Shown one piece after another: positions 1 through 64,000 of a stretch of 64,000 bases of DNA; the first letter of the stretch is position 1; every line of letters starts with the position of its first letter. A program made the position numbers and the translations under genes. A model generated the notes under the pieces. The model was not told the DNA's origin. It did no database searches and saw only the letters and a program-made list of their open reading frames with translations. This DNA is from Clostridiales bacterium (GTDB lineage: Bacteria > Bacillota > Clostridia > Saccharofermentanales > Saccharofermentanaceae), in NCBI GenBank assembly GCA_017551865.1, contig JAFZKB010000023.1, forward strand, positions 62,001 through 126,000, read 5' to 3'.

Positions 1-1
1 G

Positions 2-1450
2 TGCCCGATGACTTACCCCTGCCCGCACAATTTTCTTACCGGCTTTGAGTGGATCTACGGATCCGATGCGCTGGATGAGCTTTTCTTCAGCGAAAACTCT
101 ACCGAGCTCTTTATCGGCTACATGAAAGACGCCGGTTATACCGACGAACAGATCGTGAATGTGATCAATTCTTTCAACCATTACACCTATTCATATGTGG
201 AAGCGCCAAAGGAACTTGTGCGCATGGAAGATGTGCTGATCGATCTTTATGAGCACGAGAAAAACACGGACTGGAAAGAGGATAAGATCTTCTGCAAGAT
301 CCTGACGCAGATCAATCAGGGTCTCTTTGAGGACGTTCCGCTGAAGCATAAGGAAGTCAACGATATCCTCATGACATATTGCGAGCTGCAGGACTTTTCA
401 AGCAGCATCATCGATCAGATCGATCAGGGCACGAACCCGGGTCTTCTGGGCACTTTCAAGGTCATGATCCTGGACGATAAGCCGTATCTGACGGTCGATC
501 TTCTTCGCACCGATGAGGTCGAGAAGGACCGTTCGGCCGCACTCCTGGTCGAGTACGATTTTGATACCGGAAAAGTACTCTCCTACGACTACTATGTGCA
601 CGTCTATCCGAAGGTGCTTCCGGAGCCTCTTCCTGATGGAAAAGATCTGTCCGAGCGTCTGGATTCCTTTATTCACGACAGTTCACCGCTTCACAATCAG
701 AAACCGTATTCCGAAACCGGTGATATGAAGGAACTCTATGCGCGGGCAGCAGAGCTCGGAAACAAATACGGCGTTTACATCCGACTGGGCGACGATCTTC
801 CGCCTTATGCCGAAGCGTATGTGTTTGATATGGGCAGTGAATTTGAAGTGGATAATAAAAAAATCAACGATATGCTCGATCTTGCGGAGAAGGTATTAAG
901 CCGGTTCCCGGAAGGATACTTCGACCAGTTCAACTACGGCTATTACAAGGGTTTCGAGATCTGTATCTTTAAGTGGCCATTGTATTACAATCTGAATCTT
1001 TTCTCTATGGAAGACGGGTATATCATGAGCTACTCGATGGACTGCGTCTGCACAGAGGATCCGGTCGAGCAGGAGCGCGGCCTGATCCAGGCGATCTTCG
1101 ACGCGACCGATCTCAAGCTTCGAAACTACTTCGAGAACATGAGCGATCCGATGTTCTCCGAGAGCATCTGGAATTCGAAGAATCCGGCTACCTTCTACTA
1201 CACCGGCTACCTCTCTGACGAGGTCGTCTCGGAACAATATGCCACCTTCAGCGATTACGTCGTTTCGAAGGAAGCCCTGCATAGCGGCAGGAAGGACAGG
1301 ATCCTCCTGATGGAAGCCCTTTTCGGTGCGGAGAAGATCCCGGATCCGTGTAAGGAAAAGGCAAGATTCTACTGCCAGTGCATCCGTGAAGCATTCGACG
1401 ATTCCACCTGGCCGGAGAAGACTTCCTGGGAAGAAACCCTGGACGCATAA
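2..1450 (+). CDS. Unrecognised protein, probably 5'-truncated by the window edge; possible degenerate zinc-metallopeptidase relative
   Basis: An open frame of about 480 residues ends in TAA at 1448-1450. An ATG lies at position 8, but the frame is open back to base 2 and no ribosome binding site is visible, so the true start is probably upstream. The protein is acidic and rich in Tyr, Phe and Asp. Its middle part (a stretch reading ELGNKYGVYIRLGDD, then VLSRFPEGYFDQ) and a later SIWNSKNPATFYY stretch recall a family of clostridial secreted zinc metallopeptidases. In that family an HHEIFH-like motif lies between these blocks. Here the matching place reads LIQAIFD and has no zinc ligands, so if the relationship holds the protein is enzymatically dead. 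The family assignment is inference from remembered patterns and is weak. That the frame is a real gene is much more certain. Confidence 0.75.
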   Translation, partial: CPMTYPCPHNFLTGFEWIYGSDALDELFFSENSTELFIGYMKDAGYTDEQIVNVINSFNHYTYSYVEAPKELVRMEDVLIDLYEHEKNTDWKEDKIFCKILTQINQGLFEDVPLKHKEVNDILMTYCELQDFSSSIIDQIDQGTNPGLLGTFKVMILDDKPYLTVDLLRTDEVEKDRSAALLVEYDFDTGKVLSYDYYVHVYPKVLPEPLPDGKDLSERLDSFIHDSSPLHNQKPYSETGDMKELYARAAELGNKYGVYIRLGDDLPPYAEAYVFDMGSEFEVDNKKINDMLDLAEKVLSRFPEGYFDQFNYGYYKGFEICIFKWPLYYNLNLFSMEDGYIMSYSMDCVCTEDPVEQERGLIQAIFDATDLKLRNYFENMSDPMFSESIWNSKNPATFYYTGYLSDEVVSEQYATFSDYVVSKEALHSGRKDRILLMEALFGAEKIPDPCKEKARFYCQCIREAFDDSTWPEKTSWEETLDA

Positions 1451-1480
1451 AAGAAAGGAGGAGATCCAGCAAAAATCAGA

Positions 1481-1510
1481 TTGACCTTCGCACTGAAAAG
1501 GATATATAAT
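1481..1510 (+). promoter_or_regulatory. Sigma-A promoter for the GNAT gene
   Basis: TTGACC (1481-1486) and a perfect TATAAT (1505-1510) are separated by 18 bp. Transcription would start near 1517 and give a leader of about 115 nt ahead of the ATG at 1631. An AAAGGAGG-like sequence at 1453-1462 lies upstream of this promoter and has no start codon behind it, so it does not appear to be used. Confidence 0.7.
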
Positions 1511-1630
1511 GCAACCGCATAAATATTTGACATATTATTCTTTTCACAGTCTTTCTCATCCGGAAAAATACCTATCCGTCAGCATTGCTTGCGCGAACAT
1601 AGTTCCGCGTGGAATTTAAGGTGGACCAGT

Positions 1631-2263
1631 ATGAATAAAATGGATCTTTCGTATAAGACGATCGCAAAGGAAAAAGGTCTTTCTCTTTTCGACATGAAGG
1701 ATATGGAAAAGGCCGTCGAATGCAATATCGACGCCTTCACCGGATACCGGCTGTACGATGTTCTTTTCAAAGAGCATAACACCCCGGAAGTCATGAGGAA
1801 GCTCTGGATCTCCTCCCTCAAAACGCTCTCTGACGCGGCCATGATCGTCGTGGACAGTGAGAACATAAACGGTATGGCATTCTTTCTGCCGCCGGGATAT
1901 AAGGGTATGCCGATCATGCCCTACCTTCGTTCCGGCGGCCTGAAGATGCCGTTATCGACTCTATACCCGCAGGCCCGTTATGAGAGTTTCTGTATGCAGA
2001 TGAAAAAGCGGCATACCGGCCATAAGAGCTGGTACCTGTTCGATCTGGTGGTCAGGCAGGAAAAGCAGCTGCAGGGCGTAGCCAAGAGCATGCTCACTCC
2101 TTTCATGGAATATCTGGATGAGACGGGACAGGATCTCTATCTCGAGACACACGCGGAGAAGAATGTGCCATTTTATAACCACTTCGGCTTCGAGGTCGTG
2201 GAGACAGGACTGGTCCCCGGAAGCGACCTTACGCACTACGGCATGCTAAGGCGCCATAAGTGA
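1631..2263 (+). CDS. GNAT-family N-acetyltransferase
   Basis: This 210-residue protein would transfer an acetyl group from acetyl-CoA to an unknown amine substrate in the cytoplasm. The C-terminal half carries the GNAT core: a beta strand LFDLVVRQEKQLQGVAKSML with the Q-x-x-G-V-A acetyl-CoA pyrophosphate loop, then LYLETHAEKNVPFYNHFGFEVV, the usual beta5-alpha4 segment that closes the fold. The start is placed at 1631 because AAGGTGG lies at 1618-1624 with a 6-nt gap, while an in-frame ATG at 1589 has no such site. It stands alone behind its own promoter and faces the next gene tail to tail. The substrate cannot be told from the sequence. Confidence 0.88.
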   Translation: MNKMDLSYKTIAKEKGLSLFDMKDMEKAVECNIDAFTGYRLYDVLFKEHNTPEVMRKLWISSLKTLSDAAMIVVDSENINGMAFFLPPGYKGMPIMPYLRSGGLKMPLSTLYPQARYESFCMQMKKRHTGHKSWYLFDLVVRQEKQLQGVAKSMLTPFMEYLDETGQDLYLETHAEKNVPFYNHFGFEVVETGLVPGSDLTHYGMLRRHK

Positions 2264-2322
2264 CCGCCGAAACCCACCTCGAACAGATCTTTTCAAGAAA
2301 AAGGCGGCCCGCGCACCGCGCA

Positions 2323-2841
2323 TTATTTTATCTCTTCCCGGTAGATCACCGACACATGCGTGATCGTATTCGCTTCCTCCGGATACTCTTTCAGGAAACG
2401 CATGCCTATGGATTCCGCCGTTTTAAAAGATCCGACATTGGTATATTTGCAGTAGGAATATAGTGCCGGGTACTCCGTATTCTGGAACGCCCAGTCACGG
2501 ACGGCCGCAGCGGCTTCTTTCGCATAGCCTTTCCTCTGCTGGTCCGCGCGGATGTGATACCCGATCTCCGGAAGCATGCTCCCGTCGATGTTCTGAAGGG
2601 TCAGACCGCAGTCGCCGATCATGTCCCCCGTATCCTTGAGGCATACTGCCCAGAGCCCGAATCCATCCTCGGAATAGCGGCGGATGTTCCGCTCGATCCA
2701 GCCTCTCACACGCTCCTCGTCAAACGTATACGGATAGTGCTGCATAATGGACGGATCCGCCAGCACCTTATAAAGCGCCTCGAAGTCATCCATCGTCATT
2801 TCACGAAGATACAGTCTTTCAGTTTCCAGGATCTTTTTCAT
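2323..2841 (-). CDS. RimJ/RimL-type GNAT acetyltransferase
   Basis: This 172-residue protein has the layout of the GNAT_3/RimJ-RimL group, which acetylates protein N-termini, ribosomal proteins or small amines. It opens with ETERLYLREMTMDDFEALY, the typical first strand and helix. The IGYHIRADQQRKGYAKEAA segment carries the acetyl-CoA loop (Q/R-x-x-G-Y-A), and the end reads NVGSFKTAESIGMRFLKEY, close to the common N-x-x-S-x-x-v-x-e-k-x-G-F pattern. GAGGTGA precedes the ATG by about 8 nt. It lies just downstream of the hydrolase gene on the same strand but reads as an independent function. The substrate is unknown. Confidence 0.88.
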   Translation of the reverse strand: MKKILETERLYLREMTMDDFEALYKVLADPSIMQHYPYTFDEERVRGWIERNIRRYSEDGFGLWAVCLKDTGDMIGDCGLTLQNIDGSMLPEIGYHIRADQQRKGYAKEAAAAVRDWAFQNTEYPALYSYCKYTNVGSFKTAESIGMRFLKEYPEEANTITHVSVIYREEIK

Positions 2842-2886
2842 GCCGGGCTCACCTCATTTCTTCTCCAGTGCCAAAATGTCTCAATA

Positions 2887-4464
2887 CTATACTTCAGATA
2901 TCCCTGCCCCGCATTCGCCTGCTAGTATCCGCTTCACTTCTTTTGCGAAAAGATCCGGTGTGGTGTAATGCGGTGTGTGCCCGCCGTTTTTAACGGTCAC
3001 GAATTCTTTTGCCGGCGCTTCGATGTCTTCGCAGAACTTTCGGGCCAGATCGCAGTTGCAGATGAAGTCCAGTTCTCCGGAAATAAAGTACATCGGCACT
3101 TCGTACCGAAGATTGTACGAATAGATATCGTAATAATACACCGTCTGGAAAAGATCCTTCTCCAGTTCGTAGTAGCTATCCAGATCCATCTGTTTAAGGA
3201 CCCATCTGACGTCATTGACAGAAGTATAGGGAGAGAAAAATGCATATAGGATCGTATTGGCAGCCTCGCCCTTCGGAAGGAATTTCGATGTCGCTTTCCG
3301 AAGCGCCATGTATTCCGAAAGCGAGTCGCCGTTTCTGTATTCCTGATATATTTTTTCCAAAGATCCTGTATCTTTACCTTTGGACTTTGCGATCTCCATC
3401 GCCGTTTCATACGCGATCCGGTCAGATTCGATACAGTTCACGAACTGCCCGATCCCGATGTATGCGCTGACTTTTTCGCTATGCGCCTGCACATATCTCG
3501 TTCCGACGATCGTTCCGTAGGAATGACACATCAGGATGACCTTTTCCGTGTGAAATCTTTCGCGAAGGTAATCCACAAGTTCATCTGTATCGAGAAGCGC
3601 CCTCTCGAAAGTCACTGTCGTATTCTCTCTGTCGTCGTTTTTAAAATACGTTTTCCCGCAGCCTCTCTGATCCCAGCAGACAACGGTGTAATCATCGATC
3701 AGTGGATCTGTAAACAGCGGAGAGATCGGGGAATCCGGGCCGGCCGGACCGCCGTGGATATAGAGGATGACCGGATTGTTTTTATCCCTGCCCCGGATCT
3801 GGATATACTGCTCCTGCCCGCCGATCGTCGTGTAGAGTTCTTCGCAGATGCCCTTGGAAGTATCGATGTTACTTTTAAACCAGTTGATGTTTCTTCCCGC
3901 GATGGAAACGATGGTCAGAAGCAGAAACAAAACGACAGGGATCCTTACCAGGATCAGGAGGACCGTAACAGCCTTCTTCCGTTTCTTCTTCTCCACGACC
4001 TCGTTTCTGTGCATAAGGTGGATGCCGATATGCCCGATGGATAAGATGATCGTGGCGACGATCAGGAAGATATTGATGCCGTAGATACCTAAGGAGAAAA
4101 AAGCCATGCACGGAAGAGTTGCTCCCGCGACAGGGACACCTGCGTAACTGCTGTACATATCCGCCATGGTCTTTGGGCTTTTGAAGTAGCGGATCCAGTA
4201 AAGTTCATAAAGAATCATAAAGAGGAAAGCCAGAAAGAGCCATGCCGTCCAGATCGAAGTAAATCTCACATTACAATCGGAAAAGATCAGCGACAAGGCA
4301 CATACCAGCACCTCACCAATGCGCTCCAGCGCCAGCAGGAACCGGTTCTCGTTTTTTACATATTTATCGTAGTCCGCCGGCTGATTTTTCGCCCAGAAGA
4401 TGTTCGGAACAAAGAGCATCACCAGGAACAGAAGACCAACGTACGAAAAACCAAAATGCATCAT
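2887..4464 (-). CDS. Membrane-anchored alpha/beta-hydrolase, proline-iminopeptidase-like
   Basis: This 525-residue protein has two parts. Residues 1-190 hold about five hydrophobic segments (near 5-24, 48-60, 70-92, 115-145 and 165-190). Residues 200-515 form an alpha/beta-hydrolase. The hydrolase shows the HGGPAG oxyanion region at 237-242 and DQRGCGKT at 265-272, both typical of prolyl aminopeptidases, a nucleophile elbow CHSYG with Ser315, Asp466 in GELD and His496 in NGGHT, so the triad is complete. The elbow starts with Cys where this family usually has Gly. The fusion would place the hydrolase at the membrane. The start is supported by GAGG about 8 nt before ATG at 4464. The function is inferred as a peptidase or esterase of unknown substrate. 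Confidence 0.82.
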   Translation of the reverse strand: MMHFGFSYVGLLFLVMLFVPNIFWAKNQPADYDKYVKNENRFLLALERIGEVLVCALSLIFSDCNVRFTSIWTAWLFLAFLFMILYELYWIRYFKSPKTMADMYSSYAGVPVAGATLPCMAFFSLGIYGINIFLIVATIILSIGHIGIHLMHRNEVVEKKKRKKAVTVLLILVRIPVVLFLLLTIVSIAGRNINWFKSNIDTSKGICEELYTTIGGQEQYIQIRGRDKNNPVILYIHGGPAGPDSPISPLFTDPLIDDYTVVCWDQRGCGKTYFKNDDRENTTVTFERALLDTDELVDYLRERFHTEKVILMCHSYGTIVGTRYVQAHSEKVSAYIGIGQFVNCIESDRIAYETAMEIAKSKGKDTGSLEKIYQEYRNGDSLSEYMALRKATSKFLPKGEAANTILYAFFSPYTSVNDVRWVLKQMDLDSYYELEKDLFQTVYYYDIYSYNLRYEVPMYFISGELDFICNCDLARKFCEDIEAPAKEFVTVKNGGHTPHYTTPDLFAKEVKRILAGECGAGISEV

Positions 4465-4505
4465 CCTTCTTACCTCAGTTGTTTACCGTATTTGCTTTGC
4501 CGGGC

Positions 4506-5204
4506 TTAGAAAAATTCCGGCTTATCGAAGATGAATCCGTGATCAAGAAGCAGATCGATCAGCGTTTTATAGTATTCCGGCACCAGTTCTTCTGTCTCAT
4601 CGTGGGCATGAATAATGAGCAGGTGCCTCCCGTTTTCATCCGAGAGGAGAGACTTCCCGAGGTCCGGATCTTCCTGCTTCGTCCGGTTCAGAATATCTTC
4701 CATCGTCACGCCGCTTCCGGGACGGATCATGTACTCACCAAAGTCATATGTCCAGAAGGTATCGATGTCTTTATCGAGTCCCTCCTTCTTCCAGAAAGCA
4801 TACGGGATCTGATCGTCTTTTACTTTGTGAAAACCCTTCTCCCGGAAATACTTCTGAAGCGCGTCTTTATTCTCTCCTCCCTTGTCCCCGTACGGGAAAC
4901 GGAACGGGCGGTATGTTCTTTGAACACCTGCATCCTGGTAAAGCTTATCTAGGATCTCTTCATTCTTCTCGATCTCGAAGATCGCTTCTTCCATGGTGAG
5001 CTTGGAAAAGAACGGATGGGAATAGCTGTGGTTGCCGACAATGATTCCATTTTTTACTGCGTAAAGAGCGTTTTCATAGTTCTCTTCCACCCTCTGTCCC
5101 CATGCGAACATGATTGCGGGGATCTTCTTCTTCAGTAGATAATCCACGAAGGGCCGTGTATTTATTGAAGCGATATCATCGATCGTCAGAACTGCATGTT
5201 TCAT
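4506..5204 (-). CDS. Polysaccharide deacetylase (CE4/NodB) family protein
   Basis: This 232-residue protein carries the NodB motifs of carbohydrate esterase family 4, metal-dependent enzymes that remove N- or O-acetyl groups from chitin, peptidoglycan or xylan. Visible are TIDD (Asp9-Asp10), NHSYSH with His59 and His63 as metal ligands, RFPYG (RxxPY-type motif), and IIHAHD near the C-terminus as the last histidine motif. No signal peptide is seen: the chain begins directly with MKHAVLTIDD. The enzyme is therefore either cytoplasmic or exported by an unrecognised route, which is unusual for a cell-wall deacetylase. GGAGG lies about 10 nt upstream of the ATG. The next gene on this strand is 41 bp downstream, so they may be co-transcribed. 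Confidence 0.85.
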   Translation of the reverse strand: MKHAVLTIDDIASINTRPFVDYLLKKKIPAIMFAWGQRVEENYENALYAVKNGIIVGNHSYSHPFFSKLTMEEAIFEIEKNEEILDKLYQDAGVQRTYRPFRFPYGDKGGENKDALQKYFREKGFHKVKDDQIPYAFWKKEGLDKDIDTFWTYDFGEYMIRPGSGVTMEDILNRTKQEDPDLGKSLLSDENGRHLLIIHAHDETEELVPEYYKTLIDLLLDHGFIFDKPEFF

Positions 5205-5345
5205 ATATTTTCTTCCTCCAGATTGGTACTACTATTTTACCACTACGCTCCTCATTCCCTGAGCATCTGAATATCTCTGCATCTTTGATTCCATAGGCAT
5301 AGAGATATAGTGATATAATTATCTGCAAATGGAGATCAAAAGGCG

Positions 5346-5912
5346 ATGTACAAAGTTACTTTTAACGGAAAAGAAATCACGGTGAATACGGAAAGCTCTC
5401 TGTTCTCTCCGAAGGAGGCGGACAGAGGAACGCTGGCTATGCTCCGCCACGTCGAATTCAAAGATGAGGATAAGGTCCTCGATCTGGGCTGCGGCTGCGG
5501 CATCGTATCACTGGCCGCCGCTGCTTCTGGCGTGGCACCGGAAAACATCGTCCTTACAGATGTCGATGCTCTAGCGGTCGAGACCTCAAGAAAAAACATG
5601 ACACAAAACGGATTTGCCGGAGCGGTCTTCGTTACCGGAGATGCACTTTCTGCTGTGCCGGGATCCGACTTCAGCCTGATACTTTCCAACCCGCCCTACC
5701 ATACGGATTTCAAGGTGGCCAGGACCTTTATCGAGAAGGGCTTCAACCGTCTTTCTATCGGCGGGAAGATGTTCATGGTCACGAAGAGAAAAGACTGGTA
5801 TAAGAATAAACTCATCTCGATCTTCGGCGGCGTAAAGATATACGAGGAAGACGGGTATTTCGTCTTCGAAGCGCAGAAGAGATCGATGTCCTATGCAGGG
5901 AAAAAGAAATGA
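5346..5912 (+). CDS. Class I SAM-dependent methyltransferase, RsmC/MTS-like
   Basis: This 188-residue Rossmann-fold methyltransferase has VLDLGCGCG at residues 44-52 as the SAM-binding motif I, LTDVDALAVE as motif II, and SNPPYH at 114-119. The NPPY motif marks enzymes that methylate exocyclic amino groups of nucleobases or glutamine side chains. Its short length and layout match the small-domain MTS proteins related to the rRNA m2G methyltransferase RsmC. GGAG at 5332-5335 lies 10 nt before the ATG. A TATAAT occurs at 5315-5320, though without a good -35. It stands alone and converges on the tautomerase gene. Target RNA or protein is not evident. Confidence 0.85.
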   Translation: MYKVTFNGKEITVNTESSLFSPKEADRGTLAMLRHVEFKDEDKVLDLGCGCGIVSLAAAASGVAPENIVLTDVDALAVETSRKNMTQNGFAGAVFVTGDALSAVPGSDFSLILSNPPYHTDFKVARTFIEKGFNRLSIGGKMFMVTKRKDWYKNKLISIFGGVKIYEEDGYFVFEAQKRSMSYAGKKK

Positions 5913-5915
5913 GTC

Positions 5916-5953
5916 GTTGCATAAGAACGTGCTACCACGCTTTCTTATGCTTC
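5916..5953. repeat. Solitary 38-bp inverted-repeat unit with the geometry of the array at 28901-29149
   Basis: The arms GTTGCATAAGA (5916-5926) and TCTTATGCTTC (5943-5953) start 27 bp apart. TTGCATAAGA is the reverse complement of the right arm TCTTATGCAA of units 4 and 5 of the array at 28901-29149, and the 27-bp offset is the same. It lies between the ends of two convergent genes and overlaps the last codons of the tautomerase gene. It could also act as a terminator stem, but it lacks a clean run of T. Confidence 0.6.
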
Positions 5954-6169
5954 GTATCCGGGCTTTATATATAGAACATTCTGATCGGCCATGATCTTCT
6001 CGTCATATAACTTCTTCCAGTCATCCGGATGCACTTCCTTGATGGCAACAGATACGGAAGTGATCTTACATCCGAGTGTTCCTGCGACGAGCTGTGCGAC
6101 CTTGTCCGCACACTCCTTTTTTACTTCTTCCGTTCTTCCCGGAAAGCAACTGATCTCAACATGTGGCAT
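5945..6169 (-). CDS. 4-oxalocrotonate tautomerase-like protein
   Basis: This 74-residue protein begins MPHVEISCFPGRT. After removal of Met it exposes Pro1, the catalytic base of the tautomerase superfamily, which moves protons between keto and enol forms of small carboxylic acids. The pattern P-H-V-E-I-x-x-x-P-G-R-x-x-E-x-K and the later SVSVAIKEVHPDDW fit the 4-OT group. The start at 6169 is fixed by AAGGAGG 7 nt upstream; a longer open frame to 6241 would bury Pro1 and is rejected. The natural substrate is unknown. Confidence 0.85.
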   Translation of the reverse strand: MPHVEISCFPGRTEEVKKECADKVAQLVAGTLGCKITSVSVAIKEVHPDDWKKLYDEKIMADQNVLYIKPGYEA

Positions 6170-6293
6170 ATTTTCTACCTCCTTACGTAAACTTATAACA
6201 CATGAGGCTTTCTGAAACAATCGGAAAATACGGAATCCCAAACAGCATCGGGCCCGGGGAACGGATCTTTTCCAAAAGAAAAAATCCGACCTG

Positions 6294-6340
6294 TTGACAT
6301 TATCAGACTATCGCAGTAGTATAGACTATAGAAATAGTCT
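6294..6340 (+). promoter_or_regulatory. Promoter and BlaI-type operator of the blaI-blaR operon
   Basis: TTGACA (6294-6299) and TAGTAT (6317-6322) are 17 bp apart. A perfect inverted repeat AGACTAT-AGAA-ATAGTCT (6323-6340) follows directly after the -10 element. A further copy of AGACTAT lies at 6305-6311, exactly 18 bp upstream of the first arm and inside the promoter spacer. Binding of a dimer to either site would block RNA polymerase, so BlaI autoregulation is the simple reading. Confidence 0.78.
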
Positions 6341-6352
6341 GGAGGTTCCGTT

Positions 6353-6709
6353 ATGAACGAGAAACTATTTGACAGTGAAGCCAAAGTCATGGAGATCATC
6401 TGGGCAAAAGGTCCTCTTACGGCCAAAGAGATCAGCCTGATCGCCGCAGACTCCATCGGATGGAACAAGAACACCACGTATACGGTGATCAAGAAACTGG
6501 AGGCAAAAGGTTTTATCCGAAGAGATGAACCCGGGTTCATCTGCACCGCTTTGGTATCACAGGAGCAAGTACAGAAAACAGAAGCCAGATCTCTGCTGGA
6601 CAAGGTCTTCGGAGGTTCTCGAAAAGCACTCTTCTCCGCGCTTTTGGAGGATGAGAAGCTTTCGGATCGCGAGATCGAAGAACTCCGTGATCTGATCGAA
6701 AAAAGGTAA
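6353..6709 (+). CDS. blaI: BlaI/MecI/CopY-family transcriptional repressor
   Basis: This 118-residue protein is a winged-helix repressor of the penicillinase-repressor family. Residues 3-70 hold the DNA-binding domain (DSEAKVMEIIWAKGPLTAKEI, then NTTYTVIKKLEAKGFI). The C-terminal helix pair serves dimerisation. Family members bind operators in front of their own operon and are cleaved when the membrane metalloprotease BlaR/MecR is activated. The gene is the first of a four-gene run (blaI, blaR-like, lipoprotein, membrane protein), with a matching palindrome overlapping its promoter. TGGAGG lies 9 nt before the ATG. No beta-lactamase or penicillin-binding protein gene is present nearby, so the operon may respond to a different envelope signal. 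Confidence 0.9.
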   Translation: MNEKLFDSEAKVMEIIWAKGPLTAKEISLIAADSIGWNKNTTYTVIKKLEAKGFIRRDEPGFICTALVSQEQVQKTEARSLLDKVFGGSRKALFSALLEDEKLSDREIEELRDLIEKR

Positions 6710-6714
6710 GAACA

Positions 6715-7629
6715 ATGCTGGGAAGTGTATGCTACTGGATCTTTAATATGAGCATCGTCGCCTCATTCATGGGGCTTCTTGTGCTGCTCATCAGGAAGCT
6801 CCGGGGGATCCCGAGACGGATATCCGTTTTCCTGTGGACGATCCCTTTTATCCGCATGTGCTTCCCGCTCGGCATCAACAGCCGTTTCGGCCTGATGTCC
6901 CTGATCTCCCGGCTCACCACGAGGACGGTCACCGTCTATCAGCCGACGAAGGACATCGCACTTTCCCACTCGAATGTGCTTATGCAGGCAGACAGCTATT
7001 CCCCTGTCACCTTCAAGGAAGATCTTCTGAAGAATACCTTCGAGATCGCAGGGGTGATCTGGATCATCGGAGCGCTTGCGATCCTTCTTACGCTGATCAT
7101 TCTCTACGCGGGAACGAAGCATGAAATCCGGGATGCCAGGCATCTCGAAAAAAATGTGTACCTTTCAGGGAAGGTCGACAGTCCCGCAGTTTACGGGATC
7201 ATCCGGCCGAGGATCATACTCCCCGAATCTTACGAAGAGCGTGATCTGAAGTATATTCTCCGGCACGAACAGACACATATCCGAAGGGGCGATAATTTCT
7301 GGAGACTGCTCGGTTTTCTGGCCGCAGCCGTCCACTGGTTCAACCCTCTTTCCTGGCTGTTTTTAAAATCGTTCCTGTCCGATCTGGAGCTTGCCTGCGA
7401 TGAATCTGCCGTAGCGAAATTCAGTAAAGAGGAACGGAAGGAATATGCCACCGCGCTTTTGGACTGCACGGCCAGCAAGAGCCTTTTCGTATCTGCGTTC
7501 GGCGGAGCGAAAGTCCGGATGCGCATCGAGAATGTTCTGTCCTATAAGAAGATGACCGCCGTTTCTCTTGCCGGTTTTTCTGTTCTGATACTTGCGATCA
7601 TGTACGCCCTGCTTACCAATGCAGGCTGA
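6715..7629 (+). CDS. BlaR1/MecR1-like M56-family membrane metallopeptidase without sensor domain
   Basis: This 304-residue protein has hydrophobic segments near residues 5-27, 33-50, 110-131, about 195-215 and 280-302. A zinc protease motif HEQTH sits at 184-188, with ELACDE at 225-230 as the third ligand region, as in peptidase family M56. BlaR1 and MecR1 carry an extracellular penicillin-binding domain of roughly 250 residues after the last membrane segment. Here the chain stops right after that segment. It starts 5 bp after the blaI stop. The expected role is regulated cleavage of the BlaI-type repressor, but the signal must be sensed by another protein, possibly one of the two encoded downstream. 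Confidence 0.88.
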   Translation: MLGSVCYWIFNMSIVASFMGLLVLLIRKLRGIPRRISVFLWTIPFIRMCFPLGINSRFGLMSLISRLTTRTVTVYQPTKDIALSHSNVLMQADSYSPVTFKEDLLKNTFEIAGVIWIIGALAILLTLIILYAGTKHEIRDARHLEKNVYLSGKVDSPAVYGIIRPRIILPESYEERDLKYILRHEQTHIRRGDNFWRLLGFLAAAVHWFNPLSWLFLKSFLSDLELACDESAVAKFSKEERKEYATALLDCTASKSLFVSAFGGAKVRMRIENVLSYKKMTAVSLAGFSVLILAIMYALLTNAG

Positions 7630-7645
7630 AGAAAGGATATTTATC

Positions 7646-8263
7646 ATGAGAAAGATCATTGCAATATTACTGCTTTCATGCACTCTTTTACTCCTCTGTT
7701 CCTGTGCGCAGAAGAGCGCAAATGCTGACACCAGCGGAAAGGACGGAATGAAGATGGAAGAACTTTTCCAGAAGAAATGCTCGGCGAAAGAAGCGCTGGA
7801 GCTTTCCAGAAAATCGGATACTGTCGTGCTCGAGGATCTTACGTGCACCTCCGGAAAAGAAGTGTGGGATGCGTTCTATAAGTCCGTCTCTTCCGGGAAA
7901 TCTGCCTCTGTCCTCTGTGCGTTCTACTATACGCTGGACAAAGAAGGAGTCAGTGAAGAGCTCTATGAACAGGAAAAAGATCTGTACCCGCAGCTGTTCT
8001 TCATGCTGGTCGAATTCGATGGAAAAGAATACTCGGTGAAGGTCCGCCAGAGTTCTGAAGAGAAACCGGAAAAGGAAGAGACCTACCAATACTTAAAGCA
8101 CTATACCGGAGATGCACCTTCTACGGCCACTTACTCTACCTATGAGTATTTCGTGCTGGTGGATGATGATAGTCTGACCTGGGAAGACATTGAAATGGGA
8201 TTATTCAGTTCTCAGTACGGCGCCATGAAGAAGCACTGCACAGTATTTGAAAACTGCAAATAA
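7646..8263 (+). CDS. Lipoprotein of the BlaI/BlaR-type operon
   Basis: This 205-residue protein starts with a lipoprotein signal peptide (MRKIIAILLLSCTLLLLCSCAQ). The lipobox cysteine lies near residue 20, so the protein should be anchored to the outer face of the membrane. The mature part is acidic and mixed alpha/beta with no family that I recognise. The ATG at 7646 follows GAAAGGA and is preferred over an earlier in-frame ATG at 7592 because the signal peptide begins here. The gene starts 16 bp after the protease gene. Since that protease lacks its own sensor domain, this lipoprotein is a candidate input or target. That role is inference from position only. Confidence 0.8.
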   Translation: MRKIIAILLLSCTLLLLCSCAQKSANADTSGKDGMKMEELFQKKCSAKEALELSRKSDTVVLEDLTCTSGKEVWDAFYKSVSSGKSASVLCAFYYTLDKEGVSEELYEQEKDLYPQLFFMLVEFDGKEYSVKVRQSSEEKPEKEETYQYLKHYTGDAPSTATYSTYEYFVLVDDDSLTWEDIEMGLFSSQYGAMKKHCTVFENCK

Positions 8264-8278
8264 GCAGGACTATTACCC

Positions 8279-9253
8279 ATGAATACTTCGAACTACAGAA
8301 AGTACTGGCTTTTATCGCTGGTCCTTGTCATTGCTATATCTTCATATCCGCTTTATATGGGATTTTCGGTCTTTCTTCAGGTCGCCCGCCTGGGAGCTGT
8401 CGCGGAAGAAAACTATCCGAAATACATCATCCCCTATACGCCGATCGCCCTTTCTCTGATCTTCGGTGTCGCGATGATGCCCCTTCTTCAGAAGATCTCC
8501 CGGAAACTGGATCTCCTCTATGGAGCTGTCCTTTCTTCCGCAGTATTCTTCCTCGTGGAAAGACTCATGGAAACGAAGATCCTCGTAAAGACCACAGAAC
8601 TGTTCCCTCTGGAGAGCTGGCAGATGTCACTCTGCTATGTCCCTCCGGAGGGTTACCGGACCCGTACCTGGCAGGCGGTAGATGTTCTTCTGGGCGGGTA
8701 TAGCCCTGGATTTAAGTTTCATTTCTACCTGATCTCGGTCGTCATCATCCTCTCCCTTCTGAACTGTTTTTACGGCTTCGGGAAGATGATCCGAAACGAC
8801 GACTGGAAACGAAAAAAGGCTCTGAAGATCCAGGGCGCAGCTTCGGTCCTCTTTCTGGGAATGTGCATCTGGGCCTGTTTTACCGCCTTCTATCGCACAG
8901 GGGAGATCACGGTCTCGCCTCTTTCTTCTATACTCATGATCGTCTTCTTCATCCTGCTCGGAGTGACGGCAGGTGTGTTTACCGGCTCTTTTGTATTAGA
9001 AAAAAGGAAGATCCTCTTCGACGTGATCCCTGCAGTCACGGCCATACTTGTCACCACAGCGATGTACGTCGGCGAGATGATCCTTCTTAGTAAAAACCTC
9101 TACCGGTTCGGGAAGGGATTTCTGTTTGAAGGGCTCGGAAAACTGGTACTGGCACCGATCGATATCCTCGCCATTTTCGCTTCCGGTGCGATCACCTTTC
9201 TTGTCTGCCGCGTATTCCGCACAGAGAAAGGAAGGAAACAGGATCCCTGCTGA
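8279..9253 (+). CDS. Multi-pass membrane protein of the BlaI/BlaR-type operon
   Basis: This 324-residue integral membrane protein has about seven hydrophobic segments, near residues 10-30, 48-68, 80-95, 148-165, 183-203, 215-242 and 250-270, plus one near the C-terminus. It starts 15 bp after the lipoprotein gene and is the last member of the operon. No transporter or enzyme motif is recognised. The basic C-terminal tail suggests a cytoplasmic end. Its link to the repressor-protease pair suggests a job in envelope stress or antibiotic response, but nothing in the sequence shows this. Confidence 0.8.
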   Translation: MNTSNYRKYWLLSLVLVIAISSYPLYMGFSVFLQVARLGAVAEENYPKYIIPYTPIALSLIFGVAMMPLLQKISRKLDLLYGAVLSSAVFFLVERLMETKILVKTTELFPLESWQMSLCYVPPEGYRTRTWQAVDVLLGGYSPGFKFHFYLISVVIILSLLNCFYGFGKMIRNDDWKRKKALKIQGAASVLFLGMCIWACFTAFYRTGEITVSPLSSILMIVFFILLGVTAGVFTGSFVLEKRKILFDVIPAVTAILVTTAMYVGEMILLSKNLYRFGKGFLFEGLGKLVLAPIDILAIFASGAITFLVCRVFRTEKGRKQDPC

Positions 9254-9358
9254 AGACGGATCTGTTTTCAAAATTTATTGAGTAAAAAAACATACCCGTG
9301 CAATCAATTAGGTGAAAGGCTTTTTGAGCCAAAATTTTACCGAAAGGTGGCATTGGGT

Positions 9359-10285
9359 ATGAACATTATGGTATTGGTAAACAAAGATTTTGAGTATGCC
9401 GGGTATCAGGCCGGCATCTTCCAGCAGATTCTCGACAAGAAGATCCCCGATCTTCATGTGATCGCCAAAGATACCGGGACACGCGGGTCAAAATTCGTTC
9501 CTTCCTGTGTGTATAAGCTCGGGGCAGATAAGGTTCGTGAATTCTGCATCAGCTACCTCTTTGAAGCTGGAAAAGACGTAAACACTTCCAACTCGGAAGA
9601 AAAACACGACCTTCTTAAAGAACTCCTCAAAGAAGAAAAACCGGATCTCATCATCAGTGTGAGCACTACCGAAACGACACCGATCGGTCTGGAGTGTGAT
9701 CCGAAGGCCGATACGAAAAACGGTTGCGTATTCATGGGAAGCCAGTTCTTCGCGAAGGACTGCAGAAAGTATGATTCAACAACAAAGAGCCATCTCTATT
9801 TGAAAGAGCCCTGGTACCGGCTCGACTTCCCGCCGCTCTTCGGAGGCCTGTATGACTTTATCCACGACAATCAGGCGGCGATCTCAGAGGGAATGCTCCA
9901 GGTGCCGAATCATCCTGCAGCCCAAACGACAGTTTATGCCGACGAAAAATATGTCAGTCTCGGCGTGATCAATGTCATGAATTACGACTGCTACGGAAAA
10001 GCGGATGCGGCGACCTACGAGGAATTCAATCCTTCGGGGCACGATAAGCTTTTGCCTATCGGACTGGAAACCACACACGCAGTGGTAAGAATGGCTGCAG
10101 AAGAGATTCCGGATCACGATACGGTCCCGGTCCTTTTCGTATCACCGATCGTGGACAGATACGAGTGTTTTAACGAAGACGTCGGCATGAGCTGGGACGA
10201 GCAGAATTTCATCAGTTCCTATAATTCTGCTATCGCAGTATCCAACATGCTGCAGCTTCTGAAGCAAAACGGAAAATTGTCCTGA
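9359..10285 (+). CDS. Unrecognised cytoplasmic protein, possibly nucleosidase-like
   Basis: This 308-residue protein begins MNIMVLVNKDFEYAGY. The start at 9359 is supported by AAAGGTGG at 9343-9350, 8 nt upstream; a longer frame from a TTG near 9278 has no such site. There is no signal peptide or membrane segment. The C-terminal third (ETTHAVVRMA, then PVLFVSPIVDRYECFN and SSYNSAIAVSNML) has the order of an active-site Glu strand, an Asp-bearing loop and a final helix. That order recalls nucleoside phosphorylases and methylthioadenosine nucleosidases, but the similarity is weak and offered only as a lead. The gene stands alone and is followed by a strong terminator. Confidence 0.75.
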   Translation: MNIMVLVNKDFEYAGYQAGIFQQILDKKIPDLHVIAKDTGTRGSKFVPSCVYKLGADKVREFCISYLFEAGKDVNTSNSEEKHDLLKELLKEEKPDLIISVSTTETTPIGLECDPKADTKNGCVFMGSQFFAKDCRKYDSTTKSHLYLKEPWYRLDFPPLFGGLYDFIHDNQAAISEGMLQVPNHPAAQTTVYADEKYVSLGVINVMNYDCYGKADAATYEEFNPSGHDKLLPIGLETTHAVVRMAAEEIPDHDTVPVLFVSPIVDRYECFNEDVGMSWDEQNFISSYNSAIAVSNMLQLLKQNGKLS

Positions 10286-10362
10286 TATCACAAAACCGAT
10301 GCGTCATGTGGAAATTTGGGAGGATTCCACAAGACCACCGGTAAAGTGATGGAATAGAATAT

Positions 10363-10405
10363 GCCACCCGGATAGCCCATCTCCTCATCCGGGTGGCCTT
10401 TTTTA
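10363..10405 (+). terminator. Intrinsic terminator
   Basis: GCCACCCGGAT (10363-10373) pairs perfectly with ATCCGGGTGGC (10387-10397) and is followed by a run of T. It ends the gene at 9359-10285 and lies just before the end of the convergent transglutaminase-like gene. A second inverted repeat TGTGGAA/TTCCACA (10307-10331) lies upstream of it. Confidence 0.88.
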
Positions 10406-10424
10406 CTTTCTGTAACTTGAGATA

Positions 10425-12353
10425 TTACCTTGCTTTGCTGTAAACGTACTTGGCCGTACCTCCGACGACCATGTTTCCCTTGGCATCCTTGTGATATGGA
10501 TATACCCAGTAATACGTCCAGTCCGTCTTGCTCGCTTTCGTATCTGCAAAGGTCGTTCCTTTGGTCGTCATACCAATATAGCTGTACTTTCCGCCCGGGC
10601 GGATCGCATAGACGAGGTATCCTTCGGCACCGGAAGAAGCTGTCCAGGACAGAGTAACTTTTCCGGAAGCACCATTTGCCTTAAGATTTGTCACTGCCGG
10701 GCAAAGGCCTTTGGCGAAAACATATTTCGGACAGGTTCCGGAACGCATAAAGTCATTGGCATCAAGATAATAGGGGAAGACCCAGTAGTAGTTATAGGCA
10801 CTGTCAGATGCCTTTGTATCGGTAAAAGAAGTTCCCTTCGTCATGCCGACATATCCGTATTTCCCGTTCTTCTGACCATAAACCAGATATCCGTCCGCAC
10901 CGGATACCGAGCTCCAGTAAAGCCGGACACTGTTTTTCCCGGCAGGGACCGCATGGAGATTCGTCATCACCAGGTTTTTCTTCGGGCTGGTCGCAGCTGT
11001 ACTCGGAGAATAGTCTTTATTGGTGAGGTAAAGAGGACTTCCGGATTTCAGTGTATACGCTTCGATAGCACCCGGGTAATACGCGTATTTGTTATTGAAG
11101 GAATTCGCTTTGATCACATGCTCGATCGTTGTATATGTCATTGTTTCCCAAAGATCGATAGGAAATTCTCTTTGCATCGTCTTCTTACTTGCATATCCCT
11201 TCATGAAGTACTCGTCCGTATCGTAGCAGCCATCGGTCAATGTGACATCTACCAGATAGTTTCCGCCATTTCCCATATGGACGATATTCCACATATGCGC
11301 CGCTGTACCGCTTCCCTGATCGATCGTGCCTCCCACGCATATGCAGTAGATCTCGGGGTCATCAAATTTCGTCAGGTCACATAAGTACTGGAAAGCTCTG
11401 GAATATCCCTCACAGAAAACATTTGTATTTCCGTCCCCGTCAAATACCCAGATGAGCTGCCAAGGGTCCTTGTAATCATATGCATTCGGGTCATTCTGGT
11501 TCGAGGCCACGATCTTGCATATCTCATTTTTGTAACCACGGAGCTTGTCGTAGTCGGAAGCATTTTTATACTTCGTGACAATGGCCTTAGCATTTGAAAC
11601 GGCTTTATTTACTCTTGCAGGAAGGGAACCCATTTCATAAGTGTAAGGTTCACCTGTCTTGGAATATTTTTTATCAACAGGGATATGAATTGTGTAGTCT
11701 CCGTCAAACACGATCGTATAATCTGACACGCCTCCCTCTCCCCAATTGGGATAGAGAGTATACATCACTCCTGACGTGAAAATTGTCCCTTCTCCATTCC
11801 AGAAAAATTCAAAAGGGTAATCGTAGTATATGGCGTTCGTTACCTTTCCCATGTCAAAGTTAAGCAGTTTATCGATCGCCAGTCGGGTCTCATCCGTTAT
11901 ATATCCGTCTTCAACCGGATTCTTGATGCCCAGTGCTTTAGAAGAATAACTTTCTTTTATTCCGAGCTGCGATAATTTGACCATAAACTCTGTGCTTGTG
12001 CGCTGTCCGGCTGCCACTTTCTTGATCTCGGGAACAAGAAGGTTATATACTGTCGCTTCTTTTCCGGTGAGTTTCTTCCCGAGCCGCTGCGCTCCGGCAT
12101 TCTCCTCATCTGTGGATTCGATCTCATACGGATCTACTTGCTGTCCGAAAGCTCTATCCACATACGCCTTGAATAACTCTTCTTTATCGTAATCCCCGCG
12201 TCCTTCAAAAGAGACTTCCTCTTCGAATTCATATGTTCCGGTGATCTCCTGTGGCTCCTCCGTTTCCGTGCTTTCCTCCGCACGGACGAGTCCTCCCATA
12301 AATGTAAAGACAACTGCGACACACACCAGGCGTGTCAACCACTTTCCTGACAT
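10425..12353 (-). CDS. Secreted transglutaminase-like protein with two C-terminal FN3-like repeats (paralogue 1)
   Basis: This 642-residue protein has an N-terminal signal peptide (hydrophobic core VCVAVVFTFMGGLV) and an acidic linker. An alpha-helical region follows at about 45-300, then a transglutaminase/protease-like core. The core shows CEGYSRAF (Cys near 313), AHMWNIVHMG (His near 353) and YLVDVT (Asp near 368), giving a plausible Cys-His-Asp triad. Two beta-sandwich repeats follow (about 465-640), each with GADGYLVYGQ or GAEGYLVYA and ending YYWVFPY or YYWVYPY. Two close paralogues lie at 21069-25079. Unlike them, it has LTDG where they read TWCDS after the Asp. Secreted proteins of this type may process or crosslink cell-surface proteins. 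Substrate unknown. Confidence 0.85.
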   Translation of the reverse strand: MSGKWLTRLVCVAVVFTFMGGLVRAEESTETEEPQEITGTYEFEEEVSFEGRGDYDKEELFKAYVDRAFGQQVDPYEIESTDEENAGAQRLGKKLTGKEATVYNLLVPEIKKVAAGQRTSTEFMVKLSQLGIKESYSSKALGIKNPVEDGYITDETRLAIDKLLNFDMGKVTNAIYYDYPFEFFWNGEGTIFTSGVMYTLYPNWGEGGVSDYTIVFDGDYTIHIPVDKKYSKTGEPYTYEMGSLPARVNKAVSNAKAIVTKYKNASDYDKLRGYKNEICKIVASNQNDPNAYDYKDPWQLIWVFDGDGNTNVFCEGYSRAFQYLCDLTKFDDPEIYCICVGGTIDQGSGTAAHMWNIVHMGNGGNYLVDVTLTDGCYDTDEYFMKGYASKKTMQREFPIDLWETMTYTTIEHVIKANSFNNKYAYYPGAIEAYTLKSGSPLYLTNKDYSPSTAATSPKKNLVMTNLHAVPAGKNSVRLYWSSVSGADGYLVYGQKNGKYGYVGMTKGTSFTDTKASDSAYNYYWVFPYYLDANDFMRSGTCPKYVFAKGLCPAVTNLKANGASGKVTLSWTASSGAEGYLVYAIRPGGKYSYIGMTTKGTTFADTKASKTDWTYYWVYPYHKDAKGNMVVGGTAKYVYSKAR

Positions 12354-12513
12354 ATCCTACCTCCCTGTTCCAAAACCCAAATATCTGAAATATTTTACAA
12401 TATTCCTCCTGTATTTTATACTTTCCCTTAGGGTAAGGAAACCCCTCCACAGAAGAATTCAATTATTTTTCTGTTATGATTGATGCTAGAAAAGAACCGA
12501 AGGAGAGATGTGC

Positions 12514-13008
12514 ATGACCAAATACCTTGTCTGTTCTGACATCCACGGAAGAGAGCTCTTCCTGGAAGGGGCCTTAAAGAAGCATCCGGATACAGATGCC
12601 GTGATCGTGTGCGGAGATCTCGAACTCGAGTTTTACGATGTCGAAGAGATCATCCGAAGATGCCTTTCACGTTCCACCGACATCCGCATGGTGCGGGGAA
12701 ACTGCGACATATATATCACTTCCAGTTCTTCCTACTTAGATACGATCGCCTTTCCTCTTTCTTCCCGTCACCGCGCGCTCGTCACCCACGGACATATCTA
12801 CCGGGCAAGAACGGATCTTATGACATATGCAGCGATGGAGAAAAACTGTGATATCGTGCTCTTCGGTCACACGCACCGGCAGACGGACCGCATGGAAAAC
12901 GGCATACGTTTCCTGAATCCGGGCGCGATGAAAAACAGAGAATATATGATCCTCGAAACTGATAAGGATGGAGAACTGACGGTTACTTTCTATCCCGAAC
13001 TGATCTGA
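12514..13008 (+). CDS. YfcE/MJ0936-type metallophosphoesterase
   Basis: This 164-residue protein carries the calcineurin-like phosphoesterase motifs in order: SDIHG (D-x-H), CGDLE (G-D), RGNCD (the GN-H/C-D motif with Cys in place of the usual His), VTHGHIY and FGHTHR. It ends with NPGAM, common in the YfcE group. These are two-metal phosphodiesterases acting on cyclic nucleotides or model diesters. The ATG at 12514 is preferred over one at 12508 because AAGGAG at 12500-12505 gives 8 nt to it and only 2 nt to the other. The gene ends flush against the convergent permease gene. Confidence 0.88.
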   Translation: MTKYLVCSDIHGRELFLEGALKKHPDTDAVIVCGDLELEFYDVEEIIRRCLSRSTDIRMVRGNCDIYITSSSSYLDTIAFPLSSRHRALVTHGHIYRARTDLMTYAAMEKNCDIVLFGHTHRQTDRMENGIRFLNPGAMKNREYMILETDKDGELTVTFYPELI

Positions 13009-14175
13009 TCAGGAAGCCGGCTTTTTAGCCTCTTCTTTCATCCTCGCCTGCTTTCTCTTTTCCATCCACGGAATGAGGCTCTCATGGTAAAGGATCGCCA
13101 TAACGGCAGTGAACGGGATCGAGATCAGGATGCCGATCGGTCCGAAGAGCTTGCCGCCGATAATGATGGAGATCAGCGAGATCACCGCCGGGATTCCGAG
13201 AGAATCGCCGAAGAGATGAGGTTTTACGACATAACCATCGATCGTCTGGAGCACACATGTGAAGATAACGAAGATCACGGCATACATCGGATCTTCCAGC
13301 AGAAGTACGAATGCACCCATGATACAGCCGACGATCGGACCGAAGGTCGGAAGGATGTTTGTCACACCTACAATAACAGAGATGAGCACGACGTTCGGAA
13401 GTCCTGCGATCAGCATGAAGATCGCATTGGCGATACCAACACCGATCGCCTCCAGGATCGTGAAACTGATGTACTTGCTGAAGATCGCGTTGCTTCTTCT
13501 TAAGAAATCGGTATGCTTCTTATACTGCTCATCTGTAAGCAGCGCGTGGCGGAAAGTATCGATGCCGCGGAAGAGTCTCTTCTTGCCGGCCAGGAAATAT
13601 ACCGCCAGGATAACACCGATAAATGCGTTCAGAAGGATATTCCAGACACTTAAGACCGTATTCATGGCCATGGTCAGATTATGTGAAAAATCCGCGATCT
13701 GCGTCTCGGTCTGGGCATAGATATTGCTCGTCCAGCTCGTCGCATTCAGATGAATGTTGTACTGCTCGGCGAACTTATCGAGTCTCTCCAGCGCCTCTTC
13801 CACTTTCGACGCATAGTTCTGCGTATTAGATACGAAGTGCGTGATACTGTCGAGCATCTCCGGCAGAACGAGCCAGAAGAAAAGACTTATGGCCAAAAGC
13901 ACCAGGAAGATCGAGATCCCGACCGAAAGCACATAACGGAAGCGCGGTTTCTGTATATTCTTGAAAACTTTGTTCTCGAAAAAGACGACGACCAGGTCGA
14001 CCAGATAGGCGATGATCGCACCGATGATGATCGGTGATACGATCGCCATGGCGTGGGAAAGCCACGCCAGCACGGATGACAGGTTGTTCAGTATCATGTA
14101 CGCGACAACACCTGCGATCGCCGCTATGGAATAGGCACCCCAACGATTGCTCAGGGCTTTTTTGATTCTACTCAA
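13009..14175 (-). CDS. AI-2E family transporter (PerM/YtvI-like permease)
   Basis: This 388-residue protein has the eight-segment layout of the AI-2E/PerM family: paired segments near residues 15-35 and 42-65, one near 85-105, a soluble stretch at about 108-180, then further segments to about 365. The PNVVLISVIVGVTNILPTFGPIVG stretch near 265-290 is a strong family hallmark. Members export small molecules or act as sodium/proton antiporters, and the substrate here is open. Translation starts at TTG (14173-14175): AAGGAG lies about 9 nt upstream and there is no in-frame ATG nearby. The basic tail (EKRKQARMKEEAKK) faces the cytoplasm. Confidence 0.87.
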   Translation of the reverse strand: MSRIKKALSNRWGAYSIAAIAGVVAYMILNNLSSVLAWLSHAMAIVSPIIIGAIIAYLVDLVVVFFENKVFKNIQKPRFRYVLSVGISIFLVLLAISLFFWLVLPEMLDSITHFVSNTQNYASKVEEALERLDKFAEQYNIHLNATSWTSNIYAQTETQIADFSHNLTMAMNTVLSVWNILLNAFIGVILAVYFLAGKKRLFRGIDTFRHALLTDEQYKKHTDFLRRSNAIFSKYISFTILEAIGVGIANAIFMLIAGLPNVVLISVIVGVTNILPTFGPIVGCIMGAFVLLLEDPMYAVIFVIFTCVLQTIDGYVVKPHLFGDSLGIPAVISLISIIIGGKLFGPIGILISIPFTAVMAILYHESLIPWMEKRKQARMKEEAKKPAS

Positions 14176-14238
14176 GAATATGGTCTCCTTAGAACGTCAG
14201 TGGCTCTATTATATAACCTGATTCCAAATAAATAAACC

Positions 14239-15996
14239 TCAAATCTCCGTATCGTACAGAAGTCGTCCGACCTGTGTGGTGATGAAGTCACTGCTCGATG
14301 CGATATCATGTGTCATTTCCGCCAGGATAAAGCCGTAGAGATCGTCCTTGCAGAACAGCGGTAATATCGTGCTTTCACGGCATTTCGGCGGAAGATCGAT
14401 CCGCTGGAAGATCGCCTCCAGCATGACCGGCTGGCGCTCCTTCGGGATGACATAAAGTTCGCCCTCCTTAAGGACACAGCGAAGCTTTACCTTCTCCGGG
14501 AAAAGATCCTCATTCCCTTCTTCGTAGACGATATCCTCGTCGAAAAGGAACAGGGCCGCGTTTTTCAGGCCGATCTTATTGAAACTTCCGATGATCCGGC
14601 CTTCTTTTTCTTTCTTGTCAGAGGCTTCGTTTCCGAAATCCGTGACATCCACGAGGAAGTCCGAAAAACTCTGCTGGAAAAAGACCTGTCGCTCGTTGGC
14701 GGAGATGATCGCCTCGGCCTGCGCGGCGATCGCGTGATCTCTCATAAGCGTGAAAAGCCGGTTGATCAGCTGATTCGCCCCGCCCAGATTGGTGCTCTGC
14801 TCGTTATTGATGCTCCCCTGAAGCCGTGCGATCGACTGCAGGAGTTTCGCCGCATCGGTGTAATCCATGGCGCCGTTAGCGAAGAAAATATCGATCAGAT
14901 CCGAGGCCTCCTGGAAGTCCTCGACGCTGATATACCTCTCCTTGACACCTGTCAGGATCTTGCCGACGAACTCGGAAAAGAGCCTTTGAAGGTTAACGGA
15001 TTCGCGGCTGATATACTCATAGCGGTATCGGTAGAAGCAGTCGTTGAACATGCGGGTGATGAAGGCCGGATCGACATTTCGCATCTCCAGCTTGGTATAT
15101 TCATACATTTCGTATGGAAAAGAATCTCTGCCATAAAGGCGCGTGGGGATCTCAACAGACTCGACTTCCTCCCCGTCCATCTGCGCCAGAAGAAGATTGA
15201 GCGCCTGTCTTCCGAGCGTGATGTCCGCTACACCGATCGAAGAAAGCGCAGGGATCATGCGCCCGGCCATCGTTGTGTTGTCGAAAGCAAACACCATGAT
15301 GTCCTTTCCCGGCACGAGTCTTCGTTCTTCCATCTCTTCGTAAAGACCCACGGCGACGGAGTCGTTGACGCAGAAGATGGCCTGCACATCGGGATTTCTG
15401 TCGAGAAGTGCTTTAGCTGCATCACGGGAATTGATCGACATATCTGTCGCTTCGTAGTTCTCCGAAGTGAACTCGATGCCGTTTTCTGTCAGAAGACGGA
15501 CATAGATATCTTTTCTCTTTTCGGAGTCACGGCTGTCCGTGCGGCCGCCGAGCATGCAGAACCGGGAAAACCCATGCACGTTGATAAGGCAGTCGACGGC
15601 TTCTTTGATACCGGATTCGTTATCGTAGTTTACGGAAACATAATTGACGATATCCGACGCGGCAAATACGATCGGAATATGTTCGAGCTGGGAACGGAAA
15701 CGGCTCATGATCCTTTCCGCATTGACGTTTTCCATACTTCCGAGACAGATGATCAGTCCATCGAATTTACAGCGCTTTTCAAGCTGATAGATCGAGTTAT
15801 AGACCTGGAAGAAACGGTGATGGCGCTTATCCTTATCCTTTGTGCCGTCAAAACGTCCGGAAATAACGACCAGGTTCAGATCCTTGTGCTGGCGGATGCC
15901 GCTCTGCACATTCAGGATGAATTCCTCACCAAAGTCCGTGTAGTTATTCTCCAGGATCAGTCCGATCGTTCTTTTTCCCTTATTGCCTTTAATCAC
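14239..15996 (-). CDS. LacI/PBP1-like sensor protein lacking both DNA-binding and output domains
   Basis: This 585-residue protein begins directly with the periplasmic-binding-protein-like fold of the LacI family (RTIGLILENNYTDF, GLIICLGS, FAASDIVNYVSVNYDNESG, then AIFCVNDSVAVGLYEEM and VFAFDNTTMAG). There is no helix-turn-helix before it, and the start is a GTG at 15996. A helical middle (about 310-450) leads to a GAF-like C-terminal part. In many clostridial proteins this layout is followed by a GGDEF domain, but here the chain ends (TTQVGRLLYDTEI). Only 63 bp separate it from the next gene. It lies 43 bp downstream of the FIST-EAL gene on the same strand, so it may be a sensory partner of that enzyme. 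Confidence 0.8.
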   Translation of the reverse strand: MIKGNKGKRTIGLILENNYTDFGEEFILNVQSGIRQHKDLNLVVISGRFDGTKDKDKRHHRFFQVYNSIYQLEKRCKFDGLIICLGSMENVNAERIMSRFRSQLEHIPIVFAASDIVNYVSVNYDNESGIKEAVDCLINVHGFSRFCMLGGRTDSRDSEKRKDIYVRLLTENGIEFTSENYEATDMSINSRDAAKALLDRNPDVQAIFCVNDSVAVGLYEEMEERRLVPGKDIMVFAFDNTTMAGRMIPALSSIGVADITLGRQALNLLLAQMDGEEVESVEIPTRLYGRDSFPYEMYEYTKLEMRNVDPAFITRMFNDCFYRYRYEYISRESVNLQRLFSEFVGKILTGVKERYISVEDFQEASDLIDIFFANGAMDYTDAAKLLQSIARLQGSINNEQSTNLGGANQLINRLFTLMRDHAIAAQAEAIISANERQVFFQQSFSDFLVDVTDFGNEASDKKEKEGRIIGSFNKIGLKNAALFLFDEDIVYEEGNEDLFPEKVKLRCVLKEGELYVIPKERQPVMLEAIFQRIDLPPKCRESTILPLFCKDDLYGFILAEMTHDIASSSDFITTQVGRLLYDTEI

Positions 15997-16039
15997 GGTG
16001 ATCTTCGCCCCTTTCCGGTGTCATCCTCTGTCGTTCATC

Positions 16040-18655
16040 TCAATTGATGAGTTCCGGAGAAGGCTTTGAGAAAAGGTATCCCTGAGAAAAATCTACATCG
16101 TAACTGATGATCTTCTGCTGGATCTCTTCATTCTCTACGTATTCGGCAATAATACTGATATTGGAAGACGACATGTTCTTCCAGCCTGAAATGAGGGCCA
16201 GAAGATTCTCGGATTCCTGATTCTCACAGCAGTAACGGATAATGGAACCATCGATCTTCAGGTAATCGGAATGGATACTCAGAAGATGCTGCAGATTGGA
16301 AAAACCGGAACCGAAATCATCGATCGCGATCATGCCGCCGAGCTCATGGACACGGTCAACGAATCCGACCAGCTCGTTATAGTCGTCGATATCTTCACTC
16401 TCGAGGATCTCGAACACGAAGTTTTCCGGGAAAGGCACCTGCGAAAGGTTATCGTAGATAAGTTCGAGGACCTCTTTATTCTTGATATCACGGATACTGA
16501 TATTGATGCTGACTGATCTGTCCTCTTCATCTCTGAAACGGTCGAATACCTTCCGGATCATGATCTTGGAGAGCGCATCGTAAAGAACGCCGAAGCTTCT
16601 GGCGACTTCGAGGAAGCTTCCCGGGAAATAGATCTTCCCGTTCTCATCTTCGATACGCATCAGAGATTCGTAGTGATGGATCCTGCCTTCGCGGTTATCG
16701 TGGATACCCTGGAAATACGGGATCACTTTGTCGTTGTTGATCGCATAGTTGATGACGTTCACGAGATGGTACTTCTCACGGATGCTCTCCTCGTCGAGGA
16801 TATCTTCTTCTGTGGCCTCATGCACATAGAACTGGATGTTCTTATTCCTCATCTCAAGACGGGAGGAATAATACATCGACTGGTAGTTGTCTTCCGTACA
16901 ACCGTCAATGACGCAGAAGATCGGGACAATGGCGATGAGCTCCTCCGTATAGTCGAACAGTTCTTTTTGGAGAGATTCCATATCGCGGACGAAATTCGAC
17001 AGCGTCGTGCGATACGACGGGACCGCCAGCGCGACCATCCACTGGTCGAGAAGATACATGCGGAATTTCCTGCTGTTGGCGAAGTTCAGGCATTTTCTGA
17101 TGTAATCCTTATAGGTCAGGTCAACGAGGTGGGCAGAGAATACTCTTTCCATCTCGGACTGTTCGAGGACATTGATGATACAGATTCGGTCAAAGCCCTT
17201 GATCTTGATATCGATGCTGAGTGCCGCCTCATTCGGGATCTCCTCGCTCTTGGAATAGAGGATGATCCTCTCGCATTCTCTTACGAAAGACAGGATCTTC
17301 TCGGCTTCCTTCTTATCTTCCCTCTTTTCAAGCTCCGCTTCGATCTCCACGAGGATATTGAGCATGGTACGGTTGTCCTGCGCCAGAGACTCGGTATGCG
17401 AGAATGCATACGGGTTATATTCCTGGGTATAGGGCTTTTCACCCATGACCGATACGACAAAAGCACCGGTACCGATAGTATTTCTACCGTTGGAATGGAG
17501 GATCTCACCGGCCGTTACGCAGCCGCAGAGATTGGAATTCTCATAAGGGGCCAGCTCCCACTTGGCACAGCCGAGGTAGGAAGAACATCTGGCAAAACTC
17601 GTATATCCGAAGAGAGTCTCCGCCTTCGGGAAATTCTCGATCCGCTGGAAAAGCGCCCTGCTGTCCGCCAGGATCTTGCCGTCATAGATAAAGGCTCTCT
17701 GCAGCATCTTCCCGGGCTTAATGTTATAGCCGGCGAAGAGATATTCTTTCTTCGTTTTCGTATCCAGATCGTCCCTAAGGGAATACTCTTTCATGTTGGA
17801 AGGATCTCCTCGGAGGAAGATCTGCTCCAGGCTCGCATCTTTTCTATAGTTCAGATGGACCGGGACATCCTGGTCATCGGCATATACATACGGGAAAAGA
17901 TACAGGAGCTCCGGGTGGGCCGCCAGGGCATTACTGATGCCCAGCTGGCAGGAATCCACTGCATCATCCCCGTTAAATGTCAGGATGCAGGACTTGAAAG
18001 AATCCGTGATCTCGACCGGTTCTCCGATCACCTGAGCACCGGTCGCATAGGACGAAAAGCTCTCGAGTTTTTCGCCGGACAGCGCCGCAATCAGGATCGC
18101 CCGGTCAGACCAGCCGTTCTCATTAAAGACGAAGCCGTTTTCTGTATCTCCCAGCTGTCCGGACTGCGGAAGCGAAGCGATACCGCCGGTCATAGGAATG
18201 CTCGGGAAGAAGTCATTGCAGCGTTCCACGAACTGGAACACGTCCTTGAACTGGCCCGAGAAGAAAGTAAGAAGGAGCCGCGTATCATCGCGGATGAACT
18301 CCTTCTTGATCTGTCCGCAGAGCATATCAACAGGAAGCGGGATACCGTTATATTCATCGACGATCGGGATCATGGCCGAGCGTACACGCGCCTCGGACAT
18401 GGTGGACACAGAGATCACGCAGCGGTTCAGTGCATAGTTGCCTTTGTTAATGACCGCTGAACAGCTCGTACCGAAAATGACCGCATTAGGGACAAGGTCT
18501 TTGATAAACCGGGCGAGATCGACGGCTTCATCCGCAAGATGGATCGCCGTGTGGATGCGAATCAGGATATCGCCCTGTTCAGCCGAAAGATTCAGCTGTT
18601 TCAGAGTGCTCGACAGCCTTGCCTTGGAGATGTACTGGAAGTTCCAGGTAAACAT
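16040..18655 (-). CDS. FIST-domain sensor with degenerate GGDEF-like region and intact EAL phosphodiesterase domain
   Basis: This 871-residue protein starts with FIST_N and FIST_C sensory regions (about 1-400; FGTSCSAVINKG and MTGGIASLPQSG are typical). A middle part follows (about 430-620) with a degenerate GGDEF-like stretch and no GG(D/E)EF motif. An EAL domain occupies about 640-870. The EAL residues for c-di-GMP hydrolysis are present: YESLMR, SINISIRD, FEILESE, IDDFGSGFSN, YLKIDGS, IAEYVEN and QGYLFSKP. It should break down c-di-GMP in response to a small ligand, and FIST domains are thought to bind amino acids. The downstream sensor gene, 43 bp away, probably shares the transcript. GGAGG lies about 11 nt before the ATG. 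Confidence 0.87.
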   Translation of the reverse strand: MFTWNFQYISKARLSSTLKQLNLSAEQGDILIRIHTAIHLADEAVDLARFIKDLVPNAVIFGTSCSAVINKGNYALNRCVISVSTMSEARVRSAMIPIVDEYNGIPLPVDMLCGQIKKEFIRDDTRLLLTFFSGQFKDVFQFVERCNDFFPSIPMTGGIASLPQSGQLGDTENGFVFNENGWSDRAILIAALSGEKLESFSSYATGAQVIGEPVEITDSFKSCILTFNGDDAVDSCQLGISNALAAHPELLYLFPYVYADDQDVPVHLNYRKDASLEQIFLRGDPSNMKEYSLRDDLDTKTKKEYLFAGYNIKPGKMLQRAFIYDGKILADSRALFQRIENFPKAETLFGYTSFARCSSYLGCAKWELAPYENSNLCGCVTAGEILHSNGRNTIGTGAFVVSVMGEKPYTQEYNPYAFSHTESLAQDNRTMLNILVEIEAELEKREDKKEAEKILSFVRECERIILYSKSEEIPNEAALSIDIKIKGFDRICIINVLEQSEMERVFSAHLVDLTYKDYIRKCLNFANSRKFRMYLLDQWMVALAVPSYRTTLSNFVRDMESLQKELFDYTEELIAIVPIFCVIDGCTEDNYQSMYYSSRLEMRNKNIQFYVHEATEEDILDEESIREKYHLVNVINYAINNDKVIPYFQGIHDNREGRIHHYESLMRIEDENGKIYFPGSFLEVARSFGVLYDALSKIMIRKVFDRFRDEEDRSVSINISIRDIKNKEVLELIYDNLSQVPFPENFVFEILESEDIDDYNELVGFVDRVHELGGMIAIDDFGSGFSNLQHLLSIHSDYLKIDGSIIRYCCENQESENLLALISGWKNMSSSNISIIAEYVENEEIQQKIISYDVDFSQGYLFSKPSPELIN

Positions 18656-18806
18656 GAATCACCGCTCCTCCCTATGCATTATTCCCTTTCTATTATACTC
18701 TGCATTTCCTCGGAATTCACGCTCTAAATTAAAGGATTTTGATAATAAACCGTTAAGAAACGACTAGGTTCCTTTACGTCTCCCATTGTTTTTATCAGGC
18801 ATGAAT

Positions 18807-18835
18807 TGTATTTCCAAAGGGAGCGTTATAGAATA
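18807..18835 (+). promoter_or_regulatory. Probable promoter of the butyrate kinase operon
   Basis: TTGTAT (18807-18812) and TAGAAT (18830-18835) are 17 bp apart. This gives a leader of about 30 nt before the ATG at 18872, in which AGGAG (18857-18861) is the ribosome binding site. Confidence 0.5.
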
Positions 18836-18871
18836 CATTTGAATTTTTGTAACTATAGGAGACTATATAGT

Positions 18872-19993
18872 ATGTCGGAAGAGAAAAAGTATAAACTGCT
18901 GATCATTAATCCGGGTTCCACCTCGACCAAGGTGAGCCTTTTTGAAAACGAGACCTCAGTCTTCGAGAAAAGCCTGTTTCACGATGCGGACGTCCTCTTA
19001 AAGTTCCCCCACGTCAACGATCAGATGCCCTTCCGGTATGAGGTCATCCTGAATATGTTAAAAGAAGAAGGCTATGCGGTGGAAGAGATCGATGTATTCG
19101 TCGGACGCGGCGGTTCTGCCTGCACACAGCCCGGCGGCATCACGAAGATCGACCAGAAGCTGTATGACGATACTGTCGCAGCGGTCGGCGGAAGTGAGCA
19201 CCCGGCCAAGCTCGGCGTCATGCTCGCCTGGAAGTTCGCGCAGGAATTTCATAAGCCTGCCTTCACTCTGAACCCGACAAATGTGGACGAGTATTGCGAC
19301 TATGCCCGCCTTACCGGTATCCGCGGCATCTACCGCGTATCCCACTCCCACGTGCTGAACCAGAAAGCGGTCGCCGAGTACCATGCCGAGCATGTTCTCG
19401 GGAAGCGTTATGAAGATTGCAACTTTGTTGTGGCACATATTGATGGAGGTATTACCGTAAGTGCCCATAACCATGGTAAAATGGTAGATGGAAATATGGG
19501 CGCAGACGGCGAAGGTGCATTCACTCCAACACGTATCGGCAGCGTACCGGTGCTGGCGCTCCTGGATTATATCGAGGAGCACTCTGTGGCGGATGTACGT
19601 CTGCGCTGCTCCCGCGCCGGCGGCTTCGTAGATCTTTTCGGCACAGCAAATGCAGATACGATCCACGAGATGCTGGAAAAGGGAGATAAGAAGGCGGATC
19701 TGGTTTGGAATACCATGCTCTATCAGATCTGCAAGATGATCGGCGAGATGAGCTGTGTCCTCTGCGGACAGGTGGATGGTATCCTCCTGACCGGCGGACT
19801 TCTCCGTTTTGCCGATGTAAAAGAAACTATCGAAAAACGTTGTGGTTGGATCGCTCCGATCTTCTCCTATCCGGGAGAAATGGAGCAGGAAGCCCTGGCG
19901 ATCCCCGCCCTCAAAGTCATGCAGGGCAAGATCACCGCGCAGACATATTCCGGCAAGGATGTGTGGCAGGGTTTCCCGGGTGTAGAGTTTTAA
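18872..19993 (+). CDS. buk: Butyrate kinase
   Basis: This 373-residue protein belongs to the acetate/butyrate/propionate kinase family. It carries the butyrate kinase form of the first nucleotide motif, LIINPGSTSTKVSLF, whereas acetate kinases read N-x-G-S-S-S-x-K. VAHIDGGITVSAHNHGKMVDG and ILLTGGLLRF are the later ATPase-fold motifs. The enzyme makes ATP and butyrate from butyryl phosphate and ADP, the last step of one butyrate route in clostridia. The ATG at 18872 follows AGGAG; an open frame from 18806 lacks support. A phosphate acyltransferase gene follows after 30 bp, so the two form an acyl-phosphate module. That neighbour resembles Pta rather than Ptb. Confidence 0.92.
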   Translation: MSEEKKYKLLIINPGSTSTKVSLFENETSVFEKSLFHDADVLLKFPHVNDQMPFRYEVILNMLKEEGYAVEEIDVFVGRGGSACTQPGGITKIDQKLYDDTVAAVGGSEHPAKLGVMLAWKFAQEFHKPAFTLNPTNVDEYCDYARLTGIRGIYRVSHSHVLNQKAVAEYHAEHVLGKRYEDCNFVVAHIDGGITVSAHNHGKMVDGNMGADGEGAFTPTRIGSVPVLALLDYIEEHSVADVRLRCSRAGGFVDLFGTANADTIHEMLEKGDKKADLVWNTMLYQICKMIGEMSCVLCGQVDGILLTGGLLRFADVKETIEKRCGWIAPIFSYPGEMEQEALAIPALKVMQGKITAQTYSGKDVWQGFPGVEF

Positions 19994-20023
19994 GATAGGA
20001 AAAAGTTTGGGAGGAAAAACGCT

Positions 20024-21016
20024 ATGAGCATGCTTACGAAGATCAAAGCCAAAGCCAGAGCTAACGTCAAGCGCATCGTACTGCCGGAAGGTGATGAGCC
20101 GCGTACAGTGAAGGCCGCCGTGGAGATCGTAAATGACGGACTGGCCGTCCCGGTCCTTCTGGGGGATCCGGAAAAGATCAGCGCCGTCGCTAAGGAACAG
20201 GGAGTGGATCTTGGAAATATCGAGATCATCGATCCCGCCAATAATGAGAAGAAAGAAGACTACGCCGCGGTTCTTTTCGAGCTGAGAAAGGCTAAGGGCG
20301 TGACCGAGGAGATCGCTGCGAAGATGATCCTGGATCCGATGTATTTCGGCATCATGATGGTCAAGCAGGGCGATGCGGACGGACTCGTATCCGGTGCTGT
20401 GCACACCACGGGAGATATGCTTCGTCCGGCACTTCAGATCATCAAAGCCAAGCCCGGTATGTCTATCGTTTCGAGCAGTTTCCTGATGGAGTGCCCGAAC
20501 AAGGAACTCGGTGAGGATGGACTTCTGGTATATGCCGACTGTGTCGTGAATCCGTGCCCGAATGCCCAGGAACTGGCACAGATCGCCGTATCTGCAGCAG
20601 AGACCGCCAGAGTCCTCTGCGGTATTGAGGAGCCGAGAGTCGCGCTTCTTTCGTTTTCCACGAAGGGCAGCGCCAAGCACGATCTCGTCAGCAAGGTCCA
20701 GGAAGCGACTGCACTTGCCCACGAGATGGCCCCGGATCTTCTCCTCGATGGTGAACTTCAGTTCGATGCGGCACTTGTCCCGGAGATCGCTGCTTCCAAA
20801 GCACCGGGAAGTCCAGTCGGCGGACGCGCCAATGTCCTGATCTTCCCGGATCTTCAGGCCGGCAACATCGGTTATAAGATCACACAGCGCATCGGCAATG
20901 CAGACTGCTTTGCCGTACTTCAGGGCCTGGCCAAGCCCTGTAACGATCTGTCCCGCGGATGCTCCGTCGAGGATATCGTGAACACGGTTGCCATGACAGC
21001 CGTGCAGGCTCAGTAA
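20024..21016 (+). CDS. pta: Phosphate acetyltransferase (Pta-type), paired with butyrate kinase
   Basis: This 330-residue protein matches phosphate acetyltransferase in length and motifs: [20 protein letters not shown] at the start, [40 protein letters not shown], and [18 protein letters not shown] near the end. It interconverts acetyl-CoA plus phosphate with acetyl phosphate plus CoA. Phosphotransbutyrylases are shorter (about 300 residues) and begin differently. GGGAGG lies 9 nt before the ATG. Since its operon partner is a butyrate kinase, it may also accept butyryl-CoA, or an acetate kinase may lie elsewhere in the genome. The next gene starts 52 bp downstream behind its own AAAGGAG site. 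Confidence 0.9.
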
Positions 21017-21068
21017 TTATCGGTTATCATTAAGAAGATAATAGTATCAACACAGTAAAGGAGACATT

Positions 21069-22988
21069 ATGAACAAGAGACTACTAAGTGTAATTCTAAG
21101 TGCGATGATGCTTTTCACCTGTTCCGGTATCGTATGTGCCTCGGAGGATCCTTCCGACGCGCAGATTTCGGATCCCATCGAGATCTCTCTCGATACTTCA
21201 GAGGAAGAAGATTTTTCGAACTTTGACAACGATGCGGCATTTGATGCCTATGTTGACGAAGCTTTCGAAAACGGCGAGCTTCCGACCGAGATCGAGATCG
21301 ACGATATCGATAACGCAGGTGCCACCCGCTATGCAAAAAGACTGACCGGGTTAGATCTGACACTTTATAAGCTGCTCGGAAAGAAGATCGTTTCTGTAGC
21401 CAACGGAAGCCTTACTTCTACCGTTTTTTCTTTCAGCCTTTCTGACATGGGCCTGAAGTCGGAATATACTGCCGCAGAACTCGGCGTATCCGGCAAACTT
21501 TATGACTTCGACACCTATCAGTACACGGATGCATGCATTAATGCCGTACAGAAAAAGTTCGGCATCAGCCCCAGCAAGATCATTTACGGACTTCTCGAAG
21601 ACTGCCCGTATGAGATGTACTGGTTTGACAAGACCTATGGATTTGATATCGACAGCCTTCAGATCCAGGTAGAACAAAGAAGCGGCAAGCAGTACCTGAA
21701 GCTGCTCGGTTCTTATTCCTTTAAGCTTCCGGTCGCAAAAGAGTACTCCTACGCCGGCAGGACCGGTACCTATGTAATGGGTGCCACACCGGCCAAGGTA
21801 AAGACCGCGATCACCAACGCCAACAACATCATTAAGAAGTACGAAAACTCCGTTGACTACTACAAGATGCTCGGTTATAAGAACGAGATCGGTCTTCTCA
21901 ACACATACAACATGGCCGCAGTCGATGAGAACTGGGACTATGGTAATGCATGGCAGCTGATCTGGGTATTCGACGGCGACAAGAGCACGAACGTCGTCTG
22001 CGAAGGTTATGCAAAGGCTTTCCGTTATCTCTGCGACCGCACTAAGTTCAACGATCCGAATGTATACTGCACCTGCGTGACCGGTGAAGTTACTCACGAC
22101 GGAGAAGGCGGAGCACACATGTGGAACGTCGTACATATGGGCAACGGAAAGAACTATCTCGTCGACCCGACCTGGTGCGATTCCGAGATCTCGACAACTC
22201 CTTCCAACGACTATTTCATGAGAGGATACACCTCTTACCTGAAGGTTAAAGAGAGAGATCCTCAGACCCGTACAAGCTATGAGACCATGCAGTATTCTTT
22301 CAAGACACCGTATGGCACAACGACATATACCTACGACTACTACACGATCTATATGTATCCTCTGGCTTCCGGCGCTCTTTATCTCGCCAACAGCAACTAC
22401 CAGCTGTCTTCTCCGACAAGCACACCGAAGAATCTGGCGATCTCCGGACTGAGAGCCGCTTCTGCCGGCAAGAACAAGGTCAAGCTCACATGGGCAGCGA
22501 CCGAAGGCGCTGACGGTTATCTGGTCTATGGCCAGAAGAATGGCAAATATGCTTATGTCGGCATGACCACAACAGGCACATCTTTCACCGATACAAAGGC
22601 GATCAGCAGTGATTACAACTACTACTGGGTATTCCCGTACTATCTGGATGCGAACGACAACATGCGTCCGGGCAAGTGCGCCAAGTACGTATTCGCCAAG
22701 GGTGTCTGCCCGGCAGTTACGAACCTGAAGGCTTCTTCCGTCAAGGGCGGCGTCAAGCTCACCTGGACCGCTTCTGCAGGCGCTGAAGGATATCTCGTAT
22801 ATGGAATCGTAAACGGCCAGCCGTACAAGTATCTCGGCATGACCACCAAGGGCACCACTTTCACGGATTCGAAGGCTTCCGCGACAGATTTCAACTATTA
22901 CTGGGTATATCCTTACTTTAAGGATGCCAGCGGAAACATGGTCGTAGGTCTTACCGGAAAGTACACTTACGGACGTGCGCTGAAGTAA
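21069..22988 (+). CDS. Secreted transglutaminase-like protein with two FN3-like repeats (paralogue 2)
   Basis: This 639-residue secreted protein has a signal peptide (VILSAMMLFTCSGIVCA) and an acidic stretch, then the same helical region as its paralogues. The transglutaminase-like core has CEGYAKAF (Cys near 310), AHMWNVVHMG (His near 350) and YLVDPTWCDS (Asp near 365), the common Cys-His-Asp order. Two C-terminal repeats of about 90 residues follow, with GADGYLVYGQ / YYWVFPY and GAEGYLVYGI / YYWVYPY. AAAGGAG precedes the ATG. It lies 52 bp after pta, so read-through is possible. The next gene is a close paralogue in the same direction, which points to tandem duplication. Confidence 0.86.
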   Translation: MNKRLLSVILSAMMLFTCSGIVCASEDPSDAQISDPIEISLDTSEEEDFSNFDNDAAFDAYVDEAFENGELPTEIEIDDIDNAGATRYAKRLTGLDLTLYKLLGKKIVSVANGSLTSTVFSFSLSDMGLKSEYTAAELGVSGKLYDFDTYQYTDACINAVQKKFGISPSKIIYGLLEDCPYEMYWFDKTYGFDIDSLQIQVEQRSGKQYLKLLGSYSFKLPVAKEYSYAGRTGTYVMGATPAKVKTAITNANNIIKKYENSVDYYKMLGYKNEIGLLNTYNMAAVDENWDYGNAWQLIWVFDGDKSTNVVCEGYAKAFRYLCDRTKFNDPNVYCTCVTGEVTHDGEGGAHMWNVVHMGNGKNYLVDPTWCDSEISTTPSNDYFMRGYTSYLKVKERDPQTRTSYETMQYSFKTPYGTTTYTYDYYTIYMYPLASGALYLANSNYQLSSPTSTPKNLAISGLRAASAGKNKVKLTWAATEGADGYLVYGQKNGKYAYVGMTTTGTSFTDTKAISSDYNYYWVFPYYLDANDNMRPGKCAKYVFAKGVCPAVTNLKASSVKGGVKLTWTASAGAEGYLVYGIVNGQPYKYLGMTTKGTTFTDSKASATDFNYYWVYPYFKDASGNMVVGLTGKYTYGRALK

Positions 22989-23031
22989 AAAGCACACTTT
23001 CAGACGTGCATTAAAGTAAAAAACTGAATAT

Positions 23032-23150
23032 CTCCTCCTTGCAGGATCGGATCTTTTCGATTGTTAAACTGTGTCAATGAAAATAGACACAGTTAGGACA
23101 CAAGTTCGTGCTAACATATCGATTACAGGTACTTTTGTAGCAAGGAGGAG
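23032..23150 (+). promoter_or_regulatory. Structured leader that can sequester the ribosome binding site of paralogue 3
   Basis: CTCCTCCTTGC (23032-23042) is perfectly complementary to GCAAGGAGGAG (23140-23150), which contains the Shine-Dalgarno sequence of the gene starting at 23157. The 97 nt between them hold further stems: AACTGTGTC/GACACAGTT (23067-23075 with 23086-23094, 9 bp perfect), TTAGGACAC with GTGCTAA just after it, and TACA/TGTA. A closing stem around several hairpins, with the ribosome binding site in its 3' arm, is the layout of a translational riboswitch or protein-responsive leader. It matches no class I recognise. The transcription start is not clear, so the 5' arm might not be in the mRNA. 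Confidence 0.5.
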
Positions 23151-23156
23151 ATTTTT

Positions 23157-25079
23157 ATGTTCAAAAAATGGGGATCATGGATCCTTAGTATCGCTCTTAT
23201 CGTCTCCATTACAGGATCAGCCGTCCTGGCAGACAGCGATACTTCGGATAACGTTATATACATAGAAAGTGAGGAGAAGATCCTCACACCGCAGGCAGAC
23301 GAGCTCGATAACGAAGCACTTTTTGAAGCGTATGCCGAAAGTGCTTTTGAAGAAGGAAAACTTCCTTCGGCGATCGAGATCGATGACACTTCCCGAAGTG
23401 GCGCCAACCGTTCCGGAAATGCCCTCAAAGGGACCGATTCCAATATCTACAAGTTCCTGGCGGCGAAAATCGTGTCTGTCGCAAATGGCGACATCACGAA
23501 CACCGAGTTCAACATGCGCCTGTCGGATATGGGTCATAAGTTGAAGTATACCGCTACTGAGTTAGGGTTTGCCGGAGAATTTCCCGTAGACGGCTCCCAA
23601 ATCCTTCCCGAGAAAGACCTCTTTCGCGTACAGGAAAAGCTGACCGGCAATATCCCGCTCGTCCTCAACTCCCTGTTGGCCGATTATCCATATGAGATGT
23701 ACTGGTATGACATCACTGCCGGTATCAGGTACAGTACCTTCGGTTTTTCCTACAATTACGACAATAATCTCGAAGATTATGTCTTCTATCTGGTAGATAA
23801 GGATTACACTTTCTCTTTCCCGATAGCCGGTGATTTCTCCGCCTCCGGAAAAGAGGGAACTTTCCAGATGGGTGCTATCTCCACGAAGCTGAAGAACTCC
23901 ATCGCAAATGCCAACGCGATCGTTTCAAAGTATAAGAGTTCTACTGACTACGACAAGCTGAAGGGATATAAAAACGAAGTAGGAAACCTCAACGTCTATA
24001 ACACGCCGGCCAGTCAGGGACAGTACACATATAACTACGGAAATCCGTGGCAGCTGATCTGGGTCTTCGACGGCGACACCAGCACAAATGTCGTATGCGA
24101 AGGCTATGCCAAAGCGTACCAGTATCTTTGCGACAGAACGACGTTCTCCGATTCTCGGATCTACTGCTCCTCTGTCTCGGGTCTCGTCGCGTCAGCCGGA
24201 TCCGGCGGCGGGCATATGTGGAATATCGTGCACATGGGCGACGGGAAGAACTACCTCGTCGATGCCACCTGGTGTGACAGCGAATACAGTTCCGGCCCCA
24301 CCAACGACTATTTTATGAGAGGGTATGCGAAATCCGAAACCATCAGCACCACGGATGAATACGGAGCCGACTTAACCACCATTAGATACAGCATCAAGGT
24401 CGGAAATTCCTACACCTACTACGAGTTCGATTCGCGCTCTGTTTACACCTATACCCTCAACGGGATCCTGAAACTCTCAAGCACGGATTTCGATCCGTCT
24501 TCTTCGATCACTCCGCCGCAGGATCTTGCGATCTCCGGCCTTACGGCTGTCTCCGCAGGAAAGAATAAGGTCAGGCTCTCCTGGAGTGCTGTTTCCGGTG
24601 CGGACGGATACCTCGTCTATGGACAGAAGGACAAGAAATACGGGTATGTCGGCATGACCACTAAAGGCACGACTTTTACGGATACAAAAGCACTGAGCGG
24701 CGACTATAACTTCTACTGGGTATTCCCGTATTATCTCGATGCCAACGATAAGATGCATCCGGGAAAATGCGCGAAGTATGTCTATGCTAAGGGTGTCTGC
24801 CCGGCAGCTTCCGGCCTTAAGGCCTCTTCCGTCAAGGGCGGCGTCAAAATCACATGGAACGCCTCCACAGACGCAGAAGGTTATCTGATCTATGGTATCG
24901 TGGACGGAAAACCCTACGGATATGTGGGCATGACCACGAAGGGCACAACTTTTACGGATAAGACCGCATCTTCCACACAGTACAATTACTACTGGGTCTA
25001 TCCTTACTTCAAGGATGATTCCGGAAATCTGGTCGTCGGCCTTACCGGAAAGTATACCTACGGACGTGCACTGGCATAG
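23157..25079 (+). CDS. Secreted transglutaminase-like protein with two FN3-like repeats (paralogue 3)
   Basis: This 640-residue protein has a signal peptide (WILSIALIVSITGSAVLA), the shared helical region, and a transglutaminase-like core. The core has CEGYAKAY (Cys near 314), GHMWNIVHMG (His near 355) and YLVDATWCDS (Asp near 368), followed by two FN3-like repeats ending YYWVFPY-like and YYWVYPY. It is closest to paralogue 2, 168 bp upstream. The ribosome binding site AAGGAGGAG lies 6 nt before the ATG and can pair with an upstream anti-sequence, so translation may be controlled. A strong terminator follows. The role is inferred as a cell-surface or extracellular enzyme acting on proteins or peptides. 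Confidence 0.86.
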   Translation: MFKKWGSWILSIALIVSITGSAVLADSDTSDNVIYIESEEKILTPQADELDNEALFEAYAESAFEEGKLPSAIEIDDTSRSGANRSGNALKGTDSNIYKFLAAKIVSVANGDITNTEFNMRLSDMGHKLKYTATELGFAGEFPVDGSQILPEKDLFRVQEKLTGNIPLVLNSLLADYPYEMYWYDITAGIRYSTFGFSYNYDNNLEDYVFYLVDKDYTFSFPIAGDFSASGKEGTFQMGAISTKLKNSIANANAIVSKYKSSTDYDKLKGYKNEVGNLNVYNTPASQGQYTYNYGNPWQLIWVFDGDTSTNVVCEGYAKAYQYLCDRTTFSDSRIYCSSVSGLVASAGSGGGHMWNIVHMGDGKNYLVDATWCDSEYSSGPTNDYFMRGYAKSETISTTDEYGADLTTIRYSIKVGNSYTYYEFDSRSVYTYTLNGILKLSSTDFDPSSSITPPQDLAISGLTAVSAGKNKVRLSWSAVSGADGYLVYGQKDKKYGYVGMTTKGTTFTDTKALSGDYNFYWVFPYYLDANDKMHPGKCAKYVYAKGVCPAASGLKASSVKGGVKITWNASTDAEGYLIYGIVDGKPYGYVGMTTKGTTFTDKTASSTQYNYYWVYPYFKDDSGNLVVGLTGKYTYGRALA

Positions 25080-25106
25080 TACCGGATCTTTTCACTAAGA
25101 AACATG

Positions 25107-25148
25107 AAAAAGCCGGAGGCGGGGACATCCTGCTTCCGGCTTTTCTTT
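25107..25148. terminator. Bidirectional intrinsic terminator
   Basis: AAAAAGCCGGA (25107-25117) pairs with TCCGGCTTTT (25135-25144) with A-rich and T-rich flanks on the two sides. It sits between the convergent ends of paralogue 3 and the DUF6273-type lipoprotein gene and can serve both. Confidence 0.88.
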
Positions 25149-25170
25149 TCATGTAGTAAATGCTTAAGCC

Positions 25171-25839
25171 TCAGGCCTTGATCCGCATGGCCGGGCGGAT
25201 GCCGAGGTAATGACTGAAGATTCGCGCGCCTTCGAAGAAGACGTTGCCGGCGACATAGACGAATGCGGTCAGGTATCTGGTCTTGCCCGTGGTACGGAGC
25301 CACCAGCAGCAGGTGCCCTCAAATCCCGTGTAATCGGAGACCCATACGCCGCTCTTGATGCAGTGCTCGGTCGGATAGCAGAGTCTGTCCTCATTTGTGG
25401 GGAAATACTTCTCGGATTCTTCCGCACTCAGAAGGAAGATCTTATCGTCCGTATCCTCTCCGCCTTCGGTATCAAAGTCGCGGTTGGCGGCCGTCGTCAG
25501 ATGGGAAACGACGATCTCCTTCTTCTCCTTATCGGTAAAAGAGGTGTCGTAGAATTCGCCGTTGAGCCAGCCTCTCGTGTCGCTTTCCGCCCACGTGACC
25601 GGGGTGTGTTCCTTACTGTATTCGCGCATATCCAGCGCATATTTACTGATGATCAGGGCCTCGCCTTCGTCGTTGACCTCGATCACCTGCCACTCGATCG
25701 GGTCGCCGTTATAGGTCCCGAACTTGAGTTCATCTCCCACCTTCAGTTTCGCTTTCTTCTTAAAAAGCGAGCAGCTGCAGGAAGAGACCAGGGTGGCAAA
25801 TACCATCAGCATGACTAATATACGACGTGTCTTTCTCAT
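25171..25839 (-). CDS. DUF6273-type lipoprotein
   Basis: This 222-residue protein has a lipoprotein signal peptide (VMLMVFATLVSSCSCS) and then one DUF6273 domain. The domain shows IEWQVIEVNDEGEALIISKYALDMREY, TWAESDTRGWLN, FTDKEKKEIV, then KIFLLSAEESEKYF and WWLRTTG with the final IRPAMRIKA. Such domains are common on the surface of gut Firmicutes, where a formylglycine-generating-enzyme-like fold is likely, but no function is known. The start at 25839 is chosen because AAAGGAAG lies upstream and the signal peptide begins there. The longer frame to 25902 is not supported. Confidence 0.85.
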   Translation of the reverse strand: MRKTRRILVMLMVFATLVSSCSCSLFKKKAKLKVGDELKFGTYNGDPIEWQVIEVNDEGEALIISKYALDMREYSKEHTPVTWAESDTRGWLNGEFYDTSFTDKEKKEIVVSHLTTAANRDFDTEGGEDTDDKIFLLSAEESEKYFPTNEDRLCYPTEHCIKSGVWVSDYTGFEGTCCWWLRTTGKTRYLTAFVYVAGNVFFEGARIFSHYLGIRPAMRIKA

Positions 25840-25933
25840 AAAACCAAACTTCCTTTGTCTCCGTTTATCCCCGCTGGTAGTATAACAGATTTTTCCAATC
25901 ATATCCTGATTTTGTCAAACTGAGGTTCTTTTA

Positions 25934-25963
25934 TTGAAAAAGAACTCCGAAAGAAAGTATAAT
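25934..25963 (+). promoter_or_regulatory. Sigma-A promoter of the membrane protein-larBC operon
   Basis: TTGAAA (25934-25939) and TATAAT (25958-25963) are 18 bp apart. AAGGAGG at 26015-26021 follows, 9 nt before the ATG at 26031. The four genes to 28862 have gaps below 10 bp or overlap, so one transcript is likely. Confidence 0.7.
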
Positions 25964-26030
25964 TGTTTTGTAAAGTTTTTCTTCGGGCACGTGAAAGTGG
26001 GTGTCTGAAATAATAAGGAGGCTATGAAAT

Positions 26031-26432
26031 ATGGCTTGTTTTCTGATCCCGACAACTGAAGCGATCGTAACTACGATCCTGCAGAGAGTTCTATCTTCTA
26101 AAGAAAAAAACATGGAGATCCATCACGAGGGTGATTCTTCCGAGAATCTTCCGAAGTCCGGTTTCTCCAGAAAGCTGAAATGGCTCAATAATATGCTCTG
26201 GGGTGGTTCTGCACTTCTCGCTCTCGAGCATGTATGGCACGGCGAAGTGGTTCCGTGGTTCCCGTTCCTGACGGCTGCATCCGATTCTTCTTCCCGGTCG
26301 GAGATGTTCCACGAAATGGCTACAGTCGGTGTGACTATGGCACTTCTCGTCACCGCAGTCTGGGTTGGTATGGTCGTCGTTTCTTCCCGTCTGGAGAAGA
26401 AAGCAGACAAGCCTGTTGAAGAAAAGAACTGA
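26031..26432 (+). CDS. Conserved-type small membrane protein upstream of larBC
   Basis: This 133-residue protein has a hydrophobic N-terminal helix (CFLIPTTEAIVTTILQRV), a charged stretch, one membrane segment near 61-80 (MLWGGSALLALEHVWHGEVVPWF) and a second near 100-122 (VTMALLVTAVWVGMVVV). His67 and His70 lie at the membrane edge, and His95 follows. I recall proteins beginning MACFL-x-P-T-x-EAIVTT from many anaerobes, always unnamed. AAGGAGG is 9 nt upstream; an ATG at 26024 opens only an 11-codon peptide. It pairs with the next gene and both precede larB, so a role in nickel handling or lactate metabolism is possible but not shown. Confidence 0.8.
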   Translation: MACFLIPTTEAIVTTILQRVLSSKEKNMEIHHEGDSSENLPKSGFSRKLKWLNNMLWGGSALLALEHVWHGEVVPWFPFLTAASDSSSRSEMFHEMATVGVTMALLVTAVWVGMVVVSSRLEKKADKPVEEKN

Positions 26433-26441
26433 GGTGATCGC

Positions 26442-26765
26442 ATGACATTATTAATTTCGATTTTTGCTGCGATCATCGCAACGATCGCGTGGTATAAGAA
26501 TGCTCCGAAGGACGATTGGAAGATCGGTACTCTTGCTCTGATGTACTGGGGCGCTTCCCTTATGTGGATGTGCGACGCGATCTTCGAATATGCCGAAGCA
26601 AAAGAAGAGTTCTTCCAGCCGGCCGTCGCGGATATGCTGAATGACACTTTCCTCGGATTCACCGTTATCGCACTGGGTCTTCTGATCTGGCTCGCAGTCC
26701 TTCTCATCAAGGATCCGAAGGGTGTTATTAAGAACGCTCTGAAAAAGAATGAGAACGAGAATTAA
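26442..26765 (+). CDS. Small two-pass or three-pass membrane protein, partner of the preceding gene
   Basis: This 107-residue protein has hydrophobic segments near residues 2-16 (LLISIFAAIIATIAWY), 30-47 (LALMYWGASLMWMCDAIF) and 68-88 (TFLGFTVIALGLLIWLAVLLI), then a basic tail. It starts 9 bp after the previous stop behind GAGGTG and overlaps the start of larB by 17 bp, which points to translational coupling. No family function is known to me. The constant pairing with the previous membrane protein suggests a two-subunit membrane complex. This is an inference from order and size. Confidence 0.8.
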   Translation: MTLLISIFAAIIATIAWYKNAPKDDWKIGTLALMYWGASLMWMCDAIFEYAEAKEEFFQPAVADMLNDTFLGFTVIALGLLIWLAVLLIKDPKGVIKNALKKNENEN

Positions 26766-27504
26766 GCAAATACTGGATTCTCTTGAGCGCGGTGAGATAA
26801 CTTCAGAGGAAGCTCTTCTGAAGTTAAAAGCCGCGCCTTTTGATAATCTCGGTTACGCAAAAGTGGACACGCACAGAGGTATCCGCCAGGGCGTGTCCGA
26901 GGTCATTTACGGTGCGGGAAAAACACCGGAGCAGATCTGCGGCATCATGGACTCCATGATCCAAAACGGGCAAGATCGTATCCTCATCACCCGCCTTTCA
27001 AAAGAAGCTTCGGAGGAAGTTTTCGCATCCCATAACATCACCTACTATAAAGACGCACGGATCGGAATTTACGGATCTTTTCCAGAAGCAGACGGCATCG
27101 GCCGGATCGTCGTCGCGACCGGCGGCACCAGCGATATTCCCGTGGCGGAAGAAGCCGCTATTACTGCGGAGAGCCTGGGAAATGAAGTCGTCCGTCTCTA
27201 CGACGTGGGAGTTGCAGGCCTTCACCGCCTTCTCTCCCATAAGGAAGAGATCATGTCTGCCTCCGTCATCATCGCCATCGCAGGCATGGAAGGCGCCCTG
27301 GCCAGCGTGATCGGCGGGCTTGCCGACTGCCCTGTGATCGCGGTCCCCACAAGCGTCGGCTACGGTGCTGCTTTTGAAGGATTATCCGCTCTTCTTTCCA
27401 TGCTCAATTCCTGCGCCAGCGGCGTGTCCGTCGTCAATATCGACAACGGATTCGGCGCCGGGTATCTTGCCAGCATGATCAACCATATGGAGGCGAAAAA
27501 ATGA
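26749..27504 (+). CDS. larB: LarB, nickel-pincer cofactor biosynthesis protein (NaAD carboxylase)
   Basis: This 251-residue protein carries the LarB layout: an N-terminal helical part with the L-x-x-L-x-x-G-x-I-T-x-E-E-A motif, then a domain related to the AIR carboxylase PurE with GRIVVATGGTSDIPVAEEA, VRLYDVGVAGLHRL, IIAIAGMEGALASVIGGL and VIAVPTSVGYGA. LarB carboxylates and hydrolyses nicotinic acid adenine dinucleotide as the first step toward the nickel-pincer nucleotide, the cofactor of lactate racemase and related LarA enzymes. Its ATG lies inside the end of the previous gene, and its stop overlaps the larC start (ATGA). No larA or larE is present in the window, so they must lie elsewhere if the pathway is complete. 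Confidence 0.93.
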   Translation: MRTRIKQILDSLERGEITSEEALLKLKAAPFDNLGYAKVDTHRGIRQGVSEVIYGAGKTPEQICGIMDSMIQNGQDRILITRLSKEASEEVFASHNITYYKDARIGIYGSFPEADGIGRIVVATGGTSDIPVAEEAAITAESLGNEVVRLYDVGVAGLHRLLSHKEEIMSASVIIAIAGMEGALASVIGGLADCPVIAVPTSVGYGAAFEGLSALLSMLNSCASGVSVVNIDNGFGAGYLASMINHMEAKK

Positions 27505-28862
27505 AAGTTCTCTACATCGACTGCTCCATGGGCGCCGCGGGCGATATGCTGACCGCCGCGCTTTTCGAACTTCTTCCTAAGGAAGAGCGCGAGGCTTTTC
27601 TCGAGAAGCTGAACTCCCGAGGGATCCCAGGTGTGAAATACGAAGCAGAGCCTTCCGTGAAATGCGGCATCACCGGCACGCATATGTCGGTGCTCGTCAA
27701 TGGCGAGGAAGAGGGCTGCGGCTGCGAACATGAGCATGAGCATTCCCATGAGCACGAGCACCATGATCATGTGCACGAGCATGGGCATGAGCATCACCAC
27801 AGCAGCATGCACGATATCGAGCACATTGTCGGCGGACACATGAAGCTTCCGACCTCTGTTGCTCTCGATGTTCTGGCGGTATATCAGGAGATCGCCGAGG
27901 CGGAAAGCCTCGTGCACGGCGTCCCGGTCGATCAGATCCATTTCCATGAAGTGGGTTCCATGGACGCGATCGCGGATATTTCGGCGGTCTGCCTTCTCAT
28001 GAAGAAACTTGCTCCGGACGAAGTGATCGTCTCACCGATCCACGTCGGTTCCGGCACTGTAAAATGCGCGCACGGAATCCTTCCTGTTCCTGCTCCGGCC
28101 ACGGCGCAGATCTTAAAGGGCATCCCGACATACAGCGCAGATATCGACGGAGAACTCTGCACACCGACAGGGGCTGCGCTCCTGAAGCACTTCGCAACAG
28201 GCTTTGGAAAACAGCCTCTGATGAAGACCTCCGCCATCGGCTACGGCATGGGCAAGAAAGATTTCCCGAGAGCCAACTGTGTGCGAGTAATGCTCGGTGA
28301 GTCTTTGGAAGAAGGCGTCGGAAATTCCGGATCTTTTGCATCAGCGGAAATCTCGGCGGCATCCGCTTCTTTTTCGGGAAGCGCGGCGGCGACGGTATCC
28401 GCTGCTTCGGCAGATACCGGCTCTTTTTCTCCTAACGGAGACATTATCGAGCTATCCTGCAATGTCGATGACATGACCGGCGAAGCCATCGGATTTGCGA
28501 TGGAGCGTCTTTTCGAAGCAGGTGCCAATGAAGTCTTTACCGTTCCCTGCGGCATGAAGAAATCCCGTCCGGGGATCCTGCTGCGTGTACTCTGTAAGCC
28601 CGAAGATAAAGAGAAATTCGTCACGCTTCTTTTCGAGCATACGACGACGATCGGCATCCGGGAAACGGCTATGCAGCGCTACACCCTGGACCGGCAGATC
28701 TATAAGATCGACACATCGCTGGGACCTGTGCGCGTGAAGCTTTCGTCCGGCTACGGCGTGACGAGGAAAAAGATCGAGCACGATGACCTGGCGCGCATCG
28801 CCAAAGAGAATAACATCTCCCTTTCCGAAGCGCTGCTGCGGATCCAAAAAGAAGAGAAATAA
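27501..28862 (+). CDS. larC: LarC, nickel insertion enzyme of the nickel-pincer cofactor, single uninterrupted frame
   Basis: This 453-residue protein inserts nickel into the pincer nucleotide in a CTP-dependent reaction. The start LYIDCSMGAAGDMLTAALFE is the family signature. Residues 76-104 form a histidine-rich stretch with 15 His, expected to hold nickel. In Lactobacillus, larC is split and needs a ribosomal frameshift. Here the two halves are in one frame, joined by a Ser/Ala/Gly-rich linker at about 270-313 that looks added. The C-terminal half (IIELSCNVDDMTGE, PGILLRVLC, TTIGIRE, KIEHDDLARIAKENNISLSEA) is complete. It overlaps larB by 4 bp and ends the operon before a terminator. Confidence 0.93.
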   Translation: MKVLYIDCSMGAAGDMLTAALFELLPKEEREAFLEKLNSRGIPGVKYEAEPSVKCGITGTHMSVLVNGEEEGCGCEHEHEHSHEHEHHDHVHEHGHEHHHSSMHDIEHIVGGHMKLPTSVALDVLAVYQEIAEAESLVHGVPVDQIHFHEVGSMDAIADISAVCLLMKKLAPDEVIVSPIHVGSGTVKCAHGILPVPAPATAQILKGIPTYSADIDGELCTPTGAALLKHFATGFGKQPLMKTSAIGYGMGKKDFPRANCVRVMLGESLEEGVGNSGSFASAEISAASASFSGSAAATVSAASADTGSFSPNGDIIELSCNVDDMTGEAIGFAMERLFEAGANEVFTVPCGMKKSRPGILLRVLCKPEDKEKFVTLLFEHTTTIGIRETAMQRYTLDRQIYKIDTSLGPVRVKLSSGYGVTRKKIEHDDLARIAKENNISLSEALLRIQKEEK

Positions 28863-28867
28863 AACCT

Positions 28868-28902
28868 GGCTGTCTCACAAGGCAGCCTCTTCTTTGCTTT
28901 TT
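28868..28902 (+). terminator. Intrinsic terminator of the larBC operon
   Basis: GGCTGTCT (28868-28875) pairs with AGGCAGCC (28880-28887) around a 4-nt loop, with one G-U pair. A T-rich tract TCTTCTTTGCTTTTT follows. It starts 6 bp after the larC stop. Confidence 0.75.
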
Positions 28903-29149
28903 GTTATAAAACCAGTGGTTTGGCGTTTCTTATAACACTTTATAGGGAAGCCTTTTGTATAAGACCAATGGTTTTGCTTTCCTTATAACAATTTGGGAAA
29001 TGCCTGTGTTATAAGAGACTCAAAAAGTCCGATCTTATACAAAGGAATCTCATGTTTGTTGTTATAAGAGAATGCTTTTTTGTAATCTTATGCAAAGTCC
29101 CCCCTCTTTTGTTGTTATAAGAATGCGTTGCAACACATTCTTATGCAAA
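28901..29149. repeat. Array A: five 38-bp inverted-repeat units at 52-53 bp period
   Basis: The 28863-29286 gap holds no gene but a regular array. Five units run 28901-28938, 28954-28991, 29006-29043, 29059-29096 and 29112-29149, each 38 bp. Left arms resemble TTGTTATAAGA, right arms TCTTATAACAA or TCTTATGCAAA, and right-arm start minus left-arm start is 27 bp in all five. Linkers are 14-15 bp, so unit starts are 53, 52, 53 and 53 bp apart. Loops differ except that units 1 and 2 are alike (CCAGTGGTTT and CCAATGGTTT). Unit 5 is nearly a full palindrome through an inner GTTGCAAC. It lies between the convergent larC and ttdB-like genes. A 53-bp period is not a multiple of three, so it is not coding. 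Confidence 0.88.
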
Positions 29150-29229
29150 TTCCCCTTCCTTCAACCGCTTCCTCGCATGCCTTAGGCCCTCTTCGACGCC
29201 CCATTTGATGCATTCCCATAAAAGTAAAA

Positions 29230-29267
29230 GGGCTGCGCTCTTTGTTTTGAGCACAGCCCCTTCGTTT
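29230..29267. terminator. Bidirectional intrinsic terminator
   Basis: GGGCTGCGCTC (29230-29240) pairs with GAGCACAGCCC (29249-29259) with one mismatch. T-rich sequence follows on the plus strand (TTCGTTTTT) and on the minus strand (CTTTTACTTTTA). It can end transcripts from the ttd-like operon and any that read out of the array. Confidence 0.85.
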
Positions 29268-29286
29268 TTCAGTAGTTCAATCGAAA

Positions 29287-29865
29287 TCACATGAGCTTAT
29301 CGAATCTCTCTTTAAAGATTTTCGTGTTATTCTCGAAAAGATTATTTCCCTCGGTGTCGATGGATACGACCAGCGGACCGAATTCTTTGACCTTCATGAT
29401 CCACAGAGCCTCCGGCATGCCGAGGTCCATCCACTCCACGCCCTGAAGCTCTTCGACTTCCTGCGCTGCGACGACGGCACAGCCGCCCGGATATGCGCAG
29501 TGGATCGCGCCGAACTTCTTGCAGGCCTCCGTGGTCTTTTCGAGCATACCGCCCTTACCGATGATCACGCGGATACCTGTCTGCTCGATGAAGTCCGCCT
29601 CTGCGGCTTCCATACGGCGGCTGGTGGTCGGTCCGATGGAGACCATGTACTGCTTGCCGTTTTCATCCGTTCCGACGATCGGGCCGGCGTGGATGATCGC
29701 GCCGTCTTTGAACTCGAAGTTCTCCGGCATGACCTTTTCCTTCACGACGCGCTTGTGGCCGCTGTCACGGCAGGTCGCGAGCATGCCCGTGAGGTACACG
29801 GTATCGCCGATCTTAAGATCCTTGATCTGTTCGTATGTAACAGGAGTCGTTAAAACTTTCTTCAT
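29287..29865 (-). CDS. ttdB: L(+)-tartrate dehydratase / class I fumarase beta subunit
   Basis: This 192-residue protein closely follows E. coli TtdB: MKKVLTTPVTYEQIKDLKIG, DTVYLTGMLATCRDSGHKR, FHAGPIV-like IIHAGPIVGTDENG, VSIGPTTSRRMEAAEADFIE, VIIGKGGM, and KEFGPLVVSIDTEGNNLF. It is the small subunit of a two-subunit iron-sulfur hydro-lyase that acts on L-tartrate (to oxaloacetate) or on malate/fumarate. The start at 29865 is supported by GGAGGTG 8 nt upstream and by the TtdB N-terminus; a longer frame to 29976 lies inside the alpha gene. It begins 4 bp after the alpha subunit stop. Sequence alone does not separate tartrate from fumarate as substrate. Confidence 0.88.
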   Translation of the reverse strand: MKKVLTTPVTYEQIKDLKIGDTVYLTGMLATCRDSGHKRVVKEKVMPENFEFKDGAIIHAGPIVGTDENGKQYMVSIGPTTSRRMEAAEADFIEQTGIRVIIGKGGMLEKTTEACKKFGAIHCAYPGGCAVVAAQEVEELQGVEWMDLGMPEALWIMKVKEFGPLVVSIDTEGNNLFENNTKIFKERFDKLM

Positions 29866-29869
29866 GGTC

Positions 29870-30769
29870 TTACACCTCCAGTGCTTTCTTGTGGGAAATG
29901 ATCTCGGAGGTGAGGTCTTTGTGGATGATGATCTCGCCTCTTCTTGTCGCCCAGCAGCCGGTCGTGATGCCGACACCCAGGGTCGCCGGGTGGTGCGCTG
30001 CGGCTTCGATATTTACATTCAGGACGGTGTGGCTTCCGCCGAATCCCAGCGGCGCGATGCCGAGAGAATCAAGACCCGCCTGGATCTCATCTTCAAGTTT
30101 CGCCACTTCCGGATACTGCGAACGTGTGCCGATCGGACGGAGAAGCGCCTTCTTGGAAAGCATCGCGGAGGTTGCCGCGCAGGTGCCAAGGCCGATACCG
30201 ATGCAGAGCGGCGGGCAGGCGTTTACGCCCCAGTCCAGGATCGTCTGGTAAACGAACTTCTTAATGCCCTCGACGCCCTCAAGCGGCATCAGGACCTTAC
30301 TTCTGCCGGGGAGCGAGCATCCGCCGCCGGCCATATACATACGAAGACGGAGATCCGATCCGCCCGGGACCAGATCGTACTCGATATACGGCGCGCCGTA
30401 ACCGGTGTTGTCGCCGGTATTGTGCTCGCCGAGCGGCTCAACGACATTCGGACGAAGAGGCGTCTCCAGCGTCGCCTTGCGCGCCGCTTCCACAAGCACA
30501 CTCTCGATGTCCGCAAGATACGGGAACTCCGTACCGACCTCTACAAAATACTGAAGGACACCCGTGTCCTGGCAAAGCGGACGGTGAAGCTGTTTCGCAA
30601 GAGAAAGATCCTCGATCATGCAATCGTACATCGTCTTGGCATTCCCGATCGATTCGGACTGCCGAAGCTCACGAAGTCTTTTCTCGACATCATCCGGAAG
30701 ATAGATGCCCGTCATGGCGGTAAAATCCTGCACCGTGCGGACAAATTGCTGTCTTAAAGATTCATCCAT
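29870..30769 (-). CDS. ttdA: L(+)-tartrate dehydratase / class I fumarase alpha subunit
   Basis: This 299-residue protein follows TtdA along its length. It has RPLCQDTG (Cys66), PLRPNVVEPLGEHNTGDNTG, MYMAGGGCSLPGRSKVLMP and NACPPLCIGIGLG, which carry the cysteines expected to bind the 4Fe-4S cluster, then LSKKALLRPIGTRSQYPEVA and GITTGCWATRRGEIIIHKDL. It is the catalytic large subunit of an oxygen-sensitive hydratase. The start at MDESLRQQF (30769) matches the family length; a frame to 30790 adds seven residues. In a fermenter it could feed tartrate into oxaloacetate or serve as fumarase in a partial reductive TCA branch. The high similarity to Ttd over Fum is seen, and the substrate is inferred. 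Confidence 0.88.
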   Translation of the reverse strand: MDESLRQQFVRTVQDFTAMTGIYLPDDVEKRLRELRQSESIGNAKTMYDCMIEDLSLAKQLHRPLCQDTGVLQYFVEVGTEFPYLADIESVLVEAARKATLETPLRPNVVEPLGEHNTGDNTGYGAPYIEYDLVPGGSDLRLRMYMAGGGCSLPGRSKVLMPLEGVEGIKKFVYQTILDWGVNACPPLCIGIGLGTCAATSAMLSKKALLRPIGTRSQYPEVAKLEDEIQAGLDSLGIAPLGFGGSHTVLNVNIEAAAHHPATLGVGITTGCWATRRGEIIIHKDLTSEIISHKKALEV

Positions 30770-30874
30770 AATGTGTCCTCCAAATTCCATAAAAAAGCTG
30801 ATTTAGCAAACAAAAGTATCCCACATCCCCCGCCATTTTTCAAGGCGGACGCGTTTCTTCCGGCGTTCTTTTCC

Positions 30875-30955
30875 TTCTCGAAAAGATCCCTCTCCTGCCG
30901 CTCTTTCTTCTTGAAAATATCCGCTCCCCGCTACCTTTTCCTCTCGAAAAGATCC
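30875..30955. repeat. Three tandem 33-bp repeats just after the acyltransferase gene
   Basis: Copies start at 30875, 30908 and 30941, exactly 33 bp apart, each with a core like CTCGAAAAGATCC (middle copy TTGAAAATATCC) followed by a CTGCCGCT-like tail. On the minus strand they would encode 11-residue repeats (GSFREEKVAG, GYFQEERAAG, GSFREGKERR) in a frame that differs from the acyltransferase stop at 30957. The multiple-of-three period suggests a past or alternative coding role. Confidence 0.7.
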
Positions 30956-30956
30956 G

Positions 30957-32324
30957 TTATCTGCCGCTTCTTCCTTCCCTCCCGGCTCTTGCGATCTTAT
31001 AGAGTTCCTCCGCAGCGATCCTGGTCTTCGCGACCACATCTTTTTTCTTCGGGAAGCAGTAGTACAGGCAGTCCTTCTTGCCGATGCAGATCACATCACC
31101 GATCTCATACCAGAAATAATCGGAATAAAGGCTGTAGTTTTCTTTCGGTGACTGGGTGTAGTGGAGCCGCCCGTCGCAGCCATCCAGCGTAAATCCGCCC
31201 GCATCGTGGCGAAGGGTCCCGGACCCCACCATATAAAGCGATTCAAAGTCAACAATGATGCCGATATCGACGTCCGTGTCCAGAAGATACGAGCCCTCCT
31301 CGATCTCCTTTCGGACGCATTCTCTCTCCCAGGCGTACCAGCTCGGGATATGCGAAAAGTCCTTCCCCTCTTTGCCCGCAAGCGCGACTGCGGCGCTGCT
31401 TTCTGGCTCGACGGCCAGGCCGCTTCCGGATGCGCCGCCTTCCCGCGCCTCGCCTGCACCCTTTTCCTGCAGCACGCCGTACTCATCGAGCTCCCATCTC
31501 ATCCCGCAGGCATGGCAGGTAAGCTCCACCCCGCGGCCTTCCATCTGCCCCTCCTGCCCGCAGCGGCAGCACTTATAGAGGATCCTGTGAAGCCCGTCGG
31601 CACGGAACGGCTCGTCGATCTTCACCTTGTTTTCTTTCTGCCACGAAAAATAGTCGAACGAGAATGCTTTGTCCAGGATCCCGTCGATCTCGTCGATCGA
31701 CCGGTCCTCGACCTCTTCTGCCGAGAGCAGGCACTCGATCGTCGCGCGCACTTTCACCTTTCTTTTCTGAAGGTTATTGTAGAGCGGATCCCTCGCAAAA
31801 GATCCGTACGTGGTGATCATAAGAACCGGCACTTTCAGCGCCTTAAAAAGCACCCCCATGCGTCGCGGCAGCGGCGTCGCCGTCCCGTCAAAGGAATAGC
31901 TCGCTTCGGGGTACATGAGCACGGAAGTCTTATTCTTCCCGATCGCGTATTTGATGTCCGTAATGAGGGAGATATCGGAAACGAATTTCCGGGTCGGGAT
32001 GCACCCGAGATTTCGCATGAGGCCTTCTTTTCCCACGAAACCATCCGACGTGCAGACGATGTTATATCTCTTCGGAAAAAGGATCTTCGACGCGATCTCG
32101 AGGTCGAGAAAACTCGAGTGGTTCATGAGGATCAGATAAGGGCCGGACCCCGCTTTTTCCATATTCTTCTTCTCGTAGGAAAACTTCACGGAGCAAAGGT
32201 CCGGGATCGCGGCAACGCGCATGACCAGGCTCAGGATGCGGCTCGGCTTTTTGGGCTTTCTATGCATCGGGCGCTCGATCTTCATGACCTCATGAAAGTC
32301 CATCTGTCTGCTCTTGATCTTCAC
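30957..32324 (-). CDS. PlsC-like 1-acylglycerol-3-phosphate acyltransferase with C-terminal extension
   Basis: This 455-residue protein contains a PlsC domain in its first 220 residues. MNHSSFLD near 67-74 is the HX4D catalytic motif, and MYPEASYSFDG near 138 stands for the FPEG substrate-binding motif. The domain acylates lysophosphatidic acid or a related lipid at the membrane. A four-cysteine zinc-ribbon-like segment (CCRCGQ, then CHACG) and about 180 further residues follow, which are unusual for PlsC but seen in clostridial relatives. Translation starts at GTG 32324 with GGAG just upstream; the next ATG has no site. Behind its stop lie 33-bp repeats that keep another frame open. Confidence 0.85.
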   Translation of the reverse strand: MKIKSRQMDFHEVMKIERPMHRKPKKPSRILSLVMRVAAIPDLCSVKFSYEKKNMEKAGSGPYLILMNHSSFLDLEIASKILFPKRYNIVCTSDGFVGKEGLMRNLGCIPTRKFVSDISLITDIKYAIGKNKTSVLMYPEASYSFDGTATPLPRRMGVLFKALKVPVLMITTYGSFARDPLYNNLQKRKVKVRATIECLLSAEEVEDRSIDEIDGILDKAFSFDYFSWQKENKVKIDEPFRADGLHRILYKCCRCGQEGQMEGRGVELTCHACGMRWELDEYGVLQEKGAGEAREGGASGSGLAVEPESSAAVALAGKEGKDFSHIPSWYAWERECVRKEIEEGSYLLDTDVDIGIIVDFESLYMVGSGTLRHDAGGFTLDGCDGRLHYTQSPKENYSLYSDYFWYEIGDVICIGKKDCLYYCFPKKKDVVAKTRIAAEELYKIARAGREGRSGR

Positions 32325-32416
32325 TTGGCTCCATCCCCCTTACATCGAAATACCCGTGACTTCATTATAACATTTCGCGCGGCGGATCTTTCCGGCCCCG
32401 CGCGGCGCCTGGCGCC

Positions 32417-35400
32417 TTACGAGTGATACGTATCCGTCGGCCCGAGATATGACTCTTCCGGCTCGGCATCTTTCTTCGAAAGCACGAGTTTTACGAGCGT
32501 GAAGTTCGGACTGATCGCCGTGATATCAATGGTGTTTTCGCCCTCCTTCAGGGTGAGCGGGACCTTCGTTACCCGCTGATTATCGAGGACGCCTTTCTTC
32601 CAGATATCGTTTCCATCGCCGACTGCAAATCCCTCCGGGATGATATTGATCCTCTTCATGGAACCGCCGTTCGCCGCGACACCGCAGAAGATCTGCGGAT
32701 CCTTTGTCGGCGGGTTTCCGGGGCTGCTGTAAAGCGCCAGCGTATATTCCCCTTTCTCCTTCAGATATACGCGATACCGAAGGGCCGGGGCCTCGCCTTT
32801 CCGACTGAACGTGACGTCCTGCGGGAAGGCTTTCATGCCGGAAAATCCGCGTGAATAATCCGGGATCTTCTCAAACCCGCCCTTCTTTCCGTCGATCTTC
32901 TCACTGAAGTTTTCAGAAAGGATCGAGATATAATTCATCGCATGCGAAACTTCATCCTCGCACCAGAAGAATGTATTCTTCTCGGTCGCCGCGCTCTTCA
33001 CCGCAGAGTTCTTCGCAGTACGTCCCGCCGGCGCGCCCGCCTTCGCCGCGCCGCTCTTCGCAGGAAGCATCTGCGCCAGCAGTTCTTTTTCCGTAGAATA
33101 CGGCACGCGGATCTGCACGAATCCGTCGCCGGATCTCACCGTGATCTTCGCCACGGAATTCTTCTTCGGAAGCTTACTTCTATCGATGCGGACGATAAGA
33201 TCTTTTCGACCAAAAGCATCGATCGCGCCGGACACTGGTGTCACCGTAACGAAAGCCGAATCGCACTCGACCGTGAACTTCTGCTTACGGCGAGAGGCCG
33301 TCGTCAGCTCGATCCGGGCCACACTTGCCCGCGGGTCCAAAAACGCGGGGACCGTCAGTTCTTTTCGCGTCCAGGGACCGAACTCGGAATACTCAGAAGT
33401 TCCGCCGACACGCACGATCAGGCGGTCTTTGTTGCCGGGCGCAAAAGTCTCCACGATCGGATACTGGCAGCCCTCTTCGCACCAGTTCTTAAAACCGATG
33501 TGCTCCGAAAGCCCCATACCGTACCACATGCCGCCGTGGATCTTGTGGAGTTCCTCCACGATCGCCTTATCCTTTTCGAGGCACAGATCCATCTCATCGG
33601 CGAGAACGAGCGCATACGAACTGCCCATCTTCGCGTAGGCGTGATTGAGCGTGGTGTAAAGCCACATCTTCTGGACGTTGAGGTTGCCCATGAGCGGCAG
33701 ATAAACGATCTCGTAAAAGCGGTACGCGGCATTCCCGGAAAGATCTCCGTAGAGCTTTTCCGCATCGGACATGAGCTTGCCGATCTTCTTAAGCATCGTC
33801 TCCGTTTCTTCATAGGCAAAAGGCGCGTACACGTCGTCGTTCATGGCCTCGGTGCGCCGAGAATGCGTGATCCTCGTGTACCCGAGAAGAAGCTCGGCCG
33901 TCTTTTTCTTCTGCTTCTCGGAAAGAACCGGTCCGAAGTTTTTCTCGACAAAGTATTTCGTGTATTCGTGTGCGCTGTTTTTATTCTCCGTGCCCCAGCG
34001 GGAAAAATCGTACGCCAGGTCGAGAAAATACGACAGCGGATATTCGGTGCTGAAAATGTCGCCGGCATTTACGATCCAGAGGTCTCTGATGCCGAAGTCA
34101 TAGGCGCTCGTCATCTGCTCCCACACCTTCGAAAGATGCGTGGTATTGAACCACTCGTACGAGATCGGGAAGCCGTGGTAGTCGAAGTGGTAGTACATGC
34201 CGTAACCGCCCTTATGGCCATGCATCTCCTCGGTCGGCACCGTCCGCAGATTGCCGTAGTTATCGTCGCAGAGCATGAGCGTGACGCCATCGAGCTCCGA
34301 ATCGCCCATCAGGCCGCGGGTCTTCTCGTCGCCATAAAAATACGGCTCGACCTCCTTATAGAGCGCGAGCATTCTCGGAACCTGTTCGAGGTCCTTATTC
34401 ACATACTTTTTGATGAGCTTATTCTGCGTGCAAAGAACTTTTCGCAGAAGGTCAATGTTGTCCGTCAGCGTGGCGTCCTTTCCCATAATCGCGGTATCCT
34501 GTTCGCCGCGCATGCCGACGGTGATGACGTTTTCGAATTTGCCGCTTCTTTTTAATCCGTCCTCCCAGAACTTCGTGATGCCCTTCTCGTTAGTAAGAAA
34601 ATTCCAGGCATCGCCGTAGATCGATTTCGGTCCGCGCAGATATCTGTACTCTTCGCCCTGACGGCAGCACGGCTCATGGTGGGACGCGCCCATGACGACG
34701 CCGAGTTCATCGGCAAGCTCCGCACTTTGGAGCCCCGGGCCGTCGTCCGGGAAGATCGCCGACCACATGGCCGGCCACAGGTAATTGCCCTTAAGTCTCA
34801 AAAGCAGTTCGAAAACGTGCTCGTAGCACTTGGCGTTGAATCCGCCGAAACGCTTATTGCAGTAGTTTCCGAAAGCCGGCCATTCGTCGTTGATGAAGAA
34901 TCCGCGGAAACGGACCGACGGTTCTTTGGATGTGAAGCTGTAGCCGGAAGGAATGGTAAAAGATCTCTTCTTTTCCGGGCGGATATCCAGCCAGTCGATG
35001 AAAGGCGAAACGCCCAACATCTCCGAAAGTGCAAAGAGTCCGTACACGGTGCCGCGCTTATCGGATCCCGCGATGACAAAAGCGGTCGATTTACTTGGAA
35101 GGAGAAGTCTCTCCGGAAGATCGGCCACTTTATGCATATACACTTCTCTTTTCCCGCGGATGGCGGAAAAGTCGAGAAGTCCTTTTTTCTCCAGCTTAGA
35201 AACAGAGGAAGCTTTCGTGGCGCCCTTGCCGTCCATATAGACCAGGATCGGAAAAGCGATGCCGGACAGATCTTTTTCCGAAGAGGAAAGATCGACGATC
35301 TTCGGGGCGGCCCCGAAAACGGCCGCAAGATCCTTTCCGACTTTCTCCGTGATTTTCCGGATCCCCGAAGGCGCGCCTCCGTCGATCAGAAATGCGATTT

Positions 35401-35440
35401 TCCCGTCCTTGATGTTCTTCGATGATAATTCAAACTGCAT
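32417..35440 (-). CDS. GH115 xylan alpha-1,2-glucuronidase
   Basis: This 1007-residue protein matches glycoside hydrolase family 115, which removes (4-O-methyl-)glucuronic acid from internal xylose units of glucuronoxylan. The family pattern is visible: AGSDKRGTVYGLFALSEMLGVSPFIDW, then PSVRFRGFFINDEWP, RLKGNYLWPAMWSAIF, VVMGASHHEPCCR, VITVGMRGEQD, LMLCDDNYGNLR and YYHFDYHGFP. C-terminal beta-rich regions follow, separated by an Ala/Lys-rich linker near 830-860. No signal peptide is seen at MQFELSSKNIKDGK, so it probably acts in the cytoplasm on imported oligosaccharides. The start at 35440 is preferred over an upstream frame of low complexity. No other xylan gene lies near it. Confidence 0.93.
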   Translation of the reverse strand: MQFELSSKNIKDGKIAFLIDGGAPSGIRKITEKVGKDLAAVFGAAPKIVDLSSSEKDLSGIAFPILVYMDGKGATKASSVSKLEKKGLLDFSAIRGKREVYMHKVADLPERLLLPSKSTAFVIAGSDKRGTVYGLFALSEMLGVSPFIDWLDIRPEKKRSFTIPSGYSFTSKEPSVRFRGFFINDEWPAFGNYCNKRFGGFNAKCYEHVFELLLRLKGNYLWPAMWSAIFPDDGPGLQSAELADELGVVMGASHHEPCCRQGEEYRYLRGPKSIYGDAWNFLTNEKGITKFWEDGLKRSGKFENVITVGMRGEQDTAIMGKDATLTDNIDLLRKVLCTQNKLIKKYVNKDLEQVPRMLALYKEVEPYFYGDEKTRGLMGDSELDGVTLMLCDDNYGNLRTVPTEEMHGHKGGYGMYYHFDYHGFPISYEWFNTTHLSKVWEQMTSAYDFGIRDLWIVNAGDIFSTEYPLSYFLDLAYDFSRWGTENKNSAHEYTKYFVEKNFGPVLSEKQKKKTAELLLGYTRITHSRRTEAMNDDVYAPFAYEETETMLKKIGKLMSDAEKLYGDLSGNAAYRFYEIVYLPLMGNLNVQKMWLYTTLNHAYAKMGSSYALVLADEMDLCLEKDKAIVEELHKIHGGMWYGMGLSEHIGFKNWCEEGCQYPIVETFAPGNKDRLIVRVGGTSEYSEFGPWTRKELTVPAFLDPRASVARIELTTASRRKQKFTVECDSAFVTVTPVSGAIDAFGRKDLIVRIDRSKLPKKNSVAKITVRSGDGFVQIRVPYSTEKELLAQMLPAKSGAAKAGAPAGRTAKNSAVKSAATEKNTFFWCEDEVSHAMNYISILSENFSEKIDGKKGGFEKIPDYSRGFSGMKAFPQDVTFSRKGEAPALRYRVYLKEKGEYTLALYSSPGNPPTKDPQIFCGVAANGGSMKRINIIPEGFAVGDGNDIWKKGVLDNQRVTKVPLTLKEGENTIDITAISPNFTLVKLVLSKKDAEPEESYLGPTDTYHS

Positions 35441-35626
35441 AGGAAGTCCCGATCCTTTTTCTAGCTTCCATACAAGTATATCACACTTTCCGGGATGCGT
35501 AAGCGGCCGCGCAGCGGAACATTCCAGCGCCGCGGCGCACGGGAATCCATCGCCGTCACGCGGGGCCGTCTCGCCCAAACCTGAATGGCCGGGCGGCGCA
35601 CGGCGAGCCGCAGCGGGCTCAGCCGC

Positions 35627-36760
35627 TTACTTCCACTTGCCCCACTCTAAGGTCTTGCCCTTCGGCGCTTCTTCCACCATTTCCGGGAATGGATCGATGG
35701 CCGTAAGCTCACGGAAAACGGTACCGATCTTCGCTCTTATTTCAGCGGCCAAGGATTCATAGGAATGGGTCGTCTGATCGATCTTATCCTGCTTTTCGAC
35801 GACGCGGGCGATCGCTTCCTCGCATTTTTTGATCTCGTAGATCCTTGCCACCATGGCAATGATGGTGATCGCGACGACGATCGCCGGGATGACCACCAGC
35901 ATCGCGTAGATCTCCTTAGCGTTCGCATGATCCTTTTCCCACTTCTCTGCCTGTTTGATCCTCTGGGACTCCCTGATGTCATATGTGTATGCGTCGACGG
36001 GATTATTCTTCCCGACAGAGACAGCCCCCACACCCGGAACAAAAAGAACTCGCGTGGAAGTCTCAGTGGTGGTCGTTTCCGACGGCTTCGCATACGGATT
36101 CTTCGACATAACAGAAGCAATGCACGCCAGGACGATGCACCAGATAACGAAGATCACGATCACGCCTTTGATGATGGTCATCGGATGCACAGAGACCGTC
36201 TCGTCTTTTATGATCGGATCGGGAAGCTCGACATACGGATCTGCCCCTTCCCTCGAAAGCGCCTGGATCTCCTTGCTCTTTTCGTTTCTCGCTTTTTTGC
36301 TCTCATCGATATGAGCGATCGCGTCCTTATACTCTTTGCCCAGGTCGAACAGTTCTTTTAGCTTGGAAAAATATCCCTTGTGCTCGGTCTTCGCATTCTC
36401 TAAAGCGGCATCCGCTGCCGGATCGACCCTTCCGTACGCCAGGGTACGCAGATAGTTCGGCTGCTTAAATTCGGACATGCTCTTCGCATTTGCCGCCACC
36501 AGGATCTTCCCGCGGAGCGCGAGAAAATTGTGCGGTTCTTTGGTCAGCATGAAATCATATGCGGAATTGGCGGAGAGATATTCGCCCGCTTTCAGGGATC
36601 TTGCCGCAAGCTCGAGAACATCATCTTCGCGGAAGTATTCGTAATCGAAAGAAACTCCGCAGAAGGGGCATTCGTACATCTGGCGCTCCACATTGATGCG
36701 AAGCTGGCCGCCGCAGGTCGGGCAGGTGTGTTTTTTCATATTCTGGATGGTATCAGTCAT
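35627..36760 (-). CDS. Zinc-ribbon membrane protein of unknown function
   Basis: This 377-residue protein opens with a zinc ribbon (Cys13, Cys16, Cys31, Cys34: CPTCG and CPFCG). A helical region follows with two repeat-like segments, then a membrane segment near 192-215 (IIKGVIVIFVIWCIVLACIASV), a Thr-rich external loop and a second membrane segment near 292-312 (LVVIPAIVVAITIIAMVA). A charged coiled region ends the chain. Proteins like this are frequent in clostridia and have no assigned role. AAGGAGAG lies 9 nt before the ATG. The 35500-35626 gap after it is strikingly G+C-rich and carries short inverted repeats around AGCGGC, with no gene seen. Confidence 0.82.
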   Translation of the reverse strand: MTDTIQNMKKHTCPTCGGQLRINVERQMYECPFCGVSFDYEYFREDDVLELAARSLKAGEYLSANSAYDFMLTKEPHNFLALRGKILVAANAKSMSEFKQPNYLRTLAYGRVDPAADAALENAKTEHKGYFSKLKELFDLGKEYKDAIAHIDESKKARNEKSKEIQALSREGADPYVELPDPIIKDETVSVHPMTIIKGVIVIFVIWCIVLACIASVMSKNPYAKPSETTTTETSTRVLFVPGVGAVSVGKNNPVDAYTYDIRESQRIKQAEKWEKDHANAKEIYAMLVVIPAIVVAITIIAMVARIYEIKKCEEAIARVVEKQDKIDQTTHSYESLAAEIRAKIGTVFRELTAIDPFPEMVEEAPKGKTLEWGKWK

Positions 36761-36932
36761 TTTATTAACTCTCCTTATGTGAATATACTAATTCGCGAAA
36801 AGATTTTTCTCAAGCGGTCAACGCAGGGAATATCGCTTTCTATTTGCACGGCCGTCTGCAAATAGCAAATTCCCCGTCAATGGTATAATGATGTTAGATC
36901 GCATTTTCGCGCGGGGCGCATGAGGAGAAAGT

Positions 36933-37595
36933 ATGCCGGACATCATCATCTGCGAAGATAATCAGGAGATCGGGGATCTCCTTTGTGATTTCCTTAAGAA
37001 GGAAAACTATACTGTTGCCCTGGCCGGCACCGGCGAACGGGCGATCGAGCTTTTCGACAAGTACGGCGCAAAGCTCATTATTCTCGACATCATGCTGCCA
37101 GGGCTCGACGGATTCTCCGTACTTTCCCGGATCCGCGAATCCTCTAATACACACATCATCATCGCCAGCGCGCGGGGAGACAAGGACTCCAAGCTCGAGG
37201 GTCTCACCCTCGGCGCGGACGACTATGTCGAGAAACCCTACGACATCGATATCCTGCTTGCCAAGATCCGCGGGATCTTCAAGAGAAAGTATGCCATCGA
37301 GGAAGTCATCGACGGGGACCTTCATCTCAATACCGTGCAGCGCACACTGACCATCGGCGACCGTCCCGTCGATGTGACCGAGAAGGAATTCGCGCTTCTT
37401 CTGCTTCTCATCGAGAACAAGAACACAACTCTTCGCAAAGAATACATCTTCAACACCATCTGGGGATCCGACAGTGACTCGGAGATCCAGACGCTCACGG
37501 TGCACATCAAGTGGCTCAGAGAGAAGATCGAGCGCGACCCGAAAAAGCCGGAGCACATCATTACGGTCTGGGGCACGGGGTACAGATATGAGTAA
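36933..37595 (+). CDS. OmpR/PhoB-family response regulator
   Basis: This 220-residue regulator has a receiver domain (1-120) with acidic residues Glu8-Asp9, phosphoacceptor Asp52 in LIILDIMLPGLDG, and Lys near 103 in YVEKPYD. A winged-helix DNA-binding domain (about 128-220) ends in VHIKWLREKIERDPKKPEHIITVWGTGYRYE. AGGAG is 6 nt upstream of the ATG. The kinase gene starts 8 bp before its stop. Similar pairs in clostridia often control ABC exporters of the FtsX type, and one lies 5 kb downstream at 42339, but no shared operator was identified. Confidence 0.93.
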   Translation: MPDIIICEDNQEIGDLLCDFLKKENYTVALAGTGERAIELFDKYGAKLIILDIMLPGLDGFSVLSRIRESSNTHIIIASARGDKDSKLEGLTLGADDYVEKPYDIDILLAKIRGIFKRKYAIEEVIDGDLHLNTVQRTLTIGDRPVDVTEKEFALLLLLIENKNTTLRKEYIFNTIWGSDSDSEIQTLTVHIKWLREKIERDPKKPEHIITVWGTGYRYE

Positions 37596-38901
37596 GTTCC
37601 GGAAAATCGCGATCCTCATCGTCGCCATCGAGCTCCTGATTCTTATCGGATGCAATTTCCTTCTTCTCGGGAGCTTGAAAAAAGACGCCTCCCGGCAGTA
37701 TGTCGTGGACATCTCACGTGCGGCGGAGGCTCTGGAGTCAGAAGCGAAGAACAATCCCGGACCGATCATTTTGAATCTTCTTCGGGGCGACCCGGCTGAC
37801 TCCCGCGGAAATCTGCTTTCCACGACAAGCTTCATATTGAAAGATTTTAATATGGAGGACTATCCGTCTATTCTCCGGATCTCTAACTTCAATGCCAATG
37901 AAGTCGTCAACAATGACTACGCGGTCAAGGATATCTGTGGCACGCTCATCCGATTCGAATACGAGATCAAGCCGGATCTGCGTCCCCTGATCTACATGAA
38001 TATCGGCCTGGCCTTTTCGATCCTCACGACCATCGGGATCTTCATATATATCGGCCGGAAAGTCCTTCGCCCGTTCCATCACATGACCGATCTTTCGGTG
38101 CAGCTTGCCAAAGGCAATCTCAATGCGCCTCTCAACGAAGAGAAGAGCAAGTACTTCGGCCGCTTCCTCTGGGGCATCAACATGCTCCGCGATAATCTCG
38201 AGTCCAATAAGGAAAAGGAGCTGGCGCTCCAGAAAGACAAAAAGACCTTGATCCTTTCTCTTTCCCACGATATCAAGACACCGCTTTCGGCCATCAAGCT
38301 CTACGCCAAAGCGCTCGATGAGGATCTTTACGATACGGAAGAAAAACGAAAGAGCGCCATCTCCGGAATCACGAATAACGCTCTTGAGATCGAGAAATAT
38401 GTCGGCGATATCGTGACCGCTTCGAAGGAGGATTTCCTCAATCTCGAAGTGACCATGGGCGAGTTCTATATTAATGAAGTCCTCGACCGCATCAAGGGCC
38501 TCTATAAGGATAAGTTCTCGACACTTCACACGGAATTCTCCGTGGACGAATGCAGCAATGCTCTTCTGTCCGGCGATCCCGCCCGCCTCGAGGAGGTCCT
38601 GCAGAACATCCTCGAAAACGCCATCAAGTACGGCGACGGAAAATCTGTGATGATCAGTTTTTCCGACGAGGAGGACTGCCGCCTGATTACGGTCACCAAC
38701 AGCGGCTGCTCCATCAGCGAGGATGAGGTCCCGCATCTGTTCGAGTCCTTCTACCGCGGAAGTAACGCAGAGAAAGTCGGCGGTTCCGGCCTCGGCCTTT
38801 ATATCGCCCGATCCCTCATGCGCATGATGAACGGAGATATCTTCGCCCAAAGCAAAGCACCGGAGTCATTTTCCGTCACCGTGGTGGTGAGGAAAGCCTG
38901 A
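37588..38901 (+). CDS. Sensor histidine kinase
   Basis: This 437-residue kinase has a membrane segment near 5-27, an extracellular sensor of about 100 residues, a second membrane segment near 133-153 and a HAMP-like linker. A HisKA domain follows with the phosphoacceptor His near 227 (SLSHDIKTPLSAIKLYAKAL), then a HATPase domain with NILENAIKYGDG (N box), EDEVPHLFESFYRG and GSGLGLYIAR (G2 box). The start at 37588 is the MSKFRKIAIL start with the membrane helix directly behind it. It overlaps the regulator gene by 8 bp, so the two are translated together. The sensor part shows no known ligand domain. Confidence 0.92.
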   Translation: MSKFRKIAILIVAIELLILIGCNFLLLGSLKKDASRQYVVDISRAAEALESEAKNNPGPIILNLLRGDPADSRGNLLSTTSFILKDFNMEDYPSILRISNFNANEVVNNDYAVKDICGTLIRFEYEIKPDLRPLIYMNIGLAFSILTTIGIFIYIGRKVLRPFHHMTDLSVQLAKGNLNAPLNEEKSKYFGRFLWGINMLRDNLESNKEKELALQKDKKTLILSLSHDIKTPLSAIKLYAKALDEDLYDTEEKRKSAISGITNNALEIEKYVGDIVTASKEDFLNLEVTMGEFYINEVLDRIKGLYKDKFSTLHTEFSVDECSNALLSGDPARLEEVLQNILENAIKYGDGKSVMISFSDEEDCRLITVTNSGCSISEDEVPHLFESFYRGSNAEKVGGSGLGLYIARSLMRMMNGDIFAQSKAPESFSVTVVVRKA

Positions 38902-38941
38902 TCTCCGGCGCCTTGCCCGAACGCGACTTACGCGTTACGAA

Positions 38942-40120
38942 TTACTTCTCCTCTTTTTCCGTTTCTTCTTTTTTATCGGTAATGGCAGTTGATGCTGTAT
39001 TCTGTGCCTGTGCCTGTGCCTGCTGCATAGCGGCCATGCGCGCTCTCTGCTGCGCCTCAAGTTCAATTCGACGGGCTTCCGCCTTCTTTTTTTCCTTCTT
39101 GATACCATGTCTGATGAAAAGGAAGATGGCGAGTGCGATCAGGACAAGAAGCAGGAATACCCACCATCCGCTCACCAGGAACAGTACGATACCCTCAAGG
39201 AAACCAACAAAATCATCCCAGGACTGCTTTGCGGTCTTCTTGAGTTTCTGTCCGAAGCTGTCCTCTTCCTTGACCTCTTTTTCTTCCTTCTTGATCTCCT
39301 TTTCAGAGACCTTATGGATCGTGATCGTGACATAGGAATAAGCCACATCGCTCTCCAGCATGCTCATCTCGCTCTTGATATCGGAGATCGTGATGGCGAG
39401 GTTTCTCAGTTCTCTTTGGATCTCGAGCGCGACCTGCTCGTCCTGCGTCTCGTTGTACTGCTTGAGATAGCGGTCATATTCCGCCTCGAAGATCTCCAGC
39501 TCGTTCTTGAGTGTGCCATATCTCGTAGCCACATTATCTACGCTGGAATTCTTGGAACGCAGTGTGCCGATCCCCTCTGCGGAGCTTACGAATGATTCAT
39601 AGTATTCCGACGGGATCCTGATGGTCGCGGTATAGTAATAATCCTTATCTTCTTCATCGATGACATATCTGCCGCCGGAGTTTCCTCCATCCGACTGATG
39701 CTCGTTCTCGACAAAACCGTGGTACTCGTTGATCTTCGTCTTCAGAAGACTTACTGTCTCATCGAAGTTTAAGGTATCGATCGCCATCGTGCAGCGGAAC
39801 ACCAGCATCTCCTTGGAAACATCGGCCTTCTTATCCGCCTGCCCATTTCCGCCGCCCTGGTTTCCTTCAACCTCTTCATTCGCCGATTTATTCACGTCTT
39901 CGCCATATTCGAATTCGATCGCATCCGCATTCTCATAGGTTTCACCGGCATACTCGTTCATCCCTGCAGCAGTTGTCTCTGCAGCTTCGTAAGAAGCGGA
40001 ATTGCTTGAGCGGTTGGATTTCTTATTGCCCGATGACGATGCGGATTTACCCGCACATCCTGCGAGGAATGAAGCGCCGATCATACAGGCCAGCAATAAA
40101 GGTAATATCTTCTTTTTCAT
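38942..40120 (-). CDS. DUF4349-family lipoprotein
   Basis: This 392-residue protein has a lipobox (MIGASFLAGCAG; Cys near 22), a low-complexity Ser/Asn/Glu stretch, then a DUF4349 domain (about 95-330). The domain includes YYYTATIRIPSEYYESFVSSA, STVDNVATRYG-like SSVDNVATRYG and an amphipathic coiled coil (LEIFEAEYDRYLKQYNE). A membrane segment lies near 318-342 and the tail is basic and Gln/Ala-rich. The protein is tied to the outer face and spans the membrane again near its end. AGGAGG is 5 nt upstream. Function unknown; family members often lie near sigma-factor or stress genes. Confidence 0.87.
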   Translation of the reverse strand: MKKKILPLLLACMIGASFLAGCAGKSASSSGNKKSNRSSNSASYEAAETTAAGMNEYAGETYENADAIEFEYGEDVNKSANEEVEGNQGGGNGQADKKADVSKEMLVFRCTMAIDTLNFDETVSLLKTKINEYHGFVENEHQSDGGNSGGRYVIDEEDKDYYYTATIRIPSEYYESFVSSAEGIGTLRSKNSSVDNVATRYGTLKNELEIFEAEYDRYLKQYNETQDEQVALEIQRELRNLAITISDIKSEMSMLESDVAYSYVTITIHKVSEKEIKKEEKEVKEEDSFGQKLKKTAKQSWDDFVGFLEGIVLFLVSGWWVFLLLVLIALAIFLFIRHGIKKEKKKAEARRIELEAQQRARMAAMQQAQAQAQNTASTAITDKKEETEKEEK

Positions 40121-40241
40121 ATGTGCCTCCTAATATCAACTCAATTCACCGGGCGTGTTTTTTTCCCGGAAGGGTTTCTGCATATTAGACGAGGGTCCTG
40201 ATGAAACTGTTGCATTTTTCAAAAACCGACGCAATCATTTT

Positions 40242-40271
40242 TTGACAGTGCGGAAACGCGTCTGCTATCAT
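40242..40271 (+). promoter_or_regulatory. Promoter of the small membrane protein gene
   Basis: TTGACA (40242-40247) and TATCAT (40266-40271) are 18 bp apart. The resulting leader is about 105 nt. It ends in an inverted repeat ACGCAAA/TTTGCGT (40344-40350 with 40363-40369) that stops 2 nt before the AAAGGAG ribosome binding site (40372-40378). Confidence 0.65.
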
Positions 40272-40383
40272 GAGATTGGCAAACGAAAACTCTAGGCATT
40301 GGATATTTTTATTCATGCAGTCTTGAATCACTCTTTCTCTTACACGCAAATGCGCATTTTGCTTTGCGTCCAAAGGAGTCTCT

Positions 40384-40911
40384 ATGCGATTGGATGAACG
40401 GCATGACATGGTCAATAGTCTATTCGAGATCGAGCGGCAGAAGATCCCGTTCTTTGTTCGCATGACCCCTTTAAAGAAGAAGATCCTTAAGGCCCTGATT
40501 TTTACCTTTTCATTTATTGAGATGCTGATTATATGCTGGTACCCGCGCTGGTACGGAGCAGCAATCACAGATTATTCGAAACAATATGATGGCACCTTTG
40601 TCGTTTACAGGATAATCCCAAGCGGATACATATCCGCGATCATTATAGGTCTTCTTCCTTTTATTCCGATCCTCCTTTATATCTTCTTTGTTTATCTTTT
40701 TGAGAAAACAGCCTATTCCAACGCAAACCGCAAAGCCCTCGATCTGGCCGAAGACCGGCGTCTTCTCACCCTGGAGAAAGACAGAGAGCTGATAAGGAAA
40801 CTGAACAAGGACAAAACTGTCGGGTTGATCAACAAAGAAGAGGACGAGGAAGAAACCCTTCCTCCGGGACATTCCATAGAAGAAGAGATCGATAGTTTCT
40901 TCAGACGATAA
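40384..40911 (+). CDS. Two-pass membrane protein of unknown function
   Basis: This 175-residue protein has a basic N-terminus, a membrane segment near 36-55 (ALIFTFSFIEMLIICWY) and a longer one near 82-106 (SAIIIGLLPFIPILLYIFFVYLF). An acidic, charged C-terminal tail (RRLLTLEKDRELIRKL and EEDEEETLPPG) follows. AAAGGAG lies 5 nt before the ATG. No family is recognised. Its leader carries a stem right before the ribosome binding site, so translation may respond to structure. It stands alone between the DUF4349 lipoprotein gene and the convergent nuclease-like gene. Confidence 0.75.
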   Translation: MRLDERHDMVNSLFEIERQKIPFFVRMTPLKKKILKALIFTFSFIEMLIICWYPRWYGAAITDYSKQYDGTFVVYRIIPSGYISAIIIGLLPFIPILLYIFFVYLFEKTAYSNANRKALDLAEDRRLLTLEKDRELIRKLNKDKTVGLINKEEDEEETLPPGHSIEEEIDSFFRR

Positions 40912-40965
40912 AAATCAGGGCAATCAATTCTCGCCTTAAAATCCAGGACAGGCAAATTCCCCGCC

Positions 40966-41766
40966 TCAGGATCTTTCTATCAGATCCTCGATCATGGCGC
41001 GCATTTCCCGCATATTCAAGCTCGTGCCCTCCCCCTCAAAAGTCATGATGAGATTCCTCGCCGAGTAGATGCCATTTCTTCTGTAATCGTCGATCTTCTT
41101 AAGATTTCTTTTCCGGTAAACAGGGTCGTCCATTTTCCCGAAATGCTCATGGTAAATCACTCTTCTCCGCTTCTTATCCCAAAGCGAGAAATCCGGAACC
41201 ATGACCTGCCCGTCAGGAAGCGTGATCTCTTCTTCATAGCGGTACGGGATCCCCAGATCGGTGTATAGATTGGCAAAAAGGACTTCTGATTTTGATCTGA
41301 CCATATCCCCCTTCTTTGTCGGATAGATCTTCATCTCCGGCATATAATCGCTTTGCTGAAACGGCTCCGCTTCCCAAAGCTCCGCACAGACTTCATCCGT
41401 CACAAGAAGCGGCCTGATCAGTTCCTGCCGCGTCCTGCTCAAACCGGAATACACATCTTCAGCGCTTCCGCTCTCAACACATCGGATATATCTCTCCAGA
41501 ACTCTAAGCTCGCTTCTCATTCTTCGAATCACCCTCTTGGCATAATCCTTCGCAGCAATGCTCTTCACCAGCGGATAATCCTCTTTCCTTATATATTCCC
41601 TCTTTTTACTATTGGGAGTCCGCACCAGATAGAAACTCCTCTTGTTTCCGTGTCTTACGATCTCAATGTGCCCCGAAACATCGGCTTCCGCCGCTTTCTC
41701 CGCCTGCTGGATGCACTTTCTCAGCAGCGCACACCGTTTCTCCACTATCGTCTTCAGATTATCCAT
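40966..41766 (-). CDS. PD-(D/E)XK nuclease-like protein next to array B
   Basis: This 266-residue protein has an N-terminal helical half rich in Lys and Arg (1-150). The C-terminal half resembles a restriction-endonuclease fold: MVRSKSEVLFANLYTDLGIPYRYE with Glu161, VMVPDFSLWD with Asp192, and VIYHEHFGKMDD with Glu207 and His208, followed by KRNLKKIDDYRRNGI. The order Glu, Asp, Glu-x matches the metal-binding residues of PD-(D/E)XK nucleases, with His in place of the usual Lys. AAGGAGG lies 5 nt before the start at 41766; a longer frame to 41829 is not supported. The gene begins 107 bp from array B and faces away from it. The fold is an inference from motif spacing. Confidence 0.78.
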   Translation of the reverse strand: MDNLKTIVEKRCALLRKCIQQAEKAAEADVSGHIEIVRHGNKRSFYLVRTPNSKKREYIRKEDYPLVKSIAAKDYAKRVIRRMRSELRVLERYIRCVESGSAEDVYSGLSRTRQELIRPLLVTDEVCAELWEAEPFQQSDYMPEMKIYPTKKGDMVRSKSEVLFANLYTDLGIPYRYEEEITLPDGQVMVPDFSLWDKKRRRVIYHEHFGKMDDPVYRKRNLKKIDDYRRNGIYSARNLIMTFEGEGTSLNMREMRAMIEDLIERS

Positions 41767-41872
41767 GCCATCCTCCTTCTCACTGATCCGGTTTTGTCCA
41801 TCATATTCTCGACGCAGATCCGCGAACAATATGATATAAGCGTTATCTTGTTAACAATTGAGCTTTTTCTTT

Positions 41873-42213
41873 CATGGGAGCATCCACGTTCCGCTTATTC
41901 CCATGCCTCGTCTGGGATCGCTGGTCATGGGTTTTCTTGTTTTTCCGCTTTTCCCTTTCCCCGTTAGGAACCGCAAATCATGGGGATTCTTGTTTTGTTA
42001 TCTTCCCCATGCCTAAATTGGAGCCGTAAATCATGGGGATCTTCCAATCATCATCATTCCCATGCCGTAGTCGCCATGGGTTTTAACGATAATCATCTAT
42101 CCCCATGCCTTTTTGTCCTCCCTCAGTCATGGGAATTTCCTGATTCCGATTTTTCCCATGAAAAAGATCCGAAACAGCGTCATGGGTATTCCCTCTTTCC
42201 CCCGCCCTCCCAC
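41873..42213. repeat. Array B: seven 33-bp inverted-repeat units at 53 bp period
   Basis: Between the divergent nuclease-like and ABC permease genes lie seven units at 41873, 41926, 41979, 42032, 42075, 42128 and 42181, each 33 bp. The left arm is CATGGG and the right arm CCCATG, starting 27 bp later. Unit 2 has CCCTTT and unit 7 only CCCA at the right-arm place. Steps are 53, 53, 53, 43, 53 and 53 bp; the 43-bp step comes from one linker of 10 bp instead of 20. Loops are pyrimidine-rich and differ between units. Most linkers begin CC, and linkers 2 and 3 are alike (GGAACCGCAAAT and GGAGCCGTAAAT). Arm pitch is thus 26-27 bp throughout. No coding frame or known family fits. Confidence 0.9.
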
Positions 42214-42269
42214 CATTTAATGATTGTTTAATAATTCCCGCGGTAAGATGTAGTCACACCATGAGAGAA

Positions 42270-42311
42270 GCGGGCCGGCCTACCCTAAATAATGACCCTC
42301 TGCCGGCCCGC
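42270..42311 (+). promoter_or_regulatory. Perfect 10-bp inverted repeat in the leader of the ABC permease gene
   Basis: GCGGGCCGGC (42270-42279) and GCCGGCCCGC (42302-42311) are perfectly complementary with a 22-nt loop. The repeat ends 27 bp before the ATG at 42339. No T-run follows, so it is not a plain terminator. It may be an operator for the nearby response regulator or an RNA stem that affects translation or stability. Confidence 0.65.
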
Positions 42312-42338
42312 ATCTCCCAACAAGAAAGGAACGACATC

Positions 42339-44705
42339 ATGTTTTTTCACATTCTGAAAAAGGAACTGAAAAAGAAAAAGGCCATGAACCTGATCGTGCT
42401 GCTGTTCATCACACTGGCAGCGATGTTCGTCGGTTCCGGCCTCAATAACGTCATCACCGTCATGAACGGCACCGACTACTACCTCGATAAGGCAGGCGTC
42501 GGCGACTTCGTCATCATCACGATGGGCAGAAATGCCGTAGGCGACCTCGACGAAATGCTCGCCACAGAGCCCGCCATCGACGCCTACCGCCTCGACACCG
42601 TGATCTTCGGATCCCGCGACACCCTGAAGAAGGGCGACGGCAGCAGGATCGAGACCAAAAACGTACTCATCATGCAGGACCTGTCCGAGTCCACCTTCAA
42701 CTTTTTCGACAGCAACAACGAAACACCGAAGGCATTAGAGCCCGGTCACTGCTACGTCACCGGAAGCTTCCTGAAGACGAACGACATGAAGGTCGGCGAC
42801 GTCCTCGAAGTCGGCCAGGAAGGCGTGACCGTCCGCCTCATTATCGACGGCAAAGCCAAGGACGCCCTTCTGGGATCAAACTTCATGGGTAACACCAGGA
42901 TCCTTATGCACTCCGACGATTACAAAGTCTTCAGAAATAATGAAACGATCGCCCGGGACTACTCCGGCCAGATCTGCTGCATCGACACGCATGACATAAG
43001 CGCCGTCCAGGAAGCCGCCACCAAGTGCAGAACCATCAACTTTGCCCAGCCGCGCGACACCGTCTCCATGTGCTACGTCATGGACATGATCGTTGCCTTT
43101 ATCGTGCTGATCCTTTCCGTCTGCCTGATCATCCTGTCCTTCGTTGTCCTGAAGGTCTCCCTCTCCTTCACGATCACCAGAGAATACAGAGAGATCGGCG
43201 TCATGAAAGCCATCGGCATCAAGAACCGGAAGATCCGCTCCCTGTATCTCACGAAGTACCTCGCGATGGCCGTCGTCGGCTCCATCATCGGCTTCGTCCT
43301 GAGCATCCCGCTCAGTAAGCTCCTTCTTAGCTCCGTGACCGAGAACATGTTCCTTGGCACCTCCCTCGGCTTCGGCATCAACGCCATCGGCGCCGTCCTC
43401 GTCGTCATCACCATCGTGGCTCTATCCTACTTCGCGACCAGAATCGTCAAGAAGGCCACCCCAGTCGACGCGATCAGAACCGGAAGCTCCGGCGAGCGCT
43501 ACTCCAAGAAGAGCAAGCTCCACCTCTCCCGTGCGAAAAGAACCGGTACGAGCAGCTTCCTTGCGATCAATGACACGATCTCGAGCCCGAAGCGCTATAT
43601 CTCCATCGTCATCGCCTTCACCCTCTGCATGCTCTTTGTCCTGATGCTCGTTAACACCACCAACACCATGCAGAGCGAGAACCTGATCACCGCTTTCGGA
43701 ACACGGGCTGACCTTTTTGTCGACAGTGTTTCCGAGTCCATGAAGATCATGGGAAATGACACAGATTATATGAATAAGTACTTCGATGAGAAGGACGCAA
43801 AGCTGAAGGACCTCGGCCTTCCGGGTCACTTCTCCCAGGAATGGCAGTACACCTATAATGCCGAGATCAACGGCAAGACCCACCGCGTTATTGCCGAGCA
43901 CGGCTTCAGAACGAACTTCGATGAGCTCGTCTTCACCGAGGGTACCGCCCCGCAGAGCAGAAACGAAGTAGCCGTCACCTCGATCATCGCCAAGAAGCTG
44001 GATGTGAAGATCGGCGACACCATGATCATCGACTTCGGTTCCGAGAAGCTCCCGTGCGTCATCACCGCCTACTACCAGTCCTTCAACCAGCTTGGCGAAG
44101 TGATCCGTTTCCACCCGGATGCTCCGGTCGATCCGTCCCACATGACCGCCACGATGGCATTCCAGATCCACTTCGACGATCAGCCGACAGAAAGCCAGCT
44201 CGAAGAAAGAAAGGCCATCATCGAAAAGAACTTCATACATGATAAGGTCGAGACCTGCGCCGAGTATGTCGCTTCCTGCATCGGTGTCGTCCCGACGATG
44301 CTCGCCGTCCAGTGGCTGCTCCTCGGCATTACGATCCTCGTTGTCATCCTGGTCACCATCCTCATGGAGGTCTCCTTCGTCGCCGACGAGAAGAGCCAGA
44401 TCGCACTCCTTAAGGCCATCGGCATCAAAAACGGCAGGATCTACCTCTGGCACGTTCTGAGATTCGTGATCGTTTCGATCTTCGCCATGATCCTAGCCGC
44501 CGCCCTCTCGATCCCGATGACGCACCTTTGCATCAGCCCGATCTTCGGCATGATGGGCGTAAGCAAAGTCAACTACGCGATCAAGCCGCTTCAGATCTTC
44601 CTGATCTACCCGGCAGTCATCATCATAACGACCCTGATCACCGCCTTCCTGATCTCGCTTTCGAGCCGGACCATCAAGTCCAGTGACACCGCAAACATCG
44701 AATAA
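42339..44705 (+). CDS. FtsX-like ABC transporter permease
   Basis: This 788-residue permease has a membrane segment at its N-terminus (MNLIVLLFITLAAMFVGSGL), an extracellular region, and three segments with the FtsX core near 245-370 (FTITREYREIGVMKAIGIKNRKIRSLYL is the conserved cytoplasmic loop). A second extracellular region leads to a repeat of the core at the C-terminus (EKSQIALLKAIGIKNGRIYLWHV). The start at 42339 is behind AAAGGA; the frame from 42261 runs through the inverted repeat and is rejected. The ATPase gene follows 45 bp downstream. Such pairs export or sense antimicrobial peptides and lipids in Gram-positive bacteria; the substrate here is unknown. Confidence 0.9.
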   Translation: MFFHILKKELKKKKAMNLIVLLFITLAAMFVGSGLNNVITVMNGTDYYLDKAGVGDFVIITMGRNAVGDLDEMLATEPAIDAYRLDTVIFGSRDTLKKGDGSRIETKNVLIMQDLSESTFNFFDSNNETPKALEPGHCYVTGSFLKTNDMKVGDVLEVGQEGVTVRLIIDGKAKDALLGSNFMGNTRILMHSDDYKVFRNNETIARDYSGQICCIDTHDISAVQEAATKCRTINFAQPRDTVSMCYVMDMIVAFIVLILSVCLIILSFVVLKVSLSFTITREYREIGVMKAIGIKNRKIRSLYLTKYLAMAVVGSIIGFVLSIPLSKLLLSSVTENMFLGTSLGFGINAIGAVLVVITIVALSYFATRIVKKATPVDAIRTGSSGERYSKKSKLHLSRAKRTGTSSFLAINDTISSPKRYISIVIAFTLCMLFVLMLVNTTNTMQSENLITAFGTRADLFVDSVSESMKIMGNDTDYMNKYFDEKDAKLKDLGLPGHFSQEWQYTYNAEINGKTHRVIAEHGFRTNFDELVFTEGTAPQSRNEVAVTSIIAKKLDVKIGDTMIIDFGSEKLPCVITAYYQSFNQLGEVIRFHPDAPVDPSHMTATMAFQIHFDDQPTESQLEERKAIIEKNFIHDKVETCAEYVASCIGVVPTMLAVQWLLLGITILVVILVTILMEVSFVADEKSQIALLKAIGIKNGRIYLWHVLRFVIVSIFAMILAAALSIPMTHLCISPIFGMMGVSKVNYAIKPLQIFLIYPAVIIITTLITAFLISLSSRTIKSSDTANIE

Positions 44706-44750
44706 TAAATACCTGCCGCCCCGCGGCGCACCGAACAGGAGGAAATAAAA

Positions 44751-45509
44751 ATGTCAAAATTAATGGAAGTAAAAGATCTCTGCAAGACCTACGTCATCGA
44801 GAAGCGCCAGAACAACGTCCTGAAGAACATCAGTTTCGACATCGAAGAGGGCGAAATGGTCGGCATCATGGGCCCGTCCGGCTCCGGCAAGAGCACACTC
44901 CTTTATTCCGTATCCGGCATGGACAAAGCCACCTCGGGTGAGATCAAACTCGACGGCAAGGATATCTCGAAGCTGTCCGAAAAGGACCTTTCCTCTGTCC
45001 GTCTGAATGACATGGGATTCATCTTCCAGCAGATGTTCATGATGAAGAACCTCACCATCATGGATAACATCCTTCTTCCGGCCGTAGAATGTGATAAGAG
45101 CAGCGAGACCAGAAAAGAAAAAGTCGCCCGCTGCGAAGAGCTAATGAGAAAGCTCGGCATCATCGAGATCGCCGGAAACGACATCAACGAAGTCAGTGGC
45201 GGCCAGCTCCAGCGCGCCTGCATCGCCAGATCCATGGTCAACAACCCGAAGATCCTCTTCGCCGACGAACCGACAGGCGCCCTGAACCGCCAGTCCTCCG
45301 CAGAGGTCATGGATGAGATCTGCAAGCTGAATAAAGAAGGCACCACCGTCCTGATGGTCACCCACGACGCGAAGGTCGCTTCCCGCTGCTCCCGTGTCCT
45401 CTACATCGCAGACGGCAATATCCGAAGCGAGTATAAGATGCCGGAAGGTCTGTCCGACAGAGACCGTGAGCGCGCACTGAATAACTGGCTCCTCGATATG
45501 GGCTGGTAA
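44751..45509 (+). CDS. ABC transporter ATP-binding protein (FtsE/LolD/MacB type)
   Basis: This 252-residue ATPase has Walker A GPSGSGKST at 41-49, a Q-loop FIFQQMFMMKNLT, the signature VSGGQLQRA at 148-156, Walker B ILFADEPTGALN at 168-179 and the H-loop MVTHDAKVA. Together with the FtsX-like permease it should form a mechanotransmission-type or export complex. AGGAGG precedes the ATG. A strong terminator follows at 45572-45607, so the two genes form one operon. The C-terminal tail beyond the H-loop is about 40 residues and ends MGW. Confidence 0.93.
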   Translation: MSKLMEVKDLCKTYVIEKRQNNVLKNISFDIEEGEMVGIMGPSGSGKSTLLYSVSGMDKATSGEIKLDGKDISKLSEKDLSSVRLNDMGFIFQQMFMMKNLTIMDNILLPAVECDKSSETRKEKVARCEELMRKLGIIEIAGNDINEVSGGQLQRACIARSMVNNPKILFADEPTGALNRQSSAEVMDEICKLNKEGTTVLMVTHDAKVASRCSRVLYIADGNIRSEYKMPEGLSDRDRERALNNWLLDMGW

Positions 45510-45571
45510 TACTTCTCATATCTTGGTTTTCTCCGTATTTGCAAATACGCCTGCATTTAGATCTGAATAAT

Positions 45572-45607
45572 CCGCGGGGTTGTCTGTATATTCCCCGCGG
45601 TTTTTTT
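45572..45607 (+). terminator. Intrinsic terminator of the ABC operon
   Basis: CCGCGGGG (45572-45579) pairs perfectly with CCCCGCGG (45593-45600), followed by TTTTTTT (45601-45607). Confidence 0.92.
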
Positions 45608-45679
45608 ATATAATAACTATAGTCGCTTTTGGAGCGACGTTATTATTGCCCGATCAAGCAGGCAGAATGGAGAACTGAA

Positions 45680-46930
45680 ATGGCAACACTTTGCAAGAAC
45701 TGCGGACATGCTCTGATCTTCGATCCTTCGATCCAGAAGGTGCGCTGCGAGCAGTGCGGAAGCACATTTCTCGCCGAAGAAGTCGAGAGCGAGAGCAAGA
45801 AGTATGTACAGGATCAGAAGGCACTTTCCATGCAGCAGGTCTACGGCCAGAGCGCTGAAGGAACTGCAAAAGAATACCTCGACTGTTATATCTACACCTG
45901 CGGCGAGTGCGGTGGCGAGGTCATGATCAATGGAACCGAAGTTTCGACAAAGTGCGTATACTGCGGAAACCCTACGGTCGTATTCAGCCGCATCAGCAAG
46001 CAGGAATGTCCGGAATTCATCATTCCTTTTGCGATCACGAAAGAGCAGGCGCTCGCGGCGATCAAGACCGAGATCGGACACGGCCTGTTCGTTCCGAAAG
46101 CCGTACAGTCTTTCACTCCGGAAAGCGTCCACGGAATCTATATCCCGTACTGGATCGTTGATGCTGACAGATATGAGACCATGATCATCAGGAAAACGAC
46201 CTCCAATGGTAAGAACACGCACACCTCTTATCACGGCCGCTCGGGAACGATGCGTATCAAGAAGCTCCCGGTCGATGCCTGCACCATGCTTTCGGATGAG
46301 AGCAGCACAAGACTGGAACCATATGATTTTTCGAAGATGGTAATGTTTGATGAGGATTATCTTCTCGGATTCTATTCCAACACTTCGGATCTGACTTATG
46401 GGGACCTGACCCAGGCAGTCAACGCAAGATCGAAAGCCATGTTTGATGAGGCAGCTCTCGAATCCGTAAAAGGAGGCAGAAAAAAGATCGTCAAAGAGGT
46501 CGGCAACTGCGCGATCGATCCGGATGTAAAATACGCGCTTCTACCGGCATGGTTCGTCACCTTCGAGCACGAGGGCCAGCACAACACGATCCTCGTTAAC
46601 GGCCAGACCGGAAAGGTCGTCTGTGGTCTTCCGATTCGAAAAGCACTGTTCTACACGCTGCTCATCATCACCTGCATCGTACTGGTCACGCTCTTTGTGT
46701 TTATCGGTTATCACATTTTTGATAGTGTGATGGACTACTACGTATCCAGAAGATCCAGAAGATCCAGCAGTAGCAGCAACAACAATTCCGGCAAGATCGT
46801 CGTGGGTTTGATCGCATGTGGTATTGCGATGGCGGCTGCCGGCATCAAGAAGATCAAGAACGTCTTTGCCAAACTGAGACTGACTCAGTCCACGAAGACA
46901 TTTAACTTTACGAAAAAGAGACAGGAGTAA
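45680..46930 (+). CDS. Double zinc-ribbon membrane protein
   Basis: This 416-residue protein has two four-cysteine zinc sites. The first is Cys5, Cys8, Cys23 and Cys26 (CKNCG, CEQCG); the second is Cys74, Cys77, Cys92 and Cys95 (CGECG, CVYCG). A conserved region follows (QECPEFIIPFAITKEQALAAIK, HGIYIPYWIVDADRY, LLPAWFVTFEHEG). A membrane segment lies near 330-355 (LFYTLLIITCIVLVTLFVFIGYHIF) and the tail is Arg/Ser-rich. Such proteins are common in clostridia and often mislabelled as helicase or polymerase subunits because of the ribbons. The start at 45680 follows GGAG by 7 nt. The next gene begins 5 bp after its stop, so they share a transcript. Function unknown. Confidence 0.87.
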   Translation: MATLCKNCGHALIFDPSIQKVRCEQCGSTFLAEEVESESKKYVQDQKALSMQQVYGQSAEGTAKEYLDCYIYTCGECGGEVMINGTEVSTKCVYCGNPTVVFSRISKQECPEFIIPFAITKEQALAAIKTEIGHGLFVPKAVQSFTPESVHGIYIPYWIVDADRYETMIIRKTTSNGKNTHTSYHGRSGTMRIKKLPVDACTMLSDESSTRLEPYDFSKMVMFDEDYLLGFYSNTSDLTYGDLTQAVNARSKAMFDEAALESVKGGRKKIVKEVGNCAIDPDVKYALLPAWFVTFEHEGQHNTILVNGQTGKVVCGLPIRKALFYTLLIITCIVLVTLFVFIGYHIFDSVMDYYVSRRSRRSSSSSNNNSGKIVVGLIACGIAMAAAGIKKIKNVFAKLRLTQSTKTFNFTKKRQE

Positions 46931-46935
46931 TGAAC

Positions 46936-47490
46936 ATGAATGGAGTAGCACTATTCTTCGCAATCATCGTGGGTGCACCTCTGGGGCTGGGAGTTGCTTT
47001 TACGCTGTTCGGAAGCCTTCTGAACCGCTCCAACAACCACGGAGATTCCGTCGGAGAAAACAGGATCTATACCGGCGGGATCATCTTCTCCAGCCAGGAA
47101 GATAAAAAACTGTATAAAACGGATGCGCAGAATGAGTACATTTCCCTGCACGCCAAAAGCCTTCCGACGGATCCGGTCTTCAAAAACCCGTCCGCGCGCG
47201 TCGTAAGAAGAATGCCGCAACCGGAAAAACCAGCCGCACCGACAGCAGCCTATGCAGCAACAGCCGCCCCGGAAGCAGCGGCGCAGGCAGCGCCCGCAGG
47301 ACAGGGATTCCCTTCCTCCACGGCATTCCCGGCCGCACCGGCAGAAACCCCGGAGCCGGCCGCTCAAGTAGACCCTCTCGCCCAGGGATATTCGTTGCCG
47401 GATCCGACCATGCAGGGTTTTTCGGCGCCGGCCGCTCCTCAGGCCCCGACTGCGCAGGACTACGAAAACTTCGATAACTACATCGAGTAA
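46936..47490 (+). CDS. Small membrane protein with Ala/Pro-rich tail
   Basis: This 184-residue protein has one N-terminal membrane segment (VALFFAIIVGAPLGLGVAFTLF), a short polar region (EDKKLYKTDAQNEYIS) and a long Ala/Pro-rich tail (repeats such as AAPEAAAQAAPAGQG) with no fold expected. The ATG at 46936 is preferred to that at 46930 because AGGAG at 46923-46927 gives 8 nt to it. It follows the zinc-ribbon gene directly and may be its membrane partner. Function unknown. Confidence 0.78.
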   Translation: MNGVALFFAIIVGAPLGLGVAFTLFGSLLNRSNNHGDSVGENRIYTGGIIFSSQEDKKLYKTDAQNEYISLHAKSLPTDPVFKNPSARVVRRMPQPEKPAAPTAAYAATAAPEAAAQAAPAGQGFPSSTAFPAAPAETPEPAAQVDPLAQGYSLPDPTMQGFSAPAAPQAPTAQDYENFDNYIE

Positions 47491-47548
47491 TCTCGTCCGC
47501 GAAACAAAACCGCGCCCGCGCGCCCGCTAAGAAAAAAGAGCACAAAAA

Positions 47549-47622
47549 AAGATCTCTTCCGAGGAAGAACCCAACCCCGCCGCAAACCCGGCGGGAAGGC
47601 ATCCGAAGAAGAGATCTTATTC
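47549..47622. terminator. Bidirectional terminator with nested stem
   Basis: AAGATCTCTTC (47549-47559) pairs with GAAGAGATCTT (47608-47618), enclosing a second stem formed by CCCCGCCG and CGGCGGG. T-rich sequence follows on the plus side and an A-run precedes on the minus side. It lies between two convergent genes. Confidence 0.82.
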
Positions 47623-47624
47623 TT

Positions 47625-48212
47625 TTAGAGCATCGTTTTCTTTAAGATGTCCAGAAGATCGGAGCCGTCGATTCCTGCCTTGGCATCCTTGTCATCTTCA
47701 TCCTTAAGGAACTTCTTGAAGAATCCGCCGAGGAAAGACGCGCCGCTGTCTTCTTTCGCAGCCGCTTCTCTTTCCGCTGCTTCCTTGGCGATAGACTCAG
47801 GTGTATCCGGCTTTGCGGCCTGAGAGATCGTAGAAAGAAGCGCCGGAGCGATCGAGTTCAGGATCGAGCTGGACTGACCGATATCGATACCGGCTTTCTT
47901 CGCGATCGAGGAAACGAAATCGTCTTTATCATCGCCCATGATCTTGCCGATGATCTTGCTTCCGTCTTCTTCATCCGCATTTGCGATCTGGGAAGAAACA
48001 TCGCTTGTGTCCTCGTGCTGGGCCAGCGCGCCGAGAAGGGACTGCGCACCCTTTACCGAAGAGGCATTCTTGGTCATAGAGCCGAGCAGAGACGGGATCG
48101 CCGAAGTAATGGCTTTCTCCACGGAATCTGCAGATACACCGGCTTTTCCTGCCAGCGCTCCCAGTGACGAATCGGACGTCATATTCTTAAGAATCATGCT
48201 AAGAAGATCCAT
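47625..48212 (-). CDS. DUF937-family protein
   Basis: This 195-residue protein shows the DUF937 pattern: a start with MDLLSMILKNMTSD, then VEKAITSAIPSLLGSMTKNASS, AQSLLGALAQH, GSKIIGKIMG and a second half with SSILNSIAPALLSTISQA. The family forms small helical bundles of unknown role and is widespread. A charged Ala/Glu/Lys linker leads to the C-terminal segment SFLGGFFKKFLK. It is a single-gene unit with terminators on both sides. Confidence 0.85.
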   Translation of the reverse strand: MDLLSMILKNMTSDSSLGALAGKAGVSADSVEKAITSAIPSLLGSMTKNASSVKGAQSLLGALAQHEDTSDVSSQIANADEEDGSKIIGKIMGDDKDDFVSSIAKKAGIDIGQSSSILNSIAPALLSTISQAAKPDTPESIAKEAAEREAAAKEDSGASFLGGFFKKFLKDEDDKDAKAGIDGSDLLDILKKTML

Positions 48213-48303
48213 AGGTTACACCTGCCTTTAATTAAGATTTAAGATAACTTGATTGTACCACAGAATAGTTCCCCCGGCGCCGCGCCGTTTCCCTCCACCC
48301 GAG

Positions 48304-48344
48304 AAAAAGCGGGAAGCACCCCTTTTAGAGGATGCTCCCCGCTT
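48304..48344 (-). terminator. Terminator of the hsp20 gene
   Basis: On the minus strand AAGCGGGGAGCA pairs with TGCTTCCCGCTT (one mismatch) and is followed by TTTCTC. It lies about 25 bp after the hsp20 stop. Confidence 0.75.
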
Positions 48345-48369
48345 CTGACGGTATGGTTTTTAGGAAGGT

Positions 48370-48813
48370 TTATCCTTCGATATTTATGGTGTTATTGCCC
48401 GGAAGGTTCAGTTCCTTCTTCGGGATATCGAGCTTGAGGACACCGTCCTCGTACTTCGCTTTGACGTCTTCCGTCTTGACGCCCTCACCTACATAGAAGC
48501 TTCTCTGCATCGCACCTGCATATCTTTCCTGACGGATGATCTTGCCGTGCTTATCTTTCTTCTCTGTATCGAGGCCCTTCGTTGCACTGATGGTCATATA
48601 GCCGTCCTCGAGCTTGACATTGATCTCGTCCTTCTTAAAGCCCGGAAGATCGACCTCCAGTTCATAAGTACCGTCGGTCTCCTTGACATCAGTCTTCATG
48701 ATATGGCTTGCGTTTTTGCCGTACAGACGTCTGTCGACATTCGCCAGTTCCCTCATCGGGAAGCCCATCCAATCATCAAACAAGTTCTCTCCAAAAATAC
48801 CAGACATCAACAT
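48370..48813 (-). CDS. hsp20: Hsp20/alpha-crystallin-type small heat shock protein
   Basis: This 147-residue chaperone binds unfolding proteins and keeps them soluble without ATP. The alpha-crystallin domain lies at about 38-135, with MKTDVKETDGTYELEVDLPGFKKDEI, YMTISATKG, RSFYVGEGVKTEDVKAKYEDGVLKLDIPKK and the final IxI-type motif INIEG. AAGGAGG precedes the ATG by 8 nt. Its promoter overlaps a CIRCE element, so it should be repressed by HrcA and induced by heat or misfolding. It is transcribed alone and ended by its own terminator. Confidence 0.93.
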   Translation of the reverse strand: MLMSGIFGENLFDDWMGFPMRELANVDRRLYGKNASHIMKTDVKETDGTYELEVDLPGFKKDEINVKLEDGYMTISATKGLDTEKKDKHGKIIRQERYAGAMQRSFYVGEGVKTEDVKAKYEDGVLKLDIPKKELNLPGNNTINIEG

Positions 48814-48901
48814 AGTTCATTCCTCCTTTTTATGTTGTTATCTCGCATCGGGGCGGAGGTCTTATCATCTATTTGGATCTTCGTTCCTTTGTTTCGCCTA
48901 C

Positions 48902-48943
48902 ATTATAGTCCCGAAATTAGCACTGTCAAGGTGAGAGTGCTAA
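48902..48943 (-). promoter_or_regulatory. CIRCE operator and sigma-A promoter of hsp20
   Basis: TTAGCACTG-N9-GAGTGCTAA (48917-48943) matches the CIRCE consensus TTAGCACTC-N9-GAGTGCTAA with one mismatch. On the minus strand TTGACA (48924-48929) lies within it and TATAAT (48902-48907) follows after 16 bp. HrcA bound to CIRCE would cover the -35 element. Confidence 0.92.
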
Positions 48944-49084
48944 TAAAAACTGCACAACTTTCAGATCCGAAAATTGTGCAGAATTTAATGCTTCATTCTT
49001 CTTGAAAAGATCTATAATACAGGGGGATCGCGCTGATCCCTTTTTCTTTTTCGGGTCCCGTTTCCCGGCTCCCCTCTTCCCTTT

Positions 49085-51559
49085 TTACTTCACACTGACG
49101 CGCAGTATCTTCGACAGCGCCCTCTGAAGCCTTGATCTTCCGAGCTTTTGGATCTCGAGGTTATGCTCGCCGAACTTCACCATTCTCGAGAGCTCCTCTT
49201 CCGTGATCTCGTCTCTTCCGAATTCCGCCTTCTTTCGGATCGATTCCGATACGCGCGAAAGCGTCGATCCGAGGATTCTACTGTGCATCCGGTAATAAAG
49301 TCCATACCCGGAAGCACGCTGGTTAATCGTCGAAGACCCGATCCTACCAAACTTCCATCTCCAGAACAGGACGTATAGGAGTCGTAGTAAGAAGATGACC
49401 GCGGCGACGATCAGGATACTGAGAAGTGCCGGATGGAAGATGATCCCCGTCACCTTCTCTTCCGAAGTCTGCGGCGCAACCGGAGCCACCGTCGGGGTCG
49501 GAGTTACCGGCTTTGTCGGCTTCTTTGCAGGCTTCGGCGTTGGTGTCGGCGAGAGCTGTCGGTCATAGACCATATCCCCGTATTCCTGGGCGATCGCGGT
49601 CGCGTTATAGAAGCTGACCAGTGCTCCGTTTCCAGGGGTGGCGTCATCCAGGATCCAGCCGTAATCCGGATCGAAGAACTCGAACCACGCATGCGCATTG
49701 TTCATCATGACATCACACGGCTTTCCATACGGGTCGCTCGAGACCAGATAGCCGATGGAGTATCTCGTCGGCACGCCCAACATACGAAGGAGCACCGCGG
49801 AGGTGGTCGCATAGTGCACGCAAAAACCACTCCTGCTCTTGGTCAGGAACCACGTAACGAAGTCCTCCACGTCTTCCGGCGGATACGGCGTCTTGGCATC
49901 GTAGGGGTGGATCGTTCTAACGAACTCAATGACCGCCGCCACCTTCTCGGCCGTACTCATGGTGCGCGTTCCGTCCATGACCTCGAAGAACCACTGCGGG
50001 AGCACGCCGCTTTCGAGGATCCCCGTACGTGTCTTCTCAGGAATTTCCAGGCAGACCCCGTAGACCTCATTTTCGAGATACTCGGGATTCCAGTCCGGCG
50101 TAGACTTCTGCGGCGTCATGTTATATGCATAGTAATAGGTATTCTCCCCCGGATTACTGATCTTCTCACTGAGATTCCAGTTCTTCCGGATCGGGATATT
50201 CTGGTATTTACTAGCAGGCGAGATGAAGAAATTGTCCACATATCCGGGGACGAAATACACGTCCGTATCCACATATGTCTTGACCTTCACGACGAAGTCC
50301 GCTTCTCTTTCGGGGATGTCATATCCCTCCGAGAAGAAATACAGAGGATCGTCGGTCTCTCCGGGGACATACGAACTCCAGGCGTTTCCTTCCATGACCT
50401 CCATGCAGCCGGTTCGAAGATAGACCATTCGTCCGCTTCTTATAACGGTATGGTTCTCATTATCGTTGAAGTTTCGGGTCATCTCCAGGATCTTCACATC
50501 CGGCGGATCAAAGAATCCGGCACGGGTCAGGTCTTCCCTTGTTGTATTCGACTTGATCTTCGTCTCATCTTCTTCATCCTGCATGAAGCTGCCCTGATAT
50601 CCGAGATCCTTCGGGGCCTCCTCTTCGAGGATCGCTTCTTCACCGGGCTCCCCGATATGAAGCTTCCTTCCGATCCCCTTTACCAGATCCTGCACCTGTG
50701 TAAACTTTTCTTCCGCGAGGAGATTTCGGTCGTACCCTTCGGCCGGGAAGATCGAGCCCACCAGAAGACAGACCAGAAGGACCGGCACCGTGATCTTCAG
50801 CATACGGTCATCCGCCTTGCTGTCCCCGAGCCGCTTCATGTACTGGAAGATCAGAAGAAGCAGCACGCCGGAAACCGCGAGCTCCCCGGTCCAGGCCTTC
50901 GGCACGATATAGGAGATTGCGACCGACGAGACAAGGAACGGGATATAGAAAATCAGCGAGAAGAGGATGTTCCTTCTCTTAATGACCACATATGTCGTAA
51001 AATACGCTGGGACGAAGTTGATGAGGATCAGAAGAAGCGTGACGTCCCGGTTGCGCTTCACGATCTCCGCAGTATCAGTATAGATCGGTTTTAATGCGTG
51101 AAAAGCATTTCTCTGCAGGATCGAATATACGTAGTCCACCTGCGTATGGATCCGAAGGATGTTAAAGGTGGCGCAACCCCAGGCGATCATGAGGAGGAAT
51201 GCCGCCATAATGATGCCCGTGAGCTTACTCTTCTCGGCGTGGCAGTAAGCCGTCGCAAAAGACACCACCGCGAGCGCGAAGAAGAATACGTAAGCGTTCA
51301 GTTTCAGGGAATGGGTCGTGGTCATCATGCAGGTAAAGCCCATGCCGAGGATCACCGAGAGCACGGTAGCAAATATGACCGACAGTATATCCGGCTCCAC
51401 CGCTTTCTTGATCGGGCGCACCTGACGGAGCTGGCGCTTCTTTCTGCTCTGCTCGAGCTTTTCTTTCTGCGCAAGCTGCTCCGCAACCGTCGCCCGGGTC
51501 CTCTCGAGACGGTCCTCTTTCAGCACTTTCTTCGGCTTTCTCAAACGGTCTCTACTCAT
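49085..51559 (-). CDS. TgpA-like membrane protein with transglutaminase core
   Basis: This 824-residue protein has a basic N-terminus, about seven membrane segments in the first 260 residues, and a large external part. A transglutaminase-like core shows SRSGFCVHYATTSAVLLRMLG (Cys near 578), NNAHAWFEFF (His near 622) and GWILDDATPG (Asp near 636). A Pro/Thr linker, a last membrane segment near 720-740 and a cytoplasmic end follow. TgpA-type proteins are always found with DUF58 and MoxR proteins, as here. The role may be processing or crosslinking of surface proteins, with the MoxR ATPase acting as assembly factor. Its start overlaps the DUF58 gene by 8 bp. Confidence 0.9.
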   Translation of the reverse strand: MSRDRLRKPKKVLKEDRLERTRATVAEQLAQKEKLEQSRKKRQLRQVRPIKKAVEPDILSVIFATVLSVILGMGFTCMMTTTHSLKLNAYVFFFALAVVSFATAYCHAEKSKLTGIIMAAFLLMIAWGCATFNILRIHTQVDYVYSILQRNAFHALKPIYTDTAEIVKRNRDVTLLLILINFVPAYFTTYVVIKRRNILFSLIFYIPFLVSSVAISYIVPKAWTGELAVSGVLLLLIFQYMKRLGDSKADDRMLKITVPVLLVCLLVGSIFPAEGYDRNLLAEEKFTQVQDLVKGIGRKLHIGEPGEEAILEEEAPKDLGYQGSFMQDEEDETKIKSNTTREDLTRAGFFDPPDVKILEMTRNFNDNENHTVIRSGRMVYLRTGCMEVMEGNAWSSYVPGETDDPLYFFSEGYDIPEREADFVVKVKTYVDTDVYFVPGYVDNFFISPASKYQNIPIRKNWNLSEKISNPGENTYYYAYNMTPQKSTPDWNPEYLENEVYGVCLEIPEKTRTGILESGVLPQWFFEVMDGTRTMSTAEKVAAVIEFVRTIHPYDAKTPYPPEDVEDFVTWFLTKSRSGFCVHYATTSAVLLRMLGVPTRYSIGYLVSSDPYGKPCDVMMNNAHAWFEFFDPDYGWILDDATPGNGALVSFYNATAIAQEYGDMVYDRQLSPTPTPKPAKKPTKPVTPTPTVAPVAPQTSEEKVTGIIFHPALLSILIVAAVIFLLRLLYVLFWRWKFGRIGSSTINQRASGYGLYYRMHSRILGSTLSRVSESIRKKAEFGRDEITEEELSRMVKFGEHNLEIQKLGRSRLQRALSKILRVSVK

Positions 51560-52451
51560 CTTCTTCCTCCTCCGGGATCGGCATACGAAGAATTGAGAGG
51601 ATCGCCTTGTCGAGATCGTCCCTCGATTCTATGTCAAAAGACACTTCTTTTCTTGTCGGCGGGAGCACGCGGATCTTGTGTTCCACGTCGTGATCGAGAA
51701 AATACCTCGACGTGAAAAGCACTTCTCCCAGGTACCTGTCGAGTTTTTCTCTATCTCTGCATAGCGGAATATAAAGTCGCGAATGACCGTAGGTCTCCTC
51801 CTGGGATTCCTTGATCATGAGGGTATCCTTCTTCGCGGAAAGCTTCCAGTGGATCCTCTTGACCGAATCGCCCGGGACATAGTCTCGGATATCGTAGATC
51901 TCCGAGTGCGTGTTATTCGATTTTCTAAGTCCCTTGGCCTTAAAGCCGCTCATATCCGGGACCGCCGCCGGGATACACGGGATCGGGAGCACCACGACCT
52001 CGCCCTCGACTTCCAGCGTCTTCGGGAAGAAAATAAGTCCCAGCATGTCATAGACGCGGATCTTCGCGGAGGTGAGGCGGTACGTGCCGCAATGTCTTGT
52101 GTCGATATAGATCTGATCCGAGCTCTCGCTTTGCGAAAAGATCCGGATCACGCTCACGTCGCCGGTCATGGTCTCTTTTAAGTATATCTTCGCCGAATAC
52201 ATGCAGAAGGGGAAATACTCGAGTCCGTGGGATGTAAAGGAGATCAGGGTCTCTTCGTCTTTCAGGACCTTCCTGGTTGCATCCGCCTCAAGCTCGAAAA
52301 AGAGCATGGAAACTCCGCTGACAACGATGGCCATCAGGGGGATCGATGCCACCATGATCAGTAAAAACCAGGCAAACCACATCTTGTAGCAGAGGAAAAA
52401 AGTTATGGCGCCCAGCAGAGCCAGAATGTAGATCACCCAACTCCGCAGCAT
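51552..52451 (-). CDS. DUF58-family membrane protein
   Basis: This 299-residue protein has two hydrophobic segments near its start (WVIYILALLGAITFFLCY and FAWFLLIMVASIPLMAIVVSGV). A beta-rich region leads to the DUF58 core with IYDIRDYVPGDSVKRIHWKLSAKKDTLMIKE (the family reads R-x-Y-x-x-G-D-x-x-x-x-I-x-W). DUF58 proteins resemble von Willebrand A-type domains and work with MoxR ATPases. It starts 4 bp after moxR and overlaps the TgpA-like gene, so the three are one unit. Confidence 0.9.
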   Translation of the reverse strand: MLRSWVIYILALLGAITFFLCYKMWFAWFLLIMVASIPLMAIVVSGVSMLFFELEADATRKVLKDEETLISFTSHGLEYFPFCMYSAKIYLKETMTGDVSVIRIFSQSESSDQIYIDTRHCGTYRLTSAKIRVYDMLGLIFFPKTLEVEGEVVVLPIPCIPAAVPDMSGFKAKGLRKSNNTHSEIYDIRDYVPGDSVKRIHWKLSAKKDTLMIKESQEETYGHSRLYIPLCRDREKLDRYLGEVLFTSRYFLDHDVEHKIRVLPPTRKEVSFDIESRDDLDKAILSILRMPIPEEEEDE

Positions 52452-52455
52452 AGTG

Positions 52456-53388
52456 TTATTCCTTAGGGATCACTGTCGTCTTGACGATCTCTTTTGCGAT
52501 ATCCGTCGGCTTGACTTCCTTGAATTCCGCTTCCGGGGTAAGGATCATGCGGTGGCTCATGACCGGAGAGAATACGGCCTGCACATCGTCCGGAATCACG
52601 TAGTCACGGCCGGTCATATAGGCATGGGCCTTCGCCATAGATGTCAGCGCCAGCGTCGCACGCGGGCTTCCGCCTCGGGAAAGCATCTTATGTGTTCTCG
52701 TTCTGTCCATCAGGGCCACGATATACTTGAGCACTCTGTATTTGACATACATCTTGCTGGTCTCTTCCTGCATCTTGAGGATATCGTCCACCGAGCAGAT
52801 CGTCTGAATCTCGTTTAGCGGATTTGCGCCATTTTGGCGGTTCATGAGCATCTCGATCTCATTATCTAAAGATGGATACCCCATGGATGTTCTTACCGCA
52901 AAACGGTCCATCTGCGAGTCCGGAAGGAGCGATGTGCCCGACGCGCCGGACGGGTTCTGGGTCGCAATGACCACGAAGGGCTTCGGAAGTGCATAGGTCT
53001 GGTCATCGACCGTGACCTGTCCTTCTTCCATCGCTTCAAGGAGCGCGGACTGGGTACGGGAAGATGCGCGGTTCAGCTCGTCCGCCAGGAAAAGATTATG
53101 GAACACTGCGCCTTTCTGGTACTTCATGGAACGGGTCTCCGGATCCATGATTGAAAAACCTGTGATATCGGAAGGAAGTACGTCAGGTGTAAACTGCACA
53201 CGGCCGTAGTCCATGCCCATGGTCTTGGCAAAAGCCAGCGCCATCGTCGTTTTTCCTACGCCCGGGACATCCTCCATGAGAATATGGCCGCCGGCAAGAA
53301 CGCTCTTTAAGATCAGACGGATCACTTCGTCCTTACCGCAGATCGCCTTTTTCACCTCGTCAATGATTTGTGTTGTTTTCTCGTGCAT
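52456..53388 (-). CDS. moxR: MoxR-family AAA ATPase
   Basis: This 310-residue AAA+ ATPase shows Walker A EDVPGVGKTT at about 39-48, Walker B LFLADELNRAS near 102-112, sensor 1 VIATQNPSG and the MoxR-type end RGGSPRATLALTSMAKAHA. MoxR proteins act as chaperone-like ATPases that mature or load metal and protein partners, usually DUF58/VWA proteins. GGAGGA lies 6 nt before the ATG. The DUF58 and TgpA-like genes follow within a few bases. The Ser/Thr kinase gene ends 51 bp upstream on the same strand, so all may respond to one signal. Confidence 0.93.
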   Translation of the reverse strand: MHEKTTQIIDEVKKAICGKDEVIRLILKSVLAGGHILMEDVPGVGKTTMALAFAKTMGMDYGRVQFTPDVLPSDITGFSIMDPETRSMKYQKGAVFHNLFLADELNRASSRTQSALLEAMEEGQVTVDDQTYALPKPFVVIATQNPSGASGTSLLPDSQMDRFAVRTSMGYPSLDNEIEMLMNRQNGANPLNEIQTICSVDDILKMQEETSKMYVKYRVLKYIVALMDRTRTHKMLSRGGSPRATLALTSMAKAHAYMTGRDYVIPDDVQAVFSPVMSHRMILTPEAEFKEVKPTDIAKEIVKTTVIPKE

Positions 53389-53439
53389 ACAGTTCCTCCC
53401 CTGTTCGTCATATATACATTATAACTTTAGGGAGAAAAA

Positions 53440-55902
53440 TTAGATACCCAGAGCTTTATACCCCTGGTCTAAAAAGTCACGTGCGCCCGAGTCTGCCGTG
53501 CAGATGGAGACATAAACGATCTCGTCAAACCAGATGCACTTGATGCAGTAATCGCCTTCGCCGAAGATGGAATCTTCTGTGAAATGTCCGTCGGCGATGA
53601 ACCAGTTATCGACCTGCTCGAGGGTTCCCGAGAACTGGCCCTGATTCTCCGCATCCTTGATCTCTTGATACGTTTCATCGGAACAGGTCTTGGCATCGTC
53701 CGAATTCTTGAAACGGTAGTAGTAAAGCGCTGCGAGCGAGGCGTCTTTTGTCCACATGGCTCTCCATGCTTCCTCCGCACCTGCCGTGTCGGCTTCCTGA
53801 TTGACCGTAAAGCCCTGACTCTCCGCGACCGCCTTAAACTCATCGGCCGTGATCGCGGCTGCATTTCTCCTAATAGAATCGACGGTCTTATTGTACCCTT
53901 CCAGATACTCGCCTTTTTTCGCCGTATCCAGCTTGTCATCGAGGTACATCATGAAGCAGTAGGCATATCCCGAGGACTTATCCAGAATCACGTGCATATC
54001 CAGTTCCTTCCGTGCGCCCCTATACATACACTTCACGACAAGATCCGAGAAATTCAAATCCGTGTCCTTGTTGTTCACACAGGAAATGACTTCACCGTCC
54101 GTAAAATCACCGTCATTACCGGTAAAAGTCGATATAAACTCGTCCATGAACTGGTCGAAATCGTAAAGCGCCGCCTGCTGTGGCGTCATGGCCGGAACCG
54201 CATAGACCATCAGGAAAGCATCGGCAGAAACCGTTTCTCCCGGGAAGAAATACTGGTAATTGTCATCGGTCTGATAAGTCCAGTCTTTTGCCGTCTTATA
54301 GCTGACTTCGTGGATCTTGTAGAGCATCGCATCCCCAAGATCGACCGGCTCATTAGGGGACACCAGTTGACCCGTCGGTGCCGCCGTTGTTGTTGTCGGC
54401 TCTTCCGTGGTCGTAGTCGTCGGCTCTTCAGTCGTATCAGACGGTTCTTCCGTAGTCGTCGGCTTCTCCGTTGTCGTCTTCGACGTTTTCTTCTTCGTCG
54501 TCGTTACCGCTTCCTCATCTTCGCGGTTCATGAAATAATATCCGACCGGCACCGCGATCGCACTGACCAGTACGATACCCGCAATCACCAGCACCAATGG
54601 CTTCTTCCAGAAACTCTTCTTTGGCTTGCTCTCCTTCGGCGTAGCCACCGGAGTTGCTGCAACCGGAGTCTGTGCCGCTACAGGAGTCGACGCCGCGACC
54701 GGAACTTGTGCCTGCGCAGGAGCTGCGACCGGGGCCTGTACTGGTGTCTGTGCAACTGGCGCCGAGGGAGCCTGTGCATAGGAAACTGCCGGAGTCTGCG
54801 AAACTTGCGCCGGAGCTGGCTCATAGGCTTCTGTAACAGGAAGCTGGGAAGATACAGCCGGAGCTGCGGACGGAACGCTTGCCGCAGTTGAAGCAACCGC
54901 AGCCGTTGTGCCTGCGACGGCTGGTGCTGCCGCGCCTACGTTCTTTCCTGTGATTGCTTCCGAGAAAGACTGCATATCCGGGTAACGTCCGGAGGCATTT
55001 ACAGAAAGCGCCTTCATGAGAGCATCGCTTGCATATTTCGGCATATTGACGCCCAGATCGATCGGTGGGACCAGCGTATCCTCATGGACGCGCTCGATGG
55101 CGTCCGGAGGCATAACGCCCGTAAGAATCAGGTACATGGTTGCCGCGAGTGCATACTCGTCCGACCACGGACCCTGATTGCCGTGTTTTCTATACTGCTC
55201 TTCCGGAGCGAATCCGTGCTTTAAGATGATGGACTTGCTCTTTTCCGAATCAATGGCCAGACGTGCGGCACCGAAGTCGAGAAGATGAGTTGTCCCGTGC
55301 TTTGTCACGATGATATTATCCGGGCTGATGTCTCTGTGCAGGAGATTATGCTCATGCACGGCACCCAGAGAATCAATGACCGGAAGAAGCAGTTTGATCG
55401 TCTCGTCAAACGAGAGCTTCCCGCCTTTGGCCACGGTATACTTCATCAGGTCTACACCTTCGATATACTCCATAACGAAGTAGGCTGTAGAATTTTCTCG
55501 GAAATAGTCGTGTACCGTAACGATATTCGGGACCGTACGGAGTTTGGCGAGGATCCTCGCCTCTTCGAGGAACTTATTTGCGCCGTTATCGAATTTCGCC
55601 TGTTCCTCCTGGGCACTGACCGTCATGGTGTAGTGGTCGGCATCGCGGATGGCAATACCGGAAGGAAGATATTCCTTCACCGCCACACAGGTCTCAAGCG
55701 TCATATCCAGAGCAAGATAAGTCACGCCAAAACCACCCACACCGAGGACCCTTCCGGTCAGGTAACGTCCGTTTAGGATCGTACCGATCGGAAGTGCGAT
55801 GAATGGGTGCTTGGCCGTCGCGATATCATACCCGCAGTGCGGGCACGGACCTACGCCGTCATGTTCATTAAAACATCCGTAACAGAGCTTGCTCGTATCC
55901 AT
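53440..55902 (-). CDS. Membrane Ser/Thr protein kinase with N-terminal zinc ribbon
   Basis: This 820-residue protein begins with a zinc ribbon (Cys7, Cys10, Cys20, Cys23), then an eukaryotic-type kinase domain at about 45-315. Visible are the glycine loop VLGVGGFGVTY, Lys76 in VAVKEYL, HRDISPDN (catalytic loop, Ile-Ser where most have Leu-Lys) and DFGAAR at 209-214. An Ala/Pro/Gln/Val-rich stretch, a basic patch, a membrane segment near 435-460 and a Thr-rich external stalk follow. The external domain spans about 530-820. No PASTA repeats are present. It lies 5 bp after a lipoprotein gene with no clear ribosome binding site of its own, so translation is probably coupled. Confidence 0.9.
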   Translation of the reverse strand: MDTSKLCYGCFNEHDGVGPCPHCGYDIATAKHPFIALPIGTILNGRYLTGRVLGVGGFGVTYLALDMTLETCVAVKEYLPSGIAIRDADHYTMTVSAQEEQAKFDNGANKFLEEARILAKLRTVPNIVTVHDYFRENSTAYFVMEYIEGVDLMKYTVAKGGKLSFDETIKLLLPVIDSLGAVHEHNLLHRDISPDNIIVTKHGTTHLLDFGAARLAIDSEKSKSIILKHGFAPEEQYRKHGNQGPWSDEYALAATMYLILTGVMPPDAIERVHEDTLVPPIDLGVNMPKYASDALMKALSVNASGRYPDMQSFSEAITGKNVGAAAPAVAGTTAAVASTAASVPSAAPAVSSQLPVTEAYEPAPAQVSQTPAVSYAQAPSAPVAQTPVQAPVAAPAQAQVPVAASTPVAAQTPVAATPVATPKESKPKKSFWKKPLVLVIAGIVLVSAIAVPVGYYFMNREDEEAVTTTKKKTSKTTTEKPTTTEEPSDTTEEPTTTTTEEPTTTTAAPTGQLVSPNEPVDLGDAMLYKIHEVSYKTAKDWTYQTDDNYQYFFPGETVSADAFLMVYAVPAMTPQQAALYDFDQFMDEFISTFTGNDGDFTDGEVISCVNNKDTDLNFSDLVVKCMYRGARKELDMHVILDKSSGYAYCFMMYLDDKLDTAKKGEYLEGYNKTVDSIRRNAAAITADEFKAVAESQGFTVNQEADTAGAEEAWRAMWTKDASLAALYYYRFKNSDDAKTCSDETYQEIKDAENQGQFSGTLEQVDNWFIADGHFTEDSIFGEGDYCIKCIWFDEIVYVSICTADSGARDFLDQGYKALGI

Positions 55903-55907
55903 AGTTA

Positions 55908-57143
55908 TCAGTCAATGTCGATATCGAAATCCCAGATGCCCAGTTTTTCGATCAGCAGATAGTAATCGACGGAAACATCCGCGTTCGGGTATTCGTCGAT
56001 CGCGATGATGGCCACTGTGGTCGCATCACGATAGACATATACATCGATGCAGTGATCGTCCATGCTGGTGATCTTCTGGGAATAAATGTTATGTGTGTTC
56101 TTGTCCCAGCTGTCGCTTACTGTACCATCGGCCAGCGGGAGGTCTTCGTAGATGATCTCATCAATCATTTCATCGAGGAAATCCTGATTCGCTCTAAGCT
56201 CTTCGGAATCCTCGAACTCGAGATAGGTCGCGTACATGTCATCTGCTTCGATCGTGTATTCTCTCATGATGTAGCCATCTTCGCTTTCATCATTGCTCGT
56301 AAAGCGGTATTCCTTCATGAGCTTATCGAACTCGTCTGCGCTTACGATATGACGGTCACTGATTCCCGGGCCTGCCTTGGTCTCAAAAGGCGGATTGTTA
56401 TCCGGAGCCTTCGTGGTATCCTTCGTAGAGGAAGACGGATCCGAATCATCTGTTTCGGAACCACCCTGTGAAGGATCCGATGTTGCAGGAGTCGTCTCTT
56501 TCTCAGATGGCTCCGTCGCTTCTGTAGTTGCTTCCGTAGTCGCTTCTGTCGTCGGGATCGGTGTCGGGACCGAAGTTTCATCCAGCATATCTACGATGTC
56601 CTGGAAGGAATCCTTGACGAGCACTTTATAGATCGGAGAGTCATCTTCGATCGTCCAGCCGTCGTCATAGACCAGATCGATATCGATTTCCTTCTTCACT
56701 GTCTTTGCCTTCTTATCCTCGAGGGCGGAGATCAGTTCTTCCGGCTGGACCAGTCCGCCGTCAATGCAGTGCTCTGCCGCAATCGTCTCGGCATCCGGGA
56801 AGGTAAGCTTTACGGTTGCCGTTCCTTCGCCTTTCTTCTCACTGCCTTCGGCCTCTTCTACCGAGCACTTGATCTTGCCGGCAAAGGCCAGGAAAGCCGC
56901 GGTCTGGTCGACCGAATAGTCCTCTGTCGCGGAAAATGCCGTGTCTTCGGTGTATTTGTCCAGTTTCTTCACATTTCCTTTGGAAAGTGTCTTAAAGTAT
57001 CCTTCTACGACCTCGACGATGTCTTCGTTCAGATCGGAATCATCCTCATCCTTCTTCTTCGAACCGCCAAAGAGGCTGCAGGAACTAAGGATCATGGAAA
57101 CTGTCAGTACAAGGGCAGAAATGCCCGCTATCTTCTTTTTCAT
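55908..57143 (-). CDS. Lipoprotein upstream of the Ser/Thr kinase gene
   Basis: This 411-residue lipoprotein has a signal peptide (ALVLTVSMILSSCSLFGG; lipobox Cys near 22). An acidic N-terminal domain resembles a DUF-type NTF2-like fold (VEVVEGYFKTLSKGNVKKLDKY). A Thr/Glu/Pro-rich linker near 195-255 and a C-terminal alpha/beta domain follow. AGGAG lies 5 nt before the ATG. It is the first gene of the run that leads to the kinase, and the kinase's external domain is also of unknown fold, so the two may interact outside the cell. This is inference from order. Confidence 0.82.
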   Translation of the reverse strand: MKKKIAGISALVLTVSMILSSCSLFGGSKKKDEDDSDLNEDIVEVVEGYFKTLSKGNVKKLDKYTEDTAFSATEDYSVDQTAAFLAFAGKIKCSVEEAEGSEKKGEGTATVKLTFPDAETIAAEHCIDGGLVQPEELISALEDKKAKTVKKEIDIDLVYDDGWTIEDDSPIYKVLVKDSFQDIVDMLDETSVPTPIPTTEATTEATTEATEPSEKETTPATSDPSQGGSETDDSDPSSSTKDTTKAPDNNPPFETKAGPGISDRHIVSADEFDKLMKEYRFTSNDESEDGYIMREYTIEADDMYATYLEFEDSEELRANQDFLDEMIDEIIYEDLPLADGTVSDSWDKNTHNIYSQKITSMDDHCIDVYVYRDATTVAIIAIDEYPNADVSVDYYLLIEKLGIWDFDIDID

Positions 57144-57199
57144 ACTCTCTCCTCTCCCTCATCAAAAACTTCTGATAATACAGAGATTATACCATAATA

Positions 57200-57228
57200 T
57201 CGACAACACCTGCTTTAAGGTATAAAAT
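57200..57228 (+). promoter_or_regulatory. Promoter of aspS
   Basis: TCGACA (57200-57205) and TAAAAT (57223-57228) are 17 bp apart. The leader is about 30 nt, too short for a T-box. The ribosome binding site before the ATG at 57266 is weak (CGGGG at 57251-57255). Confidence 0.65.
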
Positions 57229-57265
57229 ATTACGCGAATTTACTTAAGAAACGGGGTATTCATCT

Positions 57266-59068
57266 ATGATCCAATCAAGGACACATAACTGCGGACAGCT
57301 CCGTCTTGCTGATATGGGCAAGACCGTTACGCTCGTCGGCTGGATGGAAAATATGCGTGAGGTCGGAAGCAATCTGGGCTTCGTCGTACTTCGCGACTTC
57401 TACGGCACGACGCAGATCGTTCTGGAGACCGAGGAAAAGGTCAAAGAGCTGAAGGCCATCAACAAGGAATCCACCATTCAGGTCACGGGTGTGGTACGTG
57501 AGCGTTCCAGCAAGAACCCGAACCAGGATACCGGCGACATCGAAGTTGTTCCTTCCGAGGTCAAGGTCCTCGGCCGCTGCCGCTATAACGAGCTTCCTTT
57601 CGAGATCAACCACTCCAGAGAGGCCGATGAAAACGCCCGTCTGAAATACCGTTACCTGGATCTTCGTAATCCGGAAGTGAAGAAGAACATCATTCTGCGC
57701 TGCAACGTTGTCGCGGCTCTCCGTAAGGCCATGATGGACCACGACTTCCTCGAGATCACGACTCCGATCCTGACCGCTTCTTCTCCGGAAGGCGCGCGCG
57801 ACTATCTGGTTCCTGCCAGAAAACATCCGGGCAAGTTCTATGCTCTTCCGCAGGCTCCTCAGCAGTTCAAGCAGCTCCTGATGACCTCCGGCTTTGACAG
57901 ATATTTCCAGATCGCTCCTTGCTTCCGTGATGAGGATGCCCGTGGTGACAGATCTCCGGGCGAGTTCTACCAGCTCGATATGGAAATGGCTTTTGCTACC
58001 CAGGAAGATGTCTTCTCTGTTATCGAGGATGTACTCCCTCCGATCTTTGCTAAATACGGCACCTATGACCGCGCTTCCGGTGCTCCGTTTGCCCGTATCC
58101 CGTATCTTGAGGCGATGGAAAAGTACGGCACCGATAAGCCGGACCTTCGTATCGACCTGACCGTTCAGGATGCGACCGAAATTCTTAAGGACTGCGGGTT
58201 CCCGCCGTTTGCGACCAAAACTGAAGATGGTGCAGATACCGATGTCCGCATCAAGGCAGTCGTTATCTCCGACTTTAAGGAGTCCAGAAAGTTCATCGAT
58301 AAGAATATCGCCGATATCGAAGTCATCTCCGGTAATAAGTCCTGCTGGTTCAGAATGGACGAGAATGGTGAGATCGTCGGTGGTATCGCGAAGTTCGTAA
58401 GCCCGATCAAGGACGCTGTCGTTTCCGCTCTCGGCGTAAAGCCGGGTGATCTGGTCGTTCTTTCCTGCGGCAAGCTCGCTCAGGCACAGAAGACCGCCGG
58501 TGTCATCGTGAAGACCTTCGGTGCGACCGTTCCGGGTCACATGGATAAAGAACAGTACGCTTTCTGCTGGATCGTAGACTTCCCGATGTATGAGATCGGT
58601 GAAGAATCCGGCGAGCTGGAGTTCTGCCACAACCCGTTCTCCATGCCGTCCGGCGGTATGGATGTCCTTCTCAAGGCAGAGCGCGGTGAGATCGATCCGC
58701 TCTCCATCACTGCTGACCAGTACGACCTCGTAGTAAACGGCGTTGAGCTTTCTTCCGGTGCTGTTCGTAACCACGATCCGGAGATCATGATCAAGGCCTT
58801 CGAGATGGTTCGTCTCGGCGAAGAAGATGTAAAGGCCAAGTTCCCGGCTATGTATAACGCTTTCTGCTATGGTGCACCGCCGCATGCCGGTATCGCTCCT
58901 GGTGTTGACCGTATGGTCATGCTCTTGGCAGGTGAAGAGTCTATCAGAGAGATCATCCCGTTCCCGATGAACAAGAATGCCCAGGACATCATGATGGATG
59001 CTCCGGGATATGTCACTGAGAAACAACTCGAGGAGCTGCACATCAAAACGGTTGACGTAGAAGAGTAA
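57266..59068 (+). CDS. aspS: Aspartate--tRNA ligase
   Basis: This 600-residue class II synthetase charges tRNA-Asp. The N-terminal OB-fold anticodon domain (about 1-105) begins RTHNCGQLRLADMGKTVTLVGW. The catalytic domain has motif 2 FRDEDARGDRSPGEFYQLD and motif 3 GIAPGVDRMVMLL. The bacterial-type GAD insertion lies between them at about 285-425. The length matches bacterial AspRS. Whether it is discriminating or also charges tRNA-Asn depends on whether an AsnRS exists elsewhere. The gene has its own promoter and a strong terminator. Confidence 0.96.
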   Translation: MIQSRTHNCGQLRLADMGKTVTLVGWMENMREVGSNLGFVVLRDFYGTTQIVLETEEKVKELKAINKESTIQVTGVVRERSSKNPNQDTGDIEVVPSEVKVLGRCRYNELPFEINHSREADENARLKYRYLDLRNPEVKKNIILRCNVVAALRKAMMDHDFLEITTPILTASSPEGARDYLVPARKHPGKFYALPQAPQQFKQLLMTSGFDRYFQIAPCFRDEDARGDRSPGEFYQLDMEMAFATQEDVFSVIEDVLPPIFAKYGTYDRASGAPFARIPYLEAMEKYGTDKPDLRIDLTVQDATEILKDCGFPPFATKTEDGADTDVRIKAVVISDFKESRKFIDKNIADIEVISGNKSCWFRMDENGEIVGGIAKFVSPIKDAVVSALGVKPGDLVVLSCGKLAQAQKTAGVIVKTFGATVPGHMDKEQYAFCWIVDFPMYEIGEESGELEFCHNPFSMPSGGMDVLLKAERGEIDPLSITADQYDLVVNGVELSSGAVRNHDPEIMIKAFEMVRLGEEDVKAKFPAMYNAFCYGAPPHAGIAPGVDRMVMLLAGEESIREIIPFPMNKNAQDIMMDAPGYVTEKQLEELHIKTVDVEE

Positions 59069-59093
59069 GCTGTTCAGCAAAAATTTAGCGCAT

Positions 59094-59155
59094 GAAAAAA
59101 CCTTTCCGTGCCTCCGCAGGCAAAGCCGAGGACCAGCATGAGAAAGGTTTTATTC
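59094..59155. terminator. Bidirectional terminator after aspS
   Basis: AAAACCTTTC (59097-59106) pairs with GAAAGGTTTT (59142-59151), with an A-run before and T-rich sequence after it. It lies between the convergent aspS and XRE genes. Confidence 0.85.
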
Positions 59156-59180
59156 TGCGCTTTTATTGTTACTGAAGAGC

Positions 59181-59684
59181 TTACTTCTTCTCTCTGCACC
59201 TCTTCTTGAAGGCATATAGCTTCGCCATGTTTCCTGTCGCATAGATAATGGCGAGCAGCATTGCTACTAGCGCCATGCCCAATGTAGTTCCCTTAAGGAA
59301 ACCCGTCATGAAAGTATCCGGCATATCCACAAGGCTCATTATGAGGTTTCCGATGATAGCCAGGATCCCTAAACTGCAATACACGATCACGACGATCGAG
59401 GTGCGCTTCTTCCCCTCATTTTCATATTCGCTGACTTTTAAGATGGTCTCCTTCATTTCTTTATTCATGTTGTCTCTCCTTCCGCCATCAAGTATTTCGC
59501 GGAGGTCAACTGAATAGTAATCAGACATCTCTATGAGGATATCCATATCCGGCATGTTCGATCCGGTCTCCCATCGGGACACGGTCCTTCTTGCCACATT
59601 GAATTTCTCGGCGAGCTGTTCCTGGGTGAGTCCTTTTTCTTTCCGAAGCTCCGACAGGAATCTTCCGATCTTGATCTGATCCAT
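59181..59684 (-). CDS. Membrane-anchored XRE-family regulator
   Basis: This 167-residue protein has an XRE helix-turn-helix at about 6-60 (IGRFLSELRKEKGLTQEQLAEKF, then VARRTVSRWETGSNMPDMDILIEMSDYYSVDLREIL). A linker is followed by two membrane segments near 98-118 and 128-150 and a basic tail. Such membrane-tied regulators are common in Firmicutes. The start at 59684 is set by AAGGAGGT 7 nt upstream. The gene is divergent from a small membrane protein gene, and three similar palindromes lie between them. Confidence 0.9.
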   Translation of the reverse strand: MDQIKIGRFLSELRKEKGLTQEQLAEKFNVARRTVSRWETGSNMPDMDILIEMSDYYSVDLREILDGGRRDNMNKEMKETILKVSEYENEGKKRTSIVVIVYCSLGILAIIGNLIMSLVDMPDTFMTGFLKGTTLGMALVAMLLAIIYATGNMAKLYAFKKRCREKK

Positions 59685-59737
59685 TGTGCGACCTCCTTGC
59701 CTGATGTCAGAATACCCGACAACAAATATCAGCAACA

Positions 59738-59846
59738 GGACACGATATGTCCAGATGCCCTGTTTTCAGAGATGGGACACACCTTGTCCCATGCCTTTCG
59801 GATACCATTTTACACGAGTTTTCGAAGATGAGACACTCCTCGTCCT
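59738..59846. promoter_or_regulatory. Three operator-like palindromes between the XRE gene and the small membrane protein gene
   Basis: GGACA-N5-TGTCC (59738-59752), GGGACA-N5-TGTCCC (59774-59790) and GAGACA-N5-CGTCCT (59830-59846) share half-sites and the same 5-bp centre. The third is imperfect. Centres lie about 37 and 56 bp apart. They are the best candidates for binding sites of the adjacent XRE protein. Confidence 0.72.
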
Positions 59847-59907
59847 TCAAGAAAAATACCGCTCGGACTAAGCTGGAACCATCAAGCAACCGCAAAGGAG
59901 TTTCACC

Positions 59908-60108
59908 ATGAAGAACACAAAGTTCAACAAAATCCTTCTTATTGTAATGTCCATTCTCGGGATCGGAGGTGCGATCTTTCTGGGGATCTCGTTTTTCGCA
60001 GATAATGATTCCACCCTGTCTCTTCGGATCGCTCTGGCCTGCGTGGATATTGCCGCAGTCCTGAATGTGATCCAGGTCGCCAGAAGGAGAAAAGAGTATA
60101 AGGATTGA
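59908..60108 (+). CDS. Small membrane protein divergent from the XRE regulator
   Basis: This 66-residue protein has two hydrophobic segments near 9-29 (ILLIVMSILGIGGAIFLGISFF) and 39-56 (LRIALACVDIAAVLNVIQV), then a basic tail. AAAGGAG lies 7 nt before the ATG. The three palindromes upstream suggest that it is the target of the XRE regulator. No function can be given. Confidence 0.75.
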   Translation: MKNTKFNKILLIVMSILGIGGAIFLGISFFADNDSTLSLRIALACVDIAAVLNVIQVARRRKEYKD

Positions 60109-60111
60109 TTC

Positions 60112-61254
60112 TTACCCAACAATCCCTGCAAACTCTTCCATGATGCCCGATATTCCTATATTCTGCGGACAGACGGCTTCGCAGCTCTGGCAGTGGAGGC
60201 AAGCGGAGGGCTTCTTCTCAGCAGGCAAGGCACCCACCGCCATCGGGGCGATGAAATCAAATCCGCCTCCGTCGATGGTGATGTTATGCTCGTTAAAGAG
60301 TGCGATCAAGCGGGGGATATCCAGTTCCATCGGGCAGTGGCTGACACAGTAGTGGCAGGCTGTGCAGGGAACGGAACGGACGCTGAGCATCTCGTCAGCA
60401 ACTTCCATGAGTCCCGCCATCTCCTCAGAACTAAGAGGCTTCTCCTCGGAGAAGGTCTTCACATTGCTCTGAAGCTGCTGCATATTCGACATGCCGGAAA
60501 GGATCACGGTGACTTCCGGGATCGACATCAGGAACCGAAACGCCCATGCCGGGATCTCTTCGTCCGGTCGCATCGCCTGAAGTTTCCCAGAGAAACGCTC
60601 CGGCATCTTCGCCAGTTTTCCGCCACGGAGCGGCTCCATGACCCATACCGGGATGCCCCATTCACGGAGCATCTCGACCTTTTCTTTGCCGTGCTGGAAT
60701 GTCCAGTCGAGGTAGTTTAGCTGCAACTGGCAGAATTCCATGTCCTTGCCATAGGCATCCAGAAAGCGCTTCAGCACATCCGGTTCTCCGTGGCAGGAGA
60801 AGCCGAGGTGCTTGATCTTCCCTTCTTTCTTCATCTGCATCAGGTACTCATAGATACCGTACTTCGGATCCAGATAGTAATCGATATTCATCTCGCATAC
60901 ATTATGGAAGAGATAGAAGTCGAAATACTCCATGCCGGTCTTTCGAAGCTGCTCAGGGAAGATCTCTTTGACCTTCGTCATGTTCCCGAGATCGTATCCG
61001 GGGAACTTGTCTGCGAGGTAGAAGCTCTCACGTGGATGGGAAGCAAGTGCTTCGCCCATGACGAACTCGGAGTTTCCGTTATGGTATCCCCATGCCGTAT
61101 CAAAGTAGTTGATGCCGGATCTAAATGCTTCGTCCACCATTTTCTTTGCGCTTTCGACATCGATCTTCGAGTCATCCCCTTCAATGACCGGAAGACGCAT
61201 CGCGCCGAATCCCAGCGTAGAGATCTTTATGTCCTGAAATGATTTATACAGCAT
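60112..61254 (-). CDS. Aldo/keto reductase with C-terminal 4Fe-4S ferredoxin domain
   Basis: This 380-residue protein has an aldo/keto reductase barrel in its first 280 residues, with the catalytic tetrad Asp52, Tyr57, Lys83 and His117. A C-terminal domain carries two iron-sulfur motifs, CTACHYCVSHCP and CLHCQSCEAVCP. This subfamily is typical of strict anaerobes and probably uses ferredoxin-type electrons with NAD(P)H. The substrate is unknown. It ends 4 bp after the small membrane protein stop on the opposite strand, and the flavin reductase gene lies just upstream on the same strand. Confidence 0.92.
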   Translation of the reverse strand: MLYKSFQDIKISTLGFGAMRLPVIEGDDSKIDVESAKKMVDEAFRSGINYFDTAWGYHNGNSEFVMGEALASHPRESFYLADKFPGYDLGNMTKVKEIFPEQLRKTGMEYFDFYLFHNVCEMNIDYYLDPKYGIYEYLMQMKKEGKIKHLGFSCHGEPDVLKRFLDAYGKDMEFCQLQLNYLDWTFQHGKEKVEMLREWGIPVWVMEPLRGGKLAKMPERFSGKLQAMRPDEEIPAWAFRFLMSIPEVTVILSGMSNMQQLQSNVKTFSEEKPLSSEEMAGLMEVADEMLSVRSVPCTACHYCVSHCPMELDIPRLIALFNEHNITIDGGGFDFIAPMAVGALPAEKKPSACLHCQSCEAVCPQNIGISGIMEEFAGIVG

Positions 61255-61269
61255 GGTGTTCCCTCCTGC

Positions 61270-61821
61270 TTACTTGAGTTTCGCTCCATCGGCAAAAGCA
61301 TTGCCTACTTTTTCTCCGAGTGCGACATATGCGTTGTTGCATGGATCAAAGGCAATCGGGCGGAGCTTCTTGAGATCGATCTTGCCGTCGGTTACGACAC
61401 TCTCATCCGCAGATACGTTAACGATCTCTCCGATGAGGATCCCGTCTTCAAAGCTCTTTACTCTGCACTCGAGTGCCATAGGAAGTTCGTCGATCAGAGG
61501 AGCATCCACGAACTCACTCTTCGTGGCGTGGAATCCTGCTTTTTCGAATTTATTCGGAACCTTACGGGCAGATTCGATACCCACATAGTCGCAGGCGATG
61601 ACCTGGTCTTCGGTAGCCATACTGACCGTGAAGGCTTTCCTGACAGCAAGGTTATCTGTCGTCTTATGTTCTCCCAGGGAGATCGTGATCTCCTGAAAAT
61701 CCGTGGTAATTCCCCAGGCGGCATTCATCGCATCCGGGACACCGTTTTCATCGTATGTCGCGATAATCAGGACCGGCTGCGGAAGCATGATCGGCTTGGC
61801 TCCATAGTTTACTCTGCTCAT
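61270..61821 (-). CDS. Flavin reductase-like flavoprotein
   Basis: This 183-residue protein matches the flavin reductase-like FMN-binding split-barrel family: PVLIIATYDENGVPDAMNAAWGI at the start, ITISLGEHKTTDNL, FTVSMATEDQVIACDYVG and a final PIAFDPCNNAYVALGEKVG. It probably binds FMN and passes electrons to or from a partner. AGGAGGGA lies just before the start at 61821; longer frames add an unlikely N-terminus. It precedes the aldo/keto reductase gene by 15 bp, so the two are probably co-transcribed redox proteins. Confidence 0.88.
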   Translation of the reverse strand: MSRVNYGAKPIMLPQPVLIIATYDENGVPDAMNAAWGITTDFQEITISLGEHKTTDNLAVRKAFTVSMATEDQVIACDYVGIESARKVPNKFEKAGFHATKSEFVDAPLIDELPMALECRVKSFEDGILIGEIVNVSADESVVTDGKIDLKKLRPIAFDPCNNAYVALGEKVGNAFADGAKLK

Positions 61822-62015
61822 ATTCGTCCCTCCTAGTAGTATTGATGCTTTCAGAATATCACATCCGCGGGAAATATTGTCAGAGCAAAAACAAGTGAAC
61901 AAAAGCATCTTTTTATTCATCAAAGTGATATTTCCAAACTTGATGGGAAGGAATATCATCTAGAACATAACCATAGAAATATGTGATGGATTCATATTCC
62001 GGAAAGGATCTCTTC

Positions 62016-62705
62016 ATGAAGAAAATCGGCTTAGTCGGCGGGACCGGTCCCGAATCGACCCTGATGTACTATAAGGAACTCAACACCCGTATCGATCAGC
62101 TTACGGATCGAAAAGCAATGCCCGATCTTGCGATCGAGAGCGTGGACTTTAGAAAGGCCTGGGCCTACGTTAGTAATGGCGAGAATGAGAAGCTGGCCAA
62201 TTATCTTTCTGAGAAAGTCACCTGCCTCAAGAACAGTGGCTGTGAGATCATTTCCCTGACCGCAGGTACAATGCATCTGGTAATCGATGAGATCGAAAAG
62301 AAGACCGGTGTCTCGCTCGTCAGCATCCCGAAGGCTGTGGCAGAAGAAGCCGTGAATAGGGGCTACAAGAAAGTCGGTCTTCTCGGCACGATCTTTACGA
62401 TGGAACAGGACTACATGAAAAAGGATCTCAGAGATGCCGGCATTGAAGTCTGTATCCCAGAGAAAGAAGATAGAGAACTTGTCGCTAAACGCATCTTCGA
62501 AGAGCTCGAGTTAGGCATAGTAAAGGAAGAGACGTTAGAAGAGTTCCAGGAACTGATCTCGAAGATGAAGGAAGATCAGGGCATCCAGGCTGTGATCCTC
62601 GGGTGCACAGAACTGCCTCTGCTTCTGAAAGAGGAGAACTGCCCTGTTCCGGTTCTGGATAGTGTGGAGATACATATCAAGAAGTTGGTAGATATGATGG
62701 TATAA
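62016..62705 (+). CDS. Aspartate/glutamate racemase-family protein with one catalytic cysteine replaced
   Basis: This 229-residue protein belongs to the Asp/Glu racemase family: KKIGLVGGTGPESTLMYYKELN at the start, GYKKVGLLGTIFTMEQDYMKK in the middle and AVILGCTELPLLL with the second catalytic Cys near 192. At the first catalytic site, where aspartate racemases read CNTAH, it reads AGTMH. The first Cys is thus Ala. Family members with a single Cys exist (E. coli YgeA has Thr there) and may show altered substrates or low activity. AAAGGA lies 7 nt before the start at 62016. Confidence 0.88.
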   Translation: MKKIGLVGGTGPESTLMYYKELNTRIDQLTDRKAMPDLAIESVDFRKAWAYVSNGENEKLANYLSEKVTCLKNSGCEIISLTAGTMHLVIDEIEKKTGVSLVSIPKAVAEEAVNRGYKKVGLLGTIFTMEQDYMKKDLRDAGIEVCIPEKEDRELVAKRIFEELELGIVKEETLEEFQELISKMKEDQGIQAVILGCTELPLLLKEENCPVPVLDSVEIHIKKLVDMMV

Positions 62706-62748
62706 CTATAGTGGTTGAGTTAGAAGACACAAAAACTTCAAAATCTGT

Positions 62749-62777
62749 TTGCACAATTGTAAAGTCTATAGTATACT
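62749..62777 (+). promoter_or_regulatory. Promoter of the antitoxin RNA
   Basis: TTGCAC (62749-62754) and TATACT (62772-62777) are 17 bp apart. No ribosome binding site or coding frame follows; the transcript would reach a terminator after about 95 nt. Confidence 0.75.
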
Positions 62778-62783
62778 ATTGAG

Positions 62784-62880
62784 AACAAGAAAATAGCATT
62801 GCTATCTTCTTATAAGCTGGATAAGTAAGTAATATCTTATCTTAAGGACCGTTTCTTTCTGTGCTGAAACGGTCTTTTAT
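62784..62880 (+). ncRNA. Probable antisense-type RNA antitoxin
   Basis: From the promoter a short RNA would run to a terminator GACCGTTTC / GAAACGGTC (62847-62874) plus TTTT. It holds a small stem ATAGC/GCTAT near its 5' end and one copy of a 28-bp direct repeat (62813-62840). Since the toxin mRNA is made from the other strand and includes the complement of the second copy (62934-62961), the RNA can pair with it over 26 of 28 positions. The terminator loop TTTCTGTGCT (62856-62865) is also identical to 62961-62970, so it can pair with the same mRNA. This is the layout of the Fst/RNA II system. Confidence 0.72.
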
Positions 62881-62961
62881 CGTTAAAAGAGCTGTCTCTT
62901 AGTGATAGAATCACGTTAGAAACAGCTCTCCATTAAGCTGGTTGAGTAAGTAATATCTTAT
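62813..62961. repeat. Pair of 28-bp direct repeats linking antitoxin RNA and toxin mRNA
   Basis: Copies at 62813-62840 and 62934-62961 begin TAAGCTGG and end AGTAAGTAATATCTTAT; they differ at two positions. The first lies in the short plus-strand RNA, the second in the 3' untranslated part of the minus-strand toxin mRNA. Confidence 0.88.
62886..62929 (-). terminator. Terminator of the toxin mRNA
   Basis: On the minus strand AGAGCTGT pairs with ACAGCTCT, enclosing a second small stem GTGAT/ATCAC, followed by TTTTAA. It lies about 50 bp after the toxin stop codon. Confidence 0.75.
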
Positions 62962-62980
62962 TTCTGTGCTAAAGTCTTAC

Positions 62981-63112
62981 TTACCGAAGAGTAATGTTGA
63001 CGATCAATGCGATCAGACCAACAACAAATGTCATTGCAGCAAAGATCACGCTGATAATCAGAATTACTTCGCTCAGTGACACACCCTTTTTCTGTTTGAG
63101 TTTCTTTGTCAT
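62981..63112 (-). CDS. Small hydrophobic toxin, Fst/holin-like type
   Basis: This 43-residue peptide has a basic N-terminus (MTKKLKQKKG) and then one hydrophobic helix (residues 15-40: EVILIISVIFAAMTFVVGLIAL and on), ending LR. The VSLSEVILIIS stretch is typical of putative holin-like toxins of Firmicutes type I systems, which insert in the membrane and collapse its potential. A GAAAGGGGG ribosome binding site lies 9 nt before the ATG. Its long leader (about 185 nt) and the paired repeats fit RNA control. Assignment to the exact Pfam family needs a profile search. Confidence 0.75.
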   Translation of the reverse strand: MTKKLKQKKGVSLSEVILIISVIFAAMTFVVGLIALIVNITLR

Positions 63113-63332
63113 CTGGTCCAGCCCCCTTTCGCAAGTATTTTCACATTTTACTAATCATCTCTCATCCTCTTTTTCCTTTATAAATTGTTCGGTGAAGTGA
63201 GTCCGTCCCCCTTTCTGTATTATTCTCACCGATTATGATGCATCCGACTGACTAGGCTCTCCTCTAATATCGACGCCATCCTTTATGCGTAAATTGCATA
63301 GTCATTATATCAGATTTGAATACTGTGCGCAA
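63113..63332 (-). promoter_or_regulatory. Toxin promoter and long leader
   Basis: On the minus strand TTGCGC (63327-63332) and TATAAT (63304-63309) are 17 bp apart. Transcription starting near 63297 gives a leader of about 185 nt. Besides the toxin ribosome binding site (GAAAGGGGG), a second GAAAGGGGG lies at 63207-63215 with no start codon behind it. It may be a remnant of a duplicated toxin or a decoy site. Confidence 0.65.
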
Positions 63333-63357
63333 TGCCTACCCGAGATTTTCTTTTCGC

Positions 63358-63386
63358 TTGTTTTCTCGTGCATTTTGTACTATAAT
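63358..63386 (+). promoter_or_regulatory. Promoter of the terminal XRE gene
   Basis: TTGTTT (63358-63363) and TATAAT (63381-63386) are 17 bp apart. The leader to the ATG at 63518 is about 125 nt. I see no other gene between 63387 and 63517. Confidence 0.65.
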
Positions 63387-63517
63387 CGATATGCGGGGCA
63401 TTCCACTTTGAGAACAGTCCATCTGTTTTATAGCATTTCCGTATCAAAGTCGATTATTGATAGTGATGCCTATTTCTGAAGCTATAGATAACAATAGAAG
63501 TATATGGAGGAAAACAA

Positions 63518-64000
63518 ATGAACTCTTCAGAATACAGTCAACTAGTAGGCAAAAGACTAAAAGAGGCCATCTTAATTAAGGGATGGACGCAAACTGAACT
63601 TCTTGAAGAATGCAATGCACTTGGTCTATCGATTTCTCAATCAGCTATTTCAAGGATGTTAAGCGGTTTAGACAAACTTGATCTATATAAGACAACTGTT
63701 GTTTGCAAGGCACTGGGGCTGCAAATCCAAAAATTATTATCTTTCGATCCAGACGAAGATGTTATGGCAAATCAAATAGATAATGCTTTTATTACTGATC
63801 CGCGAAATGACAAGCTACAAGGATATCTGGGAGATTACAAGGGGTATTTCTACTCAACAATAAATATGGATGATACCATTCACTGCGGAGATTTCAAGCT
63901 TTATCCCGATGAGTCAACAAGCAAGTGTCTGGTGTCTTTTCGATTCAGCACCGGAAAGACTGATGCAAACAATAACCCTGTCTATAAGGAATACGTTGGA
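63518..64000 (+). CDS. XRE-family regulator, 3' end beyond the window
   Basis: At least 161 residues are encoded and the frame is open at the window end. Residues 8-70 form a helix-turn-helix (VGKRLKEAILIKGWTQTELLEEC, then SISQSAISRMLSGLDKLDLYKTTVVCKALGL). The following part (GYLGDYKGYFYSTINMDDTIHCG and on) looks like a ligand or sensor domain that I cannot name. GGAGG lies 7 nt before the ATG. Base composition and codon use are clearly richer in A+T than most of the window, which suggests a horizontally acquired segment that may include the toxin locus. Confidence 0.82.
   Translation, partial: MNSSEYSQLVGKRLKEAILIKGWTQTELLEECNALGLSISQSAISRMLSGLDKLDLYKTTVVCKALGLQIQKLLSFDPDEDVMANQIDNAFITDPRNDKLQGYLGDYKGYFYSTINMDDTIHCGDFKLYPDESTSKCLVSFRFSTGKTDANNNPVYKEYVG

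Follow-up and report, generated by a model that had tools for sequence, protein, structure and literature searches.

The window, a stretch of 64,000 nucleotides of contig JAFZKB010000023.1 from a Clostridiales bacterium, contains two arrays of short alternating words, A and B, and an isolated unit at 5916-5953, which raises the question whether the three belong to one class of elements or whether a chance match accompanies two unrelated arrays. The initial annotation had assigned the arms of array A and a 27-bp offset to this unit, and proposed that all three follow a single spacing rule, while the arm sequence is free to change from array to array. The sequence and coordinates of the unit were correct: it reads GTTGCATAAGA-N16-TCTTATGC, with GTTGCATAAGA at 5916-5926 and TCTTATGC at 5943-5950, and its 9-bp inverted arms, spanning 5919-5950, are perfect. 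It is located directly past the stop codon of a methyltransferase-like open reading frame (5346-5912), ahead of an opposing gene. Array A (28901-29149) consists of five units with a period of 53 bp, which have half-site cores at 28906/28929, 28959/28982, 29011/29034, 29064/29087, and 29117/29140, and the polarity of the units reverses between types 3 and 4. In array B (41874-42186) ATGGG and CCCAT cores alternate at 26 and 27 bp, and the arms are unlike those of array A. The distances in both arrays were taken between the outer ends of half-sites, and measured in this way the arrays and the solitary unit share one geometry, the alternation at 26-27 bp. No intrinsic terminator (a GC-rich hairpin followed by a T run) was found inside array A or B, while terminator-like hairpins are present only beside array A. 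The features of the window are as follows:

5916..5953, no strand: lone unit of family A, GTTGCATAAGA - 16 bp - TCTTATGCTTC, most likely left by an array that collapsed
28868..28887, + strand: terminator-like hairpin GGCTGTCTCACAAGGCAGCC adjoining array A; copies of this dispersed repeat lie next to several A arrays
28896..29151, no strand: segment bearing array A, cleanly missing in the sister species, with 4 bp (CTTC) common to both edges
28901..28938, no strand: array A unit (TTGTTATAAAA - TTTCTTATAACA), type 5 by the order of the other copies
28954..28991, no strand: array A unit (TTTGTATAAGA - TCCTTATAACA), type 4
29006..29043, no strand: array A unit (GTGTTATAAGA - TCTTATACAAA), type 3
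29059..29096, no strand: array A unit (TTGTTATAAGA - TCTTATGCAAA), type 2
29112..29149, no strand: array A unit (TTGTTATAAGA - TCTTATGCAAA), type 1, which is the type of the solitary unit
29226..29263, - strand: terminator-like hairpin on the opposite side of array A
41872..41906, no strand: array B unit (TCATGGG - CCCATGC), cores at 41874 and 41900
41978..42065, no strand: array B units, cores at 41980/42006 and 42033/42059, TC type outer and GC type inner
42059..42080, no strand: the single short linker of array B, 17 bp, one helical turn less
42074..42189, no strand: array B half-sites, cores at 42076/42102, 42129/42155, and 42182

The hairpin GGCTGTCTCACAAGGCAGCC at 28868-28887 is a dispersed repeat in both this genome (G000) and the genome of the sister species (G021), where it has many sites. 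Beside the left gene of array B, the region 40224-40939, which contains a small open reading frame (40384-40911), is missing in the sister species.

The arms of the solitary unit are not rare when taken alone. Bare ATAAG-N18-CTTAT pairs arise by chance several times per genome, which is an argument for a chance match next to two unrelated arrays, and 49 such pairs were observed in this genome, compared to about 7 per strand expected by chance from a reversed-pattern control. However, the solitary unit has not only the arms and spacing but also the interior in common with the end unit of array A. Moreover, 13 of its 16 interior bases are shared with the end unit of the contig C5 array (ACGTGCTACaACGCaa), and the end unit of the C16 array also matches. 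By our own arithmetic (about 4e-6) the agreement with the C5 end unit is homology and not chance. Because its interior matches the end units of these A arrays, the solitary unit is a true member of family A despite its common arms. The recurrence of the patterns in this genome with empty controls, and the finding of arrays of the same geometry in congeners but none in shuffled sequence, also speak against a chance match, which is refuted and has a negligible probability.

Recurrence of the geometry in this genome and its relatives

To search for further elements, two degenerate patterns were matched genome-wide. The pattern TTATAAGA-N8..30-TCTTAT gave 27 matches, of which 26 had exactly N16, and the pattern TCATGGRN-N16..18-TYCCCATG gave 39, with no match to either control. 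The further elements anticipated by the initial annotation amount in this genome to roughly a dozen arrays of family A and twelve of family B, spread over many contigs. Several of the A arrays are homologous dispersed copies, in which five units follow in identical order, and near-identical ones are located at contig ends. Matches to the tandem B pattern numbered 96 in this genome, 107 in the sister genome, and 0 for the control, and in a search of 84,980 species the pattern was found in the sister MAG Tb.RUG.474, the Lachnospiraceae cow7.4 MAG, and Oceanobacillus indicireducens. Of 23 congeners, 5 contained the tandem ATAAG pattern of family A, which did not occur among the 165 genomes searched from the remainder of the order (control 0). 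The compared genomes are draft assemblies throughout, and the array counts of congeners other than this and the sister genome come from sampled stretches, except for those of the pattern searches. Viral contigs (IMG/VR) contained no match to family A, family B or the TTACCGCC family, and phage origin of the arrays was rejected on these grounds.

The B-like arrays of cow7.4 and O. indicireducens have unrelated surroundings, and yet they keep a regular 26/27 or 26/26 alternation. In cow7.4 (L198, L208) a conserved block of about 130 bp (CTCATTG..GCAATTCGTTAAGTRCCGACGCCTCACAGGG) precedes them, so the array there is part of a larger repeated element. O. indicireducens, a member of a Firmicutes class that is unrelated, has an array of alternating ATGGG-like words with a period of 52-53 bp (L197:3368-3708) near a trp operon with two T-box leaders.

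To detect arrays by geometry only, we scanned for any 5-base word and its complement, both recurring at 52-54 bp. In the window the scan returned array A, array B, and nothing else, and it was empty in 307 kb of shuffled sequence and in 206 kb from other genera. In sampled stretches of the congener G020 it returned TGGGGACTAAA-N16-TTTAGTCCCCA five times and TTGCATAAGG eight times, and in those of G018 it returned CTATAAG and TGGGAC arrays, while the few single-match clusters in the congener samples are background. Hence, other arms do occur at the same spacing, as had been supposed. A blind scan of periods 24-90 in 1.17 Mb of congener DNA gave clusters only at 53-54, 61-63, and 72 bp, and a scan without a fixed period gave the same classes, with arms that include TTACCGCC, ACTGTAA, CGACTTA, and TTCACCCGTAATC, and none in shuffled sequence. 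Besides the further arm families at 53-54 bp, there are thus families with periods of 61-63 and 72-73 bp. Alternating arrays were also found in other genera of the order, with periods of 60, 71, 84, and 86 bp, although some of these may be another kind of repeat. The spacing of 26-27 bp is one class in a wider family of alternating arrays, and the main periods of the genus are about one helical turn apart, a result that rests on some seventeen arrays because the periods inside one array are not independent. The proposal of a class defined by spacing is therefore correct in that the 26-27 bp class is real, but this is not the sole spacing in use. The arm word TTACCGCC/GGCGGTAA has a period of 84 bp in another genus and of 63 bp in G018 (L181:8100-8440, L224:6560-6900).

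Conservation and helical phasing of the half-sites

The sister genome is mostly about 93-97% identical to this one across the array loci. In seven orthologous B arrays only 1 of 410 core positions was changed, whereas outside the cores the same arrays had 125 changes in 1755 positions (P 8e-11). The core count covers half-sites as defined in either species of this one species pair; when the half-sites were defined in this genome only, 0 of 355 positions were changed. The flanks had 129 changes in 2994 positions, with an indel count inflated by end gaps. Interiors and linkers of these arrays drift, while their lengths hardly alter and the spacing is nearly free of indels. The half-site words of family B are under strong selection, and, contrary to the initial annotation, the arms do not change freely with each array but are fixed across families of about a dozen arrays. 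These data bear on the explanation that the arrays have no reader and are tandem repeats evolving neutrally, or mobile DNA in decay, which would agree with the free drift of interiors and with the loss or collapse of family A in the sister at those loci that were compared. Neutral repeats, however, would not protect 5-bp cores at a fixed spacing, and neither the core changes nor the phased linkers described below fit such an origin. This explanation is very improbable overall; it is refuted for family B, and it could apply to isolated relics like the unit at 5916-5953.

The distances in 24 B loci showed that the spacing inside the unit is 26 bp in 96 cases and 27 bp in 11, while the linkers between units are 27-28 bp (77 cases), 17 bp (21), 37-38 bp (11), and 25 bp (1). 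Hence, the spacing inside B units is fixed at 26 (27) bp, and the linkers step by about one helical turn. The linkers of three other arm families differ in steps of 10-13 bp, two of which are 12-13 bp and not 10.5. Exactly one 17-bp linker was present in each of the 14 printed B arrays with six or more half-sites, which could be inherited from a single ancestral B array instead of being selected each time.

The two half-sites of a unit are unlike. The half-sites of family B (consensus KCATGGGRAWT) are of a TC and a GC type, and units tend to hold one of each, with the GC type tending to face the 17-bp linker, an arrangement which is perfect in the array L130 and less clean elsewhere. The same rule was found in family A, with TTTGYATAAG and KTGTTATAAG as the two types. 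The identity of arms within a unit was below that of random pairing in family B (3.68 versus 4.44, sd 0.15) and in family A (3.24 versus 4.08, sd 0.21). Because the arms of a unit match less than by chance, the units are not selected as hairpins, and they have the appearance of paired, unlike half-sites in double-stranded form.

Folding predictions gave a mixed picture: hairpins are formed by the solitary unit and by the G020 arrays, the arms of which are near-perfect, while two A units did not fold better than shuffled sequences. The strong folding of some units, together with the inverted arms, could suggest that the arrays act as RNA, in the form of tandem hairpins recognized in the transcript. 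On the other hand, arms within a unit are anti-correlated rather than compensatory, linker steps of a helical turn are meaningless for RNA, and there was no Rfam match in the window or over the arrays elsewhere, so that this function is very improbable and largely refuted. A hairpin function in RNA or single-stranded DNA was rejected on the basis of the arm anti-correlation and the phased linkers.

The same foldings could also be expected if the arrays were a Gram-positive form of REP/BIME or REPIN elements, that is, hairpin-forming palindromes of alternating orientation that a RAYT-like Y1 transposase has spread. BIMEs consist of regularly spaced REPs in alternating orientation, are extragenic and species-specific, and also have solitary forms (PMC2817692). 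The arrays are like the BIME/REP clusters of Escherichia, Xanthomonas, and Pseudomonas in being intergenic, regular, and alternating, in having species-specific words, arrays as well as solitary forms, and random neighbors. They differ in that the GTAG or CGTC tag is lacking, the element is a pair of unlike half-sites instead of a hairpin palindrome, the spacing is phased to the helix, and the host genus is one of rumen Clostridia. A RAYT/Y1 transposase is not needed either: among four genomes that all bear arrays, Y1_Tnp (PF01797) has a single copy in G000 and none in G021, G018, and G020. Mobilization by RAYT was rejected because of these three genomes, and with arms that are less complementary than random pairs this origin is decidedly unlikely. 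By analogy, the arrays may work like BIMEs without being BIMEs. The sole Y1 transposase gene of G000 is located at C24:2121-2477 (L238).

Loss, collapse, and copying of arrays

The comparison with the sister genome showed that family A arrays turn over at several loci. The array A of the window is cleanly missing there, with 4 bp common to both edges; at the site of the C16 array both the array and the neighboring terminator are gone, again with four shared bases; and at the C28 site another terminator replaces the array and its terminator. At two further loci the sister keeps a single unit where five are present here (L111 for C5:30.5 kb, L112 for C24:120.8 kb). In the simplest reading of these alignments, family A would be ancestral to both species and in the course of being lost in the sister, with solitary units as the leftovers of collapse, while the alternative is a gain in this genome at individual loci. 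The near-identical A copies at contig ends suggest that some recent copying has occurred here too.

The site of the solitary unit has in the sister species a GAGGCTGCCTTGTGAGACAGCCTC terminator, of the kind that usually flanks A arrays, and a lone TCTTATGC. Given that the sister retains one unit versus five here at a further two loci, the unit at 5916-5953 most likely remained after a family-A array had collapsed, although the ancestral state of this locus is inferred and the counterpart site is itself degenerate. The solitary unit therefore belongs to family A, as had been claimed, but as a likely relic it does not provide independent proof of the spacing rule.

At two of the loci that are empty in the sister, 4 bp are common to both edges, as a target site duplication of a MITE-type element might leave, and it could be that the reader of the arrays is a transposase or recombinase, with the arrays as termini or miniature forms of its transposons and the half-sites as its binding sites. 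It is common for transposon ends to carry several phased binding sites, and some of the homologous dispersed arrays, which have shared flanks, are near-identical and located at contig ends. The boundaries, however, vary from locus to locus, and the 4 bp could be microhomology used in deletion. Furthermore, no transposase recurred among the neighbors that were scanned, and the B half-sites are kept in place in two species, as if they were useful there. Transposon ends are thus an unlikely explanation. Two different B arrays here (L117, L128; G000 C24, C28) have as neighbors the genes that in the sister surround a single B array (L120, G021 C20), which suggests a chromosomal rearrangement via recombination between arrays.

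A putative protein reader and comparison with known systems

The arrays were found between convergent, co-directional, and divergent genes, and a scan of their immediate neighbors showed ordinary genes with no recurrent family. A shared regulated gene or a linked reader gene was rejected on these grounds. The suggestion that each array has its own partner is compatible with these data, although no such partner was found among the neighbors scanned.

With a probability of about 0.62, we consider that the arrays are clusters of double-stranded binding sites for putative sequence-specific oligomerizing proteins, with one protein or variant per arm family. A unit consists of two unlike half-sites, each of about 11 bp, in facing orientation at a constant distance of 26-27 bp, or 2.5 turns, which puts neighboring half-sites on opposite sides of the helix. 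The units recur on one face, and linkers may lose or gain a full helical turn. On either side of the single short central linker of family B the units point oppositely, which gives the array as a whole a tendency to dyad symmetry. An oligomeric sequence-specific DNA-binding protein would impose protected words, the 2.5-turn spacing, whole-turn linkers, unlike half-sites, and dyad organization. The arrays are dispersed intergenically regardless of promoters; they would be copied or lost together with neighboring terminator-like sequences, and could collapse to one unit through deletion between half-sites. Since they stand between genes of every orientation, a role in promoter control is disfavored, and an architectural or BIME-like one is proposed. 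The protein that reads and oligomerizes on the arrays could form BIME-like nucleoprotein nodes between transcription units rather than regulate single promoters. It is a more tentative idea, and one that we do not favor over its negation, that these would be a new class of chromosomal architectural sites, in which oligomeric proteins of fast-changing specificity have their own helically phased dyad arrays, with a turnover so rapid that sister species keep B and discard A.

If binding by such proteins is correct, this genus of gut bacteria would have a large overlooked layer of intergenic sites, in which the geometry is conserved while the words change by species, as is expected from co-evolving DNA-protein pairs. 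The arrays would then be a Gram-positive counterpart of BIMEs without hairpins or RAYT transposases. Because family A is kept here but lost or collapsed in the sister, while B is kept in both, the two species provide a natural experiment, by which the reader protein could be found with comparative genomics.

A search of a limited open-access library did not return a description of this geometry, or in Firmicutes anything closer than BIMEs. The sopC centromere of the F plasmid consists of 43-bp repeats, each with an inverted ParB-type site, and plasmid centromeres of this type are like the arrays in having tandem repeats of about 4-5 helical turns with an inverted pair of half-sites in each. 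In contrast, the arrays are dispersed on the chromosome by the dozens, have many arm families, and have no adjacent partition genes that were seen. In AraC-type operators, such as the RhaS/RhaR sites, inverted half-sites are about 16 bp apart, similarly to those of the arrays, but these operators are single and linked to promoters, while the arrays have at least five units and are placed regardless of promoters. The arrays also resemble CRISPR arrays in their short repeated words, regular spacing, and variable sequence between the words. The scan of the immediate neighbors listed no Cas families. CRISPR, however, has direct repeats of 23-50 bp and acquired spacers, whereas the word here is 5-11 bp long and alternating, and the interiors are inherited with point changes between species.
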